Assembly: GCA_017465565.1 (NCBI GenBank)
Contig: JAFTWA010000014.1
Span: 1-64,000, forward strand
Origin: Tyzzerella sp.
GTDB taxonomy: Bacteria; Bacillota; Clostridia; Lachnospirales; Lachnospiraceae
DNA: 64,000 bases
Reading direction: 5' to 3'
Made by a program: the position numbers and the translations under genes. The notes below the pieces were generated by a model. It was not told where the DNA came from and searched no databases. It saw only the letters and a list, made by a program, of their open reading frames with translations. Shown here piece by piece: positions 1 to 64,000 of the stretch; the stretch's first letter is position 1; each line of letters starts with the position of its first letter.

Positions 1-1635
1 AGCACCACCAACAACTTCTGATTCGAAGAAGAATGTTTGTTCACCGTTAACGTCTGTTGGTTCAAATCTAACTTTACAGTGTCCGTATTGTCCACGTCCA
101 CCTGATTGTTTAGCATATTTGCTGTCAACATCAACTGATTTTGTGAATGACTCTTTGTAAGCAACCTGTGGAGCACCTACGTTAGCTTCTACTTTGAATT
201 CACGTAAAAGTCTGTCTACGATGATTTCAAGGTGAAGTTCACCCATACCAGCGATGATTGTCTGACCAGTTTCGTGATCTGTGTGAGCACGGAATGTTGG
301 GTCTTCTTCTGCAAGTTTAGCAAGAGATTCACCAAGTTTTCCTTGAGAAGCTTTTGTTTTTGGTTCAATAGCTAACTCAATAACTGGTTCTGGGAATTCC
401 ATAGACTCAAGGATTACTGGATGTTGTTCATCACAGATTGTATCACCTGTTGAAGAGAACTTAAATCCGATTGCTGCTGCAATATCACCTGAGTATACTT
501 TGTCAAGTTCTTCTCTCTTATTAGCGTGCATCTGAAGAATACGTCCAACACGTTCTTTTTTGCCTTTTGTTGCATTCAATACGTAAGAACCTGAATTCAT
601 TGTTCCAGAGTAAACTCTGAAGTATGCCAACTTACCTACGAATGGGTCAGTCATAATCTTGAATACTAAAGCTGAGAATGGTTCTTCATCTGAAGAAACT
701 CTCTCTGTTTCATTTCCATCCATATCTACACCTTTGATAGCTTCGATATCTAATGGAGATGGCATAAATTCAACAACTGCATCAAGAAGTTTTTGAACAC
801 CTTTGTTTCTATAAGATGTACCGCAGCATACTGGAACAGCTTCACATGTACATGTTGCTTTTCTAAGAGCTGCTTTCAATTCTTCTACACTTGGTTCTTC
901 ACCTTCGAGATACATCATCATTAAATCGTCATCTAATTCACAGATTTTTTCTACTAATTCTGTACGATATAATTCAGCATCATCTGCCATATCTTCCGGC
1001 ACGTCTATGATAGAGATGTCATCACCCTTATCATCATTGTAGATGTATGCTTTCATTTCGAATAAGTCGATGATTCCTTTGAATTCATCTTCTTTTCCGA
1101 TTGGTAATTGAATACAGATTGCATTCTTACCTAATCTTGTTTTGATTTGTTCTACTGCACCGTAGAAATCTGCACCAAGGATATCCATCTTATTGATGTA
1201 TGCCATTCTTGGTACACCGTATGTGTCAGCCTGACGCCATACGTTTTCTGATTGTGGTTCTACACCACCTTTAGCACAAAATACACCAACTGCACCGTCA
1301 AGTACACGAAGAGAACGTTCTACTTCTACTGTAAAGTCAACGTGTCCTGGAGTATCAATGATGTTGATACGGTGTTCTAAAGCGCCTTCTTTTGGTTGGC
1401 AGTTTTCTTGTAATGTCCAGTGACATGTTGTAGCAGCTGAAGTGATTGTAATACCTCTTTCCTGTTCCTGAGCCATCCAGTCCATTGTAGCAGTACCTTC
1501 GTGGGTATCACCAATTTTATGGTTAACACCTGTGTAGTAAAGAATACGTTCTGTTGTTGTAGTCTTACCAGCATCGATGTGAGCCATAATACCAATGTTT
1601 CTTGTTCTATCTAATGGATATTGTCTTCCAGCCAA
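1..1635 (-). CDS. fusA: Elongation factor G (3' end cut by window edge)
   Basis: Ribosomal translocase GTPase that moves tRNA-mRNA after peptide bond formation. 545 residues are visible. The start is a TTG followed by [20 protein letters not shown], with AGGAGG 8 nt upstream; no ATG gives this N-terminus. G1 is [11 protein letters not shown], the switch I region has RGITI, G3 is DTPGHVD and G4 is NKMD, so domain I is intact. Domains II and III follow, and the visible part stops early in domain IV. It is the last visible gene of the str operon after rpsL and rpsG. The TTG start is unusual for so highly expressed a gene and may temper its translation. Confidence 0.97.
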
Positions 1636-1661
1636 GGTTTTTTCCTCCTATTATTTGAATC

Positions 1662-1681
1662 AATTTCAACAAGTTGAAATT
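1662..1681 (-). other. Perfect 9-bp hairpin at rpsG-fusA junction
   Basis: AATTTCAAC and its complement are separated by two bases and overlap the rpsG stop codon. There is no T-tract, so it is probably an mRNA processing or stability hairpin rather than a terminator, lying 26 nt before the fusA start. Confidence 0.5.
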
Positions 1682-2150
1682 AGAAACGGTAGTGAGCAAA
1701 TGCTTTGTTTGCTTCTGCCATTTTGTGCATATCTTCTTTCTTCTTAACTGATGCACCTGTGTTGTTCATTGCATCAAGAAGTTCGTTAGCCAATCTTTCT
1801 TCCATTGTCTTTTCGCCTCTTTTACGAGAGTACAATGTAATCCAACGAAGAGCTAATGCCTGTCTTCTGTCAGCTCTAACTTCGATTGGTACTTGGTATG
1901 TTGCACCACCAATACGTCTTGCTTTAACTTCAAGTACTGGCATAATGTTGTTCATTGCTTCTTCGAATACTTCCATAGCTGGCTTGTCAGCTTTTTCAGC
2001 CATTCTTTCAAATGCTCCATATACAATCTTTTGAGCTACACCTTTCTTACCATCTAACATGATGCTGTTGATAAGCTTTGTAACCACTTTGCTGTTGTAT
2101 AATGGATCCGCTAATACGTCTCTTTTTTGAGTATGTCCTTTACGTGGCAC
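1680..2150 (-). CDS. rpsG: 30S ribosomal protein S7
   Basis: Primary 16S rRNA-binding protein of the small-subunit head. The family N-terminus [20 protein letters not shown] follows a GTG at 2150 with AGGAGGG 7 nt upstream, giving 156 aa, the usual size. An open frame extends 16 codons further upstream, but those residues do not belong to S7. The C-terminus NKAFAHYRF is typical. It lies between rpsL and fusA. The long, hairpin-rich stretch between rpsL and this gene may carry an S7 feedback site, as in the E. coli str mRNA; that is inference. Confidence 0.97.
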
Positions 2151-2427
2151 GGTTCTTCCCTCCTTAATTATGTTTTCAATTAATTCATCGGTACTCACAT
2201 GTGTCTTTCTATAATGTGTTCGTGCGGGACTGCACTATCTATCGATATAACCCGCAACCTACAGGAATCATAGTTCTGTTTGTGATTCGATATTTTCTCT
2301 GTTATTTTTCACAAGGTAGTTCTTCTTACTAAATTCAAACTGCGCTTGCGCTTGTTTTCATTAAGTTCCGAAGAACAAAGTTCGCACTAACTTCGTGCGG
2401 CGCTATAGCTTGCACTCACTAAGTGCT
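2151..2427 (-). promoter_or_regulatory. Long rpsL-rpsG intercistronic region with serial hairpins
   Basis: 277 nt without a gene. Short stem-loops line up from the rpsL stop codon: GCACT/AGTGC at 2412-2426, CGCAC/GTGCG at 2383-2399, GTTC/GAAC with a CGAA tetraloop at 2365-2376, and TGCGGG/CCCGCA at 2223-2256. None has a T-tract. In E. coli, S7 represses its own translation through the S12-S7 spacer, so a similar role is plausible but unproven. Confidence 0.45.
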
Positions 2428-2850
2428 CTACTTTTTAGCGTCTTTTGGTCTCTTAGCACCGTATTTAGAACGTGCTTGTCTTCTCTTAGCTACACCTGCT
2501 GTATCAAGTGTACCACGAACGATGTGATATCTTGTACCTGGTAAGTCTTTTACTCTACCACCACGGATAAGAACAACGCTATGTTCTTGAAGGTTGTGTC
2601 CTTCACCTGGAATGTAGCTTGTTACTTCGATACCGTTTGAAAGACGTACTCTGGCAATCTTTCTAAGAGCTGAGTTAGGTTTCTTAGGTGTTGCTGTCTT
2701 AACTGCTGTACAAACTCCACGTTTTTGTGGTGCAGAAGCATCAGTTGTTCTCTTTCTTAAAGAGTTGTAACCTTTTTGAAGAGCTGGTGCTGTTGATTTC
2801 TTTACAGAAGTCTGACGTCCCTTTCTTACTAACTGGTTAAATGTTGGCAT
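2428..2850 (-). CDS. rpsL: 30S ribosomal protein S12
   Basis: Decoding-centre protein of the small subunit. The ATG of [13 protein letters not shown] is chosen; a GTG three codons upstream lies within the AGGAGGTG ribosome binding site. 140 aa, the Gram-positive length, which includes an insert relative to the 124-aa E. coli protein. The residues [11 protein letters not shown] and [13 protein letters not shown] carry lysine at the two sites usually mutated in streptomycin resistance, so the gene looks wild type. First gene of the str operon with its own promoter upstream. Confidence 0.98.
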
Positions 2851-2945
2851 TCTTTTCACCTCCTATGAATACTGTTGGTTGCTTTGTTAAACTTCAATAA
2901 GTTTTTACGCGCACAAAAATAATGCATTCCTATGCACGCTATAAT

Positions 2946-2974
2946 AGTTTATTATGATTCTTCCCAAAAGTCAA
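2946..2974 (-). promoter_or_regulatory. Promoter of the rpsL-rpsG-fusA operon
   Basis: TTGACT, 17 bp, TAAACT, about 95 bp upstream of rpsL and directly after the stop codon of the HD-domain gene. It separates the str genes from rpoBC. Confidence 0.65.
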
Positions 2975-2983
2975 GTACTTTTT

Positions 2984-3553
2984 TTATAATCCTAATTTGT
3001 CTGAGATTGCTCCCATTTCTTCCAATGCAACATCAATCAAGTCATCTAAACTTAATTTTGTAAATTCAATCGATTCCATGTAATCACGGTTTGCACCAGC
3101 TGCAAATCTTGATTCATTAAAACGTTTCATAACTGATTTGTGTTTTACGCTCGCAATCTTTTTATCTGGATAAATCTGCGCAACCGCTTTTACAAAGCCA
3201 CTCATTGGGTCTGCCGCAAGAACTGCGTATTGCAAAGGTGTCTTCGCCTTCACACCGCACTTTGGATTATGTGCACAGATTGCATCGTGAAGCACTTTGT
3301 CATCCACACCTTCTTTTTTCAAAATTTCTACAGAAGTCGGTCCGTGTACTTCCGGATGATTCTTCCAATCGCAGTGTTCTTCATCCAAGTCGTGAAGAAG
3401 ACCTACGATTCCCCAAAACTCTACATCATTCGGAGCAAGTCTTTTTGCAAGACCTCTCATAATTGCTTCCACTGCATAGGAATGTTGTAGGTATGCTTCT
3501 CCCACCATATATTTTTTCAAAATATCATGTGCTTGTTCTCTTGTAATGCTCAT
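2984..3553 (-). CDS. HD-domain metal-dependent phosphohydrolase-like protein
   Basis: 189 aa with an HD-superfamily layout: His24 in LQHSYAVEA, the HD pair at 54-55 in GLLHDLDEEH, a further His near 94 (ICAHNP) and Asp near 114 (LAADP). These are the usual metal ligands. The family hydrolyses phosphate esters, often of nucleotides; substrate unknown. It is inserted between rpoC and rpsL. Its start has a weak AAGGAG site just past the rpoC terminator, so it may be expressed by read-through or from a weak promoter. Confidence 0.85.
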   Translation of the reverse strand: MSITREQAHDILKKYMVGEAYLQHSYAVEAIMRGLAKRLAPNDVEFWGIVGLLHDLDEEHCDWKNHPEVHGPTSVEILKKEGVDDKVLHDAICAHNPKCGVKAKTPLQYAVLAADPMSGFVKAVAQIYPDKKIASVKHKSVMKRFNESRFAAGANRDYMESIEFTKLSLDDLIDVALEEMGAISDKLGL

Positions 3554-3575
3554 TTTAATCGCTCCTTATAATATC

Positions 3576-3609
3576 AAAAGAATGTCAGACTTTCATCTGA
3601 CATTCTTTT
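3576..3609 (-). terminator. Terminator after rpoC
   Basis: A perfect 14-bp stem with a 6-nt loop, rich in A on one flank and T on the other, directly after the rpoC stop. It would end the rpoBC transcript before the HD-domain gene. Confidence 0.85.
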
Positions 3610-3612
3610 TTA

Positions 3613-6600
3613 TTATTCTTCAATACTAACTGTTTCTACTGTTTCTTCTGCAACTACTTCTACAGGTTCTGCCACAGCATCTGCAGCTACTGGTTCTGTA
3701 GTTGGCTCTGCAGTTTCTTCTGCCGGTATATCTGTAGTAAGTTTTACATCACGGTATTCTCTCATACCAGTACCAACTGGAATCAATTTACCAATGATTA
3801 CGTTTTCTTTCAGACCGATAAGTGGGTCAACTTTACCTTTAATTGCAGCTTCTGTAAGAACTTTTGTTGTTTCCTGGAAGGAAGCCGCTGAGAAGAATGA
3901 ATTTGTAGCAAGAGAAGCCTTTGTAATACCGAGCATTACTGGTTCCCCTGTTGCTGGTTCTTTTCCTTCTGCAATTAATTTTTCATTTACATCTTCGAAA
4001 TCAAGGATGTCTACCATTGTACCTGGTAAGAATTCTGAATCACCGTTTTCTTCAATACGGATTTTCTTAAGCATTTGACGAACGATAACTTCGATATGCT
4101 TATCATTGATTTCTACACCCTGTAAGCGGTATACACGTTGTACTTCTTGGATCATGTAATCCTGTACTGCACGTAAACCTTTGATTTTTAAGATGTCGTG
4201 TGGGTTAACACTACCACTTGTAAGTTCATCACCGGCTTCCAATACGTCGCCATCCTGAATCTTAATTCTTGAACCATATGGAATCAAATATGCTTTTGAT
4301 TCGCCTGTTTCGTTATTTGTTACGATGATTTCACGTTTCTTCTTAGTATCGCTGATTGTAGCCACGCCACCGAACTCTGTGATAATAGCAAGTCCCTTTG
4401 GTTTTCTTGCCTCGAAAAGTTCTTCGACACGAGGAAGACCCTGTGTGATATCCCCACCGGCAACACCACCAGTATGGAATGTTCTCATGGTAAGCTGTGT
4501 ACCAGGTTCACCGATTGATTGGGCAGCGATAATACCAACTGCTTCACCAACCTGTACTGGTTCACCGGTAGCCATATTTGCACCGTAACATTTTGCACAA
4601 ACACCAATGTGTGATTTACAAGTAAGAATTGTACGAATCTTCACTTCTGTGATTGGACCGCCATCCTTATTCACACCATATTTGATAACTCTTTCAGCAC
4701 GTTTTGGAGTAACCATGTGATTTTCTTTTACGATAATGTTTCCATCTTTATCATAAATTGTTTCACATACAAAACGTCCTGTGATACGTTCTTGTAAGCT
4801 TTCAATTTCTTCTTTTCCATCCATGAATGCTCTTACATACATACCTGGAATTTCAGCACCTTTTTCTACACAGTCGTTTTCACGAATACTTAATTCCTGA
4901 GAAACGTCAACAAGACGTCTTGTCAAGTATCCAGAGTCGGCTGTACGAAGAGCTGTATCGGAAAGACCTTTACGGGCACCGTGTGCTGACATGAAGTACT
5001 CAAGTACGTCGAGACCTTCACGGAAGTTTGACTTGATTGGTAACTCGATTGTACGGCCTGTTGTATCAGCCATAAGACCACGCATACCAGCAAGCTGTTT
5101 AATCTGTTTATCAGAACCACGGGCACCAGAGTCAGCCATCATGAAGATGTTGTTGTATTTGTCAAGTCCATCGAGAAGCGCTCTTGTAAGTGCATCATCC
5201 GTATTCTTCCAAGTTTCAATAACTTCTTTGTAACGTTCTTCTTCTGTGATAAGACCACGTTTGAAGTTCTTTGTAATCTTGTCTACTGTTGCTTGTGCTT
5301 CCTCAAGCATTTGTGGTTTCTGTGGCGGCACTGTCATTTCTGAGATAGATACTGTCATCGCAGCTCTTGTAGAATATTTGTATCCTGTAGCTTTGATTTT
5401 ATCTAATACTTCAGCTGTTACTGTTGCACCGTGTGTGTTGATTACTTTTTCAAGAATCTTCTTGTTTTGTTTCTTACCTACAAGGAAATCAACCTCTAAT
5501 AATAATTCATTTCCTGGAACGCTTCTATCTACGAAACCTAAGTCTTGCGGAATAATTTCGTTGAATAAGAAACGTCCTAATGTAGATGAAACATTTCCAC
5601 TCTTTTCTTCACCGTCGATTGTTTTTGTTACACGGACTGTGATGCGTGAGTGTAATGTAATAACACCATTTTCATAAGCTAAGATTGCTTCGTTTAAGTT
5701 CTTGAAGAACTTACCTTCTCCCTTAACTCCTGGTCTTTCCTGCGTTAAATAGTAAATACCAAGAACCATATCCTGTGAAGGAACGGCTACCGGACCACCA
5801 TCAGATGGTTTCAGTAAGTTGTTTGGAGACAACAAGAGAAATCTACATTCAGCCTGAGCTTCTACTGAAAGTGGAAGATGGACAGCCATCTGGTCACCAT
5901 CGAAGTCAGCGTTGTAAGCTGTACATACAAGTGGATGAAGCTTAATAGCCTTACCTTCTACAAGAATTGGTTCGAATGCCTGAATACCAAGTCTGTGAAG
6001 TGTAGGGGCACGGTTTAACATAACTGGATGTTCTTTAATTACTTCTTCCAGTACATCCCATACTTCCGGCTGAAGTCTTTCTACCATTTTCTTAGCATTT
6101 TTAATGTTGTGAGCAGTACCGTTTGCTACTAACTCTTTCATAACAAATGGCTTGAATAATTCGATTGCCATTTCTTTCGGAAGACCACACTGATAAATTT
6201 TAAGTTCTGGTCCTACAACGATTACGGAACGTCCTGAGTAGTCAACACGTTTACCAAGTAAGTTCTGACGGAAACGTCCTGATTTACCCTTTAACATGTC
6301 TGATAATGATTTTAATGCTCTGTTACCAGGACCTGTTACTGGACGGCCACGACGGCCATTGTCAATTAAAGCGTCGACAGCTTCCTGAAGCATTCTCTTT
6401 TCATTACGTACGATAATGTCTGGAGCGCCTAATTCTAATAATCTTCTTAAACGGTTATTTCTGTTAATGATTCTTCTGTATAAATCATTTAAATCAGATG
6501 TTGCAAAACGTCCACCGTCTAATTGTACCATTGGACGTAAATCTGGTGGAATTACAGGGATAACGTTCATAATCATCCATTCTGGTTTGTTTCCAGAACC

Positions 6601-7275
6601 GCGGAACGCTTCTACTACTTCAAGACGTTTTACGATTCTTGCACGTTTTTGTCCTGTAGCACCGTTTAATCCTGCTTGTAATTCTTCGTATTCTTTTTCA
6701 AGATCGATTGCTTTGAGGAGTTCCTGGATTGCTTCAGCACCCATACCAACACGGAAAGAACTTCCCCAAGCTTCTCTTGCTTCTTGATATTCTTGTTCTG
6801 ACAATACTTGTTTGTATTGTAAGTTTGTTTCACCTTTATCTAATACGATATAAGATGCAAAGTATAAAACTTTTTCCAATGTTCTTGGTGATAAATCAAG
6901 GATTAATCCCATACGGCTAGGGATTCCTTTGAAGTACCAGATGTGTGAAACCGGAGCCGCAAGGTCAATATGACCCATGCGCTCACGTCTTACACTTGCT
7001 TTTGTTACTTCAACACCACATCTGTCACAAACTACACCTTTGTAACGGATTTTTTTGTATTTTCCACAGTGACATTCCCAGTCTTTGCTAGGTCCAAAAA
7101 TCTTTTCACAGAAGAGACCATCTCTTTCTGGTTTTAAAGTTCTATAGTTAATTGTCTCTGGTTTTGTTACTTCGCCTCTTGACCATTCTAAGATCTTTTC
7201 AGGTGACGCCAAGCCAATTTTGATTGCATCAAATGTAATTGGCTCGTATGCTGTTTCATTATTTGTTACTGGCAT
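3613..7275 (-). CDS. rpoC: RNA polymerase beta' subunit
   Basis: Catalytic subunit of RNA polymerase, 1220 aa. The N-terminal zinc ribbon (CHCGKY and VVCDRCG, around residues 68-86), the active-site metal motif NADFDGDQM near 450 and the second cysteine cluster ([15 protein letters not shown]) are all present. The last 40 residues are acidic, alanine- and valine-rich, and look like a disordered tail. The gene lies 14 bp downstream of rpoB and ends at a strong terminator. Confidence 0.99.
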
Positions 7276-7289
7276 TTACGGCAATCCTC

Positions 7290-10200
7290 CTATTCTTCGT
7301 CTAACATATCGTCGAAATCCATATCCATTGGATCTTCAAAATCTTCTTCAACGTCTACAAGTTCTTCGCCTTCAAATTCTTGTTGGCTGAAACCATGAGC
7401 GCCATAAGATTCTTCTGGTTGATATCTTCTGTCTCCTTCAATAATTGAATGTAAATCTGTTTCACCATAGTCAATAGTTTCACTAATCTCAACTTCTGTA
7501 TTATCATCTCTCAATACTCTTACATCGAGACCAAGCGACTGTAATTCTTTGAGAAGTACTTTGAATGATTCTGGAATACCTGGTTCAGGGATATTTTCTC
7601 CCTTGATAATTGCTTCGTATGTCTTAACACGACCAACAACATCGTCAGATTTTACAGTTAAGATTTCTTGTAATGTGTAAGCGGCACCATAAGCTTCCAG
7701 TGCCCAAACTTCCATTTCACCAAATCTCTGTCCACCGAACTGCGCTTTACCACCTAATGGCTGTTGTGTTACCAATGAGTAAGGACCCGTAGAACGAGCA
7801 TGAATCTTATCGTCTACTAAGTGGTGAAGCTTCAGGTAGTGCATGTGTCCAATTGTTACTGGACTATCAAAATATTCTCCTGTTCTACCATCACGAAGAC
7901 GAACCTTACCGTCGCGTGATAACGGAACACCCTTCCAGAGTTTCCTGTGTTCTCTATTTTCAGATAAATATTCCAACACTTCTGGAAGTAATTCTGCGCC
8001 ATGTTTTGCTTCGAATTCTTCCCACTCAAGATTTACATAATCATTTGCCAAATCAAGAGTATCCATAATGTCAATTTCGTTTGCACCATCAAATACTGGT
8101 GTTGCAATGTTGAATCCTAATGCTTTTGCAGCAAGACTCAAGTGGATTTCAAGTACCTGTCCGATGTTCATACGTGATGGTACACCAAGTGGGTTAAGAA
8201 CGATATCAAGAGGACGTCCATTTGGTAAGAATGGCATATCTTCTACTGGAAGCACACGTGAAACAACACCCTTGTTACCGTGACGACCAGCCATCTTGTC
8301 ACCAACTGAAATCTTTCTCTTTTGAGCAATGTAAATACGAACTGATTCGTTTACACCTGGAGATAATTCATCTCCATTTTCTCTTGTAAATACTTTCGCA
8401 TCTACAACGATACCATATTCTCCATGAGGTACTTTTAATGAAGTATCTCTTACTTCTCTAGCCTTTTCACCGAAGATTGCACGGAGTAATCTTTCCTCAG
8501 CTGTTAATTCTGTTTCTCCCTTAGGAGTTACTTTACCAACTAAGATATCGCCTGCACGAACTTCTGCACCAATACGGATAATACCTCTATCATCAAGATC
8601 TTTGAGTGCATCATCACCAACACCTGGGATATCACGCGTGATTTCTTCAGGTCCAAGCTTTGTATCACGTGCTTCTACTTCATATTCTTCGATATGGATA
8701 GATGTGTAAACATCATCCTGAACTAATCTTTCGCTTAATAATACAGCATCTTCGTAGTTATAACCTTCCCATGTCATGAAGCCAATGAGTGGGTTCTTAC
8801 CAAGAGCCATTTCACCGTTAGATGTTGAAGGACCATCAGCGATTACCTGACCAGCTTCTACTTTTTCGCCTTTTACAACGATTGGTCTTTGGTTATAGCA
8901 GTTGCTCTGGTTACTACGTAAGAATTTTGTTAATTTATAAGTTTTCTTTGTTCCATCCTCATGTCTGATAGTAATTTCTTTTGATGTAGAACGTTCTACG
9001 ATGCCGCCTTCATCAGCAACCACACAGACACCTGAATCCACAGCAGCAGTTGTTTCGATACCCGTACCGATAACTGGAGCTTCTGTGATCATAAGAGGTA
9101 CTGCCTGACGCTGCATGTTTGATCCCATGAGCGCACGGGTAGGGTCATCATTTTCAAGGAATGGAATAAGAGCAGTCGCTACCGAGAATACCATCTTAGG
9201 TGATACATCCATGTAGTCAAATGCTGTTCTTTCATATTCCTGAGTCTCTTCACGATAACGACCTGATACATTCTTGTGAATGAAGTGTCCCTCATCATCA
9301 AGTGGTTCGTTAGCTTGTGCTACGTGATAGTTATCTTCTTCATCTGCAGTCATATAAATAACTTCTTCTGTTACTATCGGATTCTTAGGATCTGTCTTGT
9401 CAATCTTACGGTATGGTGCTTCAATAAATCCATATTCGTTGATTCTTGCATAAGTAGCAAGAGAGTTGATAAGACCGATGTTTGGACCTTCAGGAGTTTC
9501 GATTGGACACATTCTACCATAGTGAGAATAGTGAACGTCACGAACCTCGAATCCAGCTCTGTCTCTAGAGAGACCACCTGGTCCAAGTGCAGATAAACGT
9601 CTCTTATGAGTGAGCTCACCCAATGGGTTGTTTTGATCCATGAATTGTGACAACTGTGAAGAACCAAAAAATTCTTTTACAGCTGCTGTTACCGGCTTAA
9701 TGTTAATCAGTGATTGTGGAGAAATTCCTTCCAAATCCTGTGTTGTCATTCTTTCACGAACAACTCTTTCTAATCTTGCCAAACCAATTCTGTATTGGTT
9801 TTGGAGAAGTTCACCAACTGCACGGATACGTCTGTTTCCTAAGTGGTCGATATCATCGTCTGTTCCCATACCATATTCTAAGTGGATATTGTAGTTGATA
9901 GATGCTAAAATATCTTCCTTTGTAATATGCTTTGGAATCAAATCATTTATATTTTTACGGATTTCTTCTTTTAATTCGTCAATGTCCCCAGCTGTATTTT
10001 CAATTAATTCAGCAAGCACTGGATAGAAAACTGCTTCTGTCACACCTACTTCTTCTGGATTAATATCGACAACAGCGTCTAATTCTACCATCATGTTAGA
10101 AAGAACTTTAATATTGCGGTCCTCTCCCTCTACATCAATCCATACATATGGAACTGCTGCATTCTGGATGGCAGTTGCTTTTTCTCTTGTTAATCTTTCG

Positions 10201-11132
10201 CCTTTTTCAGCAATCACTTCACCTGTAATTACACTTACAGCATCTTCTGCCAACACTTGTCCTGTAATACGGTTTTGAAGTGCTAATTTTTTATTAAATT
10301 TATAACGTCCCACTTTTGCAAGGTCATAACGTCTTGCATCAAAGAACATAGCAGTGATAAGGCTTTCTGCACTATCTACTGCAAGTGGTTCACCTGGACG
10401 AATCTTCTTATATAATTCCAAAAGACCTTCTTGGTAGTTTTCGGCAACGTCTTTTCCAAAACTTGCTAAAATCTTTGGTTCTTCACCAAACATTTCAATG
10501 ATTTCTGGATTTGTTCCGATACCAAGTGCACGGATTAATACTGTGATAGGTACTTTTCTTGTTCTATCTACACGAACCCAGAATACGTCATTAGAATCTG
10601 TTTCGTACTCTAACCATGCTCCACGGTTAGGAATTACAGTAGAAGAATATAATTCTTTACCAATTTTATCATGTCCAATTGCATAGTAAATTCCAGGGGA
10701 ACGAACTAACTGACTTACGATAACACGTTCTGCACCGTTAATAACGAATGTTCCGGTCGCTGTCATAAGTGGGAGATCTCCCATGAAAATTTCATGCTCA
10801 TTAATCTCGTCTGTTTCTTTATTATAAAGTCTTACTTTTACTTTCAGCGGTGCTGCATATGTTGCATCACGCTCTTTACATTCTTCGATTGTGTACTTCA
10901 CATCGTCTTCGCATAATGTAAAATCTACAAATTCCAGACTTAATTGACCGCTGTAGTCAGCAATCGGCGAAATATCTGCAAATACTTCTTTTAATCCCGC
11001 ATCAAGAAACCATTGATAAGAGTCTTTTTGCACTTCGATTAAGTTCGGCATCTGCAAAACTTCTTTTTGTCTTGAATAGCTCATACGCGAACTTTTTCCG
11101 CTTTTGATAGGACGAATTCTGTTTTTCTCCAT
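7290..11132 (-). CDS. rpoB: RNA polymerase beta subunit
   Basis: 1280 aa from the ATG of [10 protein letters not shown], with GAGGAG upstream; an open frame extends 15 codons further but those residues are not RpoB-like. The rifampicin pocket ([31 protein letters not shown]) keeps the wild-type Gln, Asp, His and Ser, so rifampicin sensitivity is expected at these sites. The C-terminus is very acidic. It is transcribed with rpoC, and probably from both a promoter in the rplL-rpoB gap and read-through from rplJL. Confidence 0.99.
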
Positions 11133-11212
11133 TGACGTTTCACTCCTCGTATATTTATTTTTGGGGTAACATTGCACGTAAACGCGCTAAAATCCTTGTA
11201 AACGAATTACTT

Positions 11213-11252
11213 TTGCACTATTACCAGTACACACTACTCCACAATAGTGCAA
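11213..11252 (-). other. 10-bp stem-loop at the 5' end of the rpoB leader
   Basis: TTGCACTATT and its exact complement enclose 20 nt. If the candidate promoter just upstream is used, the transcript would begin with or very near this hairpin, which would shield the 5' end. The word TTTTGCACTATT recurs at 11346, just after rplL. Confidence 0.5.
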
Positions 11253-11257
11253 CTTAA

Positions 11258-11286
11258 AAAGTATCATATATTTGTCAAGATGTCAA
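11258..11286 (-). promoter_or_regulatory. Candidate rpoB promoter
   Basis: TTGACA, 17 bp, TACTTT. A second TTGACA lies 8 bp further on, so the exact start is uncertain. It would supply rpoBC independently of rplJL. Confidence 0.5.
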
Positions 11287-11314
11287 CAACATTTTTCATT
11301 TTTTTCCAAAAAGA

Positions 11315-11344
11315 AAAGCGCTGTACACTTATGTACAACGCTTT
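11315..11344 (-). terminator. Terminator or attenuator between rplL and rpoB
   Basis: 13-bp stem with one G-U pair and a 4-nt loop, followed on the minus strand by TTTTCTTTTT. In other bacteria this position holds a partial terminator that sets the ribosomal protein to polymerase ratio. Confidence 0.75.
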
Positions 11345-11369
11345 GTTTTGCACTATTCTGTGGCTAGAA

Positions 11370-11747
11370 TTATTTTAATTCTACTGCAGCACCTTCAGCT
11401 TCTAATTTAGCTTTGATTTCTTCAGCTTCTGCTTTAGAAACAGCTTCTTTGATTGTCTTTGGAGCTCCGTCTACAACGTCTTTAGCTTCTTTTAATCCAA
11501 GTCCTGTGATTTCACGAACAACTTTGATTACTTTAACTTTTGAAGCACCTGCTGATGTTAATACTACATCAAATTCGTCTTTTTCTTCTGCTGCTGGAGC
11601 TGCTTCACCAGCACCTGCTGCTACTACAACACCTGCTGCTGCAGACACACCAAATTCTTCTTCACATGCTTTTACTAAATCGTTTAATTCTAATACTGAT
11701 AATTCTTTGATTGCTTCAATCATTTCAGCGATTGTTAATTTTGCCAT
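11370..11747 (-). CDS. rplL: 50S ribosomal protein L7/L12
   Basis: Stalk protein that recruits the translational GTPases. 125 aa: an N-terminal dimerisation helix ([20 protein letters not shown]), an alanine-rich hinge near residues 37-55, and the globular C-terminal domain ([28 protein letters not shown]). It follows rplJ by 77 bp with its own AGGTAA-type ribosome binding site. Confidence 0.98.
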
Positions 11748-11824
11748 TTTAATTTACCTCCGTAAAAATAGTTTATATTTTTTTGCGGGACCATGTCCCA
11801 ATGTTTCATAATTAGTTCCAGAAA

Positions 11825-12325
11825 TTATTCTGCTGCAACTTCACCGTCTTTTTCAGCGATTTGCTTAATAACACGAGCAAAGTTTGCGATAGGTGATTGC
11901 ATGCTTCCAAGTAATCTTGAAAGTAATACTTCTCTTGCAGGAATCTTAGCTAATTCCTGAACGCCAGCTACATCATACACTTTTCCTTCGCATACACCAG
12001 CTTTTACTTCTAACTTGCTGGCTTTCTTAGCGAATTCACAGATGATTCTTGCTGGAGCTGTAGCGTCATTTTTACCAATTGCGATAGCGCTTGGTCCTTC
12101 TAAATATTCGTTAAGACCTGCGAAATCAGTTCCTTCAAATGCTCTCTTCATCATTGTGTTTTTGCAAACCTTGTAGATGATACCAGCTTCTCTTAATTGT
12201 TTACGTAATTCTGTATCTTCTGCTACAGTTAAACCACGGTAATCAACTAACACTACTGATTGTGCGTCTTTTACGTCTTCAGCGATTGCTGCAACGATTG
12301 GTTGTTTTAATTCAACTTTTGCCAC
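11825..12325 (-). CDS. rplJ: 50S ribosomal protein L10
   Basis: Base of the L7/L12 stalk; 166 aa, with the rRNA-binding N-terminal domain (QSVVLVDYRGLTVAEDTELRKQLR) and a C-terminal helix that holds L7/L12 dimers. It sits behind a full leader: consensus promoter, L10-binding structure and an intrinsic terminator, so transcription attenuation by the L10-L12 complex is expected. Confidence 0.98.
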   Translation of the reverse strand: MAKVELKQPIVAAIAEDVKDAQSVVLVDYRGLTVAEDTELRKQLREAGIIYKVCKNTMMKRAFEGTDFAGLNEYLEGPSAIAIGKNDATAPARIICEFAKKASKLEVKAGVCEGKVYDVAGVQELAKIPAREVLLSRLLGSMQSPIANFARVIKQIAEKDGEVAAE

Positions 12326-12386
12326 GAATGGTGCACCTCCTTATATTATTTTGATGATTGGCACCGCCGATTGTTTTCATAGATAA

Positions 12387-12417
12387 AAAACCTCTCTGTC
12401 AAAGACAGAGAGGTTTT
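12387..12417 (-). terminator. Attenuator of the rplJ-rplL leader
   Basis: A perfect 14-bp stem with a 3-nt loop and T-tract, 62 nt upstream of the rplJ start and directly downstream of the L10-binding structure. Its place indicates regulated termination in the leader rather than an end of transcription. Confidence 0.88.
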
Positions 12418-12419
12418 GC

Positions 12420-12500
12420 AAATTCTAATTTGAATTTCAATCTCCTCGGTAGGCGTTTTGAACCTTATGCTTTACAGCACCTACTGTCTTCGGCAGTTAA
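12420..12500 (-). promoter_or_regulatory. Ribosomal protein L10 leader
   Basis: The minus strand shows the kink-turn-like arms of the Firmicute L10 leader: ACTGCCGAAGACAGTAGGTG, an internal loop, then GCCTACCGAGGAG pairing back. It copies the L10 site of 23S rRNA; bound L10(L12)4 would favour the terminator at 12387-12417. Confidence 0.85.
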
Positions 12501-12510
12501 TTCCTTGCAT

Positions 12511-12539
12511 ATTATAGCAAGGTATATATTTGATGTCAA
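12511..12539 (-). promoter_or_regulatory. Consensus promoter for rplJ-rplL
   Basis: TTGACA, 17 bp, TATAAT, an exact sigma-A consensus, only 8 bp past the rplA stop. It starts the L10 leader transcript. Confidence 0.85.
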
Positions 12540-12546
12540 CAAATTT

Positions 12547-13239
12547 TTATGATAATTTTGCTGGGTTAATTTTAACACCAGGTCCCATTGTTGAAGTAAG
12601 AGTTACGCTCTTTAAGAACTGTCCTTTTACTGCAGCTGGTTTAGCTTTGTTGATTGCATCAATAAGCGTTTGGAAGTTGTCCGCCAATTGTTCTTCTGTG
12701 AAAGAAGCTTTTCCTAATGGCACATGGATAATGTTTGTTTTATCTAATCTGTATTCGATCTTACCAGCTTTGATATCAGCGATAGCTTTTGCAACGTCCA
12801 TTGTTACTGTACCAGCTTTTGGGTTTGGCATTAAGCCTTTTGGTCCAAGTACACGACCAAGACGACCAACAACACCCATCATGTTTGGTGTAGCAACTAC
12901 AACATCAAATTCAAACCATCCTTCGTTCTGGATCTTTGGAATAAGTTCTTCTGCTCCTACGTAATCTGCTCCAGCATCGATAGCTTCTTGAGCTTTAGCA
13001 TCTTTAGCAAATACTAAGATACGAACTTTTTTACCTGTTCCGTGTGGTAATACTACAGCACCACGGATTTGTTGGTCTGCATGACGTCCGTCACAACCTG
13101 TTCTGATATGTGCTTCGATAGTTTCATCGAATTTTGCTACTGCGCATTTTTTAACTAATGCGATTGCTTCTGCTTTATCGTAAAGATTTCCTCTTTCTAC
13201 TAATTTAGCAGCTTCTAAATATTTTTTTCCTCTTTTCAT
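12547..13239 (-). CDS. rplA: 50S ribosomal protein L1
   Basis: 230 aa L1-stalk protein. The family stretch [15 protein letters not shown] is near residues 131-145. L1 is a translational repressor of its own mRNA in other bacteria, and a candidate target structure lies immediately upstream of this gene with a second before rplK. Good AGGAGG site before the ATG. Confidence 0.98.
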
Positions 13240-13253
13240 TTTAAAACCTCCTA

Positions 13254-13282
13254 GTGGTAATATCGGGAGCGAGCCCTCCCAC
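13254..13282 (-). promoter_or_regulatory. Candidate L1-binding mRNA element before rplA
   Basis: The minus strand reads GTGGGAGGG, a short loop, CCC, then TACCAC directly before the AGGAGG of rplA. It closely matches the element before rplK in order and spacing. The GTGG..CCAC outer pairing with an asymmetric internal loop resembles L1 targets on 23S rRNA and L11-L1 mRNAs; assignment is inferred. Confidence 0.6.
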
Positions 13283-13301
13283 GTTACTTGTTACACAGTT
13301 C

Positions 13302-13727
13302 CTAGTCTACTACTTTAACACCCATACTGCGGCATGTTCCTGCGATCATGCTCATAGCTGCTTCTACTGATGCAGCGTTTAAGTCTGGCATTTTCAATTT
13401 AGCGATTTCTTCTAATTGAGCTTTTGTGATTGAAGCTACTTTTGTTTTGTTAGGAACACCTGAACCTGATTTGATTCCGCAAGCTTTCTTAATTAATACA
13501 GCTGCTGGTGGTGTTTTTGTGATGAAAGTGAAACTTCTATCACTGAAAACTGTGATAACAACAGGAATGATCATACCTTCCTGATCTTGTGTTCTAGCAT
13601 TGAATTGTTTTGTAAATTCAACAATGTTTACACCGTGTTGCCCAAGTGCTGGACCTACCGGTGGAGCTGGAGTTGCCTTTCCAGCTGGAATTTGTAATTT
13701 AATATAGCCTGTAACTTTCTTTGCCAT
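13302..13727 (-). CDS. rplK: 50S ribosomal protein L11
   Basis: 141 aa, GTPase-centre protein needed for the stringent response trigger. The N-terminal domain shows the proline-rich [19 protein letters not shown] and the C-terminal rRNA-binding domain shows [19 protein letters not shown]. It is followed by rplA and preceded by nusG. Confidence 0.98.
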
Positions 13728-13742
13728 TTTGTGTACCTCCTT

Positions 13743-13770
13743 GTGGTATTTACGGGGATTTCCCTCCCAC
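13743..13770 (-). promoter_or_regulatory. Candidate L1-binding mRNA element before rplK
   Basis: Same layout as the element before rplA: GTGGGAGGG, a loop, CCCC, then TACCAC and AGGAGG. Both copies are preceded by TAACAAGTAA. Two copies would let L1 repress each cistron directly. Confidence 0.6.
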
Positions 13771-13779
13771 TTTTACTTG

Positions 13780-14295
13780 TTACATTTTTTTCACTTCTGC
13801 GAAATTAATTTCTACTGGTGTCTCACGACCAAACAGTTCTACGTTGATTGTCAGAGTTTGTTTTTGTGGGTTTACTTCTTTTACCATGCCGACTGTGTCT
13901 TTCCATGCTCCCGAAGTAACAACGATTGAATCGCCAACCGTGAAATTTACAACAACCTCTGCATTCATAATTCCTAAAGCATCAATCTCAGCATCTGTAA
14001 GCGGAACTGGTTTTGATCCTGGTCCAACGAATCCTGTTACCCCTCTGGTATTTCTTACAACATACCATGTGTCATCATTCATAATCATGTGAATCATAAC
14101 GTATCCTGGGAACATCTTCTTCTGAGACGCTTTTTCCATTCCATTTTTTAATTCCACAACTTCTTGCATTGGAACCCTTACTTCTAAGATTTGATCTTCA
14201 AGGTGTCTGTTTTCAATTGTCTTATCGATGTTCGCTTTTACTTTGTTTTCATACCCTGAATAAGTATGAACTACATACCATTTTGCTTCTGACAT
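13780..14295 (-). CDS. nusG: Transcription elongation/antitermination factor NusG
   Basis: 171 aa from the ATG of MSEAKWYVVHTYSGYENKVK, placed 7 nt after AAAGGTGA; an upstream ATG lies within that ribosome binding site. The NGN domain covers roughly residues 1-105 (FPGYVMIHM, NTRGVTGFVG) and a KOW domain follows (VGDSIVVTSGAWKDTVGMV). It follows secE by 30 bp in the usual secE-nusG-rplKA order. Confidence 0.97.
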   Translation of the reverse strand: MSEAKWYVVHTYSGYENKVKANIDKTIENRHLEDQILEVRVPMQEVVELKNGMEKASQKKMFPGYVMIHMIMNDDTWYVVRNTRGVTGFVGPGSKPVPLTDAEIDALGIMNAEVVVNFTVGDSIVVTSGAWKDTVGMVKEVNPQKQTLTINVELFGRETPVEINFAEVKKM

Positions 14296-14325
14296 AAAAT
14301 CACCTTTCATACTTGTTGCTGTCTG

Positions 14326-14529
14326 TTATTGAACAAGAAAGTCAATACCGTATTGGATTAACGCATCAACTACTGCAATAATTGCTCCTAAAAGAATAGA
14401 GCATACTGTAACTGCAACTGTTTGTTTTACAAGTGTTTTTCTATCTGGCCAGATAATTTTCTTAAACTCAGCTTTAAGACCTTTGAACCAGCTTTTTTTC
14501 TGTTTCTTTTCTGCTGTAATTTCAGACAT
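14326..14529 (-). CDS. secE: Preprotein translocase subunit SecE
   Basis: 67 aa small membrane subunit that clamps SecY. The amphipathic segment FKGLKAEFKKIIWPDRKTLVKQT leads to a single transmembrane helix (VAVTVCSILLGAIIAVVDALI), the standard single-span SecE. The ATG of MSEITAEKK is chosen because the other ATG, three codons upstream, sits only a few bases after the GGGGTGA site. Confidence 0.95.
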   Translation of the reverse strand: MSEITAEKKQKKSWFKGLKAEFKKIIWPDRKTLVKQTVAVTVCSILLGAIIAVVDALIQYGIDFLVQ

Positions 14530-14552
14530 ATCATTCACCCCTTTACACGATC

Positions 14553-14702
14553 CTATTTTGTTTCTTTGTGTAATGTGTGTGATTTACAGAATTTACAGTA
14601 TTTTTTTGTTTCCATACGTTCAGGATGAGCTTTCTTATCCTTAGTTGTATTGTAGTTACGTTGTTTACATTCTGTACATGCCAATGTTATTCTTGTGCGC
14701 AC
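14553..14702 (-). CDS. rpmG: 50S ribosomal protein L33
   Basis: 49 aa from a GTG start with GAGGTGG upstream: it begins [20 protein letters not shown] and ends [16 protein letters not shown]. The two CxxC pairs make it the zinc-binding form of L33. First gene before secE-nusG, with a strong promoter about 100 bp upstream. Confidence 0.95.
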
Positions 14703-14742
14703 AACTTCCACCTCGCTTTGTTTATTTTTTTACGTGTTACAT

Positions 14743-14761
14743 GGTAGTTTGCGAGACTACC
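14743..14761 (-). other. Small hairpin in the rpmG leader
   Basis: GGTAGT and ACTACC enclose 7 nt, about 40 nt downstream of the probable transcription start and 40 nt before the rpmG start. Role unknown. Confidence 0.35.
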
Positions 14762-14805
14762 TAATTTTAGGCATAAAAAAAAGACCTACTTCCATTCGCC
14801 CGTAT

Positions 14806-14834
14806 ATCTTACCATAGAAATATATTGGAGTCAA
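14806..14834 (-). promoter_or_regulatory. Promoter of rpmG-secE-nusG-rplK-rplA
   Basis: TTGACT, 17 bp, TAAGAT. No other convincing promoter lies between here and rplA, so it probably drives all five genes. Confidence 0.75.
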
Positions 14835-14932
14835 GCCCTTTTTATTTTGATTTTTAGACCCAGAGAGTTTCACATAACACCACAGGTTCAGGCTCTCAAG
14901 CACTTCACGCACCGCACCATGTCCAAACGCCA

Positions 14933-14965
14933 AAAAAATCCCGGACACAGGTCCGGGACTTTTTT
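14933..14965 (-). terminator. Terminator after glgD
   Basis: TCCCGGAC and GTCCGGGA with a 4-nt loop, flanked by A- and T-tracts, 8 bp past the glgD stop. Confidence 0.9.
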
Positions 14966-14972
14966 AATAATA

Positions 14973-16091
14973 TTATAATGTGTCGCCACGTCTTACATAA
15001 CCTGGTGCATCAGCTGCTGCAACAAGTTCTTTACAGTGAAGTAATTTAGAGTGTTTGTCAACTACTTGACACTCAACACGAATGCCTTCTTCGATAACTG
15101 TATCTGGCAAAATAACAGAATCTTTAATTACTACACCTTTCTTAATTATACATCCACGTCCAATGATAGAATTTTCAATTGTACCTTCGATTAAACATCC
15201 ATTAGAAATAACAGAGTGTTTAACTTCGGCATCTGCGAAATATTGTGTTGGACAAGAGTCGTTTGTGCGTGTGTAAATTGGCCAATCATCGTTGATTAAG
15301 TCTTCCGCTTTTTCAATATCAAGCAATGCCATATTTGCATCGTAATAGCTCTTGAGGTCTGTGATTGCTGCGAAGTAACCTTCGTGAGCATATCCGCGGA
15401 CATCGAGTTCGTCACAAGAAAGATTTACGATTTGCGCAAGTGTATACATAGAAGAAAGAGTTTTTGCTTTGCCAATTAATTCGATGAATAACTCTGTCTT
15501 CATAACATATGTACCCATGAAAATATCTCTTTGAGCTTCATTTCCTCTGTTCTTCTGGATTTCTAATACACCTTTTTGGCGGTTTAATGTTACATAATCA
15601 CAGTTCAAGTATGCTTCGTTAGCATTTTCTACTGAGTGATATAGCAATGTGATGTCAGCGCCTGAAGCAGCATGTGTATCAACAAGCTTCTTGAAGCTTT
15701 GCTTGAATACCATATTGCTAGGTGCGATAACAACATATGGTTCTTTCATCTTTCCAATGCTGTCATCCATATTTTCATCAAATGTTGCAATATCTGTATT
15801 GTAGATACTGTTTCTAGAATGGTTGTCTGCAAATAAGATTTGCACGTTACCTCTCTTTGAGTTGATGTTGTATTGACGGCCTGAACCTAAATGTTCTGTA
15901 AGAGAACGTGGTTTGCTTCCAGCTAATACGTGGATACGGTCGATATCGCTATTGCTGAAGTTTGACATAGCGAAGTCGATTACACGGTATCTTCCCAAGA
16001 AAGAGAATGCACCGATAGGGCGATAGTCTTGCATGCCTTCAACCCAGATGTGGTTTCCGGTCGTATTGATAATTCCAAATGCTTTTGCCAT
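14973..16091 (-). CDS. glgD: GlgD, glucose-1-phosphate adenylyltransferase-like subunit
   Basis: 372 aa. Nucleotidyltransferase fold followed by a left-handed beta-helix of hexapeptide repeats (about residue 275 on: SVISNGCLIEGTIENSIIGRGCIIKKG). The N-terminus lacks the GGxGxRL nucleotide loop seen in GlgC (here INTTGNHIWVEG), as expected for the regulatory GlgD type that partners with GlgC in Firmicutes. It starts 1 bp after glgC, so the two should be made together for ADP-glucose supply to glycogen synthesis. Confidence 0.95.
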   Translation of the reverse strand: MAKAFGIINTTGNHIWVEGMQDYRPIGAFSFLGRYRVIDFAMSNFSNSDIDRIHVLAGSKPRSLTEHLGSGRQYNINSKRGNVQILFADNHSRNSIYNTDIATFDENMDDSIGKMKEPYVVIAPSNMVFKQSFKKLVDTHAASGADITLLYHSVENANEAYLNCDYVTLNRQKGVLEIQKNRGNEAQRDIFMGTYVMKTELFIELIGKAKTLSSMYTLAQIVNLSCDELDVRGYAHEGYFAAITDLKSYYDANMALLDIEKAEDLINDDWPIYTRTNDSCPTQYFADAEVKHSVISNGCLIEGTIENSIIGRGCIIKKGVVIKDSVILPDTVIEEGIRVECQVVDKHSKLLHCKELVAAADAPGYVRRGDTL

Positions 16092-16092
16092 A

Positions 16093-17232
16093 TTATTCTA
16101 CCCCCTCTACATCGTTTGCTACTAATAAGATGTTTTCACTGTCTGCGGAGCCAACTACAGCACCTTTACCAATCTTAACACCGTCAGCCACAAGTGCACG
16201 AGTTACTACAGCGCCGTCTTCCACAACAACACCTGGCATTAATACAGAGTCAATAACCTTTGCATCTTTACCAACCTTAGCGTTTGTAAATAATACAGAG
16301 CCTGTAACCTCGCCTTTGATTGTACAGCCTTGTGTAATGTACGCATTCTTAACAACCGCATCTGCACTTACATAGTGTGGAAGTGTTGTAACGTCTTCTG
16401 TATAAATCTTCCATGATGAGTCGTTCAAATCCAATTCACAGTCAGCATCAAGAAGGTCCATGTTAGCTTCCCATAATGAATCGATTGTTCCTACGTCTTT
16501 CCAGTATCCCTCGAATTTGTAAGCGTACAGGTTTCTTCCATCATTTAACATAGTTGGAATGATGTCTTTACCAAAGTCATGGTTAGAATCTTCTTTCACC
16601 ATATCAGCTAATAACATTTCACGAAGAAGCTTCCATGTGAAAATGTAGATACCCATAGAAGCAAGGTTGCTCTTTGGTACAGGTGGTTTTTCTTCAAATT
16701 CGATAATGCGTCCTGTATCATTTGTGTTCATGATACCAAAACGGCTGGCTTCCTTCATAGGAACCTGAAGCACTGCGATCGTTGCATCAGCGCTATTAGC
16801 TTTGTGTGCATCAAGCATCTTATCATAGTCCATTTTGTAAATATGGTCTCCTGATAAAATAAGAACATACTCAGGATTGTATGTATCGATAAAGTCAATG
16901 TTTTGAGAAATAGCATCAGCTGTTCCACGGTAAACATCAAGGTCTGCATCAGCCTTTTCACGTGGTGGTAAAACGAATACACCACTGTCTTTTGCATCAA
17001 GTCCCCAGCGTCCGCCGGCTGCAACATAGCTATTTAATAATACAGATTCATATTGTGTAAGAACGCCTACTACGTCGATACCACTGTTTGCACAGTTACT
17101 AAGTGGGAAGTCAACGATGCGGTATTTACCACCATATGAAACCGCTGGTTTAGCAACTTTATTTGTCAGGTCATGCAAACGGGAGCCACGACCACCAGCT
17201 AAAATCATTGCTAACATATTGTTTTGTTTCAT
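16093..17232 (-). CDS. glgC: Glucose-1-phosphate adenylyltransferase
   Basis: 379 aa; makes ADP-glucose from ATP and glucose 1-phosphate, the committed step of glycogen synthesis. The nucleotide loop is [20 protein letters not shown] at residues 11-30; [13 protein letters not shown] is the metal/substrate region; EEKP lies in the sugar-binding part. A C-terminal hexapeptide beta-helix follows. No glycogen synthase, branching enzyme or phosphorylase is in the window. Confidence 0.97.
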
Positions 17233-17418
17233 AGCGAGTCCTCTCTTTCAATTTACTACATTTCATTATATCCTCTTTTAGTAAATTTGGCTATAATATT
17301 ATTAAAAAAATATAAAAAATGTTCACAATTACCAAAAAATGTCAGATTATGACAAAATATTATCTGAGTGATGTTTAGAATTAAGATAATATTAAGATAT
17401 GGCGGCTGTAGGTCTGAG

Positions 17419-17447
17419 TTGCATTTTCAGAGTAATTGACTTAAAAT
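17419..17447 (+). promoter_or_regulatory. Candidate promoter of the GH25 gene
   Basis: TTGCAT, 17 bp, TAAAAT, 43 bp upstream of the start. The rest of the 17233-17490 gap is AT-rich and shows no clear glgC promoter beyond a lone TATAAT at 17265-17270 on the minus strand. Confidence 0.5.
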
Positions 17448-17490
17448 ACAGTTAGTTTCTGGTGGTTGAATAGAAAATGAGGTGACAGGA

Positions 17491-19026
17491 ATGGCAAAAA
17501 GAACGAATCTGGCAAAGGTGATAAAGAATTTGTCTGCAAAAGAAAAAGCTATATTAATCGGAATTGCTGCTGTAGTTGTTGCGGTGATTGTAATTGCTGT
17601 CGTATTGCTTGCAGGGAATGATAGAGGAGAAGATAAAAAGACTGATGGCGGCAATGTAGTGAAACAGGACAAAGATAAAGATGAAGCTTCGAAGGATGAC
17701 CATGAGGAGTCTGAGGGAGCAGGAAATACAGCAGACATCCCAATTACGGATGAGGATCCACAGGAAATCATTACACCAAACAAACCAGAAGGTGACGGCG
17801 CGAGTGTAGATATCTCAGATGTAATCACAAAAGATGAGAATGAGACAGAGGATATTACTTTTGGAATTGATGTTTCCTATTATCAAGGCACCATCTCATG
17901 GAAGAAGGTAGCCGAATCCGGAATTGACTTTGTAATGGTTCGTGTTGGCTACCGAACTATGGCAAATGGTGAAATCGCAGCAGATACAAACGCAAAGTAC
18001 AATATGCAGGAAGCACAAAAGTATGGAATCAAGGTGGGAGCATATTTTTTCTCGACTGCGACGACAAATAACGAAGCAATCGAGGAAGCAAACTGGGTGG
18101 CTGATTATATTTCCAAATATAAAATCACATATCCTGTTGCGTATAACTGCGAGGGCTTTGAAAATTCAGGAAGCCGCCAATATAACATGACCAAGACGCA
18201 GAGAACAGATGCTGCGCTGGCTTTCATGAACCGAATTACAGAGCGTGGATATTCAGCGATGTTTTATGCATCTAAAAGTGAAATGGAGGGAGATGCTGAC
18301 TGGGAAACTTCACGTATTTCCTCCTTATATAAAGTATGGGTAGCACAATACCCTTCCACACCATATCCGCAGACAACAGCTTCAAGCTATACAGGGACAC
18401 ATGCAATGTGGCAGCATACCAATAAAGGAACCGTTCCAGGCATTAGCAAGCCTGTGGATGTGAATATTGCATACTTCGGCTATGATACAGAAAAAGAGGC
18501 ACAAGACACCACAACTCCGGAAGAGGTCGGGGCTGATGTGGAAGCACTTATGAAATTTACGACTGTGGAAGAAACGGTAACAGCAAAAGAGGAAACCCGT
18601 TTGCGCGATAAACCGAGTCAGGGTTCTGACAGTAATGTTACGTATACCTTAAAAAATGGGGAAACCGTAACCAGAACCGGAGTTAGTAACAGTGGCTGGT
18701 CACGCGTTGTTTTGAATGGAAAGACTTATTATGCAGTTTCTAGTTTACTGACTACAGATTTGAGTTATAAGCCGCCACAGGAGGCGCCTGATGACGGAAT
18801 CAAGACAGAATTTACAGCGGTAAATGAAAAAGTCACTGCGAAGGAAGTGGTGAATCTGAGAACTAAGCCAAGTGTAGATGACAGTATCGCGCCAGTAGCT
18901 GCGCAGCTTAAAAATGGCGACGTGGCGACAAGAACAGGTATTAATAACGAAGTGGGCTGGTCAAGAGTGGAATATAATGGGCAAGTGTTATATTGCGTGA
19001 GCAGCTACTTAAAAGTCGTAGAGTAA
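17491..19026 (+). CDS. Membrane-anchored GH25 muramidase with two C-terminal SH3 domains
   Basis: 511 aa. Start at the ATG of MAKRTNLAK; a GTG three codons upstream lies in the GAGGTGA site. One transmembrane helix (about 20-41) is followed by an acidic linker to about 120, then a GH25 lysozyme domain (FGIDVSYYQGTISW to about 330), then two SH3 modules (TVTAKEETRLRDKPS and KVTAKEVVNLRTKPS). GH25 enzymes cut the MurNAc-GlcNAc bond of peptidoglycan. The usual D-x-E catalytic strand reads AYNCEGF, with Asn in the Asp place and Glu kept, so activity may differ. Single gene on the plus strand; it could serve wall growth or competition. Confidence 0.9.
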   Translation: MAKRTNLAKVIKNLSAKEKAILIGIAAVVVAVIVIAVVLLAGNDRGEDKKTDGGNVVKQDKDKDEASKDDHEESEGAGNTADIPITDEDPQEIITPNKPEGDGASVDISDVITKDENETEDITFGIDVSYYQGTISWKKVAESGIDFVMVRVGYRTMANGEIAADTNAKYNMQEAQKYGIKVGAYFFSTATTNNEAIEEANWVADYISKYKITYPVAYNCEGFENSGSRQYNMTKTQRTDAALAFMNRITERGYSAMFYASKSEMEGDADWETSRISSLYKVWVAQYPSTPYPQTTASSYTGTHAMWQHTNKGTVPGISKPVDVNIAYFGYDTEKEAQDTTTPEEVGADVEALMKFTTVEETVTAKEETRLRDKPSQGSDSNVTYTLKNGETVTRTGVSNSGWSRVVLNGKTYYAVSSLLTTDLSYKPPQEAPDDGIKTEFTAVNEKVTAKEVVNLRTKPSVDDSIAPVAAQLKNGDVATRTGINNEVGWSRVEYNGQVLYCVSSYLKVVE

Positions 19027-19066
19027 GCTTGAGGTTGGAATTCCAGGATATTTGGAAGTTTTGTGA

Positions 19067-19150
19067 CGTTTGGACCTCCGGGTATCTGGAACTTGCTAAC
19101 CGTTTGGACCTCTGGGTATCTGGAACTTGCTAACCGTTTGGACCTCTGGG
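19067..19150 (+). repeat. 34-bp tandem repeat, about 2.5 copies
   Basis: Copies at 19067-19100 and 19101-19134 differ at one base; a partial copy covers 19135-19150. Each begins CGTTTGGACCTC. The last copy runs into a hairpin with CAGAGTCCAAA at 19164-19174. Confidence 0.85.
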
Positions 19151-19168
19151 CCGAGAAATCTGCTCAGA

Positions 19169-19198
19169 GTCCAAAATTCCAATAAAATTGGACCTCAG
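19169..19198 (+). repeat. 30-bp direct repeat, left copy
   Basis: Matches 20259-20288 at 29 of 30 positions in the same orientation. It contains the small palindrome TCCAATAAAATTGGA. Recombination between the copies would delete the nuclease gene. Confidence 0.8.
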
Positions 19199-19241
19199 AT
19201 GCTCAATCTGATATCCGAGGTAAAAAGAGCATAACAAAGAT

Positions 19242-19283
19242 GAAAAAGGACCAAAATTGACTTGATTTTTGGACACGAAAAGC
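19242..19283 (+). repeat. 42-bp inverted repeat, left arm
   Basis: Complementary to 20169-20210 at 37 of 42 positions. Weaker complementarity continues outward through GAGGTAAAA (19217-19225) and its counterpart in the right flank. Confidence 0.8.
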
Positions 19284-19414
19284 AAAAAAAGTTATAAAAG
19301 AGCCACCTTTATGTACATCATATTTTTAAGCACAAAGAAGGAGGTATTATTATAATTTACGGAAAAGTCATAGAAGAAAAAACAAAATTAGATGAACAAA
19401 TCAAAAAAGTTCAA

Positions 19415-20131
19415 TTGCAGCTACAAGACATGCCAGAAGGGAAATTGATTTGTACTCACAATGGAAAATACTTAAAGTGGCACGTAAGCGATGGTAAAAA
19501 CAAATTTTATATTCCCAAAAAAGAACATCAACTTGTCGAGCAGCTGGCATCAAAGAAATATTTAACACTTCAATTGAAAAACATGCTTCAAGAAAAGAAA
19601 GCACTTGAAGCTTATCTCAAGGAACATAATTCAGAAGCTCTACAGAGCGAATTAGAGTTAATCACTTCTCCAGAGCTCAAAGAATTTCTTGCTTCAAATT
19701 TCACACCGATATCTCAAGAATTAAAAAATTGGATGAATGAACCATATAAAAGAAACACTTCTTTTCCAGAGCATTTGGTTCACGAGACTTATGATGGAAA
19801 TAAAGTCAGGTCAAAATCAGAAATGCTAATTGCTTCATTCCTTTCTAAACACAGAATCCCCTATCGTTATGAATGTGAATTGCAGTTGGATGAAATTTTT
19901 CTCTATCCCGATTTTACAATTCGTCATCCTGTTACAGGAGAAATATTTTATTGGGAACACTTCGGAATGATGGATAATGCCAATTATTACCGAAAAGCAT
20001 TCGAGAGACTTCAACTCTATACTTCAAAAGGAATTATTCCCACAATTCATTTAATTACAACATTTGAAACTAGAGATAAACCATTAGGAATGGATACAAT
20101 CGAAAAAATTATAGAACATTATTTTTTATAA
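19415..20131 (+). CDS. PD-(D/E)XK-like nuclease-domain protein of unknown role
   Basis: 238 aa from the first in-frame TTG. The N-terminal third is lysine/glutamate-rich and probably coiled coil (about 40-80). The C-terminal half shows RSKSEMLIASFL (Glu136), FLYPDFTIR (Asp166) and FYWEHFG (Glu181), the order and spacing of a PD-(D/E)XK nuclease core with His in place of the usual Lys. The TTG has no ribosome binding site. The frame stays open upstream to 19298, and a strong AAGGAGG at 19338-19344 sits before in-frame ATT/ATA/ATT codons at 19349-19357, so translation may begin there without ATG, GTG or TTG, or the start may have decayed. Function not recognised. Confidence 0.7.
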   Translation: MQLQDMPEGKLICTHNGKYLKWHVSDGKNKFYIPKKEHQLVEQLASKKYLTLQLKNMLQEKKALEAYLKEHNSEALQSELELITSPELKEFLASNFTPISQELKNWMNEPYKRNTSFPEHLVHETYDGNKVRSKSEMLIASFLSKHRIPYRYECELQLDEIFLYPDFTIRHPVTGEIFYWEHFGMMDNANYYRKAFERLQLYTSKGIIPTIHLITTFETRDKPLGMDTIEKIIEHYFL

Positions 20132-20168
20132 GATGTGTTTGTTGTCTGGACCTTTCATAACTCAAATG

Positions 20169-20210
20169 GCTCTTCGTGTCCAAAAATCAAGTTGAGTTTG
20201 GACCTTTTTC
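20169..20210 (+). repeat. 42-bp inverted repeat, right arm
   Basis: Partner of 19242-19283. The two arms bracket the gene with 885 bp between them. Confidence 0.8.
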
Positions 20211-20258
20211 ACTATCTCGAGCTTGATTTTACCTCAGAAAGCAAGTTAAGTTTCCAAG

Positions 20259-20288
20259 GTCCAAAATCCCAATAAAATTGGACCTCAG
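20259..20288 (+). repeat. 30-bp direct repeat, right copy
   Basis: Second copy of 19169-19198 with one difference (C for T). Confidence 0.8.
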
Positions 20289-20301
20289 CGAGATTTTTAT
20301 C

Positions 20302-20366
20302 CCGCCAAAGTCCAATCAACGCTGAACCTTCGCCAAGGTCCAACAATTTCAAGTCCGCCAAGGTCC
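20302..20366 (+). repeat. Three short CGCCAAgGTCC repeats
   Basis: CGCCAA followed by A or G and GTCC occurs three times in 65 bp, each the complement of the GGACC word in the left tandem repeats. They lie within the 3' end of the hexuronate operon's transcript. Confidence 0.6.
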
Positions 20367-20375
20367 TTAAAGCAC

Positions 20376-21914
20376 TTATTCTTTTGCCTTTTCATCCCAG
20401 TAAGTACAATCATCTCTTCCGATTACTTCTGAAGTAAATGGTGTACCATCGTTTTTCTTATAATGCTTTGTTGCACGGAATACGTATTTTGCACCGACGT
20501 ATACGATTGGTACGTTGAAGTATACGATTAAGATATTTCCTAAATCCGAGAACGCCCAAAGGTTTCCAAGTTCTAATCCTGCGATATTACAGAGGATACC
20601 AAATGCTGCTACAAACAAGCATAGGATACGAACTGTATTGATACATGCTTTCGATGTACTGATACGGTTAGCAACAATTTCTGAGAAGCTAATCATACCA
20701 ATTAAGCAGGTGTATGCAAATAAACAGAAGCATAAGCTTACAAGAATTGACATCACTGCATTAAATGCTGTACCTGGTGTTAATGCAGCAATTGACTCTG
20801 TAAACATTGGAAGCTTATCAAGTGCCATCCAAGCATCTCCACCTTCGCCTAACCAACAATGTGCCATAACAACTATAAATCCTGTTAATGTACAGATAAC
20901 AATAGTATCTAAGAATACTCCAAGTGAAGATACCACGCCTTGTTCACATGGATGATTTTGGTCAGCTGCAGCCGCTGGCATTGTGATTGTACCTTGACCT
21001 GCTTCGTTTGACATAAGTCCACGTTTTACACCTTGTGCGAGTACTGTACCAAATGCTCCGCCAAATACTGCTTCTGGACTAAATGCTCCACCAAATACTG
21101 CCGAGAAGAAAAATGGAATGCGTGTAAAGTTAATGATGATTAATGTAATAACTGTAACCACATAAACTACCGCCATAACCGGAACCATCTTATCTGTCCA
21201 CTTTGTAACCTTCTTAATGCCACCGAATGCAATCATCGCTGTTAATACAACAACAATTGTTCCAACTGCATAGTAGAAGATAGAATCTGATGCTATTGTA
21301 TTTCCTGACACTACTTCTGCAATTCTTCCCACTGAAGATACTACGTTAAATCCTTGTGCCGGAAGACAACATAACGCATAAAGAATATAAAGTACTGATA
21401 AAAACACACCTACCCAAACTTTATTTCCCAATAATTTTCTTCCGTAGAATGGAAGACCTCCAACAAATTCATCATCTTTTTTCTCTTTGAAAATTTGTGC
21501 AAGTGTACCTTCCATGTAGGCTGTTGCCATACCAAAGAATGCTGAAACCCACATCCAGAACAATGCTCCTGGTCCACCTACCGCAATCGCTCCAGTTACA
21601 CCGATGATGTTACCCGGACCAACTCGCATGGCTGTACTTAAGAAAAAGGAAGCCAACGGAGAAATACCAGTCGCTACCGTTTTCTTTTGTGTTAATGACT
21701 TCACGCCCCTCTTAAAATGTGTTACTTGAACAAATCCTAATTTAAAACTAAAGAAAAGACCAGAACCCACCAGAACAATAATTGCCAAGGATAAATTTCC
21801 TAATAGTGGAATATTGGCATACCATTCAAAATTCGTAGGGAAATCCCACAAAAAATCAGATGCCGGTCCCACAAAGCTAAATACGCCATTAATGGCTTCA
21901 AATACTGCTTTCAT
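20376..21914 (-). CDS. AGCS-family sodium:amino-acid symporter
   Basis: 512 aa with about ten to eleven membrane segments. It shows the alanine/glycine:cation symporter patterns RVGPGNIIGVTGAIAVGGPGALFWMW and KRGLMSNEAGQGTITMPAAAA. Start at the ATG of MKAVFEAINGV, 8 nt after AGGTGA. It begins 15 bp after the kdgK-like gene and is the last gene of the hexuronate operon. The known family imports alanine or glycine with Na+; placement here suggests either an accessory amino acid import or a different substrate. No dedicated hexuronate transporter is visible nearby. Confidence 0.9.
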   Translation of the reverse strand: MKAVFEAINGVFSFVGPASDFLWDFPTNFEWYANIPLLGNLSLAIIVLVGSGLFFSFKLGFVQVTHFKRGVKSLTQKKTVATGISPLASFFLSTAMRVGPGNIIGVTGAIAVGGPGALFWMWVSAFFGMATAYMEGTLAQIFKEKKDDEFVGGLPFYGRKLLGNKVWVGVFLSVLYILYALCCLPAQGFNVVSSVGRIAEVVSGNTIASDSIFYYAVGTIVVVLTAMIAFGGIKKVTKWTDKMVPVMAVVYVVTVITLIIINFTRIPFFFSAVFGGAFSPEAVFGGAFGTVLAQGVKRGLMSNEAGQGTITMPAAAADQNHPCEQGVVSSLGVFLDTIVICTLTGFIVVMAHCWLGEGGDAWMALDKLPMFTESIAALTPGTAFNAVMSILVSLCFCLFAYTCLIGMISFSEIVANRISTSKACINTVRILCLFVAAFGILCNIAGLELGNLWAFSDLGNILIVYFNVPIVYVGAKYVFRATKHYKKNDGTPFTSEVIGRDDCTYWDEKAKE

Positions 21915-21929
21915 TTTTCTTATCACCTA

Positions 21930-23027
21930 TTATCTTTGTACACGTGCTCCAGCGCCACCCATGATAGCTTCCACTTCTTTTTTGCTAGCCATTGTTGTGT
22001 CACCTGGTGTTGTCATAGCAAGTGCTCCGTGAGCTGCACCATAGTTAACAGCAACTTCTGCATCGCCTGTTGTCATAAGTCCATAGATAAGTCCTGATGC
22101 AAATGAATCTCCACCACCTACACGGTCCATGATTTCAAGTCCTTTGTAATCTTTTGCTTTGTAGATTTCTCCACCTGCCCAGCAAAGTGCTGACCAGTCA
22201 TTTACTGTAGCTGTTTTAACTTCACGAAGTGTTGTAGCAACTGCTTTGAAGTTAGGATATGTTTCAACAGCTTTGTTAATCATCTTCTTGTAACCTTCGA
22301 TGTTTAATTCTTTAAGATTTTCATCGTTTCCTTCGATTTCGAATCCAAGACATGCTGTGAAGTCTTCTTCGTTACCAATCATAACGTCAACATATTTAGC
22401 GATTTCTTTGTTTACTTCCTGAGCTTTAGCGTGTCCGCCGATTGCGCTCCACATAGAAGGACGGTAGTTTAAGTCGTAAGATACGATTGTTCCGTATTTT
22501 TTAGCTGTTTTGATAGCTGCTAATACTGTTTCACAAGCTTGCTCAGATAAAGCTGCGTAGATACCGCCTGTGTGTAACCAACGAACTCCAAGTGTACCAA
22601 AGATATAATCAAAATCGAAATCTTCTGGAGTAGCTTTCGAAATAGCTGTGTTAGCACGGTCAGAGCATCCTACTGCACCGCGGATACCGAATCCTCTTTC
22701 TGTAAAGTTGAGACCGTTACGGCAAACTCTACCGATTCCGTCTGTTTTCATCCATTTGATAAGAGATGTATCAACACCACCTTGAAGGATGAAGTCTTCC
22801 ATTAACATACCAACTTCGTTGTCAGCAAAAGCTGTGATAACTGCTGTATTTAGACCGAAGCATCTTCTAAGTCCACGAACAACGTTGTATTCTCCGCCGC
22901 CTTCCCATGCACGGAACTGTCTGGCTGTACGGATTCTTCCTTCACCTGGATCGAGACGAAGCATTACTTCTCCTAAAGAAACTGCATCATATTTACATTC
23001 ACTTGCTGGTCTTAAATTTAAATTCAT
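21930..23027 (-). CDS. kdgK: 2-dehydro-3-deoxygluconate kinase (PfkB family)
   Basis: 365 aa. PfkB sugar-kinase fold: N-terminal YDAVSLGEVMLRLDPGEG and EGGGEYNVVRGLRR, and the C-terminal signature DRVGGGDSFASGLIYGL, whose Asp is the catalytic base. Phosphorylates KDG to KDPG, feeding the aldolase gene just upstream (31-bp gap). Somewhat longer than typical KdgK. PfkB substrates are hard to tell from sequence, but context makes KDG by far the likeliest. Confidence 0.9.
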   Translation of the reverse strand: MNLNLRPASECKYDAVSLGEVMLRLDPGEGRIRTARQFRAWEGGGEYNVVRGLRRCFGLNTAVITAFADNEVGMLMEDFILQGGVDTSLIKWMKTDGIGRVCRNGLNFTERGFGIRGAVGCSDRANTAISKATPEDFDFDYIFGTLGVRWLHTGGIYAALSEQACETVLAAIKTAKKYGTIVSYDLNYRPSMWSAIGGHAKAQEVNKEIAKYVDVMIGNEEDFTACLGFEIEGNDENLKELNIEGYKKMINKAVETYPNFKAVATTLREVKTATVNDWSALCWAGGEIYKAKDYKGLEIMDRVGGGDSFASGLIYGLMTTGDAEVAVNYGAAHGALAMTTPGDTTMASKKEVEAIMGGAGARVQR

Positions 23028-23058
23028 AACTTTTTTTCTCCTTTAAATAACTGATTCA

Positions 23059-23697
23059 TTAACCTCTGATTTCTTTTACTAATGCAACTGCTTCTGCTGT
23101 CATTTCTTTAATTTTATCAAATTCGCCAGCTTCTACCATATCACCTTTTACCATCCAGCTTCCGCCGCATGCAACGATTTTCTTGAAGCTTAAGTAATCT
23201 TTTAAGTTTTTCGCACTAATTCCGCCTGTTGGCATGAATTTTGTGTTTGTATATGGAGCTGCTAAAGCTTTGATTGTTGAAACTCCACCGAACTGTTCTG
23301 CTGGGAAGAATTTCACTACTTCTAAGCCACGTTTTACAGCTTGCGCTACTTCTGAAGGAGTAATACATCCTGGTAAAACCAAGATATCTTTTGATAAACA
23401 GTAGTCCACGATTTCCGGATCGAATCCTGGGCTAACAATAAATGTAGCACCTGCATTCACAGCACGGTCAACCTGGTCAGTTGTTAACACTGTTCCTGCT
23501 CCGAGAATCATATCTGGAAATTGTTCATGCATGATGCGGATTGATTCTTCTGCCGCATCTGTACGGAATGTAACTTCTGCACATGGAAGCCCTCCTTCAC
23601 ATAATGCTTTTGCAAGTGGAGCAGCATCTTTAGCGTCATTCAATACAACTACTGGTACTACACCAAGGTCTGAAACTTTTTGTAATAATTCGTTCAT
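23059..23697 (-). CDS. kdgA: KDPG/KHG aldolase
   Basis: 212 aa class I aldolase. The catalytic Glu lies in AEVTFRT near residue 41 and the Schiff-base Lys in VVKFFPAEQFGG near 131; PTGGI forms the phosphate loop. Cleaves KDPG to pyruvate and glyceraldehyde 3-phosphate, the last step of the hexuronate route. Lies between uxaC and kdgK. Confidence 0.95.
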   Translation of the reverse strand: MNELLQKVSDLGVVPVVVLNDAKDAAPLAKALCEGGLPCAEVTFRTDAAEESIRIMHEQFPDMILGAGTVLTTDQVDRAVNAGATFIVSPGFDPEIVDYCLSKDILVLPGCITPSEVAQAVKRGLEVVKFFPAEQFGGVSTIKALAAPYTNTKFMPTGGISAKNLKDYLSFKKIVACGGSWMVKGDMVEAGEFDKIKEMTAEAVALVKEIRG

Positions 23698-23736
23698 TTT
23701 ATTTATCTCCTTTTATGTTTTTTAGTCACATAGTGT

Positions 23737-25140
23737 CTAAACATCGAATCCGAAGTATCTCTTTGTGTTGTTGTATGAGATACCTTTGATAATCTTTTCA
23801 AGTACTTTGTAGTCTGCTGGATATTCTCCATTTTCTACCCATCCACCAATTAATTCGCAAGCGATTCTACGGAAATATTCGTGTCTTGTGTAAGACAAGA
23901 AACTTCTTGAGTCTGTCAACATTCCGATGAAGTTTCCGAGTAAACCAAGGCTTGCCAATGATGTCATTTGTTCAATCATTCCTGGCTTGTGATCATTGAA
24001 CCACCAAGCACTTCCCTGTTGAATCTTACCGATTGCATCCGAATTCTGGAAGCATCCCATGATTGTTCCGATTGCAGCATTGTCAGCTGGATTCAGAGAA
24101 TAAAGAATTGTCTTTGGAAGCTCGTCTGTCTCAGCAAGTGCGTTGAGGAAATCAGCCATCTGGTCTGCTGGTGTATAATTGCTGATACAGTCGATACCAG
24201 CATCGGCACCGATTTTACGGTAGATGCTCTGGTTGTTATCACGTTTTACTGCGAAATGAAGCTGCATTACCCAGTTTTTCTTGTGATATTCTCTACCCAT
24301 AGCAAGCATGAAAGCTGTTTCAAACTTTTTCTTTTCAACAGCATCAAGTTCCTCTCCGCCAAGACGTTTTGCGAAGATAGCTTCTACTTCTTCTTCGCTT
24401 GCTGGTGCATACATGACATATTCTAATGAATGGTCAGAAATTGTACATTTATTTTCAGCAAAGTAGTCAAGACGTACTCTTAAGGCTTCGATAAGAGAAG
24501 CAAAATCTTTGATTTCCACTCCACTTACATCACTCAATTTCTTTAAATAATCCATGTAATCTGGCTTATTGATGTTCATAGCCTTTTCAGGTCTCCAAGC
24601 TGGAAGCACCTGAATGTCAAACGTTTCATCTTCCGCAATTTTTTTATGCCACTCTAAAGTGTCAGCAGGGTCGTCTGTTGTTGCAATCAGAGTGACATTT
24701 GCCATCTTCATCATCTGTCTTGCAGACATACCATTCTGAAGCTTTTCATTGCAAAGGTTCCAAACCTCTTCTGCTGTGTCTCCACAAAGATGTCCTTCAT
24801 ATCCGAAGAATCTTTGCAGTTCTAAATGACTCCAGTGATATAATGGATTTCCGATAGCCATTTCAAGTGTCTCAGCCCATTTTTGGAATTTCTCACGGTC
24901 TGTTGCATCACCTGTAATGTATTTTTCTTCTACGCCGTTCGAACGCATTTGACGCCATTTGTAATGGTCAGCACCAAGCCAAACCTGCGTGATATTGTCA
25001 AACTTTCTATCTTCGTAGATTTCTTGTGGTACGATATGGCAGTGGTAATCGATGATTGGCATTACCTCTGCATATTCATGATACAATTTCTTTGCTGTCT
25101 CGGAAGACAATAGAAAATCTTTATCCATAAATGCTTTCAT
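23737..25140 (-). CDS. uxaC: Glucuronate isomerase
   Basis: 467 aa, the usual length. Converts D-glucuronate to D-fructuronate and galacturonate to tagaturonate. Family patterns include PIIDYHCHIVPQEIYED (metal-binding His near 33-35) and GMLTDSRSFLSYTRHEYFRR near the C-terminus. Second gene of the operon, 24 bp after the oxidoreductase gene. Confidence 0.97.
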   Translation of the reverse strand: MKAFMDKDFLLSSETAKKLYHEYAEVMPIIDYHCHIVPQEIYEDRKFDNITQVWLGADHYKWRQMRSNGVEEKYITGDATDREKFQKWAETLEMAIGNPLYHWSHLELQRFFGYEGHLCGDTAEEVWNLCNEKLQNGMSARQMMKMANVTLIATTDDPADTLEWHKKIAEDETFDIQVLPAWRPEKAMNINKPDYMDYLKKLSDVSGVEIKDFASLIEALRVRLDYFAENKCTISDHSLEYVMYAPASEEEVEAIFAKRLGGEELDAVEKKKFETAFMLAMGREYHKKNWVMQLHFAVKRDNNQSIYRKIGADAGIDCISNYTPADQMADFLNALAETDELPKTILYSLNPADNAAIGTIMGCFQNSDAIGKIQQGSAWWFNDHKPGMIEQMTSLASLGLLGNFIGMLTDSRSFLSYTRHEYFRRIACELIGGWVENGEYPADYKVLEKIIKGISYNNTKRYFGFDV

Positions 25141-25164
25141 TGCATTTCACCTCATATATAAATT

Positions 25165-26775
25165 TTATACGTATTTCTTTAAAGTTGCTCTAACAGCACC
25201 TGGTCCAGCAATCATTTCATTGAGGTAACCAACTACTTTTTCTGCCATACCAACTTCGTAGAGGTTAACTCCCCAAATCTTAGCATCTTCCAGAATCCCT
25301 TTTAAGTTTTCTGCTTCCACTGTTTGTCCTAATTCAATTCCTGCTACGTATGGGCAAACTGATTCAAGAAGTGGGTCTGGGCTAAGTTCGAATTTTTCTC
25401 CGTTGTCATTTACGCCCATAAGATATCTTAACCATCCAGCGAATACGACTGGGATTAACTTAAGGTCAGCTACATTTAATTCTTCCGAAGCTGCGTATGC
25501 TTTGATTGTTTCACCGAAACGGATTGCTAATTTTTGTGATGTATCTGTTGCAATACGTTGTGGTGTATCTGGCATAAATGGGTTAGGAATACGTACATTT
25601 AATACTGTGTCGATGAATTCCTTTGGATCAAGTACGCCTGGGTTAACTACTACTGGTAAACCTTCTACGTAACCAACTGTCTCAACTAATTTCTTAAGTT
25701 CAGCATCTTTCATTTCTTCTGAAATCTTTTCGTATCCAAGAATACATCCAAAGATTGCCAAACATGTGTGTAATGGGTTAAGACATGTACAAACCTTCAT
25801 CTTTTCTACTTTATCTACTGTTTCACGTTCTGTGAACATTAAGCCGCCTTTTGTAAGTGCTTCTGGTCTTCCGTTAGGGAAAGCATCTTCAATTACAAGA
25901 TATTCTGTTTCTTCCGCGTTAACGAATGGTGCTACCCATGTGTTCTTTGAAGTAACAACTGGTTCTAATTCCTCAACACCGTCTGCTTTTAAAATAGCTT
26001 CTACAGAGGCGTCTGGTCTTGGAGTGATTTTGTCAATCATTGACCATGGGAATGAAACCTTACTCTTGTCGTTTACATATGCTAAGAATCCAGCATCTAC
26101 AACGCCGTTTTCAACCCAAGCCTTTGCAAATGCGTTAACTGCTGCGTATAATTTATCTCCGTTGTGTGAACAGTTGTCCATACTTACCATAGCGATTGGT
26201 TTTTGTCCTGCTTCGTATCTGGCATGTACGAGTGCAGAAACCTTACCCATGTAGCTCATAGCGTTTGCCGGACCATTTGCCAAGTCTTCTGGCACGCCTG
26301 GAAGGTAGTCCCCTCTACCATTTACAAGGCTGTATCCTTTTTCTGTGATTGTGAATGAAGCCATTTGAAGAGAATCTTTTCCAAAAATTTCTTTTAAACG
26401 TGCCCAGTCAACTTCGTTTGTGGAATCTACTGTTAACGATTCAACTACTGAACCGATTACTGTTTTTTCTACGTTTCCGTCTGCTTTTAATGTTACAAGA
26501 AGGTTGTAGTCATCATGCGGATGATTCATCTTTTGTACGATTTCATAATCATATCCTTCTGCTACTACCAAACCTCTGTCAAGAAGTCCTGCATTTAATA
26601 AATTTTGAACTACGTTTGCCTGGAAAGCACGGAAAATGTTACCTGGTCCGAAGTGAATCCAGAATGGATTTTCCTTAGTTGCTGCTGTTACAGCTTCTCT
26701 GTCAAATTGTGGAAGAGCATATCCTTTTTCTTCCCATTGCTTTCTGTCAGCAAGTCCCTTAGCATTTAATCTCAT
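25165..26775 (-). CDS. uxuB: Mannitol dehydrogenase-family fructuronate reductase (UxuB-like)
   Basis: 536 aa. The N-terminal nucleotide-binding part has IHFGPGNIFRAFQANVVQNLL and the C-terminal part has the family stretch KMKVCTCLNPLHTCLAIFG. By context it reduces D-fructuronate to D-mannonate with NADH. Tagaturonate reductase is the main alternative. First gene of the operon behind a strong promoter. The next enzyme, mannonate dehydratase (UxuA), is not in the window, so the cluster is not self-sufficient. Confidence 0.88.
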   Translation of the reverse strand: MRLNAKGLADRKQWEEKGYALPQFDREAVTAATKENPFWIHFGPGNIFRAFQANVVQNLLNAGLLDRGLVVAEGYDYEIVQKMNHPHDDYNLLVTLKADGNVEKTVIGSVVESLTVDSTNEVDWARLKEIFGKDSLQMASFTITEKGYSLVNGRGDYLPGVPEDLANGPANAMSYMGKVSALVHARYEAGQKPIAMVSMDNCSHNGDKLYAAVNAFAKAWVENGVVDAGFLAYVNDKSKVSFPWSMIDKITPRPDASVEAILKADGVEELEPVVTSKNTWVAPFVNAEETEYLVIEDAFPNGRPEALTKGGLMFTERETVDKVEKMKVCTCLNPLHTCLAIFGCILGYEKISEEMKDAELKKLVETVGYVEGLPVVVNPGVLDPKEFIDTVLNVRIPNPFMPDTPQRIATDTSQKLAIRFGETIKAYAASEELNVADLKLIPVVFAGWLRYLMGVNDNGEKFELSPDPLLESVCPYVAGIELGQTVEAENLKGILEDAKIWGVNLYEVGMAEKVVGYLNEMIAGPGAVRATLKKYV

Positions 26776-26830
26776 TTTGTTTTGCCTCCTTAAATTTCAT
26801 TGCATCTCATATTTTCGCTCATTTGTCTAT

Positions 26831-26859
26831 ATTATACAAAATACTGCAATTAAAATCAA
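26831..26859 (-). promoter_or_regulatory. Promoter of the hexuronate operon
   Basis: TTGATT, 17 bp, TATAAT; 56 bp upstream of the uxuB-like start. Confidence 0.75.
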
Positions 26860-26863
26860 TTGA

Positions 26864-26880
26864 TGTATTTGTTGTATACA
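26864..26880. promoter_or_regulatory. Candidate shared operator
   Basis: TGTAT, 7 bp, ATACA, an inverted repeat lying exactly between the -35 elements of the two divergent promoters (26859 and 26881). One bound regulator could control both directions. The AraC-family protein encoded alongside is the obvious candidate, though AraC proteins more often bind direct repeats. Confidence 0.45.
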
Positions 26881-26909
26881 TTGCAAATCTTGTTATTTCG
26901 TGGTATTAT
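26881..26909 (+). promoter_or_regulatory. Promoter of the AraC-family regulator
   Basis: TTGCAA, 17 bp, TATTAT, divergent from the hexuronate promoter and 39 bp upstream of the regulator start. Confidence 0.65.
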
Positions 26910-26948
26910 ATTTGAAAATAATCGTATTATTTTGAGGTGTTTTTTATT

Positions 26949-27833
26949 ATGAAGAAAAAATTACAGTCGACTTTCCATTCTCGGCAGCATATGCTTTCCC
27001 GGGACTTTGAACTTTATTATTACGAAGACCGCGCGCTCTCAAAAGTAGATATACATATACACAACTATTATGAATTCTGCTTTTTTCTAGAGGGGGACGT
27101 GCAGATGCAGATTGGAGACGAAATCTATCCTTTTCATTTTGGGGACATTCTCCTCATCCCGCCTGCAATCCCTCATAGAGCAATTATTCAAAGCAACAGC
27201 ATACCTTACCGGCGTTTTGTATTGTGGATTAGTCAGGAATATTTAAACCATCTGATTCAATTTTCCCCAGCTTACTCCTATGTTATGCAATATGCAGAAA
27301 AACAGAACTGCTACCAATTTCACACAGACCGTGTCACCTTCAACGGTGTACAATCCAAGCTTTTGCGCTTGTTGGAGGAAATGCATTCCGACCGTTTTGG
27401 ACGTGACGCAAAGATTACCCTGTGCGCAGAGGATTTGATTCTTCACATTAATCGATTGGTTTACGAGCAGACCACACCTAAAAAGACAGCCTCAGAGCAT
27501 TCCCTCTACGAGCTGCTATTAGAATATATAGAAGAGCATATTGAAGAAGATTTGTCTCTGGAGAAGCTTGCCGATGAGTTTTATGTGAGCAAATACCACA
27601 TTGCCCATGTATTTAAGGACAATACCGGACTTTCCATTCATCAGTACATTACAAAAAAGAGGCTTGGACTTTGCAGAGAGGCAATTCTTGGTAAAATGAA
27701 CATCTCGGAGGCCTATCAGATGTTCGGCTTTGGCGACTACTCAAGCTTCTACCGCGCTTTCAAAAAGGAATACGGAATCTCGCCAAAGGATTTTCGCGAT
27801 ATGCAAATTGATCCAAGCGTGGACAAGGCTTGA
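26949..27833 (+). CDS. AraC-family transcriptional regulator
   Basis: 294 aa from the ATG of MKKKLQSTF, with GAGGTG 9 nt upstream (a GTG inside that site gives a 4-residue longer frame). An N-terminal cupin effector domain (HIHNYYEFCFFLEGDVQMQIGD, FGDILLIPPAIPHRA, about 30-90) and a C-terminal double helix-turn-helix (EDLSLEKLADEFYVSKYHIAHVFK and FGFGDYSSFYRAFKKEYGISPKDFR). Divergent from the hexuronate operon, so probably its activator sensing a uronate intermediate. Confidence 0.92.
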   Translation: MKKKLQSTFHSRQHMLSRDFELYYYEDRALSKVDIHIHNYYEFCFFLEGDVQMQIGDEIYPFHFGDILLIPPAIPHRAIIQSNSIPYRRFVLWISQEYLNHLIQFSPAYSYVMQYAEKQNCYQFHTDRVTFNGVQSKLLRLLEEMHSDRFGRDAKITLCAEDLILHINRLVYEQTTPKKTASEHSLYELLLEYIEEHIEEDLSLEKLADEFYVSKYHIAHVFKDNTGLSIHQYITKKRLGLCREAILGKMNISEAYQMFGFGDYSSFYRAFKKEYGISPKDFRDMQIDPSVDKA

Positions 27834-27899
27834 CTTTTTAGTGAAACTAGCCGATACTACTATTTAGAAAACACTTTAATGATACTCAGGAGGTAAACT

Positions 27900-29060
27900 A
27901 TGTCACTCGTAAAATATGTGGATAGAAAAAATACGAATTCTGTAAAATGGGACAACCTACAAACTATGTATCAACAGGATGACCTTCTTGCAATGTGGGT
28001 TGCGGATATGGATTTCAAGGTTCCAGATGTTGTTATGAAAGCACTTCATAATTATGTGGACGGCGGTGCTTATGGATACTACAAGGTGCCAGATTCTTAC
28101 TATGAAGCGTTTATAAATTGGGAAAAAACCTATCATGGATACGAAACCAAAAGAGAATGGATTCGCTTCTCACCAGGCGTTGTTGCAGCCTTCAACTGGG
28201 TTGTTCAATTTATGACACAGCCTGGAGATGCTGTTATCGTAACAACTCCAGTTTACTACCCATTCTTAAACGCAGTAAAAGATAATGGCAGAAAATTAAT
28301 TACCTCTGATTTAGTAAATAATAATGGTACATACACGATTGATTTCGCAGATTTTGAGCAGAAGATTATCGACAATAAAGTGACTCTTTTTATTCTCTGC
28401 TCACCACATAATCCAGTGGGCCGCGTATGGACTAAAGAAGAATTAAAAGCAATGTTTGATATCTGCCGCAAGCACAACGTATTTGTAATCTCAGATGAGA
28501 TTCACCACGACCTGGTATATGGAGAAAACAAGCATATTCCTTCTTTCACAGTTGGCGACTATGACGACATGATGATTATGCTGACAGCTCCATCTAAGAC
28601 ATTTAACCTTGCAGCATGCCAGAATTCTGTTATCGTGATTCCAGATGAAACCATTCGTCAGAAATGGGATAAATATGTAAATGAAATTCATATTCTGGGT
28701 GGTAACGCGTTTGGATACGTGGCTGCAGAAGCTGCTTACACAAATGGCCGTGCATGGTTTGAGGAAGTGAAAGGGATTATCTATGGCAACTATGTTTGCA
28801 TGAAAGAAATGTTTGCAAAAGAATTACCAAATGTGATTGTTTCTCCTTTAGAGGGAACATATCTCGCTTGGATTGATATGAGAAATTACTTGAAGACTGA
28901 AGAAATGAAAGCATTTATGCAAGAAAAATGCGGACTTGCATTTGACTACGGCGATTGGTTCGGCGGGGATGAATTTGGAACATTTATCAGAATGAATTTG
29001 GCTACTTCCAGAGAAAATGTGGAATTGGCGGTCGGAAGGATTATTGAAAATTTGAAATAA
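27900..29060 (+). CDS. PatB/MalY-family pyridoxal-phosphate C-S lyase
   Basis: 386 aa fold-type I PLP enzyme. SPHNPVGRVWT and SDEIHHDLVY are the cofactor-binding stretches and SKTFNLAACQ holds the Schiff-base Lys near 231. The N-terminal RKNTNSVKWD and MWVADMDF match the MalY/PatB (cystathionine beta-lyase) branch rather than ordinary aminotransferases. AGGAGG precedes the ATG. 66 bp after the AraC gene on the same strand with no terminator seen between, so likely co-transcribed; its relation to uronate use is unclear. Confidence 0.9.
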   Translation: MSLVKYVDRKNTNSVKWDNLQTMYQQDDLLAMWVADMDFKVPDVVMKALHNYVDGGAYGYYKVPDSYYEAFINWEKTYHGYETKREWIRFSPGVVAAFNWVVQFMTQPGDAVIVTTPVYYPFLNAVKDNGRKLITSDLVNNNGTYTIDFADFEQKIIDNKVTLFILCSPHNPVGRVWTKEELKAMFDICRKHNVFVISDEIHHDLVYGENKHIPSFTVGDYDDMMIMLTAPSKTFNLAACQNSVIVIPDETIRQKWDKYVNEIHILGGNAFGYVAAEAAYTNGRAWFEEVKGIIYGNYVCMKEMFAKELPNVIVSPLEGTYLAWIDMRNYLKTEEMKAFMQEKCGLAFDYGDWFGGDEFGTFIRMNLATSRENVELAVGRIIENLK

Positions 29061-29067
29061 TGACAAA

Positions 29068-29091
29068 AGGGTGTGGCAAAATCCACACCCT
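29068..29091 (+). terminator. Terminator after the PatB-type gene
   Basis: AGGGTGTGG and its complement with a 6-nt loop, then a modest T-tract (AAATTTTCTT). Confidence 0.7.
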
Positions 29092-29109
29092 AAATTTTCT
29101 TATCAGATT

Positions 29110-29638
29110 CTACATTCCAGCAACAAACTCCTCTATCGTGCCTGACTTCGCTGCAAGCTTGACCCATTTTGTCAAAACTGTCAAATCCTTTTCATTCACA
29201 ATACGTTTTTCGAGTTCTTCTGGCACTACACCAAGTTCCTGTAAAAACTCTAACACAGTTTCTACTTTTCCCTCTGTACGACCCTCTGCACGACCAGCTT
29301 CACGTTCATCCTTTAACAATTCTTGAAATGTCATATACCTTGCCCCCATTTCGCGGCTCGCCTTCACTTCCTTTACCGACTCCTGCAATCTTTTGACAAA
29401 TGCATCCTCATAGTCTTTTTCACTTTCTGAAGGCTGTGCTCCGACAAATTTTAAAAACTTCACTAACGCCTCTGGCACCTCATCTTCATTAGTCCCTTTC
29501 GTGCTGAGTTCTGGCTGTGGTAATACCTTGCTCGCTTCTTTCTATCACACCTTTACAATTCTCCAGATCTAACAGGACTGCACCGAACATGAAGTTATCC
29601 TTAAACGTTAGTTCTTGCAATGTTTTCTTTTGACTCAT
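29110..29638 (-). pseudogene. Internally deleted Rpn-family nuclease/transposase-like gene
   Basis: The 5' end reads MSQKKTLQELTFKDNFMFGA from 29638, with AAGGAG upstream, and stops after 49 codons at 29489. From about 29530 another frame continues as STKGTNEDEVPEALVKFLKF to the stop at 29110. Intact Rpn-family proteins (PD-(D/E)XK, recombination-promoting) are about 300 aa; most of the central catalytic region is missing and the two ends are out of frame. The C-terminal AGRAEGRTEGKVE repeat region is typical of the family. A 122-aa open frame remains but is unlikely to be functional. Confidence 0.85.
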
Positions 29639-29702
29639 TCTCTTTTCTCCTTTATATAGTATCATATTTTTAGTCTTAATGGTAGTAAAACAATAGAAAT
29701 CT

Positions 29703-29837
29703 ACACGCTACAAGCAATCATAGGCAGACCTCCTCCATTCTTAAGTTTTTCATCCTGTTTGAAATTCTCTGACTGAAATGTCCTGAAATTCAGATGCGCT
29801 TTGAATAAACGCTGTTTAGATACGCTGAATGATTTGA
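29703..29837. repeat. Direct repeat of about 135 bp, left copy
   Basis: Same orientation as 30464-30595, with roughly fifteen differences counted by eye, including small indels. Contains CTTAAGTTTTTCATCCTGTT and GAAATGTCCTGAAATTCAGA unchanged in both. The two copies bracket the toxin-antitoxin pair. Confidence 0.85.
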
Positions 29838-29848
29838 TTTTGAAACTT

Positions 29849-30112
29849 CTACTTGTCATTATAATGACCTTTACACTGGATAACATTGATATTGTCATTC
29901 TCGACTTCATACACTAGTCTGTCTTTTTCGTTAATTCTTCTACTCCAACTATGAGGACTCCATTTTAATGGTTCTGGCTTCCCTTCCCCTATAAAAGGAG
30001 TCCTTTGGATTTCTTTCAATAACTTGTTTATCTTTTTGAGTGTCTTTTTATCCGTCGCCTGCCAATATAAATACTCTTCCCAGGCGTTTTCTGAAAATGT
30101 AATTTTACTCAC
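29849..30112 (-). CDS. yoeB: YoeB-family mRNA interferase toxin
   Basis: 87 aa. EEYLYWQATDKKTLKKINKLL, RTPFIGEGKPEPLK and SWSRRINEKDRLVYEV track YoeB closely, with the catalytic Glu, Arg and a C-terminal His-Tyr (CKGHY) present. YoeB cleaves mRNA at the ribosome. The GTG at 30112 is the start, overlapping the antitoxin end by 8 bp; an upstream in-frame ATG would intrude far into the antitoxin. It has five residues beyond the usual end. Confidence 0.93.
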   Translation of the reverse strand: MSKITFSENAWEEYLYWQATDKKTLKKINKLLKEIQRTPFIGEGKPEPLKWSPHSWSRRINEKDRLVYEVENDNINVIQCKGHYNDK

Positions 30113-30377
30113 TCTCCATCGCCTCCAGTTCTTCCATAGTCTTTTGTACAATTTTGCCTTCTTGAATCTGCTGCATAGACTCTTTTATACATTCCGTATT
30201 CTCTTTTGAATAAAACTGTTCTCTAGGTGCTACAATTTCAAAAGGAATTTTTCTGTCACGCAATGCTCTTTTTGCATAGATCATAAAAAATGTCGTGATA
30301 TTCATACCCATCTCTGCACACATATCATCTAATTCTTTTTTCATTTTATCCTCAATTCTCAAACTAACTGTAGTCAT
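30105..30377 (-). CDS. RelB/DinJ-family antitoxin
   Basis: 90 aa from the ATG of MTTVSLRIEDKMKKELDDMC, with GGAGGG 6 nt upstream. Ribbon-helix-helix DNA-binding N-terminus, then a toxin-binding tail ending EELEAMESE. It belongs to the RelB/DinJ type, while YoeB toxins are classically paired with YefM (Phd type), so this is a mixed pairing. Probably represses its own promoter through the inverted repeat upstream. Confidence 0.92.
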   Translation of the reverse strand: MTTVSLRIEDKMKKELDDMCAEMGMNITTFFMIYAKRALRDRKIPFEIVAPREQFYSKENTECIKESMQQIQEGKIVQKTMEELEAMESE

Positions 30378-30401
30378 ATTATTCCCTCCATTTTTAATAC
30401 C

Positions 30402-30458
30402 ATGTAATATATTATATTCTTTTTCTTTCATTATATTACATTTTTCTGTAAATTTCAA
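30402..30458 (-). promoter_or_regulatory. Toxin-antitoxin promoter with operator
   Basis: TTGAAA (30453-30458), 17 bp, TATAAT (30430-30435). ATGTAATAT at 30402-30410 and its exact complement at 30433-30441 form an inverted repeat, one half overlapping the -10 element. A smaller TTACA/TGTAA repeat fills the spacer. This suits autorepression by the ribbon-helix-helix antitoxin. Confidence 0.65.
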
Positions 30459-30463
30459 TGCAA

Positions 30464-30595
30464 ACACGCTACAATCATAGACAGCCCTCCTCCACTCTTA
30501 AGTTTTTCATCCTGTTTGAATTCTCTGACTGAAATGTCCTGAAATTCAGATGCGTTTTCTGAACAAACGGTGTTTAGACACGTTGAATGATTTGA
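30464..30595. repeat. Direct repeat of about 130 bp, right copy
   Basis: Partner of 29703-29837. It begins immediately upstream of the toxin-antitoxin promoter. Confidence 0.85.
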
Positions 30596-30695
30596 AATAA
30601 ATCCGTGTCATGTTTTGATGTAATAAAATTGTATCATAACGCCGCTACGATTTACAACGATGAGAATGTTGGTAACTCGTTAAAATACGTGAATA

Positions 30696-30728
30696 GGTTG
30701 TGGATAAATATATAACTTATCCACAACC
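30696..30728. other. Inverted pair of DnaA-box sequences
   Basis: A perfect 12-bp inverted repeat with a 9-nt AT-only-but-one loop; each arm contains TTATCCACA, the DnaA-box consensus. No T-tract follows on either strand. It sits between the M20 gene stop and the repeat copy. It may bind DnaA away from the origin or simply form an mRNA 3' hairpin. The rest of 30596-30748 shows nothing else. Confidence 0.55.
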
Positions 30729-30748
30729 ATAAATTTTCCTGCCTTAGT

Positions 30749-32182
30749 CTACGACTTTTTTATCATACTCTTATAAAAATCCACACCCATCGGCAACGCA
30801 CCCTGATAAATATTTTCATTCAATCCATGAATGCTCGCATACTGCTGTGCATCGATATAGAGTGGTGCAAATCTTAGGCAGTTATCACTGAGCTCGCGGT
30901 AGAACTTCGCATCGGTTCCACCCGTCATAACATATGGACAAATTCCAACGCCTGGATAAACCTCTTTCGCCACTTCTTCCACCATATGGAATGGTTTGCT
31001 GTTGTAATCAACTACTGGGCAAGAATAATCTTTATAAATTACTTCTGTTTCCAAATCGTATTTTTTCGCAACCCCAGAAATAATCTGAATACTTTCATCC
31101 GTATCCTGATGCGGGATATATCTCATATTTGCAGTTACATAAGCTTCTTGAGGAAGCACGTTAAGGCCATCAGCACCTTTTGCCGTGGTAAATGCAGTTG
31201 TCGTGCGAATCATAGCACCCGCCGCCGAGCTGATAGAAGGAAGAAGCTTCTTGAGCAGCCCTTCAAACAGCCACATATTTGCAAAAATCAGCTTCATTCC
31301 GAAGTTCATGTTTGGAGCCATGCGGCTGAACATTTCTTTTACAGTTGGATTCATTTCACTTCTAAAAGGGTAGTTCTTTTCCACATCTGCCATGAATTTT
31401 CCAAGACGTACCAACGGAGTGTTTTTCTTTGGTGCACTAGCGTGTCCACCATTACTCTTTGCAATAAACTTCACGTCACCGTAGCCTTTTTCCAGAACGC
31501 CGACCATACCGTAGGTTCCTTTTACTCCGCCGACTGGCTCTTCCAGAATCATGCCGCCTTCATCCATGAGATAAGCCAGCTTCACACCCTGCTCTTTCAG
31601 GTAAGTAACAGTCGCAGGAGCGCCTTCGCCGCTCCATTCTTCTGTACAGCTGCTGGCGATATAGACATCGCACTCTGGCTGATAGCCCTCTGCGGTCAAT
31701 TCCTCCACTGCGGTCAGCATACAGAACAGGCTGGCTTTTGTATCTACCGTTCCACGGCCCCATACACGGCCTTCTTCATCGATATCTCCAGAAAATGGTT
31801 CATGCTCCCATGTTCCATTTGCCTCTACTACGTCATGGTGGCTCATGAATAGCACAGGATCATTTACACCTTTTCCGCTCCATTTGAATAAGAGGCTTCC
31901 GTTAAAAACATGTTTTTCACAAGTTTTATGTACATTCGGAAACATGACTTCTAACTCTTCATGGAACTTGAAGAATTTCCTTCTATCTGGATCAAATCTA
32001 CTTGAAACCGTCTCTACCTGAATCAGTTCGGATAATTGTTTTCCGTATTTCACTGCTCTTTCGCTTGTGTCTAATTGCACTTTTGCAGTCTGGGCTGCAG
32101 TTGGTTTTAGAAGCACCGTACGTAAAAGTACTACTGCAATTAATACTACAACTAACAAAAAGATAATTACTAAAGCTGTCAT
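30749..32182 (-). CDS. M20-family metallopeptidase with N-terminal membrane helix
   Basis: 477 aa. One transmembrane helix (residues 3-22), then an M20 zinc peptidase: FMSHHDVVEANG and GRGTVDTKASL carry the first metal ligands, SCTEEWSGEGA the general base Glu, MDEGG and YVMTGGTDAKFYREL later ligands. A lid domain lies between. Resembles PM20D1-type carboxypeptidases that act on N-acyl amino acids or dipeptides; substrate unproven. Last gene of the operon from 40.3 kb. Confidence 0.9.
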   Translation of the reverse strand: MTALVIIFLLVVVLIAVVLLRTVLLKPTAAQTAKVQLDTSERAVKYGKQLSELIQVETVSSRFDPDRRKFFKFHEELEVMFPNVHKTCEKHVFNGSLLFKWSGKGVNDPVLFMSHHDVVEANGTWEHEPFSGDIDEEGRVWGRGTVDTKASLFCMLTAVEELTAEGYQPECDVYIASSCTEEWSGEGAPATVTYLKEQGVKLAYLMDEGGMILEEPVGGVKGTYGMVGVLEKGYGDVKFIAKSNGGHASAPKKNTPLVRLGKFMADVEKNYPFRSEMNPTVKEMFSRMAPNMNFGMKLIFANMWLFEGLLKKLLPSISSAAGAMIRTTTAFTTAKGADGLNVLPQEAYVTANMRYIPHQDTDESIQIISGVAKKYDLETEVIYKDYSCPVVDYNSKPFHMVEEVAKEVYPGVGICPYVMTGGTDAKFYRELSDNCLRFAPLYIDAQQYASIHGLNENIYQGALPMGVDFYKSMIKKS

Positions 32183-32200
32183 GTTAATCTACCTTCTCTC

Positions 32201-32875
32201 TTATAATTTCCCTTTTTTGAATAATACGAATCCAATCAACAATGCAAGTGCACCACTTGGAATAATGAGTGTACTTGTTTCATTAATCATAGATGGTACG
32301 AAAATGCAAAGCAAGGACATTGCAAGCACTGGAATTACTGCAATCTGCGGGCTCTTTGAGAAATACTTTAATCCCAAAGCACCGAAAAGTGCAGGTACAA
32401 CGTTATTAAACGCAGGAAGTAACATTTCATTTTGTAATACTGGCTGCAGTGGCACAAGTAAAATAACACCTGCTACAATTACAAGCATGGTTACAATTGC
32501 ACTTGTTGCTGTACTGATGGTAGATACAATTTCATTTTCTGGTGTCCCCACCTGTGTTCCAGCAATATCTCTTGCATTCATCGCACAAGGAATCTTCATG
32601 TTTGTTACATTTCCAGTGATGAATGACAGGTAACTGCCACCTGCGCCAAGCATTGGTGCATATACTAAGAATTCTACAAGAGAAACTGGCAGATAAATCA
32701 CTGCAACTTTCGCAAATCCAGCCAAGAATCCTTGTCCATCAATAGATGTCCCAAAAATGCCAGCGATGATGAATGGTACTGCCGTAAGAATAATCATGGT
32801 AAGTGCCATTGTGATTCTTCCAAGTCTATGGAGGCCATTATTAAATTCTTCAAAAAACTTTTCTTTTTCGTTCAT
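32201..32875 (-). CDS. Polytopic membrane protein, function unknown
   Basis: 224 aa with about five to six hydrophobic segments. A conserved-looking loop lies between helices (SFITGNVTNMKIPCAMNARD). Not recognised. It directly follows the DUF5058-like gene (12-bp gap) and precedes the M20 peptidase (18-bp gap), so the two membrane proteins may form one transporter whose cargo the peptidase processes. That is inference from order only. Confidence 0.75.
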   Translation of the reverse strand: MNEKEKFFEEFNNGLHRLGRITMALTMIILTAVPFIIAGIFGTSIDGQGFLAGFAKVAVIYLPVSLVEFLVYAPMLGAGGSYLSFITGNVTNMKIPCAMNARDIAGTQVGTPENEIVSTISTATSAIVTMLVIVAGVILLVPLQPVLQNEMLLPAFNNVVPALFGALGLKYFSKSPQIAVIPVLAMSLLCIFVPSMINETSTLIIPSGALALLIGFVLFKKGKL

Positions 32876-32887
32876 GTCACTACCTCC

Positions 32888-33631
32888 TTACATCATGCCA
32901 AAGAATACTGCTGCCACCATGGCAATCAGCATACTTGCTGCCAAACTGAAATTTTCTAATGCCGCTTTTCCCTTTTTCTGAATCAGATATTCAAATACTG
33001 CCATCGCAGCAGCCGCAACCAAAGCTACAAAAAGCGGCATAATATCTGACCCTTCTCTCGGAATCGCTTTTCCGATATAAGCTCCTATGTAAGCACCACA
33101 AAGTCCAACGAACATTGCGGTTGTGGCATGTGCACCAAATCCTGGTTTTCCATTGTTTTCCTTCTTTGGCTTACTCTGAATCTTTTTCAAATATTTCTTT
33201 AAGAAGAATAAACTATAGAATAATCCACCCAGAATACCTACCGTCATTACAAGCGCAATTGTTACAAACGCTCCGATACTCAGTTCATCAAGAACGAGAC
33301 CAGAAAGACCGATACTCTCTGCCGCCATCGCCGCAACATTGAGTTCATATTGAAGCGACCCGATTACCGACAGACGAAGCCATGAAAATGGAACACCAAG
33401 AGTCCCACTGAGTGCTACTACTCCCAACAAAATGCTAATGGATGGAAGAAGCGTAAAGGTTGCACTAGAAATAATCGTTTTCTTTAAAACCTCCTTGTCC
33501 ATTCCAATCTTAATTCCTGCGCGATAGCTTTTCACGAGGAAAATAGCACACATAACTGTGATGAACGCAAGGACTACCGCCACTATGAGGTACAGAATAC
33601 CCGCATTTACACTCGACAAATAATCACCCAT
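32888..33631 (-). CDS. DUF5058-like membrane protein
   Basis: 247 aa, about six transmembrane segments, with a lysine-rich cytoplasmic loop (KKYLKKIQSKPKKENNGK) in the middle. The sequence resembles what I know as DUF5058; family name from memory. A partner of the following membrane gene in the operon. Function unknown. Confidence 0.7.
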   Translation of the reverse strand: MGDYLSSVNAGILYLIVAVVLAFITVMCAIFLVKSYRAGIKIGMDKEVLKKTIISSATFTLLPSISILLGVVALSGTLGVPFSWLRLSVIGSLQYELNVAAMAAESIGLSGLVLDELSIGAFVTIALVMTVGILGGLFYSLFFLKKYLKKIQSKPKKENNGKPGFGAHATTAMFVGLCGAYIGAYIGKAIPREGSDIMPLFVALVAAAAMAVFEYLIQKKGKAALENFSLAASMLIAMVAAVFFGMM

Positions 33632-33648
33632 AATTTAATCCCTTCTTT

Positions 33649-35616
33649 CTACTGTCTTGCTCTTTTCTTTAGCTTTGCTCTCTTCCTGGCTCTTTTGATT
33701 GTTCTTACAACAAGAGCGATGATTAACACAAGCAGCAGGATAACTACCAGAACAACCGCTAAGATAATAAAGAAAAATTTATTTGGATTCTTCACTAAAT
33801 CCAGGATATTTTTACTCTCTTCTACGACCTTTCTTCCTTCTTTTGTATTATACTTTTCCGGCACATTCGGAGTACCGTCGCCATCTGTATCTTCAAAAGA
33901 TTTCATATAGGATGCAATGGCAACCCACGCCTTCAGCTCCTGGTCTCCTGTCATAATGACTGCGTCTTCATAATTTTCAATTGGTGTACCGTCTGCAAAT
34001 TTTGGAACAATGGAAAGCAAACCATAAGACATATCAGTTACGCCGCCAAGCATCTGTGAAGAATAGAAATCTGTTACTACGTGGTACAGCTTGTCGTCTT
34101 CTAATTCCACTCTCTCTTCATTGCCATTGCATAAATACACATCTGTTACTTTATTTAAAATCATACGGTTTGGATTGTAATTCCAATACAATCCATCTGT
34201 ATAAAGTCTCGCCGTTGTCATGAGGTCCGAAATACTTGCATCGATTTCAGCTACCGTCTTCAACTCTGCACCTGTCAAATACACGCTGATAAGCGGATAT
34301 CCCGGAATACCATCTTCGCCAATCCCAAGTGAAAATGAATTGAATACATTTTCTGTTGTAATATTTCCCTTTGCGTACGTATCACGGATGGTTCCTGCAG
34401 GTACGACTGCCACATCCACTGGATTAGAATCCAAATCTGACATGTTTTCTACCGCATAAGTATAGGCATCTGCCATGATACTTCCAAGATTCAATTCTGT
34501 GTGAAGGTCTCCCACTTCCTGACTTGTTGCAAAATCATACTCGTTTGTGGCTAAAACCTGGTCCTTTGTAAAACCGAACTGCTCTAAGTATTTGCTGTCA
34601 ACCATAGCCATGAGTGCGTCTACTTTCGCCTGAGTCTCAGCATCTGCCTCTATGGTCTCATCTACCTTAATCAGTTCATAATTGTCCATATCCCATCTGC
34701 CATCTGCATTCTGGGTCATTGTAAGGTCTCCAAGATATTTGCCATATTCCGAACAAGATACGATATAAGTATCCCCATGTACAATTGGCTCATCTAATTT
34801 GGTGTGCGTGTGACCGCTGATGATAAGGTCAAGCTCTGGCACATTTTTTGCAAGAATTTCATCCTCTGATTTTTCATCATCCTCCCATGTTCCACTGTGA
34901 GAAACACAGACAATCATATCCACATCTTCATTTTCTTTAATATCTGCTACCGTTTCTTGCACCGCTTCCACTGGGTCTTCAAAGGCAAGCGGACAATTTG
35001 GCACGCAGTCAAGAGCATCCACACCAAATACGCCTGTGACTGCTATATTTACTCCATTTTTCTCTACAACGATGTAGTCTTTGACATCATAATTTTCAAA
35101 CGCTGCTTTCAGGAGCTTCTGGTCTTCTGTAAGTCCCGCTTCTTCCATCGCATCCCAGTCCACGTTACAAACGACCATTTCCGGCAGTGCGTCGCCGCTT
35201 GCGACTGCAGTATTCATCATATTTGCAAGACCCTCTGCTTTATAGTCAAACTCATGATTTCCAAGTGTGGTTGCCTCAAATCCAAGTTCGCCCAGCATTC
35301 TGATTTCCGAAGCCTCTTCTTCAAAAACCACCTGAATCAGGGTTCCCATGGCAAAATCCCCAGCATCCAGAAGAAGTGTATCTGGGTTCTCTGCTTTCTG
35401 CCCGTTAATTAAAGTTTTGATTTTGGCAAATCCGCCTAGCACCTGAGTTTCCCCATCCTCTACCGTGGCAAATTCATTCAGATGGGAATGTGTATCGTGC
35501 AAAAACATCACATCCACGCTCTTTGTCTCCCCGGCAGCTGTCGCATTTTCATAGTATGCCGCCCCTAGAAACAGCATACTCACCGCTAATCCAATGGATA
35601 ATAATTTCTTTTTCAT
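33649..35616 (-). CDS. Cell-surface 5'-nucleotidase/UshA-like phosphoesterase
   Basis: 655 aa from the ATG of MKKKLLSIGL, 5 nt after AAAGG. Signal peptide (1-28), metallophosphatase domain with FLHDTHSH, LDAGDF, TLGNHEFD, VSHSG and SGHTHTK (all metal ligands), then a 5'-nucleotidase C-terminal domain. A DTDGDGTPN motif precedes one C-terminal transmembrane helix and a long Arg/Lys tail, so it is anchored outside the cell. Removes phosphate from external nucleotides. Its start overlaps the EamA stop (ATGA), suggesting translational coupling. Confidence 0.92.
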   Translation of the reverse strand: MKKKLLSIGLAVSMLFLGAAYYENATAAGETKSVDVMFLHDTHSHLNEFATVEDGETQVLGGFAKIKTLINGQKAENPDTLLLDAGDFAMGTLIQVVFEEEASEIRMLGELGFEATTLGNHEFDYKAEGLANMMNTAVASGDALPEMVVCNVDWDAMEEAGLTEDQKLLKAAFENYDVKDYIVVEKNGVNIAVTGVFGVDALDCVPNCPLAFEDPVEAVQETVADIKENEDVDMIVCVSHSGTWEDDEKSEDEILAKNVPELDLIISGHTHTKLDEPIVHGDTYIVSCSEYGKYLGDLTMTQNADGRWDMDNYELIKVDETIEADAETQAKVDALMAMVDSKYLEQFGFTKDQVLATNEYDFATSQEVGDLHTELNLGSIMADAYTYAVENMSDLDSNPVDVAVVPAGTIRDTYAKGNITTENVFNSFSLGIGEDGIPGYPLISVYLTGAELKTVAEIDASISDLMTTARLYTDGLYWNYNPNRMILNKVTDVYLCNGNEERVELEDDKLYHVVTDFYSSQMLGGVTDMSYGLLSIVPKFADGTPIENYEDAVIMTGDQELKAWVAIASYMKSFEDTDGDGTPNVPEKYNTKEGRKVVEESKNILDLVKNPNKFFFIILAVVLVVILLLVLIIALVVRTIKRARKRAKLKKRARQ

Positions 35617-36527
35617 ACCTTTTTCCTTTCTGGCATTGGCACCTGTGCCAACACGATTGCTACAAACATAAGGCCACATCCAAGAAGCTCCTGCGTTGTC
35701 AAAGTCTCATGCAAAATCACCCAGCCCGTGAGCGCTGATACCACCGATTCCAAACATAGAATCAGCGACGCTACGGTTGGATTTACATCCTTCTGTGCTA
35801 CCACCTGCAGAGTGTACGCCACCCCGCTTGATAATACTCCCGCATAAAGAATTGGAAGCCATGCAGCCAGAATATTTGCGGTGCCCGGACTTTCTGTGAG
35901 AAGCATCACAACTGCTGAAAGTATTCCGCAAGTAAAGAACTGAATGCAGGAAATAACCACGCCATCCCCTTTCGGAGAAAAATAGTCGATAATCATAATA
36001 TGGATGGAAAAAAGGACTGCGCAAATCAGAATGAGCAAATCTCCATATGCCAGGACAAATTCCTCACCTGTCATACAAAGCATATAAAGCCCAACTACCG
36101 ATAATGCAACGCAGAACCAGATAATCTTTGGCACCTTTTTCTTTAAGAAAAGTCCCATAATCGGAACAATCACCACATAAAGTGCTGTAATAAATCCACC
36201 TTTTCCTACGGTCGTATATACAATTCCAACCTGCTGCGCGTTACTGGCTGCAAATAGTGCCGTTCCGCAGCAGATACCACCAATCAATTCTATCTTCGTT
36301 ACTACTGGTCTCGGCTCGTCTGATATGGTTCCTTCTTCTCTTGCTTTCAATTTGCGCAAGAGGAAAATGCAAGGAATCAGAACCAGTCCCCCGATTACAC
36401 TTCGGACAGCAGTGAAGGTAAAGGGCTCCACATAGTCCATTCCCACGCTCTGGGCAACGAAAGCACTGCCCCAGATAAACGCAGTCACTAATAACAGCAA
36501 TGAGTTTCTTATTTGTTTCGTTTTCAT
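35613..36527 (-). CDS. EamA/DMT-family exporter
   Basis: 304 aa with ten hydrophobic helices in two EamA repeats: the first begins LLLVTAFIWGSAFVAQSVGM, the second LLILICAVLFSIHIMIIDYF. Drug/metabolite transporter superfamily; substrates are often amino acids or drugs and cannot be told here. It begins 2 bp after the second ABC gene and overlaps the nucleotidase start by 4 bp. Confidence 0.92.
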   Translation of the reverse strand: MKTKQIRNSLLLLVTAFIWGSAFVAQSVGMDYVEPFTFTAVRSVIGGLVLIPCIFLLRKLKAREEGTISDEPRPVVTKIELIGGICCGTALFAASNAQQVGIVYTTVGKGGFITALYVVIVPIMGLFLKKKVPKIIWFCVALSVVGLYMLCMTGEEFVLAYGDLLILICAVLFSIHIMIIDYFSPKGDGVVISCIQFFTCGILSAVVMLLTESPGTANILAAWLPILYAGVLSSGVAYTLQVVAQKDVNPTVASLILCLESVVSALTGWVILHETLTTQELLGCGLMFVAIVLAQVPMPERKKV

Positions 36528-36529
36528 CT

Positions 36530-38506
36530 CTAATTTCCCATCAATTGTAGTTCATATAATTTCTTATAAAGTCCATCCCTCTGGAGAAGCTCCTGATGAT
36601 TTCCAGATTCCACGATTTTCCCATGGTGCATAACGATAATCGTATCTGCATGCTGAATGGTAGAAAGTCTGTGGGCAACCATAATGGTTGTTCGGCCATC
36701 CATAAGTCTCTCCAAGGCCTCAGTAATCAAAGATTCTGTCTCTGTATCGATATTGGCAGTCGCCTCATCAAGCACCAGAATCTTTGGATCATATGCCAGC
36801 GTACGTGCAAAAGAAAGGAGCTGTCTCTGTCCTGCTGAAAGCGTACTTCCTCTCTCTGTTACCGGTTCATCATACTTCATTGGAAGCTTCTGGATAAACG
36901 AATCCGCGTTTACAATCTCCGAAGCGCGTTTGATTTCTTCCAAAGAAATATTTTCATTGTTCAGCGAAATATTGCTCTTAATATCACCTGTGAAAATAAA
37001 TACGTCCTGTTGAACCTGTCCAATTGCCGCCCGGAGCACATCTGTATCAATATCCAGAATATTGACACCGTCAATCAAAATTTCACCCTTCTGGATGTCA
37101 AAGTAGCGTCCAATCAGATTCAAAATCGTTGATTTTCCAGCTCCTGTTGCACCTACAAAAGCAACCTTCTTTCCTGGTTCAATCGTAAAGCTTACATCCT
37201 TCAAAATATAATTATCTTTCTCGTATGCAAACCAGACATTTTTAAATTCAATGCGGCCATTGATATTGACTCCAACTGGTTTTTCTGGATTTACAATCTC
37301 AGGCTTTTCATCCAACACGGTAAAAATCTTTTCCGCTGAAGCAAGGGCTGACTGTAAGGTTCCGAATTGCTCTGCAAGCTGCTGAATAGGTTCAAAAAAT
37401 GAACTAATGTATGTAATAAAAATAAATAAGGTTCCAAGCGACAGATTTCCTGCAAGCACGAAGGAGCTTCCGCTTCCAATGACAATAATTGTTGCAATGA
37501 TAGACACCATATAAATAGATGGACGGAAAATAGCAAATGTCATAACTTCACGGAAATTTGCACGGTACAAATCCTGTGATTTTGCAGTAAATGCGTCATA
37601 CTTTTCTTTTTCACGCGCAAAAATCTGAATCAGCTTCATACCTGAAATATGTTCCGATAAGTAAGTGTTGAGGTCTGTAATCTTATTGCGGGTAATCTGA
37701 TATGCCTTGCGCGACAATGACCGGAAAACAAATGTCAGCACACCTACAACCGGTAATAACAGAAAGGAAATGCCTGCCATACGCGGGTCAATTGAAATCA
37801 TAACCACCGCATATCCGATAATCTTTACTACGTTCTTAAACAAATTCACGATAATTGTCGCAAACAACTCATGAATTGCCTCTGTGTCATTTGAAACACG
37901 GGTTACCAGTTTCCCTACTGGTGTCAGGTTAAAGAAATTAAGTGACAGACTGTGAATATGAGAAAAGATTTGTTCTCTCATCTCATAAATAATGTTCTGC
38001 CCCATCTTCTGTAACATCCAGGTGTTTGATGTATTGAGCATCAAGCCAAGGAATAACATCAAAAGATACATTCCTGCGGCACGCAGGATACCTATAAAAT
38101 CATAGTGACGGAGTTCTTTCAGGTCTTCCCTTACAAGAAGCTTTGCGTTCGTCTCCACATACTCTTTGATTAATTTTTCATCAGCCTCTTTTAAGATTTC
38201 GCATTCTTCTGCTGTCAGTTCTTCTGCCATGTAATACTCATCTTGATAGAGAATGATCTGATAATATTCTGATGCCCCTTCTTCGGCTGCCTCACGGGAA
38301 ATCCACAAATCTCCATAAGGCACAGCACCTTCTGCCTCTTCTGTTGTCACCGCATATGGCTGATGGTAGCCTGTAATATAGAGGTCAATGGCATCCCCAA
38401 TAATAATCGGACGATAAAGCTCTACCACAATGATAAAAAGAACCAATATGGTAGCCAGAGTCATGACCCATTTATGAGGTTTCAGATAAGCTAATAATCG
38501 TTTCAT
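36530..38506 (-). CDS. ABC exporter, second subunit of a heterodimer
   Basis: 658 aa: six transmembrane segments then an ATPase domain. Walker A GATGAGKST near 451, signature LSAGQ near 555 (not LSGGQ), Walker B ILVLDEATAN with the catalytic Glu near 579, and His in VAHRLS. Between the first two helices it has an extra acidic domain of about 95 residues (about 40-135) on the outer face, uncommon in such half-transporters. The ATG overlaps the stop of the partner gene (TAATG). Substrate unknown; drugs, lipids or peptides are typical. Confidence 0.94.
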   Translation of the reverse strand: MKRLLAYLKPHKWVMTLATILVLFIIVVELYRPIIIGDAIDLYITGYHQPYAVTTEEAEGAVPYGDLWISREAAEEGASEYYQIILYQDEYYMAEELTAEECEILKEADEKLIKEYVETNAKLLVREDLKELRHYDFIGILRAAGMYLLMLFLGLMLNTSNTWMLQKMGQNIIYEMREQIFSHIHSLSLNFFNLTPVGKLVTRVSNDTEAIHELFATIIVNLFKNVVKIIGYAVVMISIDPRMAGISFLLLPVVGVLTFVFRSLSRKAYQITRNKITDLNTYLSEHISGMKLIQIFAREKEKYDAFTAKSQDLYRANFREVMTFAIFRPSIYMVSIIATIIVIGSGSSFVLAGNLSLGTLFIFITYISSFFEPIQQLAEQFGTLQSALASAEKIFTVLDEKPEIVNPEKPVGVNINGRIEFKNVWFAYEKDNYILKDVSFTIEPGKKVAFVGATGAGKSTILNLIGRYFDIQKGEILIDGVNILDIDTDVLRAAIGQVQQDVFIFTGDIKSNISLNNENISLEEIKRASEIVNADSFIQKLPMKYDEPVTERGSTLSAGQRQLLSFARTLAYDPKILVLDEATANIDTETESLITEALERLMDGRTTIMVAHRLSTIQHADTIIVMHHGKIVESGNHQELLQRDGLYKKLYELQLMGN

Positions 38507-40266
38507 TACGCATTCACCTCCTGTGCCCCAATTGCTGCTTCTAATTGCTGTTTTTCATACATTGCTGAGTAAATTCCCTTTTTAGCAAGCAGTTCTTCGT
38601 GGCTTCCAACTTCCACTGCCTCTCCTTTGTCCAGAACCATAATAATATCCGCGTTCTGCACAGTCGAAATACGGTGGGCAATGATAATTGTTGTTTTTCC
38701 ACGTCTATTTTCTTTCAAGTTATGTAAAATATGTTCTTCGGTATCGGTATCTACCGCTGATAAGGAGTCGTCCAAAATAAGAATTGGAGAATCCTTCATA
38801 AGCGCTCTTGCAATCGAGCTTCTCTGTTTCTGTCCACCAGACAGTGTTACTCCGCGCTCTCCGACAACCGTATCGTATCCTTCTGGGAAATTGATAATGT
38901 TGTCATGAATGCATGCGGCCTCTGCGGCTTTAATCACGGCATTGATATCCTGTGATTTTACACCAAAGGCAATATTTGACTTCAGTGTATCCGAGAACAG
39001 GAAGTTATCCTGTGGCACATATGCAATATTTTCCCTCAATTGCTTTAATGGAAGTTTTCCAATATCATTTCCGTCAATTAAAATCATTCCCGGGTCCGTC
39101 TTATAAAGACGAAGTAAGAGATTTACCAAAGTAGACTTTCCATTGCCAGTACGCCCAATAACCGCAAGTGTCGTTCCTGCCGGCACGTGAAGATGGATAT
39201 CCTTAAGCACCTCTTCCTTCTGTCCCAAATGCTTAAATGTGAGATGGGAGAAATCAATTTCTCCGCGAATCTCATCCACATCGATTGTATCCTCTGCATC
39301 TGTGATTTCTGTCTTTGCATTCAGGACCTCCTGAATTCTTCGAATGGAAGCTGCGCCCTGTGTAAACATAATAAATGCTTCCGAACATGCAAGCATTGGC
39401 CATACCAACATATTGATATATTGGTTGAACGCCACAAAGCGGCCCAGGGTAATATCGCCAAGCAAAGTAAGATAACCGCCGTACAACAAGGTTGCCAAAC
39501 TAGAAAGTCCGATAATAACATCGAGCAGCGGCATCAAAAACGCCTGCAGCTTTGCAATACGAAGACTCTTGTCCATCGTATTTTTATTTTCTTTTAGAAA
39601 CGCTTTCAGTTCTGCTCTTTCTCTTACAAATGCCTTAATAACGCGCACACCAGAAAAGCTTTCCTGCACGAAATCTGTCAGACTGGAAATCGCCCCCTGG
39701 CGTTCTGCATATAAATTTTCTAACAAATTCCCAAAATGCAAGTATCCTAAGCAGATGATGAGCATTGGCACCATCGCCAGAAGTGTCAGTTTTAAGTCTA
39801 CATACACTACCATCTGGAAAATAATCATGACAGTCATAACTACCGCATCAAAAACGCAGATGACCGCAGGCCCAATCGCCAGACGCACCGCATTTAAGTC
39901 ACTGGTAAACCGAGTCATAATATCCCCAGTTTTGTGCGCATTAAAATATTCCACATCCAGAGTTTCCAGATGTCCGAACATATCATTTCTTAAATCGCGC
40001 TCGATTTTACGTGCACTTCCAAAGAGGAAGAATCGCCATAAAAATCTTCCAATTGCGAGTGTAAGTCCTAATAAAAAGATTCCGAGGAGACACTCCCTCA
40101 CTCCAGCCCAGTCGATGGTTCTTGCCGTTAATCCATCCGTAATGGTACCTGTCAATTTGGGAATAAAGATGTTCGCCACGTCAACCATAAATAATGTGAG
40201 AATTCCTGCCACATATCGATATTTGTATTTCTTAACATAATTCCAAACAAACGAAATCGCATTCAT
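38506..40266 (-). CDS. ABC exporter, first subunit of a heterodimer
   Basis: 586 aa half-transporter. Walker A GRTGNGKST near 371, canonical LSGGQ near 473, but Walker B reads LILDDSLSAVD with Asp near 500 where the catalytic Glu should be. Its degenerate Walker B would face the altered LSAGQ of the partner, so the pair has one degenerate and one active ATP site, like BmrCD or TM287/288. First gene of a seven-gene operon. Confidence 0.95.
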   Translation of the reverse strand: MNAISFVWNYVKKYKYRYVAGILTLFMVDVANIFIPKLTGTITDGLTARTIDWAGVRECLLGIFLLGLTLAIGRFLWRFFLFGSARKIERDLRNDMFGHLETLDVEYFNAHKTGDIMTRFTSDLNAVRLAIGPAVICVFDAVVMTVMIIFQMVVYVDLKLTLLAMVPMLIICLGYLHFGNLLENLYAERQGAISSLTDFVQESFSGVRVIKAFVRERAELKAFLKENKNTMDKSLRIAKLQAFLMPLLDVIIGLSSLATLLYGGYLTLLGDITLGRFVAFNQYINMLVWPMLACSEAFIMFTQGAASIRRIQEVLNAKTEITDAEDTIDVDEIRGEIDFSHLTFKHLGQKEEVLKDIHLHVPAGTTLAVIGRTGNGKSTLVNLLLRLYKTDPGMILIDGNDIGKLPLKQLRENIAYVPQDNFLFSDTLKSNIAFGVKSQDINAVIKAAEAACIHDNIINFPEGYDTVVGERGVTLSGGQKQRSSIARALMKDSPILILDDSLSAVDTDTEEHILHNLKENRRGKTTIIIAHRISTVQNADIIMVLDKGEAVEVGSHEELLAKKGIYSAMYEKQQLEAAIGAQEVNA

Positions 40267-40305
40267 ATTAAATTCTTCCTCCGTCGTAATTTTGCGTTAT
40301 ATTTT

Positions 40306-40334
40306 ATATTAACACACTTTTCCATATTATACAA
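40306..40334 (-). promoter_or_regulatory. Promoter of the ABC-to-M20 operon
   Basis: TTGTAT, 17 bp, TAATAT, 40 bp upstream of the first ABC gene and directly after the cdd terminator. Confidence 0.6.
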
Positions 40335-40366
40335 AATAAAACAGCGAACCTCTTTGAGATTCACTG
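40335..40366 (-). terminator. Terminator after cdd
   Basis: 11-bp stem with two G-U pairs, 3-nt loop, then TTTTATTTT, just past the cdd stop. Confidence 0.8.
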
Positions 40367-40374
40367 CCTTACTT

Positions 40375-40776
40375 TTATAATTTAAATCCATATGGCAATA
40401 GTTCCTTTAGAAGAAACTCCTTGTGTCTACCCTCTTCATCCATAAGTACAATCTGGAATTCTTCCGGATTACAAAATTCCATCATAACCTGTCTGCATAC
40501 TCCACAGGGAGCGCACATCCCGTCCGGCTCTTTGCCTTCCACACCGCCTACAATTGCAATCTTTTCAAATTCTGTCTCGCCCTCTGACACTGCTTTGAAA
40601 AATGCCGTTCTCTCCGCACAGTTTGTCGGGGTATAGGCCGCATTTTCAATATTACATCCGTGATAGATTTTCCCACTTTTTGCCAGGAGGGCAGCCCCTA
40701 CCTGAAAATGCGAATATGGAGAATAGGATTTCTCTCTCGCCTTCTTAGCTTCCAGAATTAATTCTTCATTTTTCAT
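40375..40776 (-). CDS. cdd: Cytidine deaminase
   Basis: 133 aa, the tetrameric short form. CNIENAAYTPTNCAERTAFF carries the first zinc Cys and the catalytic Glu; CAPCGVCRQVMMEF carries the other two cysteines. Deaminates cytidine and deoxycytidine for pyrimidine salvage. Follows the small COG0523 gene by 16 bp and ends at a terminator. Confidence 0.96.
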   Translation of the reverse strand: MKNEELILEAKKAREKSYSPYSHFQVGAALLAKSGKIYHGCNIENAAYTPTNCAERTAFFKAVSEGETEFEKIAIVGGVEGKEPDGMCAPCGVCRQVMMEFCNPEEFQIVLMDEEGRHKEFLLKELLPYGFKL

Positions 40777-40792
40777 TCTATCATACCACCTG

Positions 40793-41731
40793 TTATCCCA
40801 TATATACTATTTCATCTTCTGGTTTTTCTGTTGGCTCCATGTCAATCAAGGATAGTACCGGCTGCATTTCACTTCCCCCTGGAAACACCTCAAATTCTAC
40901 ACGCGCCCGCACCTTCATCCACTGCATTTTCTGAATAGCAACCGTTCTGCCTGCTTTACATGGATAACCATATAAGCCAACATCATCTGCGCAGCATGTC
41001 ATAATCTGGCGCACTGGCACAAACATGTTATCAGCCATACCTTTTGGATGAATGGTCTGCGCCTTAAATTCAATTTCCTTGTGCTCATAATATCTCGGAT
41101 GGTCAATTATATCTACAAACCAGATACCAAAATCATCGTCCTCAATCACAATCTTATCACCACTTATATCATATGGCAAATCTTCTGCCGATGGCTGAAT
41201 GACCTGCCCATTCATATCTTCAAAAATAAGCTGTGCCATCGGATTTTGCACCTTTACCGCACGGCGGAACCCAGCACGGTCAACCGTTTCTGGACAACGA
41301 TTTACCACGATAAGCTGCGACTCTACTAATTGCTCCATCATAAGATTGCGCATGTTCTTCAAATACATATCAAGGGTTTGTCCATCAACGGTAGAATAAA
41401 CACCTGCAAGTTCCCAGTTTCTCGGATACTTAATCGAAAGCAAATCTTCCAGCTTCCACATGCCATTGTATTCAATCACGACCTGCTCCGGCCGATACAT
41501 TCTCTCACAATTCTTGAAAAACGGAGTGTTGAGCTGCGAAAACTCTTCGATTTGGAGAAGAATCATGTTATTTTCTTTTAAATATTCTTTGGAATACTCT
41601 TCTTCCCCTTCTTCACACGAGATAAGAAGTGTCAGACCGTCCTCAATCCAGTCCTGCTTCATGAGTGTCTCTTTTACAAGCGTTGTTTTCCCACTATCTA
41701 AAAACCCTGTACATATAAATACTGGTATCAA
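40793..41731 (-). CDS. COG0523 (CobW-like) P-loop GTPase, divergent
   Basis: 312 aa. Walker A FLDSGKTTLVKE at 9-20, but the usual CxCC metal motif after it is absent (LQIEEFSQLN in its place). VVNRCPE is the NKxD-like site. A C-terminal domain of about 110 residues with a conserved CC pair (IMTCCADDVGLYGYPC, about 255-270) resembles the DUF1980/TIGR03943 partner domain seen with CobW proteins. It directly follows the His-rich COG0523 gene (15-bp gap). Probably metal handling; metal unknown. Confidence 0.85.
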   Translation of the reverse strand: MIPVFICTGFLDSGKTTLVKETLMKQDWIEDGLTLLISCEEGEEEYSKEYLKENNMILLQIEEFSQLNTPFFKNCERMYRPEQVVIEYNGMWKLEDLLSIKYPRNWELAGVYSTVDGQTLDMYLKNMRNLMMEQLVESQLIVVNRCPETVDRAGFRRAVKVQNPMAQLIFEDMNGQVIQPSAEDLPYDISGDKIVIEDDDFGIWFVDIIDHPRYYEHKEIEFKAQTIHPKGMADNMFVPVRQIMTCCADDVGLYGYPCKAGRTVAIQKMQWMKVRARVEFEVFPGGSEMQPVLSLIDMEPTEKPEDEIVYMG

Positions 41732-41746
41732 TTTTTGCCACCCCCA

Positions 41747-42868
41747 TTAAATATGGAATAATTTTAGTAATTCGTCTTCTTTCAAATCTGTACCAATTAC
41801 ACAGACACGTCCTGTATAATCCGGCTTTCCATCGCGAACTTCGTGCTCCTCTGGAACGAGGTCAAATTGCTTCCATGAACCATCTGCCATGGCGATGATA
41901 CCTTTCGCACGGAGTACCGTTCCATAAGCTTCGCTTTCTGCTAATGCGTTTACAATCGCATCTAATTCTTCTGCTGTATATTTGTGTGCTGTTTCTTGGC
42001 CCCAGCTTGTAAACACTTCATCTGCATGATGGTGGTGATGATGGTCATGATCGTGGTGGTGATGCCCGCAGCCGCATGTGCATTCTTCACCATGGTCGTG
42101 GTGATGGTGTTCATGATGGTCATGGTGGTGTCCGCAACCGCAGTCATGTTCATGATGATGATGTCCACAGCCACAACTGCATTCATCACCATGATCATGG
42201 TGATGATGGTGACCATGGTCATGACCACAACCACATTCGTGCTCATGTTCGTGCTCATGATGCATATGAAGTTCATCATGCTCTAACGCATGTCTGATAG
42301 CCTCACCTTCCAATTGGTCCCATGGAGTAGAAATGATTGTTGCATTTTCATTTTCATGGCGAAGCAAATGTACACGCTCTTCAATCTTCTCATCTGTCAT
42401 CATCTGTGTACGGCTGATTACGATTGTAGAAGCATGCGCCACCTGATCCTGGAAAAACTCCCCAAAGTTTTTCAAATATAATTTTGCCTTCTTTCCATCC
42501 ACTACTGCAATCTTTGCACAGATTTCGATGTCTGCATCTGCTTTTACGTCTTCTACTGCCTTCACAACATCTGAAAGCTTGCCAACGCCTGATGGCTCAA
42601 TAATGACACGGTCTGGATGATATTCATCAATCACCTTTTTAAGTGCCTTACTGAAATCACCAACCAGTGTACAGCAGATGCATCCTGAATTCATCTCTGT
42701 GATTTCAATTCCTGCATCCTGCAAAAATCCACCGTCGATTCCGATTTCACCAAACTCATTTTCGATTAATACTAATTTCTGTCCAGCATATACCTGGTTG
42801 ATCAATTGTTTAATAAATGTTGTTTTTCCAGCTCCCAAAAAACCAGAAATAATATCTACTTTTGTCAT
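41747..42868 (-). CDS. COG0523 GTPase with long His-rich metal-binding segment
   Basis: 373 aa. GFLGAGKTTFIKQ is Walker A, SGCICCTL the CxCC metal site, EPSGVGK the Walker B region and VISRTQ the base-recognition site. Residues about 205-283 are dominated by His, Asp, Glu and Cys with repeated blocks such as HDHGEECTCGCGHHHH, then a normal CobW C-terminal domain. Family members chaperone zinc, nickel or cobalt; the His segment may buffer metal. First of three genes under the promoter at 42919. Confidence 0.93.
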   Translation of the reverse strand: MTKVDIISGFLGAGKTTFIKQLINQVYAGQKLVLIENEFGEIGIDGGFLQDAGIEITEMNSGCICCTLVGDFSKALKKVIDEYHPDRVIIEPSGVGKLSDVVKAVEDVKADADIEICAKIAVVDGKKAKLYLKNFGEFFQDQVAHASTIVISRTQMMTDEKIEERVHLLRHENENATIISTPWDQLEGEAIRHALEHDELHMHHEHEHEHECGCGHDHGHHHHHDHGDECSCGCGHHHHEHDCGCGHHHDHHEHHHHDHGEECTCGCGHHHHDHDHHHHHHADEVFTSWGQETAHKYTAEELDAIVNALAESEAYGTVLRAKGIIAMADGSWKQFDLVPEEHEVRDGKPDYTGRVCVIGTDLKEDELLKLFHI

Positions 42869-42897
42869 ATCAAATTACCTCATCTAAATTATAAAAA

Positions 42898-42913
42898 GTT
42901 AGTTCCTACTAAC
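42898..42913 (-). promoter_or_regulatory. Candidate metal-regulator operator
   Basis: GTTAGT, 4 nt, ACTAAC, a perfect inverted repeat spanning the expected transcription start of the COG0523 operon, a position suited to a repressor. It does not match the Gram-positive Zur box I know. Could also act as an RNA hairpin. Confidence 0.4.
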
Positions 42914-42918
42914 GATTC

Positions 42919-42947
42919 ATTATACTACTCTGCCATCCAAAGGTCAA
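42919..42947 (-). promoter_or_regulatory. Promoter of the COG0523-cdd operon
   Basis: TTGACC, 17 bp, TATAAT, 51 bp upstream of the His-rich GTPase start. Confidence 0.75.
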
Positions 42948-42954
42948 CCCAACG

Positions 42955-42983
42955 AAAAAAGGAACACTTTTTCCAAGTGTCCC
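42955..42983 (-). terminator. Terminator after the epimerase gene
   Basis: GGAACACTT and AAGTGTCCC (one G-U) with a 5-nt loop, followed on the minus strand by TTCCTTTTTTCG. The adjoining GTGTCCCCAATT matches words in the repeats at 63.3 kb. Confidence 0.75.
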
Positions 42984-43002
42984 CAATTCTTTTTCCGTTA
43001 TT

Positions 43003-44022
43003 CTAGATTAAGCCTTCTTCTTTCAACCATTCCACTTCATCATGGATTGTTTCTTGATATGGACGAGTTGTGTAGCCTAATTCTTCTTTCGCTTTTGTAT
43101 AATCAAATGAGTTATTTCTTGCCAAGTTGTAAACTGAGAATGTTGTCATCATAGGTTTTTTACCTGTTTTTTCTGCCTGCTTTTCAAGACCCTGCGCAAT
43201 CTTGTCTGCTAAGTTAAGTGGTAAATAGAATTTGATTTGCTGGCAGTTACATTCTTTGTGTAACATATCGCACATTTCTTTTAATGTAACTGGTTCGTTC
43301 GCTAAAATGTAGCTTTCGCCAGAACGTCCTTTTTCAACTGCTGCAATACAGCCTGCTGCCAAATCGCGTACATCGCAAAGGTTGAATGAACCTGCCATAC
43401 CGATTGGCATTTCCCCTTTGATAATCTTAATAAGGGTATCTGTGGTTTCACCAACTGCATGGTCGTTAGGACCAAGAATACCACTTGGATGTACAATACA
43501 AGCATTCAGTCCCATAACTCTTACAGAATCCAAAACCATCTGAGATGCTTTCGCTTTAGACTGACTGTAAGCACCGACAACCTTCGTTGGATCGTTTGGT
43601 TCAAACTTGTCTACTTCTTTAATCTTTGTTCCCATTGGAGCTTCAGGGATTGCACCCGTACTACTTACATAAACTAATTTCTTACATTCCTTGTGTGCAA
43701 GACATGTTGTGATAATGTTTCTTGTTCCGCCTACATTGACAGCCATTAATTTTTCACTGTATGCCGGGTCAACTGTAACCATACTTGCACAGTGGATACA
43801 GAAAGTCTCTACACCTTCCGGAACGGTAAAGAACTTATCTACGGATTCTGCATCGCATAAATCTCCATAGCAGATTTCTACTTCTTTCGGAATAAAGCGA
43901 GCTGATTTATCATTTGGCAAAACTAATGCTCTGACCTTTTTTCCTTTTTCCAATAATTGTTTACAAACATTGCTTCCTAAAAATCCTGCTGCACCGGTTA
44001 CTAAATATAATACTTGGCTCAT
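43003..44022 (-). CDS. NAD-dependent epimerase/dehydratase family protein
   Basis: 339 aa extended short-chain dehydrogenase. The nucleotide loop is VTGAAGFLGSNVCKQLL at the N-terminus. The catalytic triad is the Ser in VYVSSTGA, then YSQSK. Start at the ATG of MSQVLYLVTG after AAGGAGAG. It resembles dihydroflavonol reductase-like NAD-dependent epimerases; substrate cannot be assigned. Apparently single, with its own terminator. Confidence 0.9.
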   Translation of the reverse strand: MSQVLYLVTGAAGFLGSNVCKQLLEKGKKVRALVLPNDKSARFIPKEVEICYGDLCDAESVDKFFTVPEGVETFCIHCASMVTVDPAYSEKLMAVNVGGTRNIITTCLAHKECKKLVYVSSTGAIPEAPMGTKIKEVDKFEPNDPTKVVGAYSQSKAKASQMVLDSVRVMGLNACIVHPSGILGPNDHAVGETTDTLIKIIKGEMPIGMAGSFNLCDVRDLAAGCIAAVEKGRSGESYILANEPVTLKEMCDMLHKECNCQQIKFYLPLNLADKIAQGLEKQAEKTGKKPMMTTFSVYNLARNNSFDYTKAKEELGYTTRPYQETIHDEVEWLKEEGLI

Positions 44023-44106
44023 GATTAACTCTCCTTCTTGTTTCATAATTTTTGTTTACAAGCGGGAGAATACAACCCCAGTATTTTTATTTTGTTTAAA
44101 AAATGT

Positions 44107-44922
44107 TTACGAATTGTTAAAGTCAAAAAAATTTTTCACTTCTTCTATGTCCTTATCAATTTGTGCCTTTACCTCCGCAAGACTATCAAATTTCATCACA
44201 TCCCGTATATACTTATGAACTTCAAGCACCAGCTTCTGTCCATAGATATCTCTGTCAAAATCCAGTATCAACGTTTCAATCGTAACATAATTAAAATCAT
44301 CCACCGACGGACGTTTTCCAATATTAGTCACTGTCTTCAGCACTTCATCACCCAGTCGAACGCGAGTACAGTACACTGCATCTAATGGCTTGATTTTTTC
44401 ATCTGGAACCTTAAGATTCGCTGTCGGCATTTTTTCGGTTCTTCCCAAAGCTTTCCCATGCACTACTTCCCCAATCATGAGATATGGATGCCCGCATAGC
44501 TCTGATAGCCGCTCGTAATCGTTCGCTTCATAAGTAGTCTTAACAAGGTCCATCGTCACTACCTCTTCATTCACTTTGACTGCCGGAACAACAACAACTT
44601 CAGCACCTGTTTTTTCAACTGCCGTTTTGACTTCTTCAAGATTTTTGCTCGTCTCACCTACAACAAGCACTCTCACATCGAACACTCTAACAAGTTCTTC
44701 TACGCCCATGGCCTCACAGGTCAAAAATGCTTCAATTCCTATTTTCTTAAATAAATATTCTTTTTCTTCTTCTGTGGTAAATACTTCGCCTGTTTCAGGA
44801 ATACTAATAATTGCTGATTTTAGCCCCTTCTCTCTTGCAACTGAAACCACCGTTTCTGCTATTTTTAAATGCCCCTTGTGTACGGATTCAAACGTACCAT
44901 AGGCAAGGCATGTATTTCTCAT
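44107..44922 (-). CDS. Short RibF-like riboflavin kinase/FMN adenylyltransferase
   Basis: 271 aa against about 310 for usual RibF. The N-terminal nucleotidyltransferase has the HIGH-type GTFESVHKGHLK. The stretch that normally reads GxDFRFG is VLVVGETSKNLEEV, so adenylation may be changed or lost. The riboflavin kinase half is clear: GEVVHGKALGRTEKMPTANL, TNIGKRPS and ETLILDFDRDIYGQ. Likely a paralogue beside a standard ribF elsewhere; no rib genes adjoin it. Confidence 0.85.
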   Translation of the reverse strand: MRNTCLAYGTFESVHKGHLKIAETVVSVAREKGLKSAIISIPETGEVFTTEEEKEYLFKKIGIEAFLTCEAMGVEELVRVFDVRVLVVGETSKNLEEVKTAVEKTGAEVVVVPAVKVNEEVVTMDLVKTTYEANDYERLSELCGHPYLMIGEVVHGKALGRTEKMPTANLKVPDEKIKPLDAVYCTRVRLGDEVLKTVTNIGKRPSVDDFNYVTIETLILDFDRDIYGQKLVLEVHKYIRDVMKFDSLAEVKAQIDKDIEEVKNFFDFNNS

Positions 44923-45073
44923 AGTTAGTCACCTCGTGTTCATTATAGCCCAAACCATCTGAAACTTCATTAAGAATTTCTCCCCTTTGAGTTTCATTTA
45001 GACAGTCTTTTTTTCTTTCAACAATTAATTTTCTGATAAATAAAAAATTTTTAATATTTTTTCAAAATATATA

Positions 45074-45102
45074 TTGACATTTTTCAAAAAGTGCGATATT
45101 AT
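45074..45102 (+). promoter_or_regulatory. Strong promoter of a small plus-strand transcript
   Basis: TTGACA, 17 bp, TATTAT. It points away from the ribF-like gene and into a 160-bp stretch with no conventional gene. The rest of 44923-45073 is AT-rich with nothing recognised. Confidence 0.75.
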
Positions 45103-45108
45103 TGACTT

Positions 45109-45262
45109 AACAAAAAAAGAGAAAACTTTTAAAAACAGGAGGACAGTCCAATGAGATAGGACTTCAAAAAGAAACAATAGAAAGAGAGGTTATATAGTGA
45201 AACTTAGAGAAATTCATTAAAGAGCCATTCAATTTGTAAAGAAAGATTGAATGGCTCTAAAA
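45109..45262 (+). ncRNA. Small transcript with two mini-ORFs
   Basis: About 150 nt from the expected start to the terminator. AGGAGG stands 8 nt before ATG AGA TAG (45151-45159), a two-codon ORF. GAGAGG stands 7 nt before a GTG frame VKLREIH (45197-45220) whose stop abuts the terminator stem. Either a small RNA, a tiny peptide message, or a translation-sensing RNA. No similar RNA recognised. Confidence 0.55.
45221..45258. terminator. Terminator shared by the small transcript and the amidohydrolase gene
   Basis: Perfect 13-bp stem AGAGCCATTCAAT with a 12-nt loop. T-rich sequence on either side is moderate, so it may serve both converging transcripts. Confidence 0.7.
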
Positions 45263-45270
45263 ATTTGTCT

Positions 45271-46422
45271 TTATTTATTTTCGTAGATAATTTTCCCATC
45301 AATAATTGTATATAACGTTTTCGTAAACACCTCCATTGGATTTCCCGAAAAAATCGCAATATCTGCATCCTTTCCCTTTTTCAAACTCCCCACTCTGTCA
45401 TCCACTCTGCAGATACGCGCCGCATTGATTGTTATTGCTTTTAGTCCATCTTCTACTGGCAATCCATATTTCACAGCAAGTCCCGCGCAAAGTGGTAAAT
45501 ATTGAATCAGCACCACCGGATGATCCGTAGTGATTGAAAACAAAACATCTGCCTCATTCAATATCTGATTGGTCTTGAAATTCATATTCTGTACTTCCAA
45601 TTTTGATCTAGAGGTCAAATCCGGTCCCACAATTACTGGAAATCCAGAGGCTTTAATTTCATCCACAATCAAGTGGCTCTCTGTTCCATGGTCAATTGTA
45701 ATATCTACTTCAAATTCCTTTGCAACCCGTATGGCAGTCAAGATATCATCCGCTCTGTGGGCATGAGCCTTTAACGGAATCTCGCGTCTTAAAACTGGAA
45801 GCCACGGCTCTAATTCAAAATCTTCTTTATCCAGATTTCCACTTTCTTTATCCTTTTTATACTGCACAGCCTGATGCAACGTTTTTCGCAGCAGTGCTGC
45901 AATTCCCATTCTCGTAGCAGGAAACTGGTCCTTATCCCCGTAGTTTGTTTTGGGATTCTCACCAAATGCCACCTTCATTGCTGCCGGATTCTTTATAACC
46001 ATATCATCCACGCATCTCCCCTGTGTTTTCATAAACAAAAACTGTCCTCCAACCACATTCGAACTGCCCGGACCTGCCATAACCGAGGTAATTCCCGCTG
46101 CAATGGCATCATGAAAGGCAGGGTCCATGGGATTGACTCCATCAATTGCGCGAAGTGATGCTGTAACAGGAGACGTTCCTTCATTTCCGTCATCCGCGAT
46201 AGCTCCCCACTTTTCCTCTGTAATTCCAATATGCCCATGGGACTCTATAAGACCAGGCAAAACCCAGGCTCCCTGAACATCCAGAATTTCCTCACTGTTG
46301 TCTTCCAATTGAAAAGAGGACATATCCCCTATGTCCTCAATGATTTTATCCTTTGTGCGTACATAACCACATTCTATGGTTTGTCCTTCCATTGTAAATA
46401 TTTTTCCATTTATGATTAACAT
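45271..46422 (-). CDS. Imidazolonepropionase-like amidohydrolase
   Basis: 383 aa metal-dependent amidohydrolase. N-terminal beta segment, LPGLIESHGHIG (first metal His pair, with Glu where Asp is common), KAHAHRADD and DHGTESH (later His ligands), TTDHPV (catalytic Asp), and the C-terminal GSLKKGKDADIAIFSGNP. Substrate unknown; related proteins act on cyclic amides or peptides. It stands alone, converging on the small transcript. Confidence 0.88.
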   Translation of the reverse strand: MLIINGKIFTMEGQTIECGYVRTKDKIIEDIGDMSSFQLEDNSEEILDVQGAWVLPGLIESHGHIGITEEKWGAIADDGNEGTSPVTASLRAIDGVNPMDPAFHDAIAAGITSVMAGPGSSNVVGGQFLFMKTQGRCVDDMVIKNPAAMKVAFGENPKTNYGDKDQFPATRMGIAALLRKTLHQAVQYKKDKESGNLDKEDFELEPWLPVLRREIPLKAHAHRADDILTAIRVAKEFEVDITIDHGTESHLIVDEIKASGFPVIVGPDLTSRSKLEVQNMNFKTNQILNEADVLFSITTDHPVVLIQYLPLCAGLAVKYGLPVEDGLKAITINAARICRVDDRVGSLKKGKDADIAIFSGNPMEVFTKTLYTIIDGKIIYENK

Positions 46423-46496
46423 ACTTTAACGCTCCATTTCCAAGGTTATCTATTACCATTCCCTAAACGGAGCCTTTTTATTCTCTGTTCATCCGC

Positions 46497-46808
46497 TTAT
46501 AATCCAAGCATTCCCACCAAAAATGCCGTTCCTGCTGCTCCCAGCGCTACGACCAAAAGCCCTTTGTTAAAATACGCGAGCGCAACTGCCACAATACATC
46601 CTGCGATCGAGGATGCACTTGACTGAGTACTGGAAAAAATAGCAGGAAATGTCATAGCCGCCAATACCGTATATGGTATGTAATACAAAAATGATTTAAT
46701 TCTTTCGTTTTCTATTTTCTTGCGAAAAATCACCATAGGCGTCACACGAATGGCATAAGTCACAACCGCCATAATCATGATTCCGATTAAAAGATATGGT
46801 ATATTCAT
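46497..46808 (-). CDS. azlD: AzlD-family branched-chain amino acid exporter subunit
   Basis: 103 aa with three to four hydrophobic helices; AIRVTPMVIFRKKIENERIKSFLYYIPYTVL is characteristic. Small partner of AzlC; its start codon overlaps the AzlC stop by 1 bp. Confidence 0.9.
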   Translation of the reverse strand: MNIPYLLIGIMIMAVVTYAIRVTPMVIFRKKIENERIKSFLYYIPYTVLAAMTFPAIFSSTQSSASSIAGCIVAVALAYFNKGLLVVALGAAGTAFLVGMLGL

Positions 46809-47515
46809 TAGTCATCCTCCTCTTCTTTCACAGGGAATAAGAACGCCGCAATCGCGCTTACAACCACTGTAATAATAATAACAGACCAGCCACCTGATAC
46901 ATTGTTTAGCACAGGAAGATAGGTAAATGCGCAGCTTGCAAGGATTGCTAAGAGTACTGCAAACATTACATTTTTATGTTCTCTTGCAGGAGGCACAATA
47001 ATTGCTATAAACATGCCATATAAAGCAATTCCCATAGCATCGCTAAGCGCCTCTGGAAGCAGCGACGTAGCTACGCCGCCTAACAAGGTTCCCCCTGTCC
47101 AGCCAAGCACCGGTGTTAAAATCAGCCCTGTCATATAGGAAAAACTTAACTCTTTCCTTCGCTGCATGGAAACGGCAAACACCTCATCTGTTATCCCAAA
47201 TGACGCAGCGAGTCTTCGTCCTGTCGTAAACTCCTTATCGACTTTCTGCGATACAGAAAGTGACATTAAAAAATATCTGATATTAATAATGAGCATACTG
47301 ATTGTCAGCTCTAAATAGGTTCCGTGAGTTGCCAGTAACGTGGCTCCTGCAAACTGCCCTGCACTCGTCAAATTTGTCAAAGACATTAGCACTGCTGTCC
47401 AGACAGGAATCCCCATCTTTGCGGCAGAAAGACCAAAGGCCATGGATACGGATATATAACCCAGGCAAATCGGGAGTCCATCCCTGATTCCTTCTTTAAA
47501 TTCTTTTGTATTCAT
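46808..47515 (-). CDS. azlC: AzlC-family branched-chain amino acid exporter subunit
   Basis: 235 aa from the ATG of MNTKEFKEGIRDGLPICLGY. Upstream in-frame ATGs exist, but the family begins here. Typical SMAFGLSAAKMG, SAGQFAGATLLA and FGITDEVFAVSM. Together with AzlD it exports branched-chain amino acids or analogues. Confidence 0.92.
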   Translation of the reverse strand: MNTKEFKEGIRDGLPICLGYISVSMAFGLSAAKMGIPVWTAVLMSLTNLTSAGQFAGATLLATHGTYLELTISMLIINIRYFLMSLSVSQKVDKEFTTGRRLAASFGITDEVFAVSMQRRKELSFSYMTGLILTPVLGWTGGTLLGGVATSLLPEALSDAMGIALYGMFIAIIVPPAREHKNVMFAVLLAILASCAFTYLPVLNNVSGGWSVIIITVVVSAIAAFLFPVKEEEDD

Positions 47516-47597
47516 ATTAATTCTTCCTAACTTTTCCATAATAAAATAACACACTATTATCAAACCACTATTTCGAGGGTTTTTCAAGTATAAATAT

Positions 47598-47626
47598 TTT
47601 ACAAATGTTTCCTTATAGGATATACT
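47598..47626 (+). promoter_or_regulatory. Promoter of the chromate-type transporter pair
   Basis: TTTACA, 17 bp, TATACT, 36 bp upstream of the first gene, divergent from azlC. Confidence 0.65.
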
Positions 47627-47662
47627 TACTTTAGCATTTTGTAATAAGGAGATTAATGAAAC

Positions 47663-48202
47663 ATGAATATTTATTTAGATATGTTCCTGACCTTTGCCCG
47701 GATAGGCGGACTCACCTTCGGCGGCGGATATGCCATGCTCCCTATTCTGCAGCATGAGGTTGTGGAAAATAAAAAATGGGCTACTGAAGAGGAATTGATA
47801 GACTACTTTGCTATCGGACAGTGTACGCCTGGTATTATCGCGGTTAACACAGCTACTTTCATCGGCCAGAAGTACAAAGGAATCCTCGGCGGTATCGTTG
47901 CAACCCTAGGGGTTGTCTTCCCATCCCTGATTATTATTTCCCTGCTCGCAGGTATGATTGAGGCATTTTCACACATTGCCTGGGTTCAACACGCATTTGG
48001 AGGCATCCGCGTATGCGTATGTGTTCTCATTTTTAATGCAGTAACAAAATTGTTAAAAAAGGCCATCATCGACAAATTTACATTCGTGATTTTCCTGGCT
48101 GTTACTCTTGGAAGCTGCTTTTCAAATCTGAGTCCAGTTATCTTTGTCATTTTTGCAGCTGTGGCAGGCATTATGATCAAAACTCTGGGAGGTAAGAAAT
48201 AA
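47663..48202 (+). CDS. chrA: Chromate transporter-family protein, first half
   Basis: 179 aa CHR-domain membrane protein: RIGGLTFGGGYAMLPILQHEVVE and FAIGQCTPGIIAVNTATFIG are the family signatures. One of two short CHR proteins that together equal one full-length ChrA. Known members export chromate; in anaerobes without chromate stress the natural anion is uncertain. Confidence 0.92.
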   Translation: MNIYLDMFLTFARIGGLTFGGGYAMLPILQHEVVENKKWATEEELIDYFAIGQCTPGIIAVNTATFIGQKYKGILGGIVATLGVVFPSLIIISLLAGMIEAFSHIAWVQHAFGGIRVCVCVLIFNAVTKLLKKAIIDKFTFVIFLAVTLGSCFSNLSPVIFVIFAAVAGIMIKTLGGKK

Positions 48203-48804
48203 TGATGTTATATTTGCAATTATTTTACGAATTTTTCAAAACAGGCCTTTTTACCATCGGCGGAGGTATGGCTACCGTACCTTTCTTATATAAAATGTCC
48301 GATGCCACAGGCTGGTTTACTTATAACGATTTGGCCAACATGATTGCTGTAGGCGAATCTACACCTGGTCCAATTGGGGTAAATATGGCAACCTACGTCG
48401 GATTTGTCACTGGAATAGAGCAAGGCGGTCTTCCATTTGCAATCCTTGGTGCTGTGGTTGCAACACTTGGGCTTATCACTCCATCGATTATCGTCATTCT
48501 GATAATTGCTGCTTTCTTAAAAAGCTTCAAGGATAATCAATATGTAGGTTTCGCATTTTATGGACTGCGCCCTGCATCCGCCGGACTTATCGCCGCTGCT
48601 GGAATCAGTGTAATTCAATCAGCGCTAATCTTTCCAGAGTATTTCAAAGATGGATTTAACCCAGACGGAATAAATTGGATTGGATGCGCACTGGCAATCG
48701 TATTGTGGCTCTTAACTAACAAAATAAATAAAACAAAGAAATTACATCCAGTTATATTTATTGCATTCTCTGCAATCATAGGTATTGTCTTTTCAATGGG
48801 ATAA
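48202..48804 (+). CDS. Chromate transporter-family protein, second half
   Basis: 200 aa CHR-domain protein: KTGLFTIGGGMATVPFLYKM and IAVGESTPGPIGVNMATYVG. Its ATG overlaps the stop of the first half (TAATG), and a second ATG follows at once. The two likely form a heterodimer. Confidence 0.92.
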   Translation: MMLYLQLFYEFFKTGLFTIGGGMATVPFLYKMSDATGWFTYNDLANMIAVGESTPGPIGVNMATYVGFVTGIEQGGLPFAILGAVVATLGLITPSIIVILIIAAFLKSFKDNQYVGFAFYGLRPASAGLIAAAGISVIQSALIFPEYFKDGFNPDGINWIGCALAIVLWLLTNKINKTKKLHPVIFIAFSAIIGIVFSMG

Positions 48805-48822
48805 AAGGATGTAATCACTCAA

Positions 48823-48855
48823 AAAGGGGATGATGCCAAACGGCTCATCCCCTTT
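48823..48855. terminator. Bidirectional terminator between chrA pair and pgi
   Basis: AAAGGGGATGA and its complement, extended by GCC/GGC around a 4-nt loop with one bulged T. A- and T-tracts on both sides suit both converging genes. Confidence 0.85.
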
Positions 48856-48869
48856 AAAAACCTGTCTTA

Positions 48870-50450
48870 TTAAATATTCAATAAATCACTGTATACCTTA
48901 AGTGCTCCATCTGTATTGTGGGCAAGTACCTTTTGGGCTAATACCTTACCAAGTTGTACACCTTCCTGGTCAAAGCTATTTACATTCCATACAAATCCCT
49001 GGAACATTACTTTATTTTCAAAGTGTGATAAAAGTGCTCCCAGTGATCTTGGAGTTAATTTTTCCCCAATAATAATACTTGATGGACGTCCACCTTCAAA
49101 TTTCTTATTGAGGTTTTCATCGTCTTTACCACAAGCGAAAGCTACGATTTGAGCAGCTACGTTTGCACAAAGCTTTTGCTGGCTTGTGCTGCCTTGGATT
49201 ACAACATCTGTTTCCATCTGGTTGTTTTTGAATCCAATGAACTGTAATGGAACAATATCAGTTCCCTGGTGAAGCAATTGATAGAATGAATGCTGTCCGT
49301 TTGTTCCTGGTTCACCAAAGATTACAGGACCTGTTGGATAGCTTACAGGTTCACCAAAGCGGTTCACTGACTTACCATTTGATTCCATATCAAGCTGCTG
49401 TAAGTGCGCTGGGAAACGGCTGAGCGCTTGTGAATATGGAAGAACTGCTGTATCCAAATATCCAAGTACGTTGCGTTCGTAAACACCAATTAATGCATCC
49501 AGCATTGCTGAGTTTTCGAAGATATTTTCATTCTTAGCAAGCTTATCTTGTTCTGCTGCACCATTTAAGATTTCTGCAAAGACTTCTGGTCCAAATGCGA
49601 GTGATAATACTACGCCGCCAACTGCTGATGACGAAGAATAGCGTCCGCCAATGAAGTCATCCATGAAGAATGCTGCAAGGTAACCTTCGTTCTTTGCCAA
49701 TGGAGATGTTTCACTTGTAACTGCAATCATGTGCTTAGAAGCATCTAACCCTGCTTTTTCCAACGCATCTTTCACGAAAGATTCGTTTGTCAATGTCTCA
49801 AGTGTTGTACCTGATTTTGAAACGAGCACGAAAAGTGAATGTGCTACGTCAATATTATTTAAAACTGCTGCTGCATCATCAGGGTCAACGTTGCTGATGA
49901 ATTGTGCGTTCATTTTTAATGTGTTATTTTTCTTTGCCCAGTTTTCAAGTGCTATGTATAATGCGCGAGGACCAAGGTCACTTCCACCGATACCGATTTG
50001 AACAACTGTAGTGAACTTTTCACCAGCTTCATTTACGATTTCGCCAGCATATACTTTTTCGCAAAGCTCTGCAACTTTCTTTTGCTGTGTTGTATAGAAT
50101 TCGCGCTTATTAACGCCGTCAGCGATAACGTCTTCTCCTAATTGTCCACGTGTCAAATGGTGAAGTACACGGCGCTTCTCTCCTGTATTAATAACATCAC
50201 CATTGTAAAGTGCTTCAAATTTTCCTGTAAGCTGAGCTTCTTCTGCCATTTTAGCAAGAACCGCCAAGATGTTGTCATCTACCGCTTTTGCTCCGTAATT
50301 GAAAGCAAGTCCTTCTGCCATTGGTACACTGTATTTTTTTACACGTTCTGCACCATTTTCTCCTGTCATTGCTTTCACAAGGTCTACTTTCTCTACGTTT
50401 AAAAGTTCCTTATAAGAAGCAAGTGTATCTAAGTTATTCCAAGTAACCAT
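48870..50450 (-). CDS. pgi: Glucose-6-phosphate isomerase
   Basis: 526 aa. Interconverts glucose 6-phosphate and fructose 6-phosphate. IGIGGSDLGPRALYIAL and VSKSGTTLETLTNE are the sugar-phosphate site, GRYSSSSAVGG and GTNGQHSFYQLLHQG hold the catalytic region (Glu and His), and FDQEGVQLGK is the C-terminal Lys motif. Own promoter, own terminator. Confidence 0.97.
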   Translation of the reverse strand: MVTWNNLDTLASYKELLNVEKVDLVKAMTGENGAERVKKYSVPMAEGLAFNYGAKAVDDNILAVLAKMAEEAQLTGKFEALYNGDVINTGEKRRVLHHLTRGQLGEDVIADGVNKREFYTTQQKKVAELCEKVYAGEIVNEAGEKFTTVVQIGIGGSDLGPRALYIALENWAKKNNTLKMNAQFISNVDPDDAAAVLNNIDVAHSLFVLVSKSGTTLETLTNESFVKDALEKAGLDASKHMIAVTSETSPLAKNEGYLAAFFMDDFIGGRYSSSSAVGGVVLSLAFGPEVFAEILNGAAEQDKLAKNENIFENSAMLDALIGVYERNVLGYLDTAVLPYSQALSRFPAHLQQLDMESNGKSVNRFGEPVSYPTGPVIFGEPGTNGQHSFYQLLHQGTDIVPLQFIGFKNNQMETDVVIQGSTSQQKLCANVAAQIVAFACGKDDENLNKKFEGGRPSSIIIGEKLTPRSLGALLSHFENKVMFQGFVWNVNSFDQEGVQLGKVLAQKVLAHNTDGALKVYSDLLNI

Positions 50451-50502
50451 ATCAGATTCCTCCTCAATACAAATATTTTTCCAAAATAATCTTAATATGA
50501 AA

Positions 50503-50531
50503 ATTATACTATTAATTCATGGTAAATTCAA
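50503..50531 (-). promoter_or_regulatory. pgi promoter
   Basis: TTGAAT, 17 bp, TATAAT, starting directly after the lysS terminator. Confidence 0.75.
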
Positions 50532-50534
50532 GCA

Positions 50535-50574
50535 AATATAAAAAGAGACCTTACCAAATGTCGGTAAAGTCTCT
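50535..50574 (-). terminator. Terminator after lysS
   Basis: 12-bp stem AGAGACTTTACC with one G-U pair, 7-nt loop, then TTTTTATATTTG on the minus strand. Confidence 0.88.
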
Positions 50575-50584
50575 ATAAAACTCT

Positions 50585-52081
50585 CTATTTATCCAATGTC
50601 TTCATCGTCGGGAACAATAATACATCGCGGATTGCAGCCGAGTCTGTGAGTAACATACACATTCTGTCAATACCGAATCCGATACCGCCTGTTGGTGGCA
50701 TACCGATTTCCAATGCATTTAAGAAGTCTTCATCTGTTGTGTTCGCTTCTTCGTCTCCCTGTGCAAGCAATTCTTCCTGAGCTTTGAATCTTTCTCTCTG
50801 GTCGATTGGATCATTAAGCTCTGAGTAAGCATTTGCCATTTCCCATCCATTCATAAAGAACTCGAAACGTTCTGTATATTCTGGATTTTCTGGTTTCTTC
50901 TTTGTAAGTGGAGAAATCTCGATTGGATGATCCATTACAAATGTTGGCTGAATTAAGTGTTCTTCTGCAAACTCTTCGAAGAATAATGCTAAGATGTCAC
51001 CTTTTTTGTGACGCTCTTCAAATTCTACATGGTGTTCCTTTGCAATTGCTCTTGCTTCTTCTAATGTATGGATTTCATTGAAATCAACGCCAGCATATTT
51101 CTTAACTGCGTCTACCATTGTGATTCTTTCAAATGGTTTTCCAAGATCCATTTCCACACCGTTGTAAACGATTGTAGTTGTTCCAAGTACTTCCTGTGCT
51201 ACGTGACGGTAAAGATTTTCTGTTAAGTCCATCATTCCGTTGTAGTCTGTATAAGCCTGGTATAATTCCATCAATGTAAATTCTGGGTTATGTCTTGTAT
51301 CTAACCCTTCGTTACGGAATACTCGTCCAATTTCGTAAACGCGTTCCATACCACCAACGATTAATCTCTTTAAGTATAATTCAAGAGAGATACGAAGCTT
51401 GAAGTCTTCGTCTAATGCGTTGAAGTGTGTTTCAAATGGTCTGGCTGCCGCACCACCTGCGTTTGCAACAAGCATTGGTGTTTCTACTTCCAAGAAACCT
51501 TGTCCATCTAAGTATCTTCTGATTGAGCTTAAGATTCTAGAACGCTTAATGAATGTATCCTTTACATCTGGATTCATGATTAAGTCTACGTATCTTTGAC
51601 GATAACGTAAATCTGTATTTGTTAAACCATGGTATTTTTCTGGTAAAATCTGAAGGCTCTTAGATAATAATGTTACTTCTTCTGCATGGATTGAGATTTC
51701 ACCCATTTTTGTGCGGAATACGACGCCTACGATACCTACGATATCACCGATATCCATTTTCTTAAATGCTTTGTATTCTTCCTCTCCAACGCAGTCTCTT
51801 GCAACGTATGACTGAATAGTTCCTTCTAAGTCCTGAACATGACAGAAAGAAGCTTTACCCATAACACGTTTTGACATCATACGTCCTGCGATTGATACCT
51901 TTTTGCCTTCAAGCTCCTCAAAGTTATCTTTGATAGACTGGCTGTGTGAATCTTGGTCATATTTTGTAATTACGAATGGGTCGTTGTTATTCGCTTGTAA
52001 ATCAGCAAGCTTTTCACGACGAACTTTTCTTAATTGGTTAAGGTCTTGTTCTTGAACTTGTACATTTTGTTGTTCTGCCAT
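50585..52081 (-). CDS. lysS: Lysyl-tRNA synthetase, class II
   Basis: 498 aa. N-terminal OB-fold anticodon domain ([21 protein letters not shown], about 55-75), then the class II core: motif 2 around [19 protein letters not shown] and motif 3 around [15 protein letters not shown]. Charges tRNA-Lys. Follows greA by 26 bp; the greA-lysS pair is common in Firmicutes. Confidence 0.97.
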
Positions 52082-52107
52082 GGCTTTTCCTCCTAATCTA
52101 ATGTTAA

Positions 52108-52590
52108 TTAAATGCTTCTCTCAATTTTAAGCACTTTGTATTCTGCTACTCCAAATTGAGTTTCAACTGTTACCTCATCTCCAACTGCTTTTCCAAGTAA
52201 CGCTGTTCCAAGTGGAGATTCGTTTGAAATTTTTCCAGCTAAGCTGTTAGCTTCTGTAGAACCAACGATTCTGTATTCTACTTCTTCTTCAAATTCGTTG
52301 TCATATAAAACAACGGTGCAACCAACGCTAATCTTATCAAGATCTACTTCGTCTTCATCAACTACTTCCACATTCTTTAAGAGCTTCTCAATCTCTTCGA
52401 TACGTGTCTCGATATCACGTTGTTCATCTTTTGCTGCATCATATTCTGCATTTTCAGATAAGTCGCCTTGTTCTCTCGCTTCTCTGATTTTCACAGCAAC
52501 CTCTTTACGTCTTACAACCTTTAAGTCTTCAAGCTCGTTTTCTAAAGCTTTAAGCCCTGTGTAAGTAAGAATTGTTTTCTTTTCTGCCAT
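52108..52590 (-). CDS. greA: Transcription elongation factor GreA
   Basis: 160 aa: an N-terminal coiled coil that enters the polymerase secondary channel, with its acidic tip at [18 protein letters not shown] (about 41-58), and a C-terminal FKBP-like domain ([16 protein letters not shown]). Rescues backtracked RNA polymerase. Starts a greA-lysS transcript from a consensus promoter. Confidence 0.97.
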
Positions 52591-52675
52591 GTTTTTTAAT
52601 TCCTTTCTTACTTGTTTTGTGTATTCATTCTGACTTAATATTCTCGATAATCATTTCTATTCTCACAATTTCAAC

Positions 52676-52704
52676 ATTATACATGAATGCATGTTTAATG
52701 TCAA
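52676..52704 (-). promoter_or_regulatory. Consensus promoter of greA-lysS
   Basis: TTGACA, 17 bp, TATAAT, 86 bp upstream of greA. The spacer holds ATGCAT. Confidence 0.85.
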
Positions 52705-52751
52705 GATTTTTTGCACAGTGAATTCGGGCTTAATAACTGAACTGTATCACC

Positions 52752-53714
52752 TCAAAAACGCTCTTCAAGCAGCTTTTCCAACTCTGCATAAGATTCCACT
52801 GCATTGATTTCATTGCGGAGCTTTGCAGAATTTGGCAGTCCCGTTGTATACCATGCCACATGCTTACGCATCTCGCGAATTCCCAGATAGTCTCCTTTAT
52901 ATTTCATCTGAAGGCTTGCGTGGCGCAGTATCATCTGCTTAATTTCTTCTTTGTCTGGTCTGGCTGGCATCACGCCTGTCTTCTCATATTCCAGCAGTTC
53001 TGAAAAAATCCATGGATTCCCCTGTGCGCCTCTTCCTATCATCACACCGTCACATCCAGTTTCCTTCTGAATCGCAATTGCGCTTTCCCCGGAAACCACA
53101 TCGCCATTTCCGATAACTGGTATGGAAACAGCTTCTTTTACCTGGCGAATAATATCCCAGTCTGCTTTGCCAGAATAATACTGTTCTCTGGTTCTTCCAT
53201 GCACTGCGACTGCTGCCGCTCCTGCATCCTCTATAATCTTTGCAATTTCCACCGCATTAATACTTCCATCATCAAATCCTTTTCGAATTTTTACGGTAAC
53301 TGGTTTTTGAATTGCTTTTACAGTCTTACCTACAATCTCATGCACCAGTCTCGGATTTTTCATAAGGGCAGAGCCCTCCCCATTCCGAACAATCTTTGGA
53401 ACCGGACAACCCATGTTAATATCCAGAATCGCAAACGGAAGTTCCTCGATGCGCTTTGCAATCTCACTGATAATATCTGGCTCAGAGCCAAACAGCTGTA
53501 ATGATACCGGTCTCTCTTCTGGATGAATCTCCAGCAGCGCCTTTGTATTTTTATTATTGTATTGAATCGCCTTTGCACTTACCATCTCCATACACAAAAG
53601 CCCTGCGCCCTGCTCTCTGCAGAGCAAGCGAAATGGCAGGTCTGTTACGCCTGCCATAGGTGCTAAAATATATGGATTTTCAAGTTCTACATTTCCAATC
53701 TTTAACTTCTTCAT
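52752..53714 (-). CDS. dusB: tRNA-dihydrouridine synthase DusB
   Basis: 320 aa flavoprotein that reduces specific uridines of tRNA. FMN barrel start APMAGVTDLPFR, catalytic Cys in DINMGCPVPKIV near 102, RKGFDDGSINAVE, AVHGRTREQYYSG, and GNGDVVSGE with MIGRGAQGNPW for phosphate binding. Starts 1 bp after coaX; last gene of the operon. Confidence 0.95.
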   Translation of the reverse strand: MKKLKIGNVELENPYILAPMAGVTDLPFRLLCREQGAGLLCMEMVSAKAIQYNNKNTKALLEIHPEERPVSLQLFGSEPDIISEIAKRIEELPFAILDINMGCPVPKIVRNGEGSALMKNPRLVHEIVGKTVKAIQKPVTVKIRKGFDDGSINAVEIAKIIEDAGAAAVAVHGRTREQYYSGKADWDIIRQVKEAVSIPVIGNGDVVSGESAIAIQKETGCDGVMIGRGAQGNPWIFSELLEYEKTGVMPARPDKEEIKQMILRHASLQMKYKGDYLGIREMRKHVAWYTTGLPNSAKLRNEINAVESYAELEKLLEERF

Positions 53715-53715
53715 C

Positions 53716-54489
53716 CTATTTTTCTACCTTTTTATGCTTTTCGTAAATCATACGAAGTCCATCCAATGTTAACATTGGGTCGTAAATATCAATCACATCT
53801 GTCTCATTTACAATGATGTTTCCAAGTCCGCCTGTGGCAACGACTTTCGCATCTTCATAGCCAGACTCCTTCATCTTCTTTACAATATACTCAGTCTGAC
53901 CGATATAGCCATACACAAGGCCTCCCTGCATACTTGATACCGTTTCTTTCCCGATAATTCCATTCGGCTTACGAATCTCAATCTCAGGAAGCATAGCGGC
54001 TCCGCCCCAGAGTGCTCTGGCGGAAGTACGGATACCTGTTGATATCAAACCACCCTGGAAAGTCCCGTCCGCACTAACCACATCATATGTAGTAGCGGTT
54101 CCAAAATCGATTACAATCACTGGACCCCCATATTTTTCATATGCTGCAACCGCATCCACAATTCGGTCTGGACCGATTTCCTTTGGATGCTCTGTATTAA
54201 TCTTAAGGCCCATGTCCAAAGTAGATGGCACATATGGTTTCACACCAAAATACTTAATAATCGCACTTCCTAATGAGTGCATAATGTCTGGCACAACAGA
54301 TGAAACGATAACTGCATCCACCTTTTTTACATCAAAATCCCTATGCTGAAGCAAATCACAAAGCTGGATTCCATATTCATCAGAAGTACGCGGCTGCTTT
54401 GCCGTCATACGAAATGTCGCTTTACATTCTTCTCCATCAAACAACCCAAGTGTAATATGTGTATTTCCAACGTCAACTACTAATAACAT
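53716..54489 (-). CDS. coaX: Type III pantothenate kinase
   Basis: 257 aa. First step of coenzyme A synthesis. ASKHA-type fold: N-terminal [35 protein letters not shown] and [19 protein letters not shown] (catalytic Asp), then GGLISTGI. Directly abuts the small acidic protein gene upstream. Confidence 0.96.
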
Positions 54490-54819
54490 CTAAACTTCCT
54501 CCCCTAAAAAGAATACTTTGTAATAAAGCTGCAAAGCTTCCAGAAGTTCTTCTTTTGTTCTTTGAAGTTCTTTGATTTTCAGATGGCTTCCGATTTCATC
54601 AAAGAAAAAATCATTCTCTTCCTGTGTTACTTCAAAGCACAATTCTCCGTTTTCTTCAAAAACGAGCGTCAGAATGCCTCCCACGTCTTCCGTGTACATA
54701 ACACACATAATTTTCAGTTCGTCTTTGACATTGTCTGGGAGCGCTTCAAAATCCGGATTCAAATAAAATCTTCTCTCATATGAGTTCGCACCACATAATA
54801 CAATCTTTTCTTCGTACAT
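54490..54819 (-). CDS. Small acidic protein, function unknown
   Basis: 109 aa, rich in Glu and Asp and without membrane segments or signal. Central beta-like part (MYTEDVGGILTLVFEENGELCFEVTQ) and a C-terminal helix (KIKELQRTKEELLEALQLYYKVFF). I do not recognise it with confidence; a DUF6145-type protein is possible. AGGAGG lies 4 nt before the ATG. Tightly packed between birA and coaX, so expressed with CoA and biotin enzymes. Confidence 0.75.
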   Translation of the reverse strand: MYEEKIVLCGANSYERRFYLNPDFEALPDNVKDELKIMCVMYTEDVGGILTLVFEENGELCFEVTQEENDFFFDEIGSHLKIKELQRTKEELLEALQLYYKVFFLGEEV

Positions 54820-54827
54820 ACTTCCTC

Positions 54828-55583
54828 CTACACATATCCGTAAATTCCACGCACGGATACTTCTCCTGCAAACACAGCCTCCTGGCTGCCGTCCGCTTTT
54901 TGAACCAAGAGTTCACCCTCTTTATTAATCCCCAGTGCCCTGGCTGTATATTCATTTCCAGGCTCTAACACCTGAACCTCTCTATTACAGTTGACGAGCA
55001 TCCGATTATACGCATCCTGTAAAAATGCTAAATCCTTCTTCTCTAGGAACCTCTCGTAATCTTCGTCAAACACTTCTAAAATCTCTGCGATAAGCTGCTC
55101 GCGATTCACTTCTTTTCCGCCTTCCAGACATAATGAAGTCGCTTTATCCTGTAACTCCTCCGGAAACGCTCTCATATTCGCGTTGATACCAACACCTATG
55201 ACCACATGAGAAATCTCCTGTCCCTCAAGCTCCATCTCTGTCAGAATTCCACAGATTTTCTTTCCAGACAGGATCAAATCATTCGGCCATTTAATTTGAA
55301 CATCCCCATAGCCTCGTTTTCGCAAAGCTTTTGCGATGCTGTACGCCATAACGAGCGTAAGCATCGGTGCCCTGGACGGCTCCATCTCTGGTCTGAGTAA
55401 TAAAGACATATAAATATTCGTCCCAGCCGGCGATTCCCATGTCCGTCCACGACGGCCCTTTCCTGCTGTCTGCTTATCCGCCACGACAACAGTTCCGTGC
55501 TGCGCGCCTTCTTTGGCCAGTTCTTTCACTCTTGTATTTGTCGAGTCTAACTTTTCATAGTATAAAATAATTCTATTCTCCAA
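54828..55583 (-). CDS. birA: Biotin-[acetyl-CoA-carboxylase] ligase, monofunctional
   Basis: 251 aa. Attaches biotin to carrier proteins. [36 protein letters not shown] includes the biotinyl-AMP loop; [17 protein letters not shown] and GVGINAN follow. No N-terminal helix-turn-helix is present, so it is not a repressor. The start is taken as the TTG of [16 protein letters not shown] at 55583, six bases after GGTGG and overlapping the upstream stop by 11 bp. A longer frame runs into the carbamoyltransferase gene and is unlikely. Confidence 0.92.
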
Positions 55584-56508
55584 GTGTCGCCACCATAACT
55601 GCTTTGATTGTGTGAAGACGGTTTTCTGCTTCATCGAATACGATGTCTGCATATTTTTCAAACACGTCTTCTGTCACTTCATTTCCTTTTACTGCTGGCA
55701 GACAGTGCATAAAGATGGTTCCTTCTTTACCCGTCTTATCCATCAAAGCCTGATTAATCTGATATGGATGCAATAAAGCAATACGCTCTACCGTCTTATC
55801 CTCTTCACCCATTGAGCACCATACATCGGTGTACAATACATCTGCGCCTGCTACTGCATCCACAGAATCTGTAATTGTCACAGTTGCTCCAGACTCTGCG
55901 CCGTATTCTTTACAGAGTTCCACCAAGCCTTCTTCTGGCCATAACTGCTTTGGTGAAATAATCGCAACATTCACACCTACTTTGGCACAGCCAATCATAA
56001 GGCTGTTCGCCATATTGTTGCGCCCGTCACCTAGATATACAAAATTGAGACCCTTTACATATCCAAAATGCTCTTTCATTGTCAATAAATCTGCGAGAAT
56101 CTGTGTTGGATGATACTCATCTGTAAGGCCATTCCACACAGGAACACCACTGTACTGCGCAAGCTGTTCTACGTGTTCATGCTTAAATCCACGGAATTCA
56201 ATTCCGTCAAACATACGGCCCAGTACACGTGCTGTATCTTTTACACTCTCCTTATATCCCAACTGAATATCATGTTGTGAAAGATAAGTTGGAATACCGC
56301 CCTCATCCTGTGCACCTACTGTAAATGCACAGCGTGTTCTTGTCGATGGCTTTTCGAAAATAAGTGCAATATTTTTGCCCTTTAATGAATTTCCTGTAAT
56401 CCCCTGTTTCTTCTTTTCCTTCAAATCTGCCGCAAGATCAACCAAATACATAATCTCCTCGGCAGTAAAGTCTTTCAATGTCAAAAAATGACGTCCCTTT
56501 AAGTTCAT
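55573..56508 (-). other. argF: Ornithine carbamoyltransferase moiety with possible internal start
   Basis: 311 codons from the ATG of [20 protein letters not shown], the usual OTC N-terminus and length. AGAAAGGA lies 7 nt upstream within the patatin frame. OTC makes citrulline from ornithine and carbamoyl phosphate. No other arg genes are in the window. This start could yield a separate enzyme from the same mRNA. Confidence 0.7.
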
Positions 56509-57609
56509 CTCGTAATCCTTTCTGATGTCCATAAAAATATGCACAAATCTTGGTAAATTTATTTTGTCTTTCCGTTCGTTGTACTTTTTATATACTTCCT
56601 GTTCCAGCCCACGAACCGTATAAATCTTATACTTTGGAACACGAAGTAACTTTGCGCCTGCCTCCAGCATGCTGAGATACAGCTCCATATCCGAATACCC
56701 ACGCGATAATTTTAAAACAAACGCAATCTCTGCTTTTTCTATTTCGCTTAAACCTTCTAGTATCTTTTCATAATACCACTCTTCCTGCGTTTGTTCAATA
56801 TAATAAATTCGACCGATGAGCCCATAAATCATACGTTTTGCGTCATAATAACCCAATTTGAGATTCTGCCTGCTGCGCTTCTGATGAAACTCGATAATAC
56901 TTCCAAGCTTGACCTTTGGCGCAATCTCATGAAGTTCAACATGGTCTTCCACCTTTACCCGCTGCACCCGTCCTGGTCCAAAGATACGAATCTGAATCAA
57001 ATTCTCATAGCCGCGCTCCAGCAGGGAATTCAGCGGAAAATTATTGATGATGCCGCCATCCACATATTTCTGCCCATGTAATCTCTCATTCTTAAATCCA
57101 ATAAGATATGCACTTGCAAGCAGGAAATCTTCCAGCATACCTTCCGGTATGTCATGAATACTAAGGTCCAGCTCCTGCATCTGGGAAAGTGAAAATGTCA
57201 ACAGACACAATTCTATACCTGATTCGCGAATTTTCTTTTCATCTACATGTTCATGAATCAGCTCCCTGAGTGGCGTAATGTCCACACCGCCATCTGAAAG
57301 ATGTGAAAGAACTTCGCCGACAATCTCCCGAAGGCTGTGTTCCTTATTGAAAAAATCTTCCATCCATTCATCGTCCACATCCATGACACGCGAAAATGTA
57401 ATCTCGTGCCAAATCTTTTCTGCTCTCTCCACATCTCCCATGCAGATAAGGGCTCCATTTAGCGCGCCAACCGAGGTTCCCGCCACTGCATTAATCTTTA
57501 CACCAGCCTCTGCAAGCGCTTTCCATGCTCCAATCTGATAGGCACCTCTGGCACCACCACCGTCTAAAACAAGTCCATACTCTTTTGTCAAATCAATTAC
57601 TGGGCGCAT
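55573..57609 (-). CDS. Fusion: patatin-like phospholipase plus ornithine carbamoyltransferase
   Basis: 678 aa in one uninterrupted frame. Residues about 12-300 are a patatin lipase: oxyanion loop [11 protein letters not shown], nucleophile Ser46 in [10 protein letters not shown] and Asp184 in [13 protein letters not shown] linker of some 60 residues follows. From Met368 the protein is a complete ornithine carbamoyltransferase: [10 protein letters not shown] and [11 protein letters not shown] bind carbamoyl phosphate, VWCSMGEE is the ornithine loop and MHCLPA the catalytic Cys. Start at the ATG of [10 protein letters not shown] after GGAGGTGG. An internal AAAGGA precedes Met368, so free carbamoyltransferase may also be made. 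The two activities share no known pathway. Confidence 0.9.
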
Positions 57610-57652
57610 ATGCCACCTCCATTTATATAAAGATTGCTCTGATAGCACAATC

Positions 57653-57674
57653 GGGGTATGCTCTCGCATACCCC
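57653..57674. other. Perfect 9-bp hairpin between SPFH and patatin-OTC genes
   Basis: GGGGTATGC, TCTC, GCATACCCC. Strong stem but no T-tract, so more likely a processing or stability element within the operon than a terminator. Confidence 0.55.
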
Positions 57675-57687
57675 TCATCATTATATC

Positions 57688-58620
57688 TTATTTCTCTTTT
57701 GCAACTTCTACCACTGATTTTGCAAGTCCTGCAATTCCCTGTAATTCTGATGGAATAATAATCTTTGTTGCCTGACCATCTGCCGCTTTTTCAAATGCTT
57801 CCAGACTCTTAATCTTAAGTACTGCTTCATCTGCTCCAGCTTCTTTCAGGAATCTGATACCATCTGCATTCGCTTTCTGTACCTTTAAGATAGCCTCAGC
57901 TTCACCTTCTGCTTCACGGATACGTTTTTCCTTTTCAGCCTCTGCACGAAGAATTGCTGATTGTTTTTCCGCCTCTGCTTCCAGAATCACAGATTCTTTA
58001 TTACCTTCAGCAACAAGGATTGTGGATTTCTTTTCACCTTCTGCACGAAGAATCGCTTCACGACGTTCACGTTCTGCTTTCATCTGTTTTTCCATCGCAT
58101 CCTGGATAGCTGCAGGTGGAATGATGTTCTTTAATTCTACACGGTTTACTTTGATTCCCCATGGGTCAGTTGCCACATCAAGAGATGCTCTCATCTTTGT
58201 ATTGATTGTCTCTCTCGAAGTCAATGTCTGGTCTAATTCCAAATCACCGATGATGTTACGGAGTGTAGTAGCTGTCAGATTCTCAATCGCCATAATTGGA
58301 TTCGCAACCCCGTAGCAGAATAACTTAGGGTCTGTAATCTGATAGAATACAACTGTATCAATTCTCATTGTAACATTATCTTTTGTAATTACTGGCTGTG
58401 GTGCAAAGTCTACAACCTGCTCTTTCAGGTCCACTCTTCTTGCAACTCTTTCAATGATTGGAATCTTGAAATGTAAACCTACGCCCCATGTAGCCTGGTA
58501 AGCACCAAGTCTCTCAACAACTAATGCCTGTGCCTGTTGTACAATCTTGACACATGAAAGTAACAAACCAACAACAATCACTACTAAAATAATTCCTAAA
58601 ATTGGTAAAACAAATCCCAT
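57688..58620 (-). CDS. SPFH/stomatin-family membrane protein (QmcA-like)
   Basis: 310 aa. One N-terminal membrane helix (about 4-26), an SPFH/PHB domain (VVERLGAYQATWGVGLHFKIPIIERV onward), then a long Ala/Glu/Lys coiled coil (about 180-250, repeats of AEAEKQSAILRAEAEKE) and a hydrophobic C-terminal patch. Such proteins form large membrane rings tied to protein quality control. 2 bp after the NfeD-like gene, its usual partner. Confidence 0.93.
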   Translation of the reverse strand: MGFVLPILGIILVVIVVGLLLSCVKIVQQAQALVVERLGAYQATWGVGLHFKIPIIERVARRVDLKEQVVDFAPQPVITKDNVTMRIDTVVFYQITDPKLFCYGVANPIMAIENLTATTLRNIIGDLELDQTLTSRETINTKMRASLDVATDPWGIKVNRVELKNIIPPAAIQDAMEKQMKAERERREAILRAEGEKKSTILVAEGNKESVILEAEAEKQSAILRAEAEKEKRIREAEGEAEAILKVQKANADGIRFLKEAGADEAVLKIKSLEAFEKAADGQATKIIIPSELQGIAGLAKSVVEVAKEK

Positions 58621-58622
58621 AC

Positions 58623-59057
58623 CTATACCTCCTCTTTCTTTACAATTAATTTTACGCCTTGTATTCCTTCGATTACAACAATTTCGCCCGCTTCTATAGT
58701 CTCCTCTGGCTCATCTGTCTTTGCCGACCATTCCATACCATTCACTTCTGCACGGCCAACTCCGCGAAGCGTGTCAATCTTTTCTAATACAATTGCCTTT
58801 TGTCCTATCAGACTTTCCGCATTCGTACGCTGACGTTCTTTATTAAAGAATTTAACCGCAATTGGTCTCGTCAAAACTAGTAATAAAATGGAAGCCAACA
58901 GGAAAACAATAACCTGCACTGGTAAGTCGAATCCAACAAACGCTAGAACAAATGCAAGCGCAGCACCGCCGGCAAACCATATCGTTGTTAAGCCCATTGT
59001 GAAAATCTCAATAATCAGAAGAACCACAAATAGAATTAACCAAAATATTGTTCCCAT
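58623..59057 (-). CDS. NfeD-like membrane protein
   Basis: 144 aa: two or three transmembrane segments in the first 75 residues, then a soluble OB-fold (SLIGQKAIVLEKIDTLRGVGRAEVNG). This is the short, protease-free NfeD form that partners with SPFH proteins. First gene of the operon behind a promoter with WalR-like boxes. Confidence 0.92.
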   Translation of the reverse strand: MGTIFWLILFVVLLIIEIFTMGLTTIWFAGGAALAFVLAFVGFDLPVQVIVFLLASILLLVLTRPIAVKFFNKERQRTNAESLIGQKAIVLEKIDTLRGVGRAEVNGMEWSAKTDEPEETIEAGEIVVIEGIQGVKLIVKKEEV

Positions 59058-59093
59058 AATCTCGCCTCTCTTTCAGACTCTATTAATAATCTT

Positions 59094-59149
59094 ATTTTAC
59101 TATATTCATTTATAGAATTCAATAAACTGTGAGTTACAATATTGTTACA
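59094..59149 (-). promoter_or_regulatory. Promoter of the NfeD operon with upstream WalR-like box
   Basis: TTGAAT (59117-59122), 17 bp, TAAAAT (59094-59099). TGTAAC-N5-TGTAAC at 59133-59149 lies 10 bp upstream of the -35. That spacing is the WalR (YycF) consensus for activation of envelope genes. Confidence 0.6.
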
Positions 59150-59172
59150 AAGAGGGACACTTTCTTATCAAA

Positions 59173-59201
59173 CAAAAAAAGAGCAGATTGTCTGCTCTTT
59201 T
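59173..59201 (-). terminator. Terminator after the wall hydrolase gene
   Basis: AAAAGAGCAGA and its complement with a 3-nt loop, then TTTTTTTG on the minus strand. Confidence 0.9.
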
Positions 59202-59216
59202 ATAACTCCCCATGTG

Positions 59217-60023
59217 CTAGCTGAAGTAGTGGTCGCCTAATTTAAATTTTCCACTATGCATATTAAAGAATAATGCATTTCCAATTGGGTTCGCACCGTT
59301 CATAGAATCGATTGCTGCATCATAGCATGAAGCCGGGATATTTCCTGATGCTAACACACGTGCCAGCTTCCCAGTCATTGCTGGTGTGAATTGTCCACGT
59401 TGGTAAATAACACCTTCCAACGTATTAGGGAAACGTCCGCTTTCGATACGGTTCATAATAACTGCACCTACTGCAACTTTTCCTTCGTACGACTGATTTC
59501 CAGCTTCGCAATAAATAATTGCTGCCATTAACTTAATTTCTTCTTGTTTTCTCTTTTCAGCTTCAATTTCTTCTAAAGTCTGTGCATCTCTTGTTGTTTC
59601 TGCACATGTTACTGCTGCTCTTTCAACAGCTGCGCTTCCAAATAAAAGCGATTCTGTTCTTACATATCCCACAACTGAGCCAGAAGAAATCTTTGACCAT
59701 TCTTCGCCTTCTTCTACAGTCACAATTGTGTTACTGTACATTTTTCCGATTACAGTACCGTTTGCTTCTGCATATACATCCAGTTCACTGTCTGTATTTG
59801 CTAACGCCTTCCCGTACCATTCTTGTGTATCTACTGCGACACTTGCCATTGCTGAAATTTCATTCCATGTATCAGCAAGTGGTGCCATCTCCATTTCATA
59901 GTTTGTGTTCATTGCCTGAGCTTCAGATTGTGGATCCGCAGCAAATACTTCGAATTCTGCTGTAAAAACCATGCAGCCAGCAAGTACAAGACTTACAATC
60001 CCTTTCTTTTTCTCAAAAAACAT
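59217..60023 (-). CDS. Secreted SleB-like cell wall hydrolase with SH3 domain
   Basis: 268 aa. Signal peptide ending near AAD at residue 30, an SH3-like module (about 72-130, YAEANGTVIGKMYSNTIVTVEEG), a charged linker (EEIEAEKRKQEEIK), then a Hydrolase_2 domain: AAIIYCEAGNQSYEGKVAVGAVIMNRI with the catalytic Glu, and FFNMHSGKFKLGDHYFS at the end. Family members cut peptidoglycan as lytic transglycosylases or amidases, in spore cortex or vegetative wall. WalR-like boxes upstream favour a vegetative growth role. Confidence 0.92.
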   Translation of the reverse strand: MFFEKKKGIVSLVLAGCMVFTAEFEVFAADPQSEAQAMNTNYEMEMAPLADTWNEISAMASVAVDTQEWYGKALANTDSELDVYAEANGTVIGKMYSNTIVTVEEGEEWSKISSGSVVGYVRTESLLFGSAAVERAAVTCAETTRDAQTLEEIEAEKRKQEEIKLMAAIIYCEAGNQSYEGKVAVGAVIMNRIESGRFPNTLEGVIYQRGQFTPAMTGKLARVLASGNIPASCYDAAIDSMNGANPIGNALFFNMHSGKFKLGDHYFS

Positions 60024-60062
60024 AAATACCTCCTAATTGATGTAACAATTTTCTTTTACAAT

Positions 60063-60113
60063 ATTATATCCATTTAAATCATTTTTATTACAAATTGTTA
60101 CATAATTGTTACA
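60063..60113 (-). promoter_or_regulatory. WalR-like boxes abutting the wall hydrolase promoter
   Basis: TGTAAC-N5-TGTAAC-N4-TGTAAT at 60087-60113. The last box overlaps the -35 position of a promoter with a perfect TATAAT (60063-60068) but a poor -35 (GTAATA), as expected for an activator-dependent start. Confidence 0.6.
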
Positions 60114-60133
60114 TTCTTTTCGCAACAGTTGGT

Positions 60134-60162
60134 ACTCTAACATGTTTTTTTAATAGCGTCAA
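60134..60162 (-). promoter_or_regulatory. Second upstream promoter of the wall hydrolase gene
   Basis: TTGACG, 17 bp, TAGAGT. From this start the WalR-like boxes would lie in the transcribed region, so the same regulator could switch between the two promoters. Confidence 0.4.
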
Positions 60163-60198
60163 CCCTTTTTTGTGATTTTTGTGTAATATCACTATATT

Positions 60199-60234
60199 TA
60201 AAACATAAAAAGTGCCCATTTCTGGACACTTTTT
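60199..60234 (-). terminator. Terminator after the RNA methyltransferase gene
   Basis: AAAAAGTGTCC and GGGCACTTTTT (one G-U), 6-nt loop, then a T-tract, 8 bp past the stop. Confidence 0.85.
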
Positions 60235-60242
60235 GGATATTT

Positions 60243-61028
60243 TTACCAATTATTTTTTCTTCTTTGACGCGCGACCTCAAACATCAGAATCGAAGCCGCT
60301 ATCGCAGCATTCAGGGATTCCACCTCTCCCTGCATCGGAATTTGCACCCAAATATCAGCCTTTTTTGAGACTTCATCGCGAAGTCCATTTCCTTCATTTC
60401 CTATTAAAATGGCAGTTCCTGGCTGGTAATTTTCCTTGTCATAAGAGTTCTTTCCTTCCAGGTGTGCTGCGTAAGATTTGATTCCCTTCTTATTAAATAT
60501 ATCCAATAATTCCAGAAGGTCTTCTACATACAAAACCGGCATCCTATAGATAGAACCCATAGTCGAGCGAATCGTCTTCGGATTGTAAATATCTACACTC
60601 TCTTTACTCAGGAAAACAGCGTCTACCCCTGCCCCTTCAGCAGTCCTTACAATGGTTCCCAGATTACCCGGATCCTGTAAATTATCCAGCACCATGAAAT
60701 GCGGATTCTCCACTTTTAAAAGCTCGTCTAACTCGTATTTTTTCTGCTTCACTACACACAGAACACCCTGTGGAGTTTTGGTGTCAGAAACATGTTGAAA
60801 TACGCTGTCAGATAAGATTTCCATTGGAAATTCACCCCAATTTAAATCCTGTTTCTTCTTATTATATAGTGATTCAGAAACATACACTTTTTCGACACGT
60901 TCCTTCGGCACTTCGACAAACATGCGAAGCCCTTCTACAATAAATACCTTTTCCTCATTCCGCACCTTACTTTTCTTCTGTAGCTGAAGAAGTCTTTTCA
61001 CCTGCGGATTACTTGTACTTGAAATCAT
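60243..61028 (-). CDS. TrmH/SpoU-family RNA 2'-O-ribose methyltransferase
   Basis: 261 aa. N-terminal substrate-binding part (STSNPQVKRLLQLQKKSKVRNEEKVFIVEG), then the knotted SPOUT domain: LDNLQDPGNLGTIVRTAEG, ILIGNEGNGL and VESLNAAIAASILMFE, the three SAM/knot motifs. Methylates rRNA or tRNA; RlmB- and TsnR-like members share this layout and the target is not clear. 25 bp after the response regulator gene. Confidence 0.93.
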   Translation of the reverse strand: MISSTSNPQVKRLLQLQKKSKVRNEEKVFIVEGLRMFVEVPKERVEKVYVSESLYNKKKQDLNWGEFPMEILSDSVFQHVSDTKTPQGVLCVVKQKKYELDELLKVENPHFMVLDNLQDPGNLGTIVRTAEGAGVDAVFLSKESVDIYNPKTIRSTMGSIYRMPVLYVEDLLELLDIFNKKGIKSYAAHLEGKNSYDKENYQPGTAILIGNEGNGLRDEVSKKADIWVQIPMQGEVESLNAAIAASILMFEVARQRRKNNW

Positions 61029-61053
61029 TTCCCATTCCTCTTTGCCTTGATGA

Positions 61054-61743
61054 CTATACTTTGAATCTGTATCCCACGCCCCAGATTGTCTCTATATACT
61101 GTGGCTTCGACGTATCAAATTCAATTTTCTCACGAATCTTCTTAATATGCACAGTAACGGTCGCAATATCTCCAATCGATTCCATATCCCAGATTTCACT
61201 AAAAAGTTCATCCTTCGTATATACGTGGTTTGGATGAGCAGCCAGAAATGTCAGCAAATCAAATTCCTTTGTTGTAAATGCTTTTTCCTCTCCGTTTACC
61301 CAAACACGGCGTGCAGTTGTGTCAATCTTGATTCCACGAATCTCAATCACCTTATTTTCTTCCACTGCACTTCCCACAAGTCTCTCATAACGGGCCAAAT
61401 GCGCCTTCACTCTTGCCACCAATTCACTTGGACTGAAAGGCTTTGTCATATAATCATCTGCACCCAAACCAAGACCTCTAATCTTGTCAATATCATCCTT
61501 CTTTGCTGAAACCATGATAATCGGTGTATTTTTCTCTGCTCTCACCATACGGCAGATTTCAAATCCATCCACATTTGGAAGCATCAGGTCTAAAATAATC
61601 AAATCGTAGTCCTCTGTTAAAGACTTCTTAAGACCCGTCTGCCCGTCATTTGCAACTTCCACTTCAAAGCCACTCAGTTCCAAATAATCCTTCTCCAAAT
61701 CAGCAATTGCGCTTTCATCTTCCACAATTAAAATCTTACTCAT
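61054..61743 (-). CDS. OmpR-family response regulator
   Basis: 229 aa. Receiver domain with acidic pair Glu8-Asp9, phospho-acceptor Asp52 (LIILDLMLP), Thr/Ser in MVSAKK and Lys near 101 (TKPFSP), then a winged-helix DNA-binding domain (FTTKEFDLLTFLAAHPNHVYTKDEL, VHIKKIREKI, IWGVGYRF). The start overlaps the kinase stop by 8 bp. Targets unknown. Confidence 0.96.
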   Translation of the reverse strand: MSKILIVEDESAIADLEKDYLELSGFEVEVANDGQTGLKKSLTEDYDLIILDLMLPNVDGFEICRMVRAEKNTPIIMVSAKKDDIDKIRGLGLGADDYMTKPFSPSELVARVKAHLARYERLVGSAVEENKVIEIRGIKIDTTARRVWVNGEEKAFTTKEFDLLTFLAAHPNHVYTKDELFSEIWDMESIGDIATVTVHIKKIREKIEFDTSKPQYIETIWGVGYRFKV

Positions 61744-63223
61744 TTGCTGGTACCTCCTGATATTTTCTAATTACAAAATACATGACTGTTCCTGTTCCTT
61801 CTTTGCTGGTCGCCCAAATCTTTCCGCCATGCTCCTCCACAATCTTCTTTACAATAGAAAGTCCGATTCCACTTCCACCGGTTGCAGAATTCCGGGAAGC
61901 ATCTGTGCGGTAGAAACGCTCAAAAATATATGGTAGTTCTTTTGTTCCAATTCCTTTTCCATTGTCTTCAATTTCCACTTGAACAAAATCCCCAACATCT
62001 TTCACACGAAGATGTATTTGTTTATATGTCTTATCCATATATTTTGCAGAATTCGATACAATATTATTAATCACACGCTTTAACTGCTCTGCATCTGCAA
62101 TAATCTTTACATCGCTATCCACATAATTCAGATAATCAAATACAATTCCACGCGCTTCCAGGTCAACCTGCAAATCGCTTGCACAATCATCAAAATAATC
62201 ATTTACCGAAATCGTATTGAAATTATATGGGATACGGTTGGAATCAATCTTAGAATACAAGGTCAATTCATTGATTAACAAATCCATCTCATTCGCCTTG
62301 TTGTAAATGGTGTGAATGTAACGGTCCATCTTCTCCGGCGTATCCGCGACTCCGTCCATAATCCCTTCCACATAGCCTTTAATGGCTGTGATTGGCGTTT
62401 TCAAATCATGGGAAATATTGCTAATCAGCTCTTTACTCCGCTTATCATACTCAATTTTTTCTGATGAAGTTTCCTTCAGACGCTTGCGCATTTCCTCAAA
62501 GTCTCTGCAAAGCTGTCCAATCTCATCATCGGTTTCTATCTCCAGTTCATAATCCAGATTACCATCTTTGATATTCTGGGTTGCAATCTTCATTTCACTA
62601 AGCGGAATCGCAACTCCCCGGTATATCCAGATAATCAGAAGTCCCGCTGTGAGCGCCAGAATTATGATGACCGCAATCAGCATATCCCGCAAGAAAATTT
62701 TCACTTCCGGAAGCGAATCACTTACACTTGTCACGATAAATGCACTGCCAGGCTCGCCACTTTCGTATTGAAAGTCGATTTGCTTAATTAAAATCTGTAT
62801 ATTTCCGCCCACATAAATTCCGTTTTCCTGGGTATCCTCTGCACCATAAGGCGGAAGCTCAGCGTATATCGTTTCTGCGGTCTCCGCACCCTCGTAAACA
62901 ATCTCTTCATTCTGCCGTACAATCAAGTATGAATTTTTGCCCTTGAGTTCCTGATTAATCGAATCTAAGTAACTCTCATCCTCAAACTTGTCTACCGCGC
63001 GGTTTGCAGTGATGGTCAGATGTTGAAAGCTTGTCTCTGTCACCTTATCCATCATCGTAATTGGATTAGCAAGAATCTTGTAGTTCGTACCAGAAACACC
63101 ATATGTCTCTTCAATTGTACGAATCTGAAATTGCGAGAACGCCGTAATTACTGCAACCGATAATGTCAACGGCAAGATAATTACAATCATGAATCCTATG
63201 ATCAATCGTGTCTTTAATTTCAT
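61736..63223 (-). CDS. Sensor histidine kinase
   Basis: 495 aa from the ATG of MKLKTRLIIGFMI, 8 nt after AAGGAT; an ATG 7 codons upstream is the alternative. Two transmembrane helices (about 5-28 and 180-203) enclose a sensor domain of some 150 residues. HAMP follows, then SNISHDLKTPITAIKGY with the phospho-His near 271, and ATPase motifs NIVSNSAKYM, DNGKGI, FERFYR and GGSGIGLSI. Pairs with the regulator next to it. Confidence 0.95.
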   Translation of the reverse strand: MKLKTRLIIGFMIVIILPLTLSVAVITAFSQFQIRTIEETYGVSGTNYKILANPITMMDKVTETSFQHLTITANRAVDKFEDESYLDSINQELKGKNSYLIVRQNEEIVYEGAETAETIYAELPPYGAEDTQENGIYVGGNIQILIKQIDFQYESGEPGSAFIVTSVSDSLPEVKIFLRDMLIAVIIILALTAGLLIIWIYRGVAIPLSEMKIATQNIKDGNLDYELEIETDDEIGQLCRDFEEMRKRLKETSSEKIEYDKRSKELISNISHDLKTPITAIKGYVEGIMDGVADTPEKMDRYIHTIYNKANEMDLLINELTLYSKIDSNRIPYNFNTISVNDYFDDCASDLQVDLEARGIVFDYLNYVDSDVKIIADAEQLKRVINNIVSNSAKYMDKTYKQIHLRVKDVGDFVQVEIEDNGKGIGTKELPYIFERFYRTDASRNSATGGSGIGLSIVKKIVEEHGGKIWATSKEGTGTVMYFVIRKYQEVPANE

Positions 63224-63325
63224 AAATGCACATCCTTGTTTCATAATTATACATATTATACCATGAGCGGACTTTTCTGACACTAAAGCGAAATGAAATA
63301 TTTATAAACTTTTTCTAAAACAACG

Positions 63326-63368
63326 AATTGGGGACGTAGTCAAATTCAATTTGACTACGTCCCCAATT
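63326..63368. repeat. Perfect 21-bp palindrome with GGGGAC core
   Basis: AATTGGGGACGTAGTCAAATT and its exact complement flank a single base. GGGGAC/GTCCCC words resemble REP-type elements mobilised by Y1 (RAYT) transposases in Firmicutes; no such transposase is in the window. Confidence 0.8.
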
Positions 63369-63380
63369 GCGTTTAGTGGT

Positions 63381-63408
63381 GTCCCCAAACTCGCTTTTGG
63401 GGTGTCCC
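63381..63408. repeat. Second GGGGAC-type hairpin next to metK
   Basis: CCCCAAA and TTTGGGG around a 6-nt loop, each side flanked by GTGTCCC-like words. It directly follows the metK stop, but no T-tract follows the stem on the minus strand. It pairs with the larger palindrome as a REP-like doublet. Confidence 0.6.
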
Positions 63409-63412
63409 TTTT

Positions 63413-64000
63413 TTATAAATATGACTTTAATACATCTACTTTATCTAATCTTTCCCATGGTAAGTCTAAGTCGTTACGTCCGAAGTGTCCATACGCTGCT
63501 GTCTGCTTGTAGATTGGACGACGTAAGTCTAACATCTTGATAATTCCAGCTGGTCTTAAATCAAAGTTTTCTCTTACAATATCAACCAATTTTTCTTCTG
63601 ATAATTTACCTGTTCCAAATGTATCAATCATGATTGATGTAGGCTGTGCTACACCGATTGCATATGATAATTGAATTTCACATTTGTCTGCTAATCCTGC
63701 TGCAACAATGTTCTTTGCTGCGTAACGTGCTGCGTAAGCTGCACTACGGTCTACCTTTGTACAGTCCTTTCCAGAGAAAGCACCGCCGCCGTGACGAGCC
63801 ATTCCGCCGTATGTGTCAACAATAATCTTACGTCCCGTGAGTCCGCTGTCTCCGTGTGGTCCGCCGATTACAAAACGTCCTGTTGGGTTGATGAAGAATT
63901 TTGTATTATCATCAATCAATTCTGCTGGCAATACTGTGTCAAATACATATTTCTTCACATCTTCGTGGATTTGTTCCTGTGTTACATCTGGGTCGTGTTG
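63413..64000 (-). CDS. metK: S-adenosylmethionine synthetase (5' end cut by window edge)
   Basis: The C-terminal 195 residues. [40 protein letters not shown] and [19 protein letters not shown] are family signatures (phosphate and methionine binding). Makes SAM from methionine and ATP. The frame enters from beyond position 64000, so the true start and any SAM riboswitch lie outside. Confidence 0.98.

Follow-up and report, generated by a model that had tools for sequence, protein, structure and literature searches.

A patatin-like phospholipase gene joined in frame to ornithine carbamoyltransferase, with a conserved internal start codon, in Lachnospiraceae

Ornithine carbamoyltransferase (OTC) is a trimer. 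Fusions of arginine-pathway enzymes with another domain include ArgH(A) of marine gamma-proteobacteria (PMC1382215). Pairs of N-terminal proteoforms with internal in-frame starts are reported to be enriched among (inner membrane) oligomer-forming proteins (PMC11005335). With respect to the operons which pair SPFH and NfeD genes, the word "lipase" was not found in the available part of the text on these systems (PMC2636767). A patatin-OTC fusion was not named in the literature searched, which consisted of titles and abstract openings, with subscription journals mostly outside coverage. Here such a fusion is described from the window, that is, the whole 64,000-nt stretch of Tyzzerella sp. DNA that was analyzed.

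The fused gene and its two halves

55573..57609, minus strand: fused patatin-OTC open reading frame, 678 aa plus TAG (open reading frame list, profile matches)
56509..57609, minus strand: patatin half, residues 1-367 (profile and structure model)
55573..56508, minus strand: OTC half, residues 368-678, short type of 311 aa (profiles and motifs)
56506..56508, minus strand: OTC start codon ATG, residue 368 (sequence)
56516..56521, minus strand: internal Shine-Dalgarno AAAGGA, within the final codons of the patatin half and 7 nt ahead of the OTC start (sequence)

A complete patatin is followed in one frame by a complete OTC, with no linker between them. The frame is open on the minus strand from 57609 to 55573, and the plus-strand reading of 55573-57609 is full of stops. 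A preliminary description of this DNA, which gave no strand, had reported one 678-codon frame with the catalytic motifs of both enzymes, and its coordinates and motifs proved right. The patatin half scored 101 bits with PF01734 (gathering threshold 27.7 bits), with the Pfam match at residues 13-196 (E 1.3e-28), and contains the nucleophile Ser46 (GTSVG), Asp184 (DGG) and the oxyanion motif GGGARG, in keeping with the GxSxG serine, DG[GA] aspartate and oxyanion GGGxRG motifs of patatins. By profile and motifs this half is a patatin-like phospholipase, for which lipid acyl hydrolase activity is predicted. The OTC half matched OTCace_N at residues 373-513 (2e-50) and OTCace at 519-674 (5.3e-54), and exceeded the cut-off of the OTC equivalog TIGR00658 (437.1 versus 280.85 bits). 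Its STRTR, HPTQ, SMG and HCLPA motifs, characteristic of OTC, are intact. A CBASS or other anti-phage patatin effector was rejected, as scores were below cut-offs (NF041079, 24.9 versus 200 bits; NF053870, 23.5 versus 400 bits); PADLOC matches of the patatin were weak (E 1.5e-7 to 6.6e-6, no cut-offs given).

AlphaFold modelling of the fused monomer (mean pLDDT 86.8, pTM 0.57) gave two well-formed domains, in which a patatin helix at residues 354-366 is followed by a short loop and then by OTC, with a mean pLDDT of 67 for the junction (residues 361-370). Because the overall pTM is low, no interface between patatin and OTC, and no mutual placement of the two, can be trusted. The OTC half matched known OTCs in fold searches. 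When the whole model was searched, only carbamoyltransferase chains were among the matches listed and most of residues 1-365 was not covered; the nearest relative of the patatin was assigned by sequence.

Spread and origin of the fusion

The family draw consisted of 397 genomes, 77 of them with a patatin at E<=1e-40, and the DNA of 69 was examined; the eight left out (G369, G035, G288, G144, G189, G010, G315 and G060) have open frames of 229-475 aa each. Contigs of relatives were taken from the best 80 of 214. The resulting 115 loci gave 95 distinct patatins after 20 with identical patatins had been dropped. A search for the same two-domain architecture elsewhere, as the preliminary description had suggested, returned at least 37 distinct fused genes among these 95. 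The fusion was found in 20 of the 69 patatin-bearing family genomes examined, from 18 genera, and without a stop in 8 of 10 genomes of the window's genus; one more fused gene (G717), found later, stands outside both the tree and the 37. Named carriers include Dorea sp. D27, Lachnospiraceae bacterium CE91-St61 and Sporofaciens musculi. GGGARG, GTSVG, STRTR, HPTQ, DVW.SMG and HCLPA were present in all 37 distinct fused genes, and DGG in 34 by pattern match and in the other three by eye (YLDGG), the complete patatin signature of GGGxRG, GxSxG serine and DG[GA] aspartate thus being found in 37/37.

The window's genome is a draft of 62 contigs, which might raise the suspicion of an assembly or sequencing error at position 56510. 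The fusion is also present in long or single contigs, among them AP025573.1 (titled complete genome) and the one-contig genomes G094, G331 and G240. Since the same open frame recurs in 37 distinct relatives, it is due neither to chance nor to misassembly, and an error can practically be dismissed. The preliminary description had allowed for an erroneous junction, or for genes that are always separate in relatives; neither was the case, as relatives share the fusion. As larger fusions, G330 (872 aa open frame) was rejected because of an upstream open stretch, G180 because its patatin and OTC genes are separate, and G700 and G702 (L164, L165) because the matches lie about 40 nt apart and the match holds TAG.

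With respect to the role of the OTC, 32 genomes were searched, 27 of them fused and the others being G005, G009, G014, G086 and G203. In all but one of the 27 fused genomes (26/27), no OTC other than the fused one exceeded the family cut-off. Genomes with argG numbered 30 of 32 (26 of the 27 fused), G005 and G254 being those in which it was not found, and arcA was found in 1/32 (1/27 fused), namely G254, which is 77% complete and has a second OTC beside the arginine deiminase gene. In the window genome (88.6% complete) argG is present, arcA is absent and one OTC is over the cut-off. A single OTC together with argG, with arcA nearly absent, indicates that the enzyme is most likely biosynthetic and working, fused or free; by gene content the fused OTC is thus most likely of the anabolic (ArgF) type, serving arginine synthesis. 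A catabolic (ArcB) assignment of the window OTC was rejected on the presence of argG, the absence of arginine deiminase and the single OTC.

In the maximum-likelihood patatin tree all 37 fused genes were placed in one clade of 42 rows (100/100). The remaining five rows are G009 (window's genus; not fused, stop TAA one base before the OTC ATG), G086 (not fused, TAG two codons before the OTC ATG), G014 (patatin kept, no OTC), L037 (contig ending within the junction, where the frame is open) and G005 (window's genus), in which OTC and argG were not found and the patatin is in frame with BirA. As G009 and G086 have the OTC gene next door and are nevertheless not fused, fusion is not strictly required, and as the patatin persists in G005 and G014, where OTC is missing, it can evidently do without OTC. 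The basal branching order of the clade is ambiguous, so that either one fusion with two reversals or more than one fusion is possible, and G009 may be either a reversal or an older state. The patatin-BirA fusion of G005 (L012 / L110 / L167) is 627 aa long and has a Shine-Dalgarno-like GGAAGGGA after the patatin part, followed by in-frame GTG and ATG codons.

Patatin and OTC often adjoin as separate genes in Lachnospiraceae relatives. In the 14 rows of near sisters the two genes either stand 16-88 nt apart or overlap (ATGA), and in more distant rows the gaps are mostly of 43-328 nt. Their frequent adjacency when separate indicates that the fusion arose from neighbouring genes, and the gaps and overlaps of the sisters indicate that it did so by loss of the gap and the stop. 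The junction is the patatin's own C-terminus, as the patatins of separate-gene relatives have a similar motif at their end, such as IPTFVQLALGFITIRE-stop in L033. The preliminary description had stated that the two enzymes have no known link; this must now be qualified with respect to gene order, the two being often adjoining genes in the family. A functional link of lipid cleavage with arginine synthesis is conjectural.

Two types of OTC, of 311 aa and about 329 aa, occur behind the junction. The short-type OTCs of 17 fused genes grouped together with that of G086 in the OTC tree (99/95). A single clade of these 17 is rejected by the patatin data (AU p 0.00064), and the patatin tree requires at least 5 changes of OTC type. 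G094 and G331, near neighbours in the patatin tree, share 76-84% DNA identity across the patatin, the junction and the first 35 OTC codons, and identity falls to 56-59% over OTC codons 35-100. From this drop inside OTC, recombination appears to have exchanged the OTC body and left the junction alone, and comparison of the two trees suggests that OTC halves have been swapped at least five times behind an unchanged junction, of which process the fused clade would provide an example. In L099 versus L100, OTC bodies of the two types are exchanged with a breakpoint near OTC residue 35.

The genes and the intergenic region on either side of the fusion are as follows.

57610..57687, minus strand: gap from the SPFH stop to the patatin start, with two hairpin-like inverted repeats (by eye) and a Shine-Dalgarno GGAGGTG
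57688..58620, minus strand: SPFH/Band 7 protein, upstream neighbour (profile)
58623..59057, minus strand: NfeD protein, upstream neighbour (profile)
54828..55583, minus strand: BirA (biotin protein ligase) with a probable TTG start; the open reading frame list gives the start at 55661

The first inverted repeat of 57610-57687, GGGGTATGC/GCATACCCC, recurs as GGGGTGTGC/GCATGCCCC upstream of the L009 patatin. The probable TTG of BirA overlaps the OTC stop (55573-55583), and translation of OTC and BirA may also be coupled.

Gene order was determined at 49 selected loci, of which 20 carry the fusion, 4 are further rows of the clade, 15 have separate genes and 10 come from those with OTC and no patatin. 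BirA followed OTC in 19 of the 20 fused loci; in the exception, L016 (same record as G006), there was no BirA match between OTC and a 109-aa gene, in contrast to the other five loci of the genus examined. Adjoining NfeD and SPFH genes upstream of the fusion, as reported earlier, were confirmed in the window. SPFH was directly upstream of the patatin in ten fused loci (L014-L018, L024, L171, L172, L173 and L175) and not in the other ten (L019, L021, L022, L027, L030, L166, L174, L176, L177 and L178), absence being judged with at least 3 kb of upstream DNA. It was upstream in 4/4 other clade rows, in 10/15 separate-gene loci and in 10/10 loci with OTC and no patatin (about 2.5-3 kb away in L061 and L063). 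As SPFH is common in non-fused loci, it represents an old arrangement beside the OTC locus, lost by approximately half of the fused loci checked. This loss counts against a required SPFH-patatin partnership; SPFH/NfeD was rejected as a constant partner, and the earlier suggestion, drawn purely from gene order, that the patatin acts near SPFH rings is weakened. In L019, L021, L022, L027, L166 and L176 the gene abutting the patatin resembles the window's 60243-61028 frame (by eye), ending in L021 a single base ahead of the patatin start. In these six loci neither SPFH nor NfeD stands between that gene and patatin-OTC, the block having seemingly been lost in part of the fused clade.

Internal start, junction and expression

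The AAAGGA 7 nt before the OTC Met is as had been described, and is spelled by codons -5 to -3. A Shine-Dalgarno-like match of 4-6 nt with a start codon at the OTC Met was found in 37/37 fused genes, the codon being ATG in 36 and GTG in one (L024). Mean Shine-Dalgarno pairing at this position was -7.4 kcal/mol versus -2.1 at the remaining in-frame ATGs of these genes, ranking best in 18/37 and among the top two in 27/37, and local RNA structure was -1.2 versus -7.6. In the window gene the pairing ranked third of 18 and the local structure fourth. A Shine-Dalgarno with weak structure at the OTC Met is, as far as sequence can indicate, the context of a working start, and from its retention in every fused gene the gene most likely gives two products, a 75-kDa patatin-OTC and a free 34-kDa OTC; the earlier proposal of both products from an internal ribosome binding site is accordingly supported as probable. 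The weak structure may be inherited from a once-free gene, and the start context partly follows from the free-gene ancestry of OTC, yet it has been kept; the Shine-Dalgarno letters also constrain the same codons that look conserved at the protein level. For annotation this is a warning that a single long frame likely holds two products.

As no stop lies between the halves, all patatin made carries OTC unless a protease cuts it. Cleavage at the junction by a host protease, leaving cells with separate patatin and OTC, would fit the less well predicted junction of the model; a conserved cleavage motif was not apparent, the two residues that precede the OTC Met are freely variable, and we consider such processing improbable.

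The last 12 patatin codons are gap-free in the alignment of all 37 fused genes, and the final two positions are highly variable, with 21 and 11 different codons. Changes of junction state numbered 2 in 7.47 branch units of the fused clade versus 10 in 4.83 of the near sisters (p 0.0024), a comparison in which "fused" is a single state. When both groups were scored alike, by distance from a conserved motif and with four rows lacking an IYT-like motif left out, there were 4 fused versus 11 sister changes (p 0.014), and frame changes were 1 versus 6 (p 0.017). Neutral simulation of the last two codons gave no evidence of selection against stops (37 stop-free tips, P 0.083; at most 2 tips, 0.458), and with the last four codons the values were 0.010 and 0.102, respectively. 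As junction changes are rarer and the simulation of the last two codons is non-significant, the data point to selection for the fused state without demonstrating it.

With respect to regulation, operator-like TGNATN4ATNCA palindromes, which resemble arginine-repressor operators, were found within 200 nt upstream of OTC in 8/31 genes with gaps of 40-400 nt, in 0/13 genes with shorter gaps (one row: gap over 400 nt) and in 1/37 fused genes, there inside the patatin (L104). In six of these eight genes with gaps of 40-400 nt (L038, L052, L069, L086, L093 and L150), all with separate OTC, paired sites flank a TATAAT-like hexamer (by eye). Nothing consistent was found in or upstream of the fused genes, strict matches being L104, L108 (240 nt upstream of the patatin) and scattered others. 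A promoter scan of 55400-59400 listed 10 promoter-like sites versus 9.8 expected and 1 terminator-like site versus 2.5, with none in 57610-57687, and is too noisy to place a promoter. The fused OTC is presumably transcribed as part of the patatin unit; as the strict operator pattern was present in only 8/31 separate genes, loss of an arginine-controlled promoter is a conjecture.

The best explanation, to which we give a probability of roughly two in three, is that neighbouring patatin and argF genes merged with the OTC start and ribosome-binding site retained, one message now giving the fusion and free OTC. Comparison with relatives shows that the patatin and the single biosynthetic OTC gene were joined at or close to the root of a single clade, through loss of the intergenic gap and the patatin stop codon, and that the start signals of OTC were kept, the ribosome-binding site now lying within the final patatin codons. 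Ribosomes would then make both the 75-kDa and 34-kDa proteins from one message; patatin would be made solely in OTC-attached form, barring proteolysis, and, OTC being a trimer, would be expected in homo- or mixed trimers on an OTC core. OTC output would be tied to the patatin's transcription unit instead of its own promoter, and OTC activity would serve arginine synthesis. The physical link between the two may be largely a side effect of gene packing and not an enzyme partnership.

Only a little short of an even chance is given to neutral stop loss, by which the gap closed and a stop near the OTC start was lost, the fusion polypeptide having no role, the OTC tail being a tolerated passenger on the patatin, and free OTC from the internal start doing the arginine work. 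Relatives display possible steps (16-88 nt gaps, ATGA overlaps, stops lying 1 or 3 nt upstream of the ATG), avoidance of stops in the final two codons was non-significant, the G005 patatin is joined to a different neighbour, the internal start is kept in 37/37 and upstream neighbours change freely. Against this, frame and spacing are unusually stable across 18 genera, and at least five OTC swaps left the frame open, though a breakpoint inside OTC explains the latter without selection.

A selected bifunctional enzyme, in which trimerisation of OTC provides a scaffold or a gate for the patatin, or the patatin brings OTC to the membrane, so that lipid turnover is coupled to citrulline synthesis, would be in keeping with the intact motif sets of all 37 genes, the stable junction and the obligate attachment of patatin to OTC. 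We judge it unlikely given the pTM of 0.57 with no trusted interface, the patatins of G005 and G014 without OTC, SPFH/NfeD directly upstream in only half of the fused loci and a metabolic logic which is not apparent. That an OTC trimer bears up to three patatin heads, the fused/free ratio setting their number and so tying membrane-lipid turnover to arginine supply, is a speculative and distinctly doubtful extension.

Comparison with known systems

This locus represents a conserved fusion in 18 genera of two enzymes without a shared pathway, with the internal start kept, and a biosynthetic enzyme apparently without its own promoter any longer; it offers a natural case in which to ask whether function or inertia maintains gene fusions. 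Compared with anabolic ArgF (TIGR00658), the N-terminus is extended by a whole patatin. With patatin-like phospholipases (PF01734; nearest solved sequence PlpD, 5fqu) the serine, aspartate and oxyanion motifs are shared; the match to PlpD spans residues 10-214 only, and the fusion adds a C-terminal extension with a helix leading straight into OTC. As in the SPFH-NfeD operons (PMC2636767), NfeD lies beside SPFH upstream of the fusion in the window; among the 20 fused loci checked, SPFH is directly upstream in only ten. Like ArgH(A), this is an arginine-pathway enzyme fused in one bacterial group; the ArgH(A) partner also belongs to the arginine pathway and so has a metabolic logic, whereas here the partner is a lipid hydrolase (PMC1382215). 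As with the N-terminal proteoform pairs, one gene would give two products by alternative initiation in a strong Shine-Dalgarno context, here predicted from sequence; unlike them, what precedes the internal start is a whole second enzyme, and that start is an ancestral gene start (PMC11005335).
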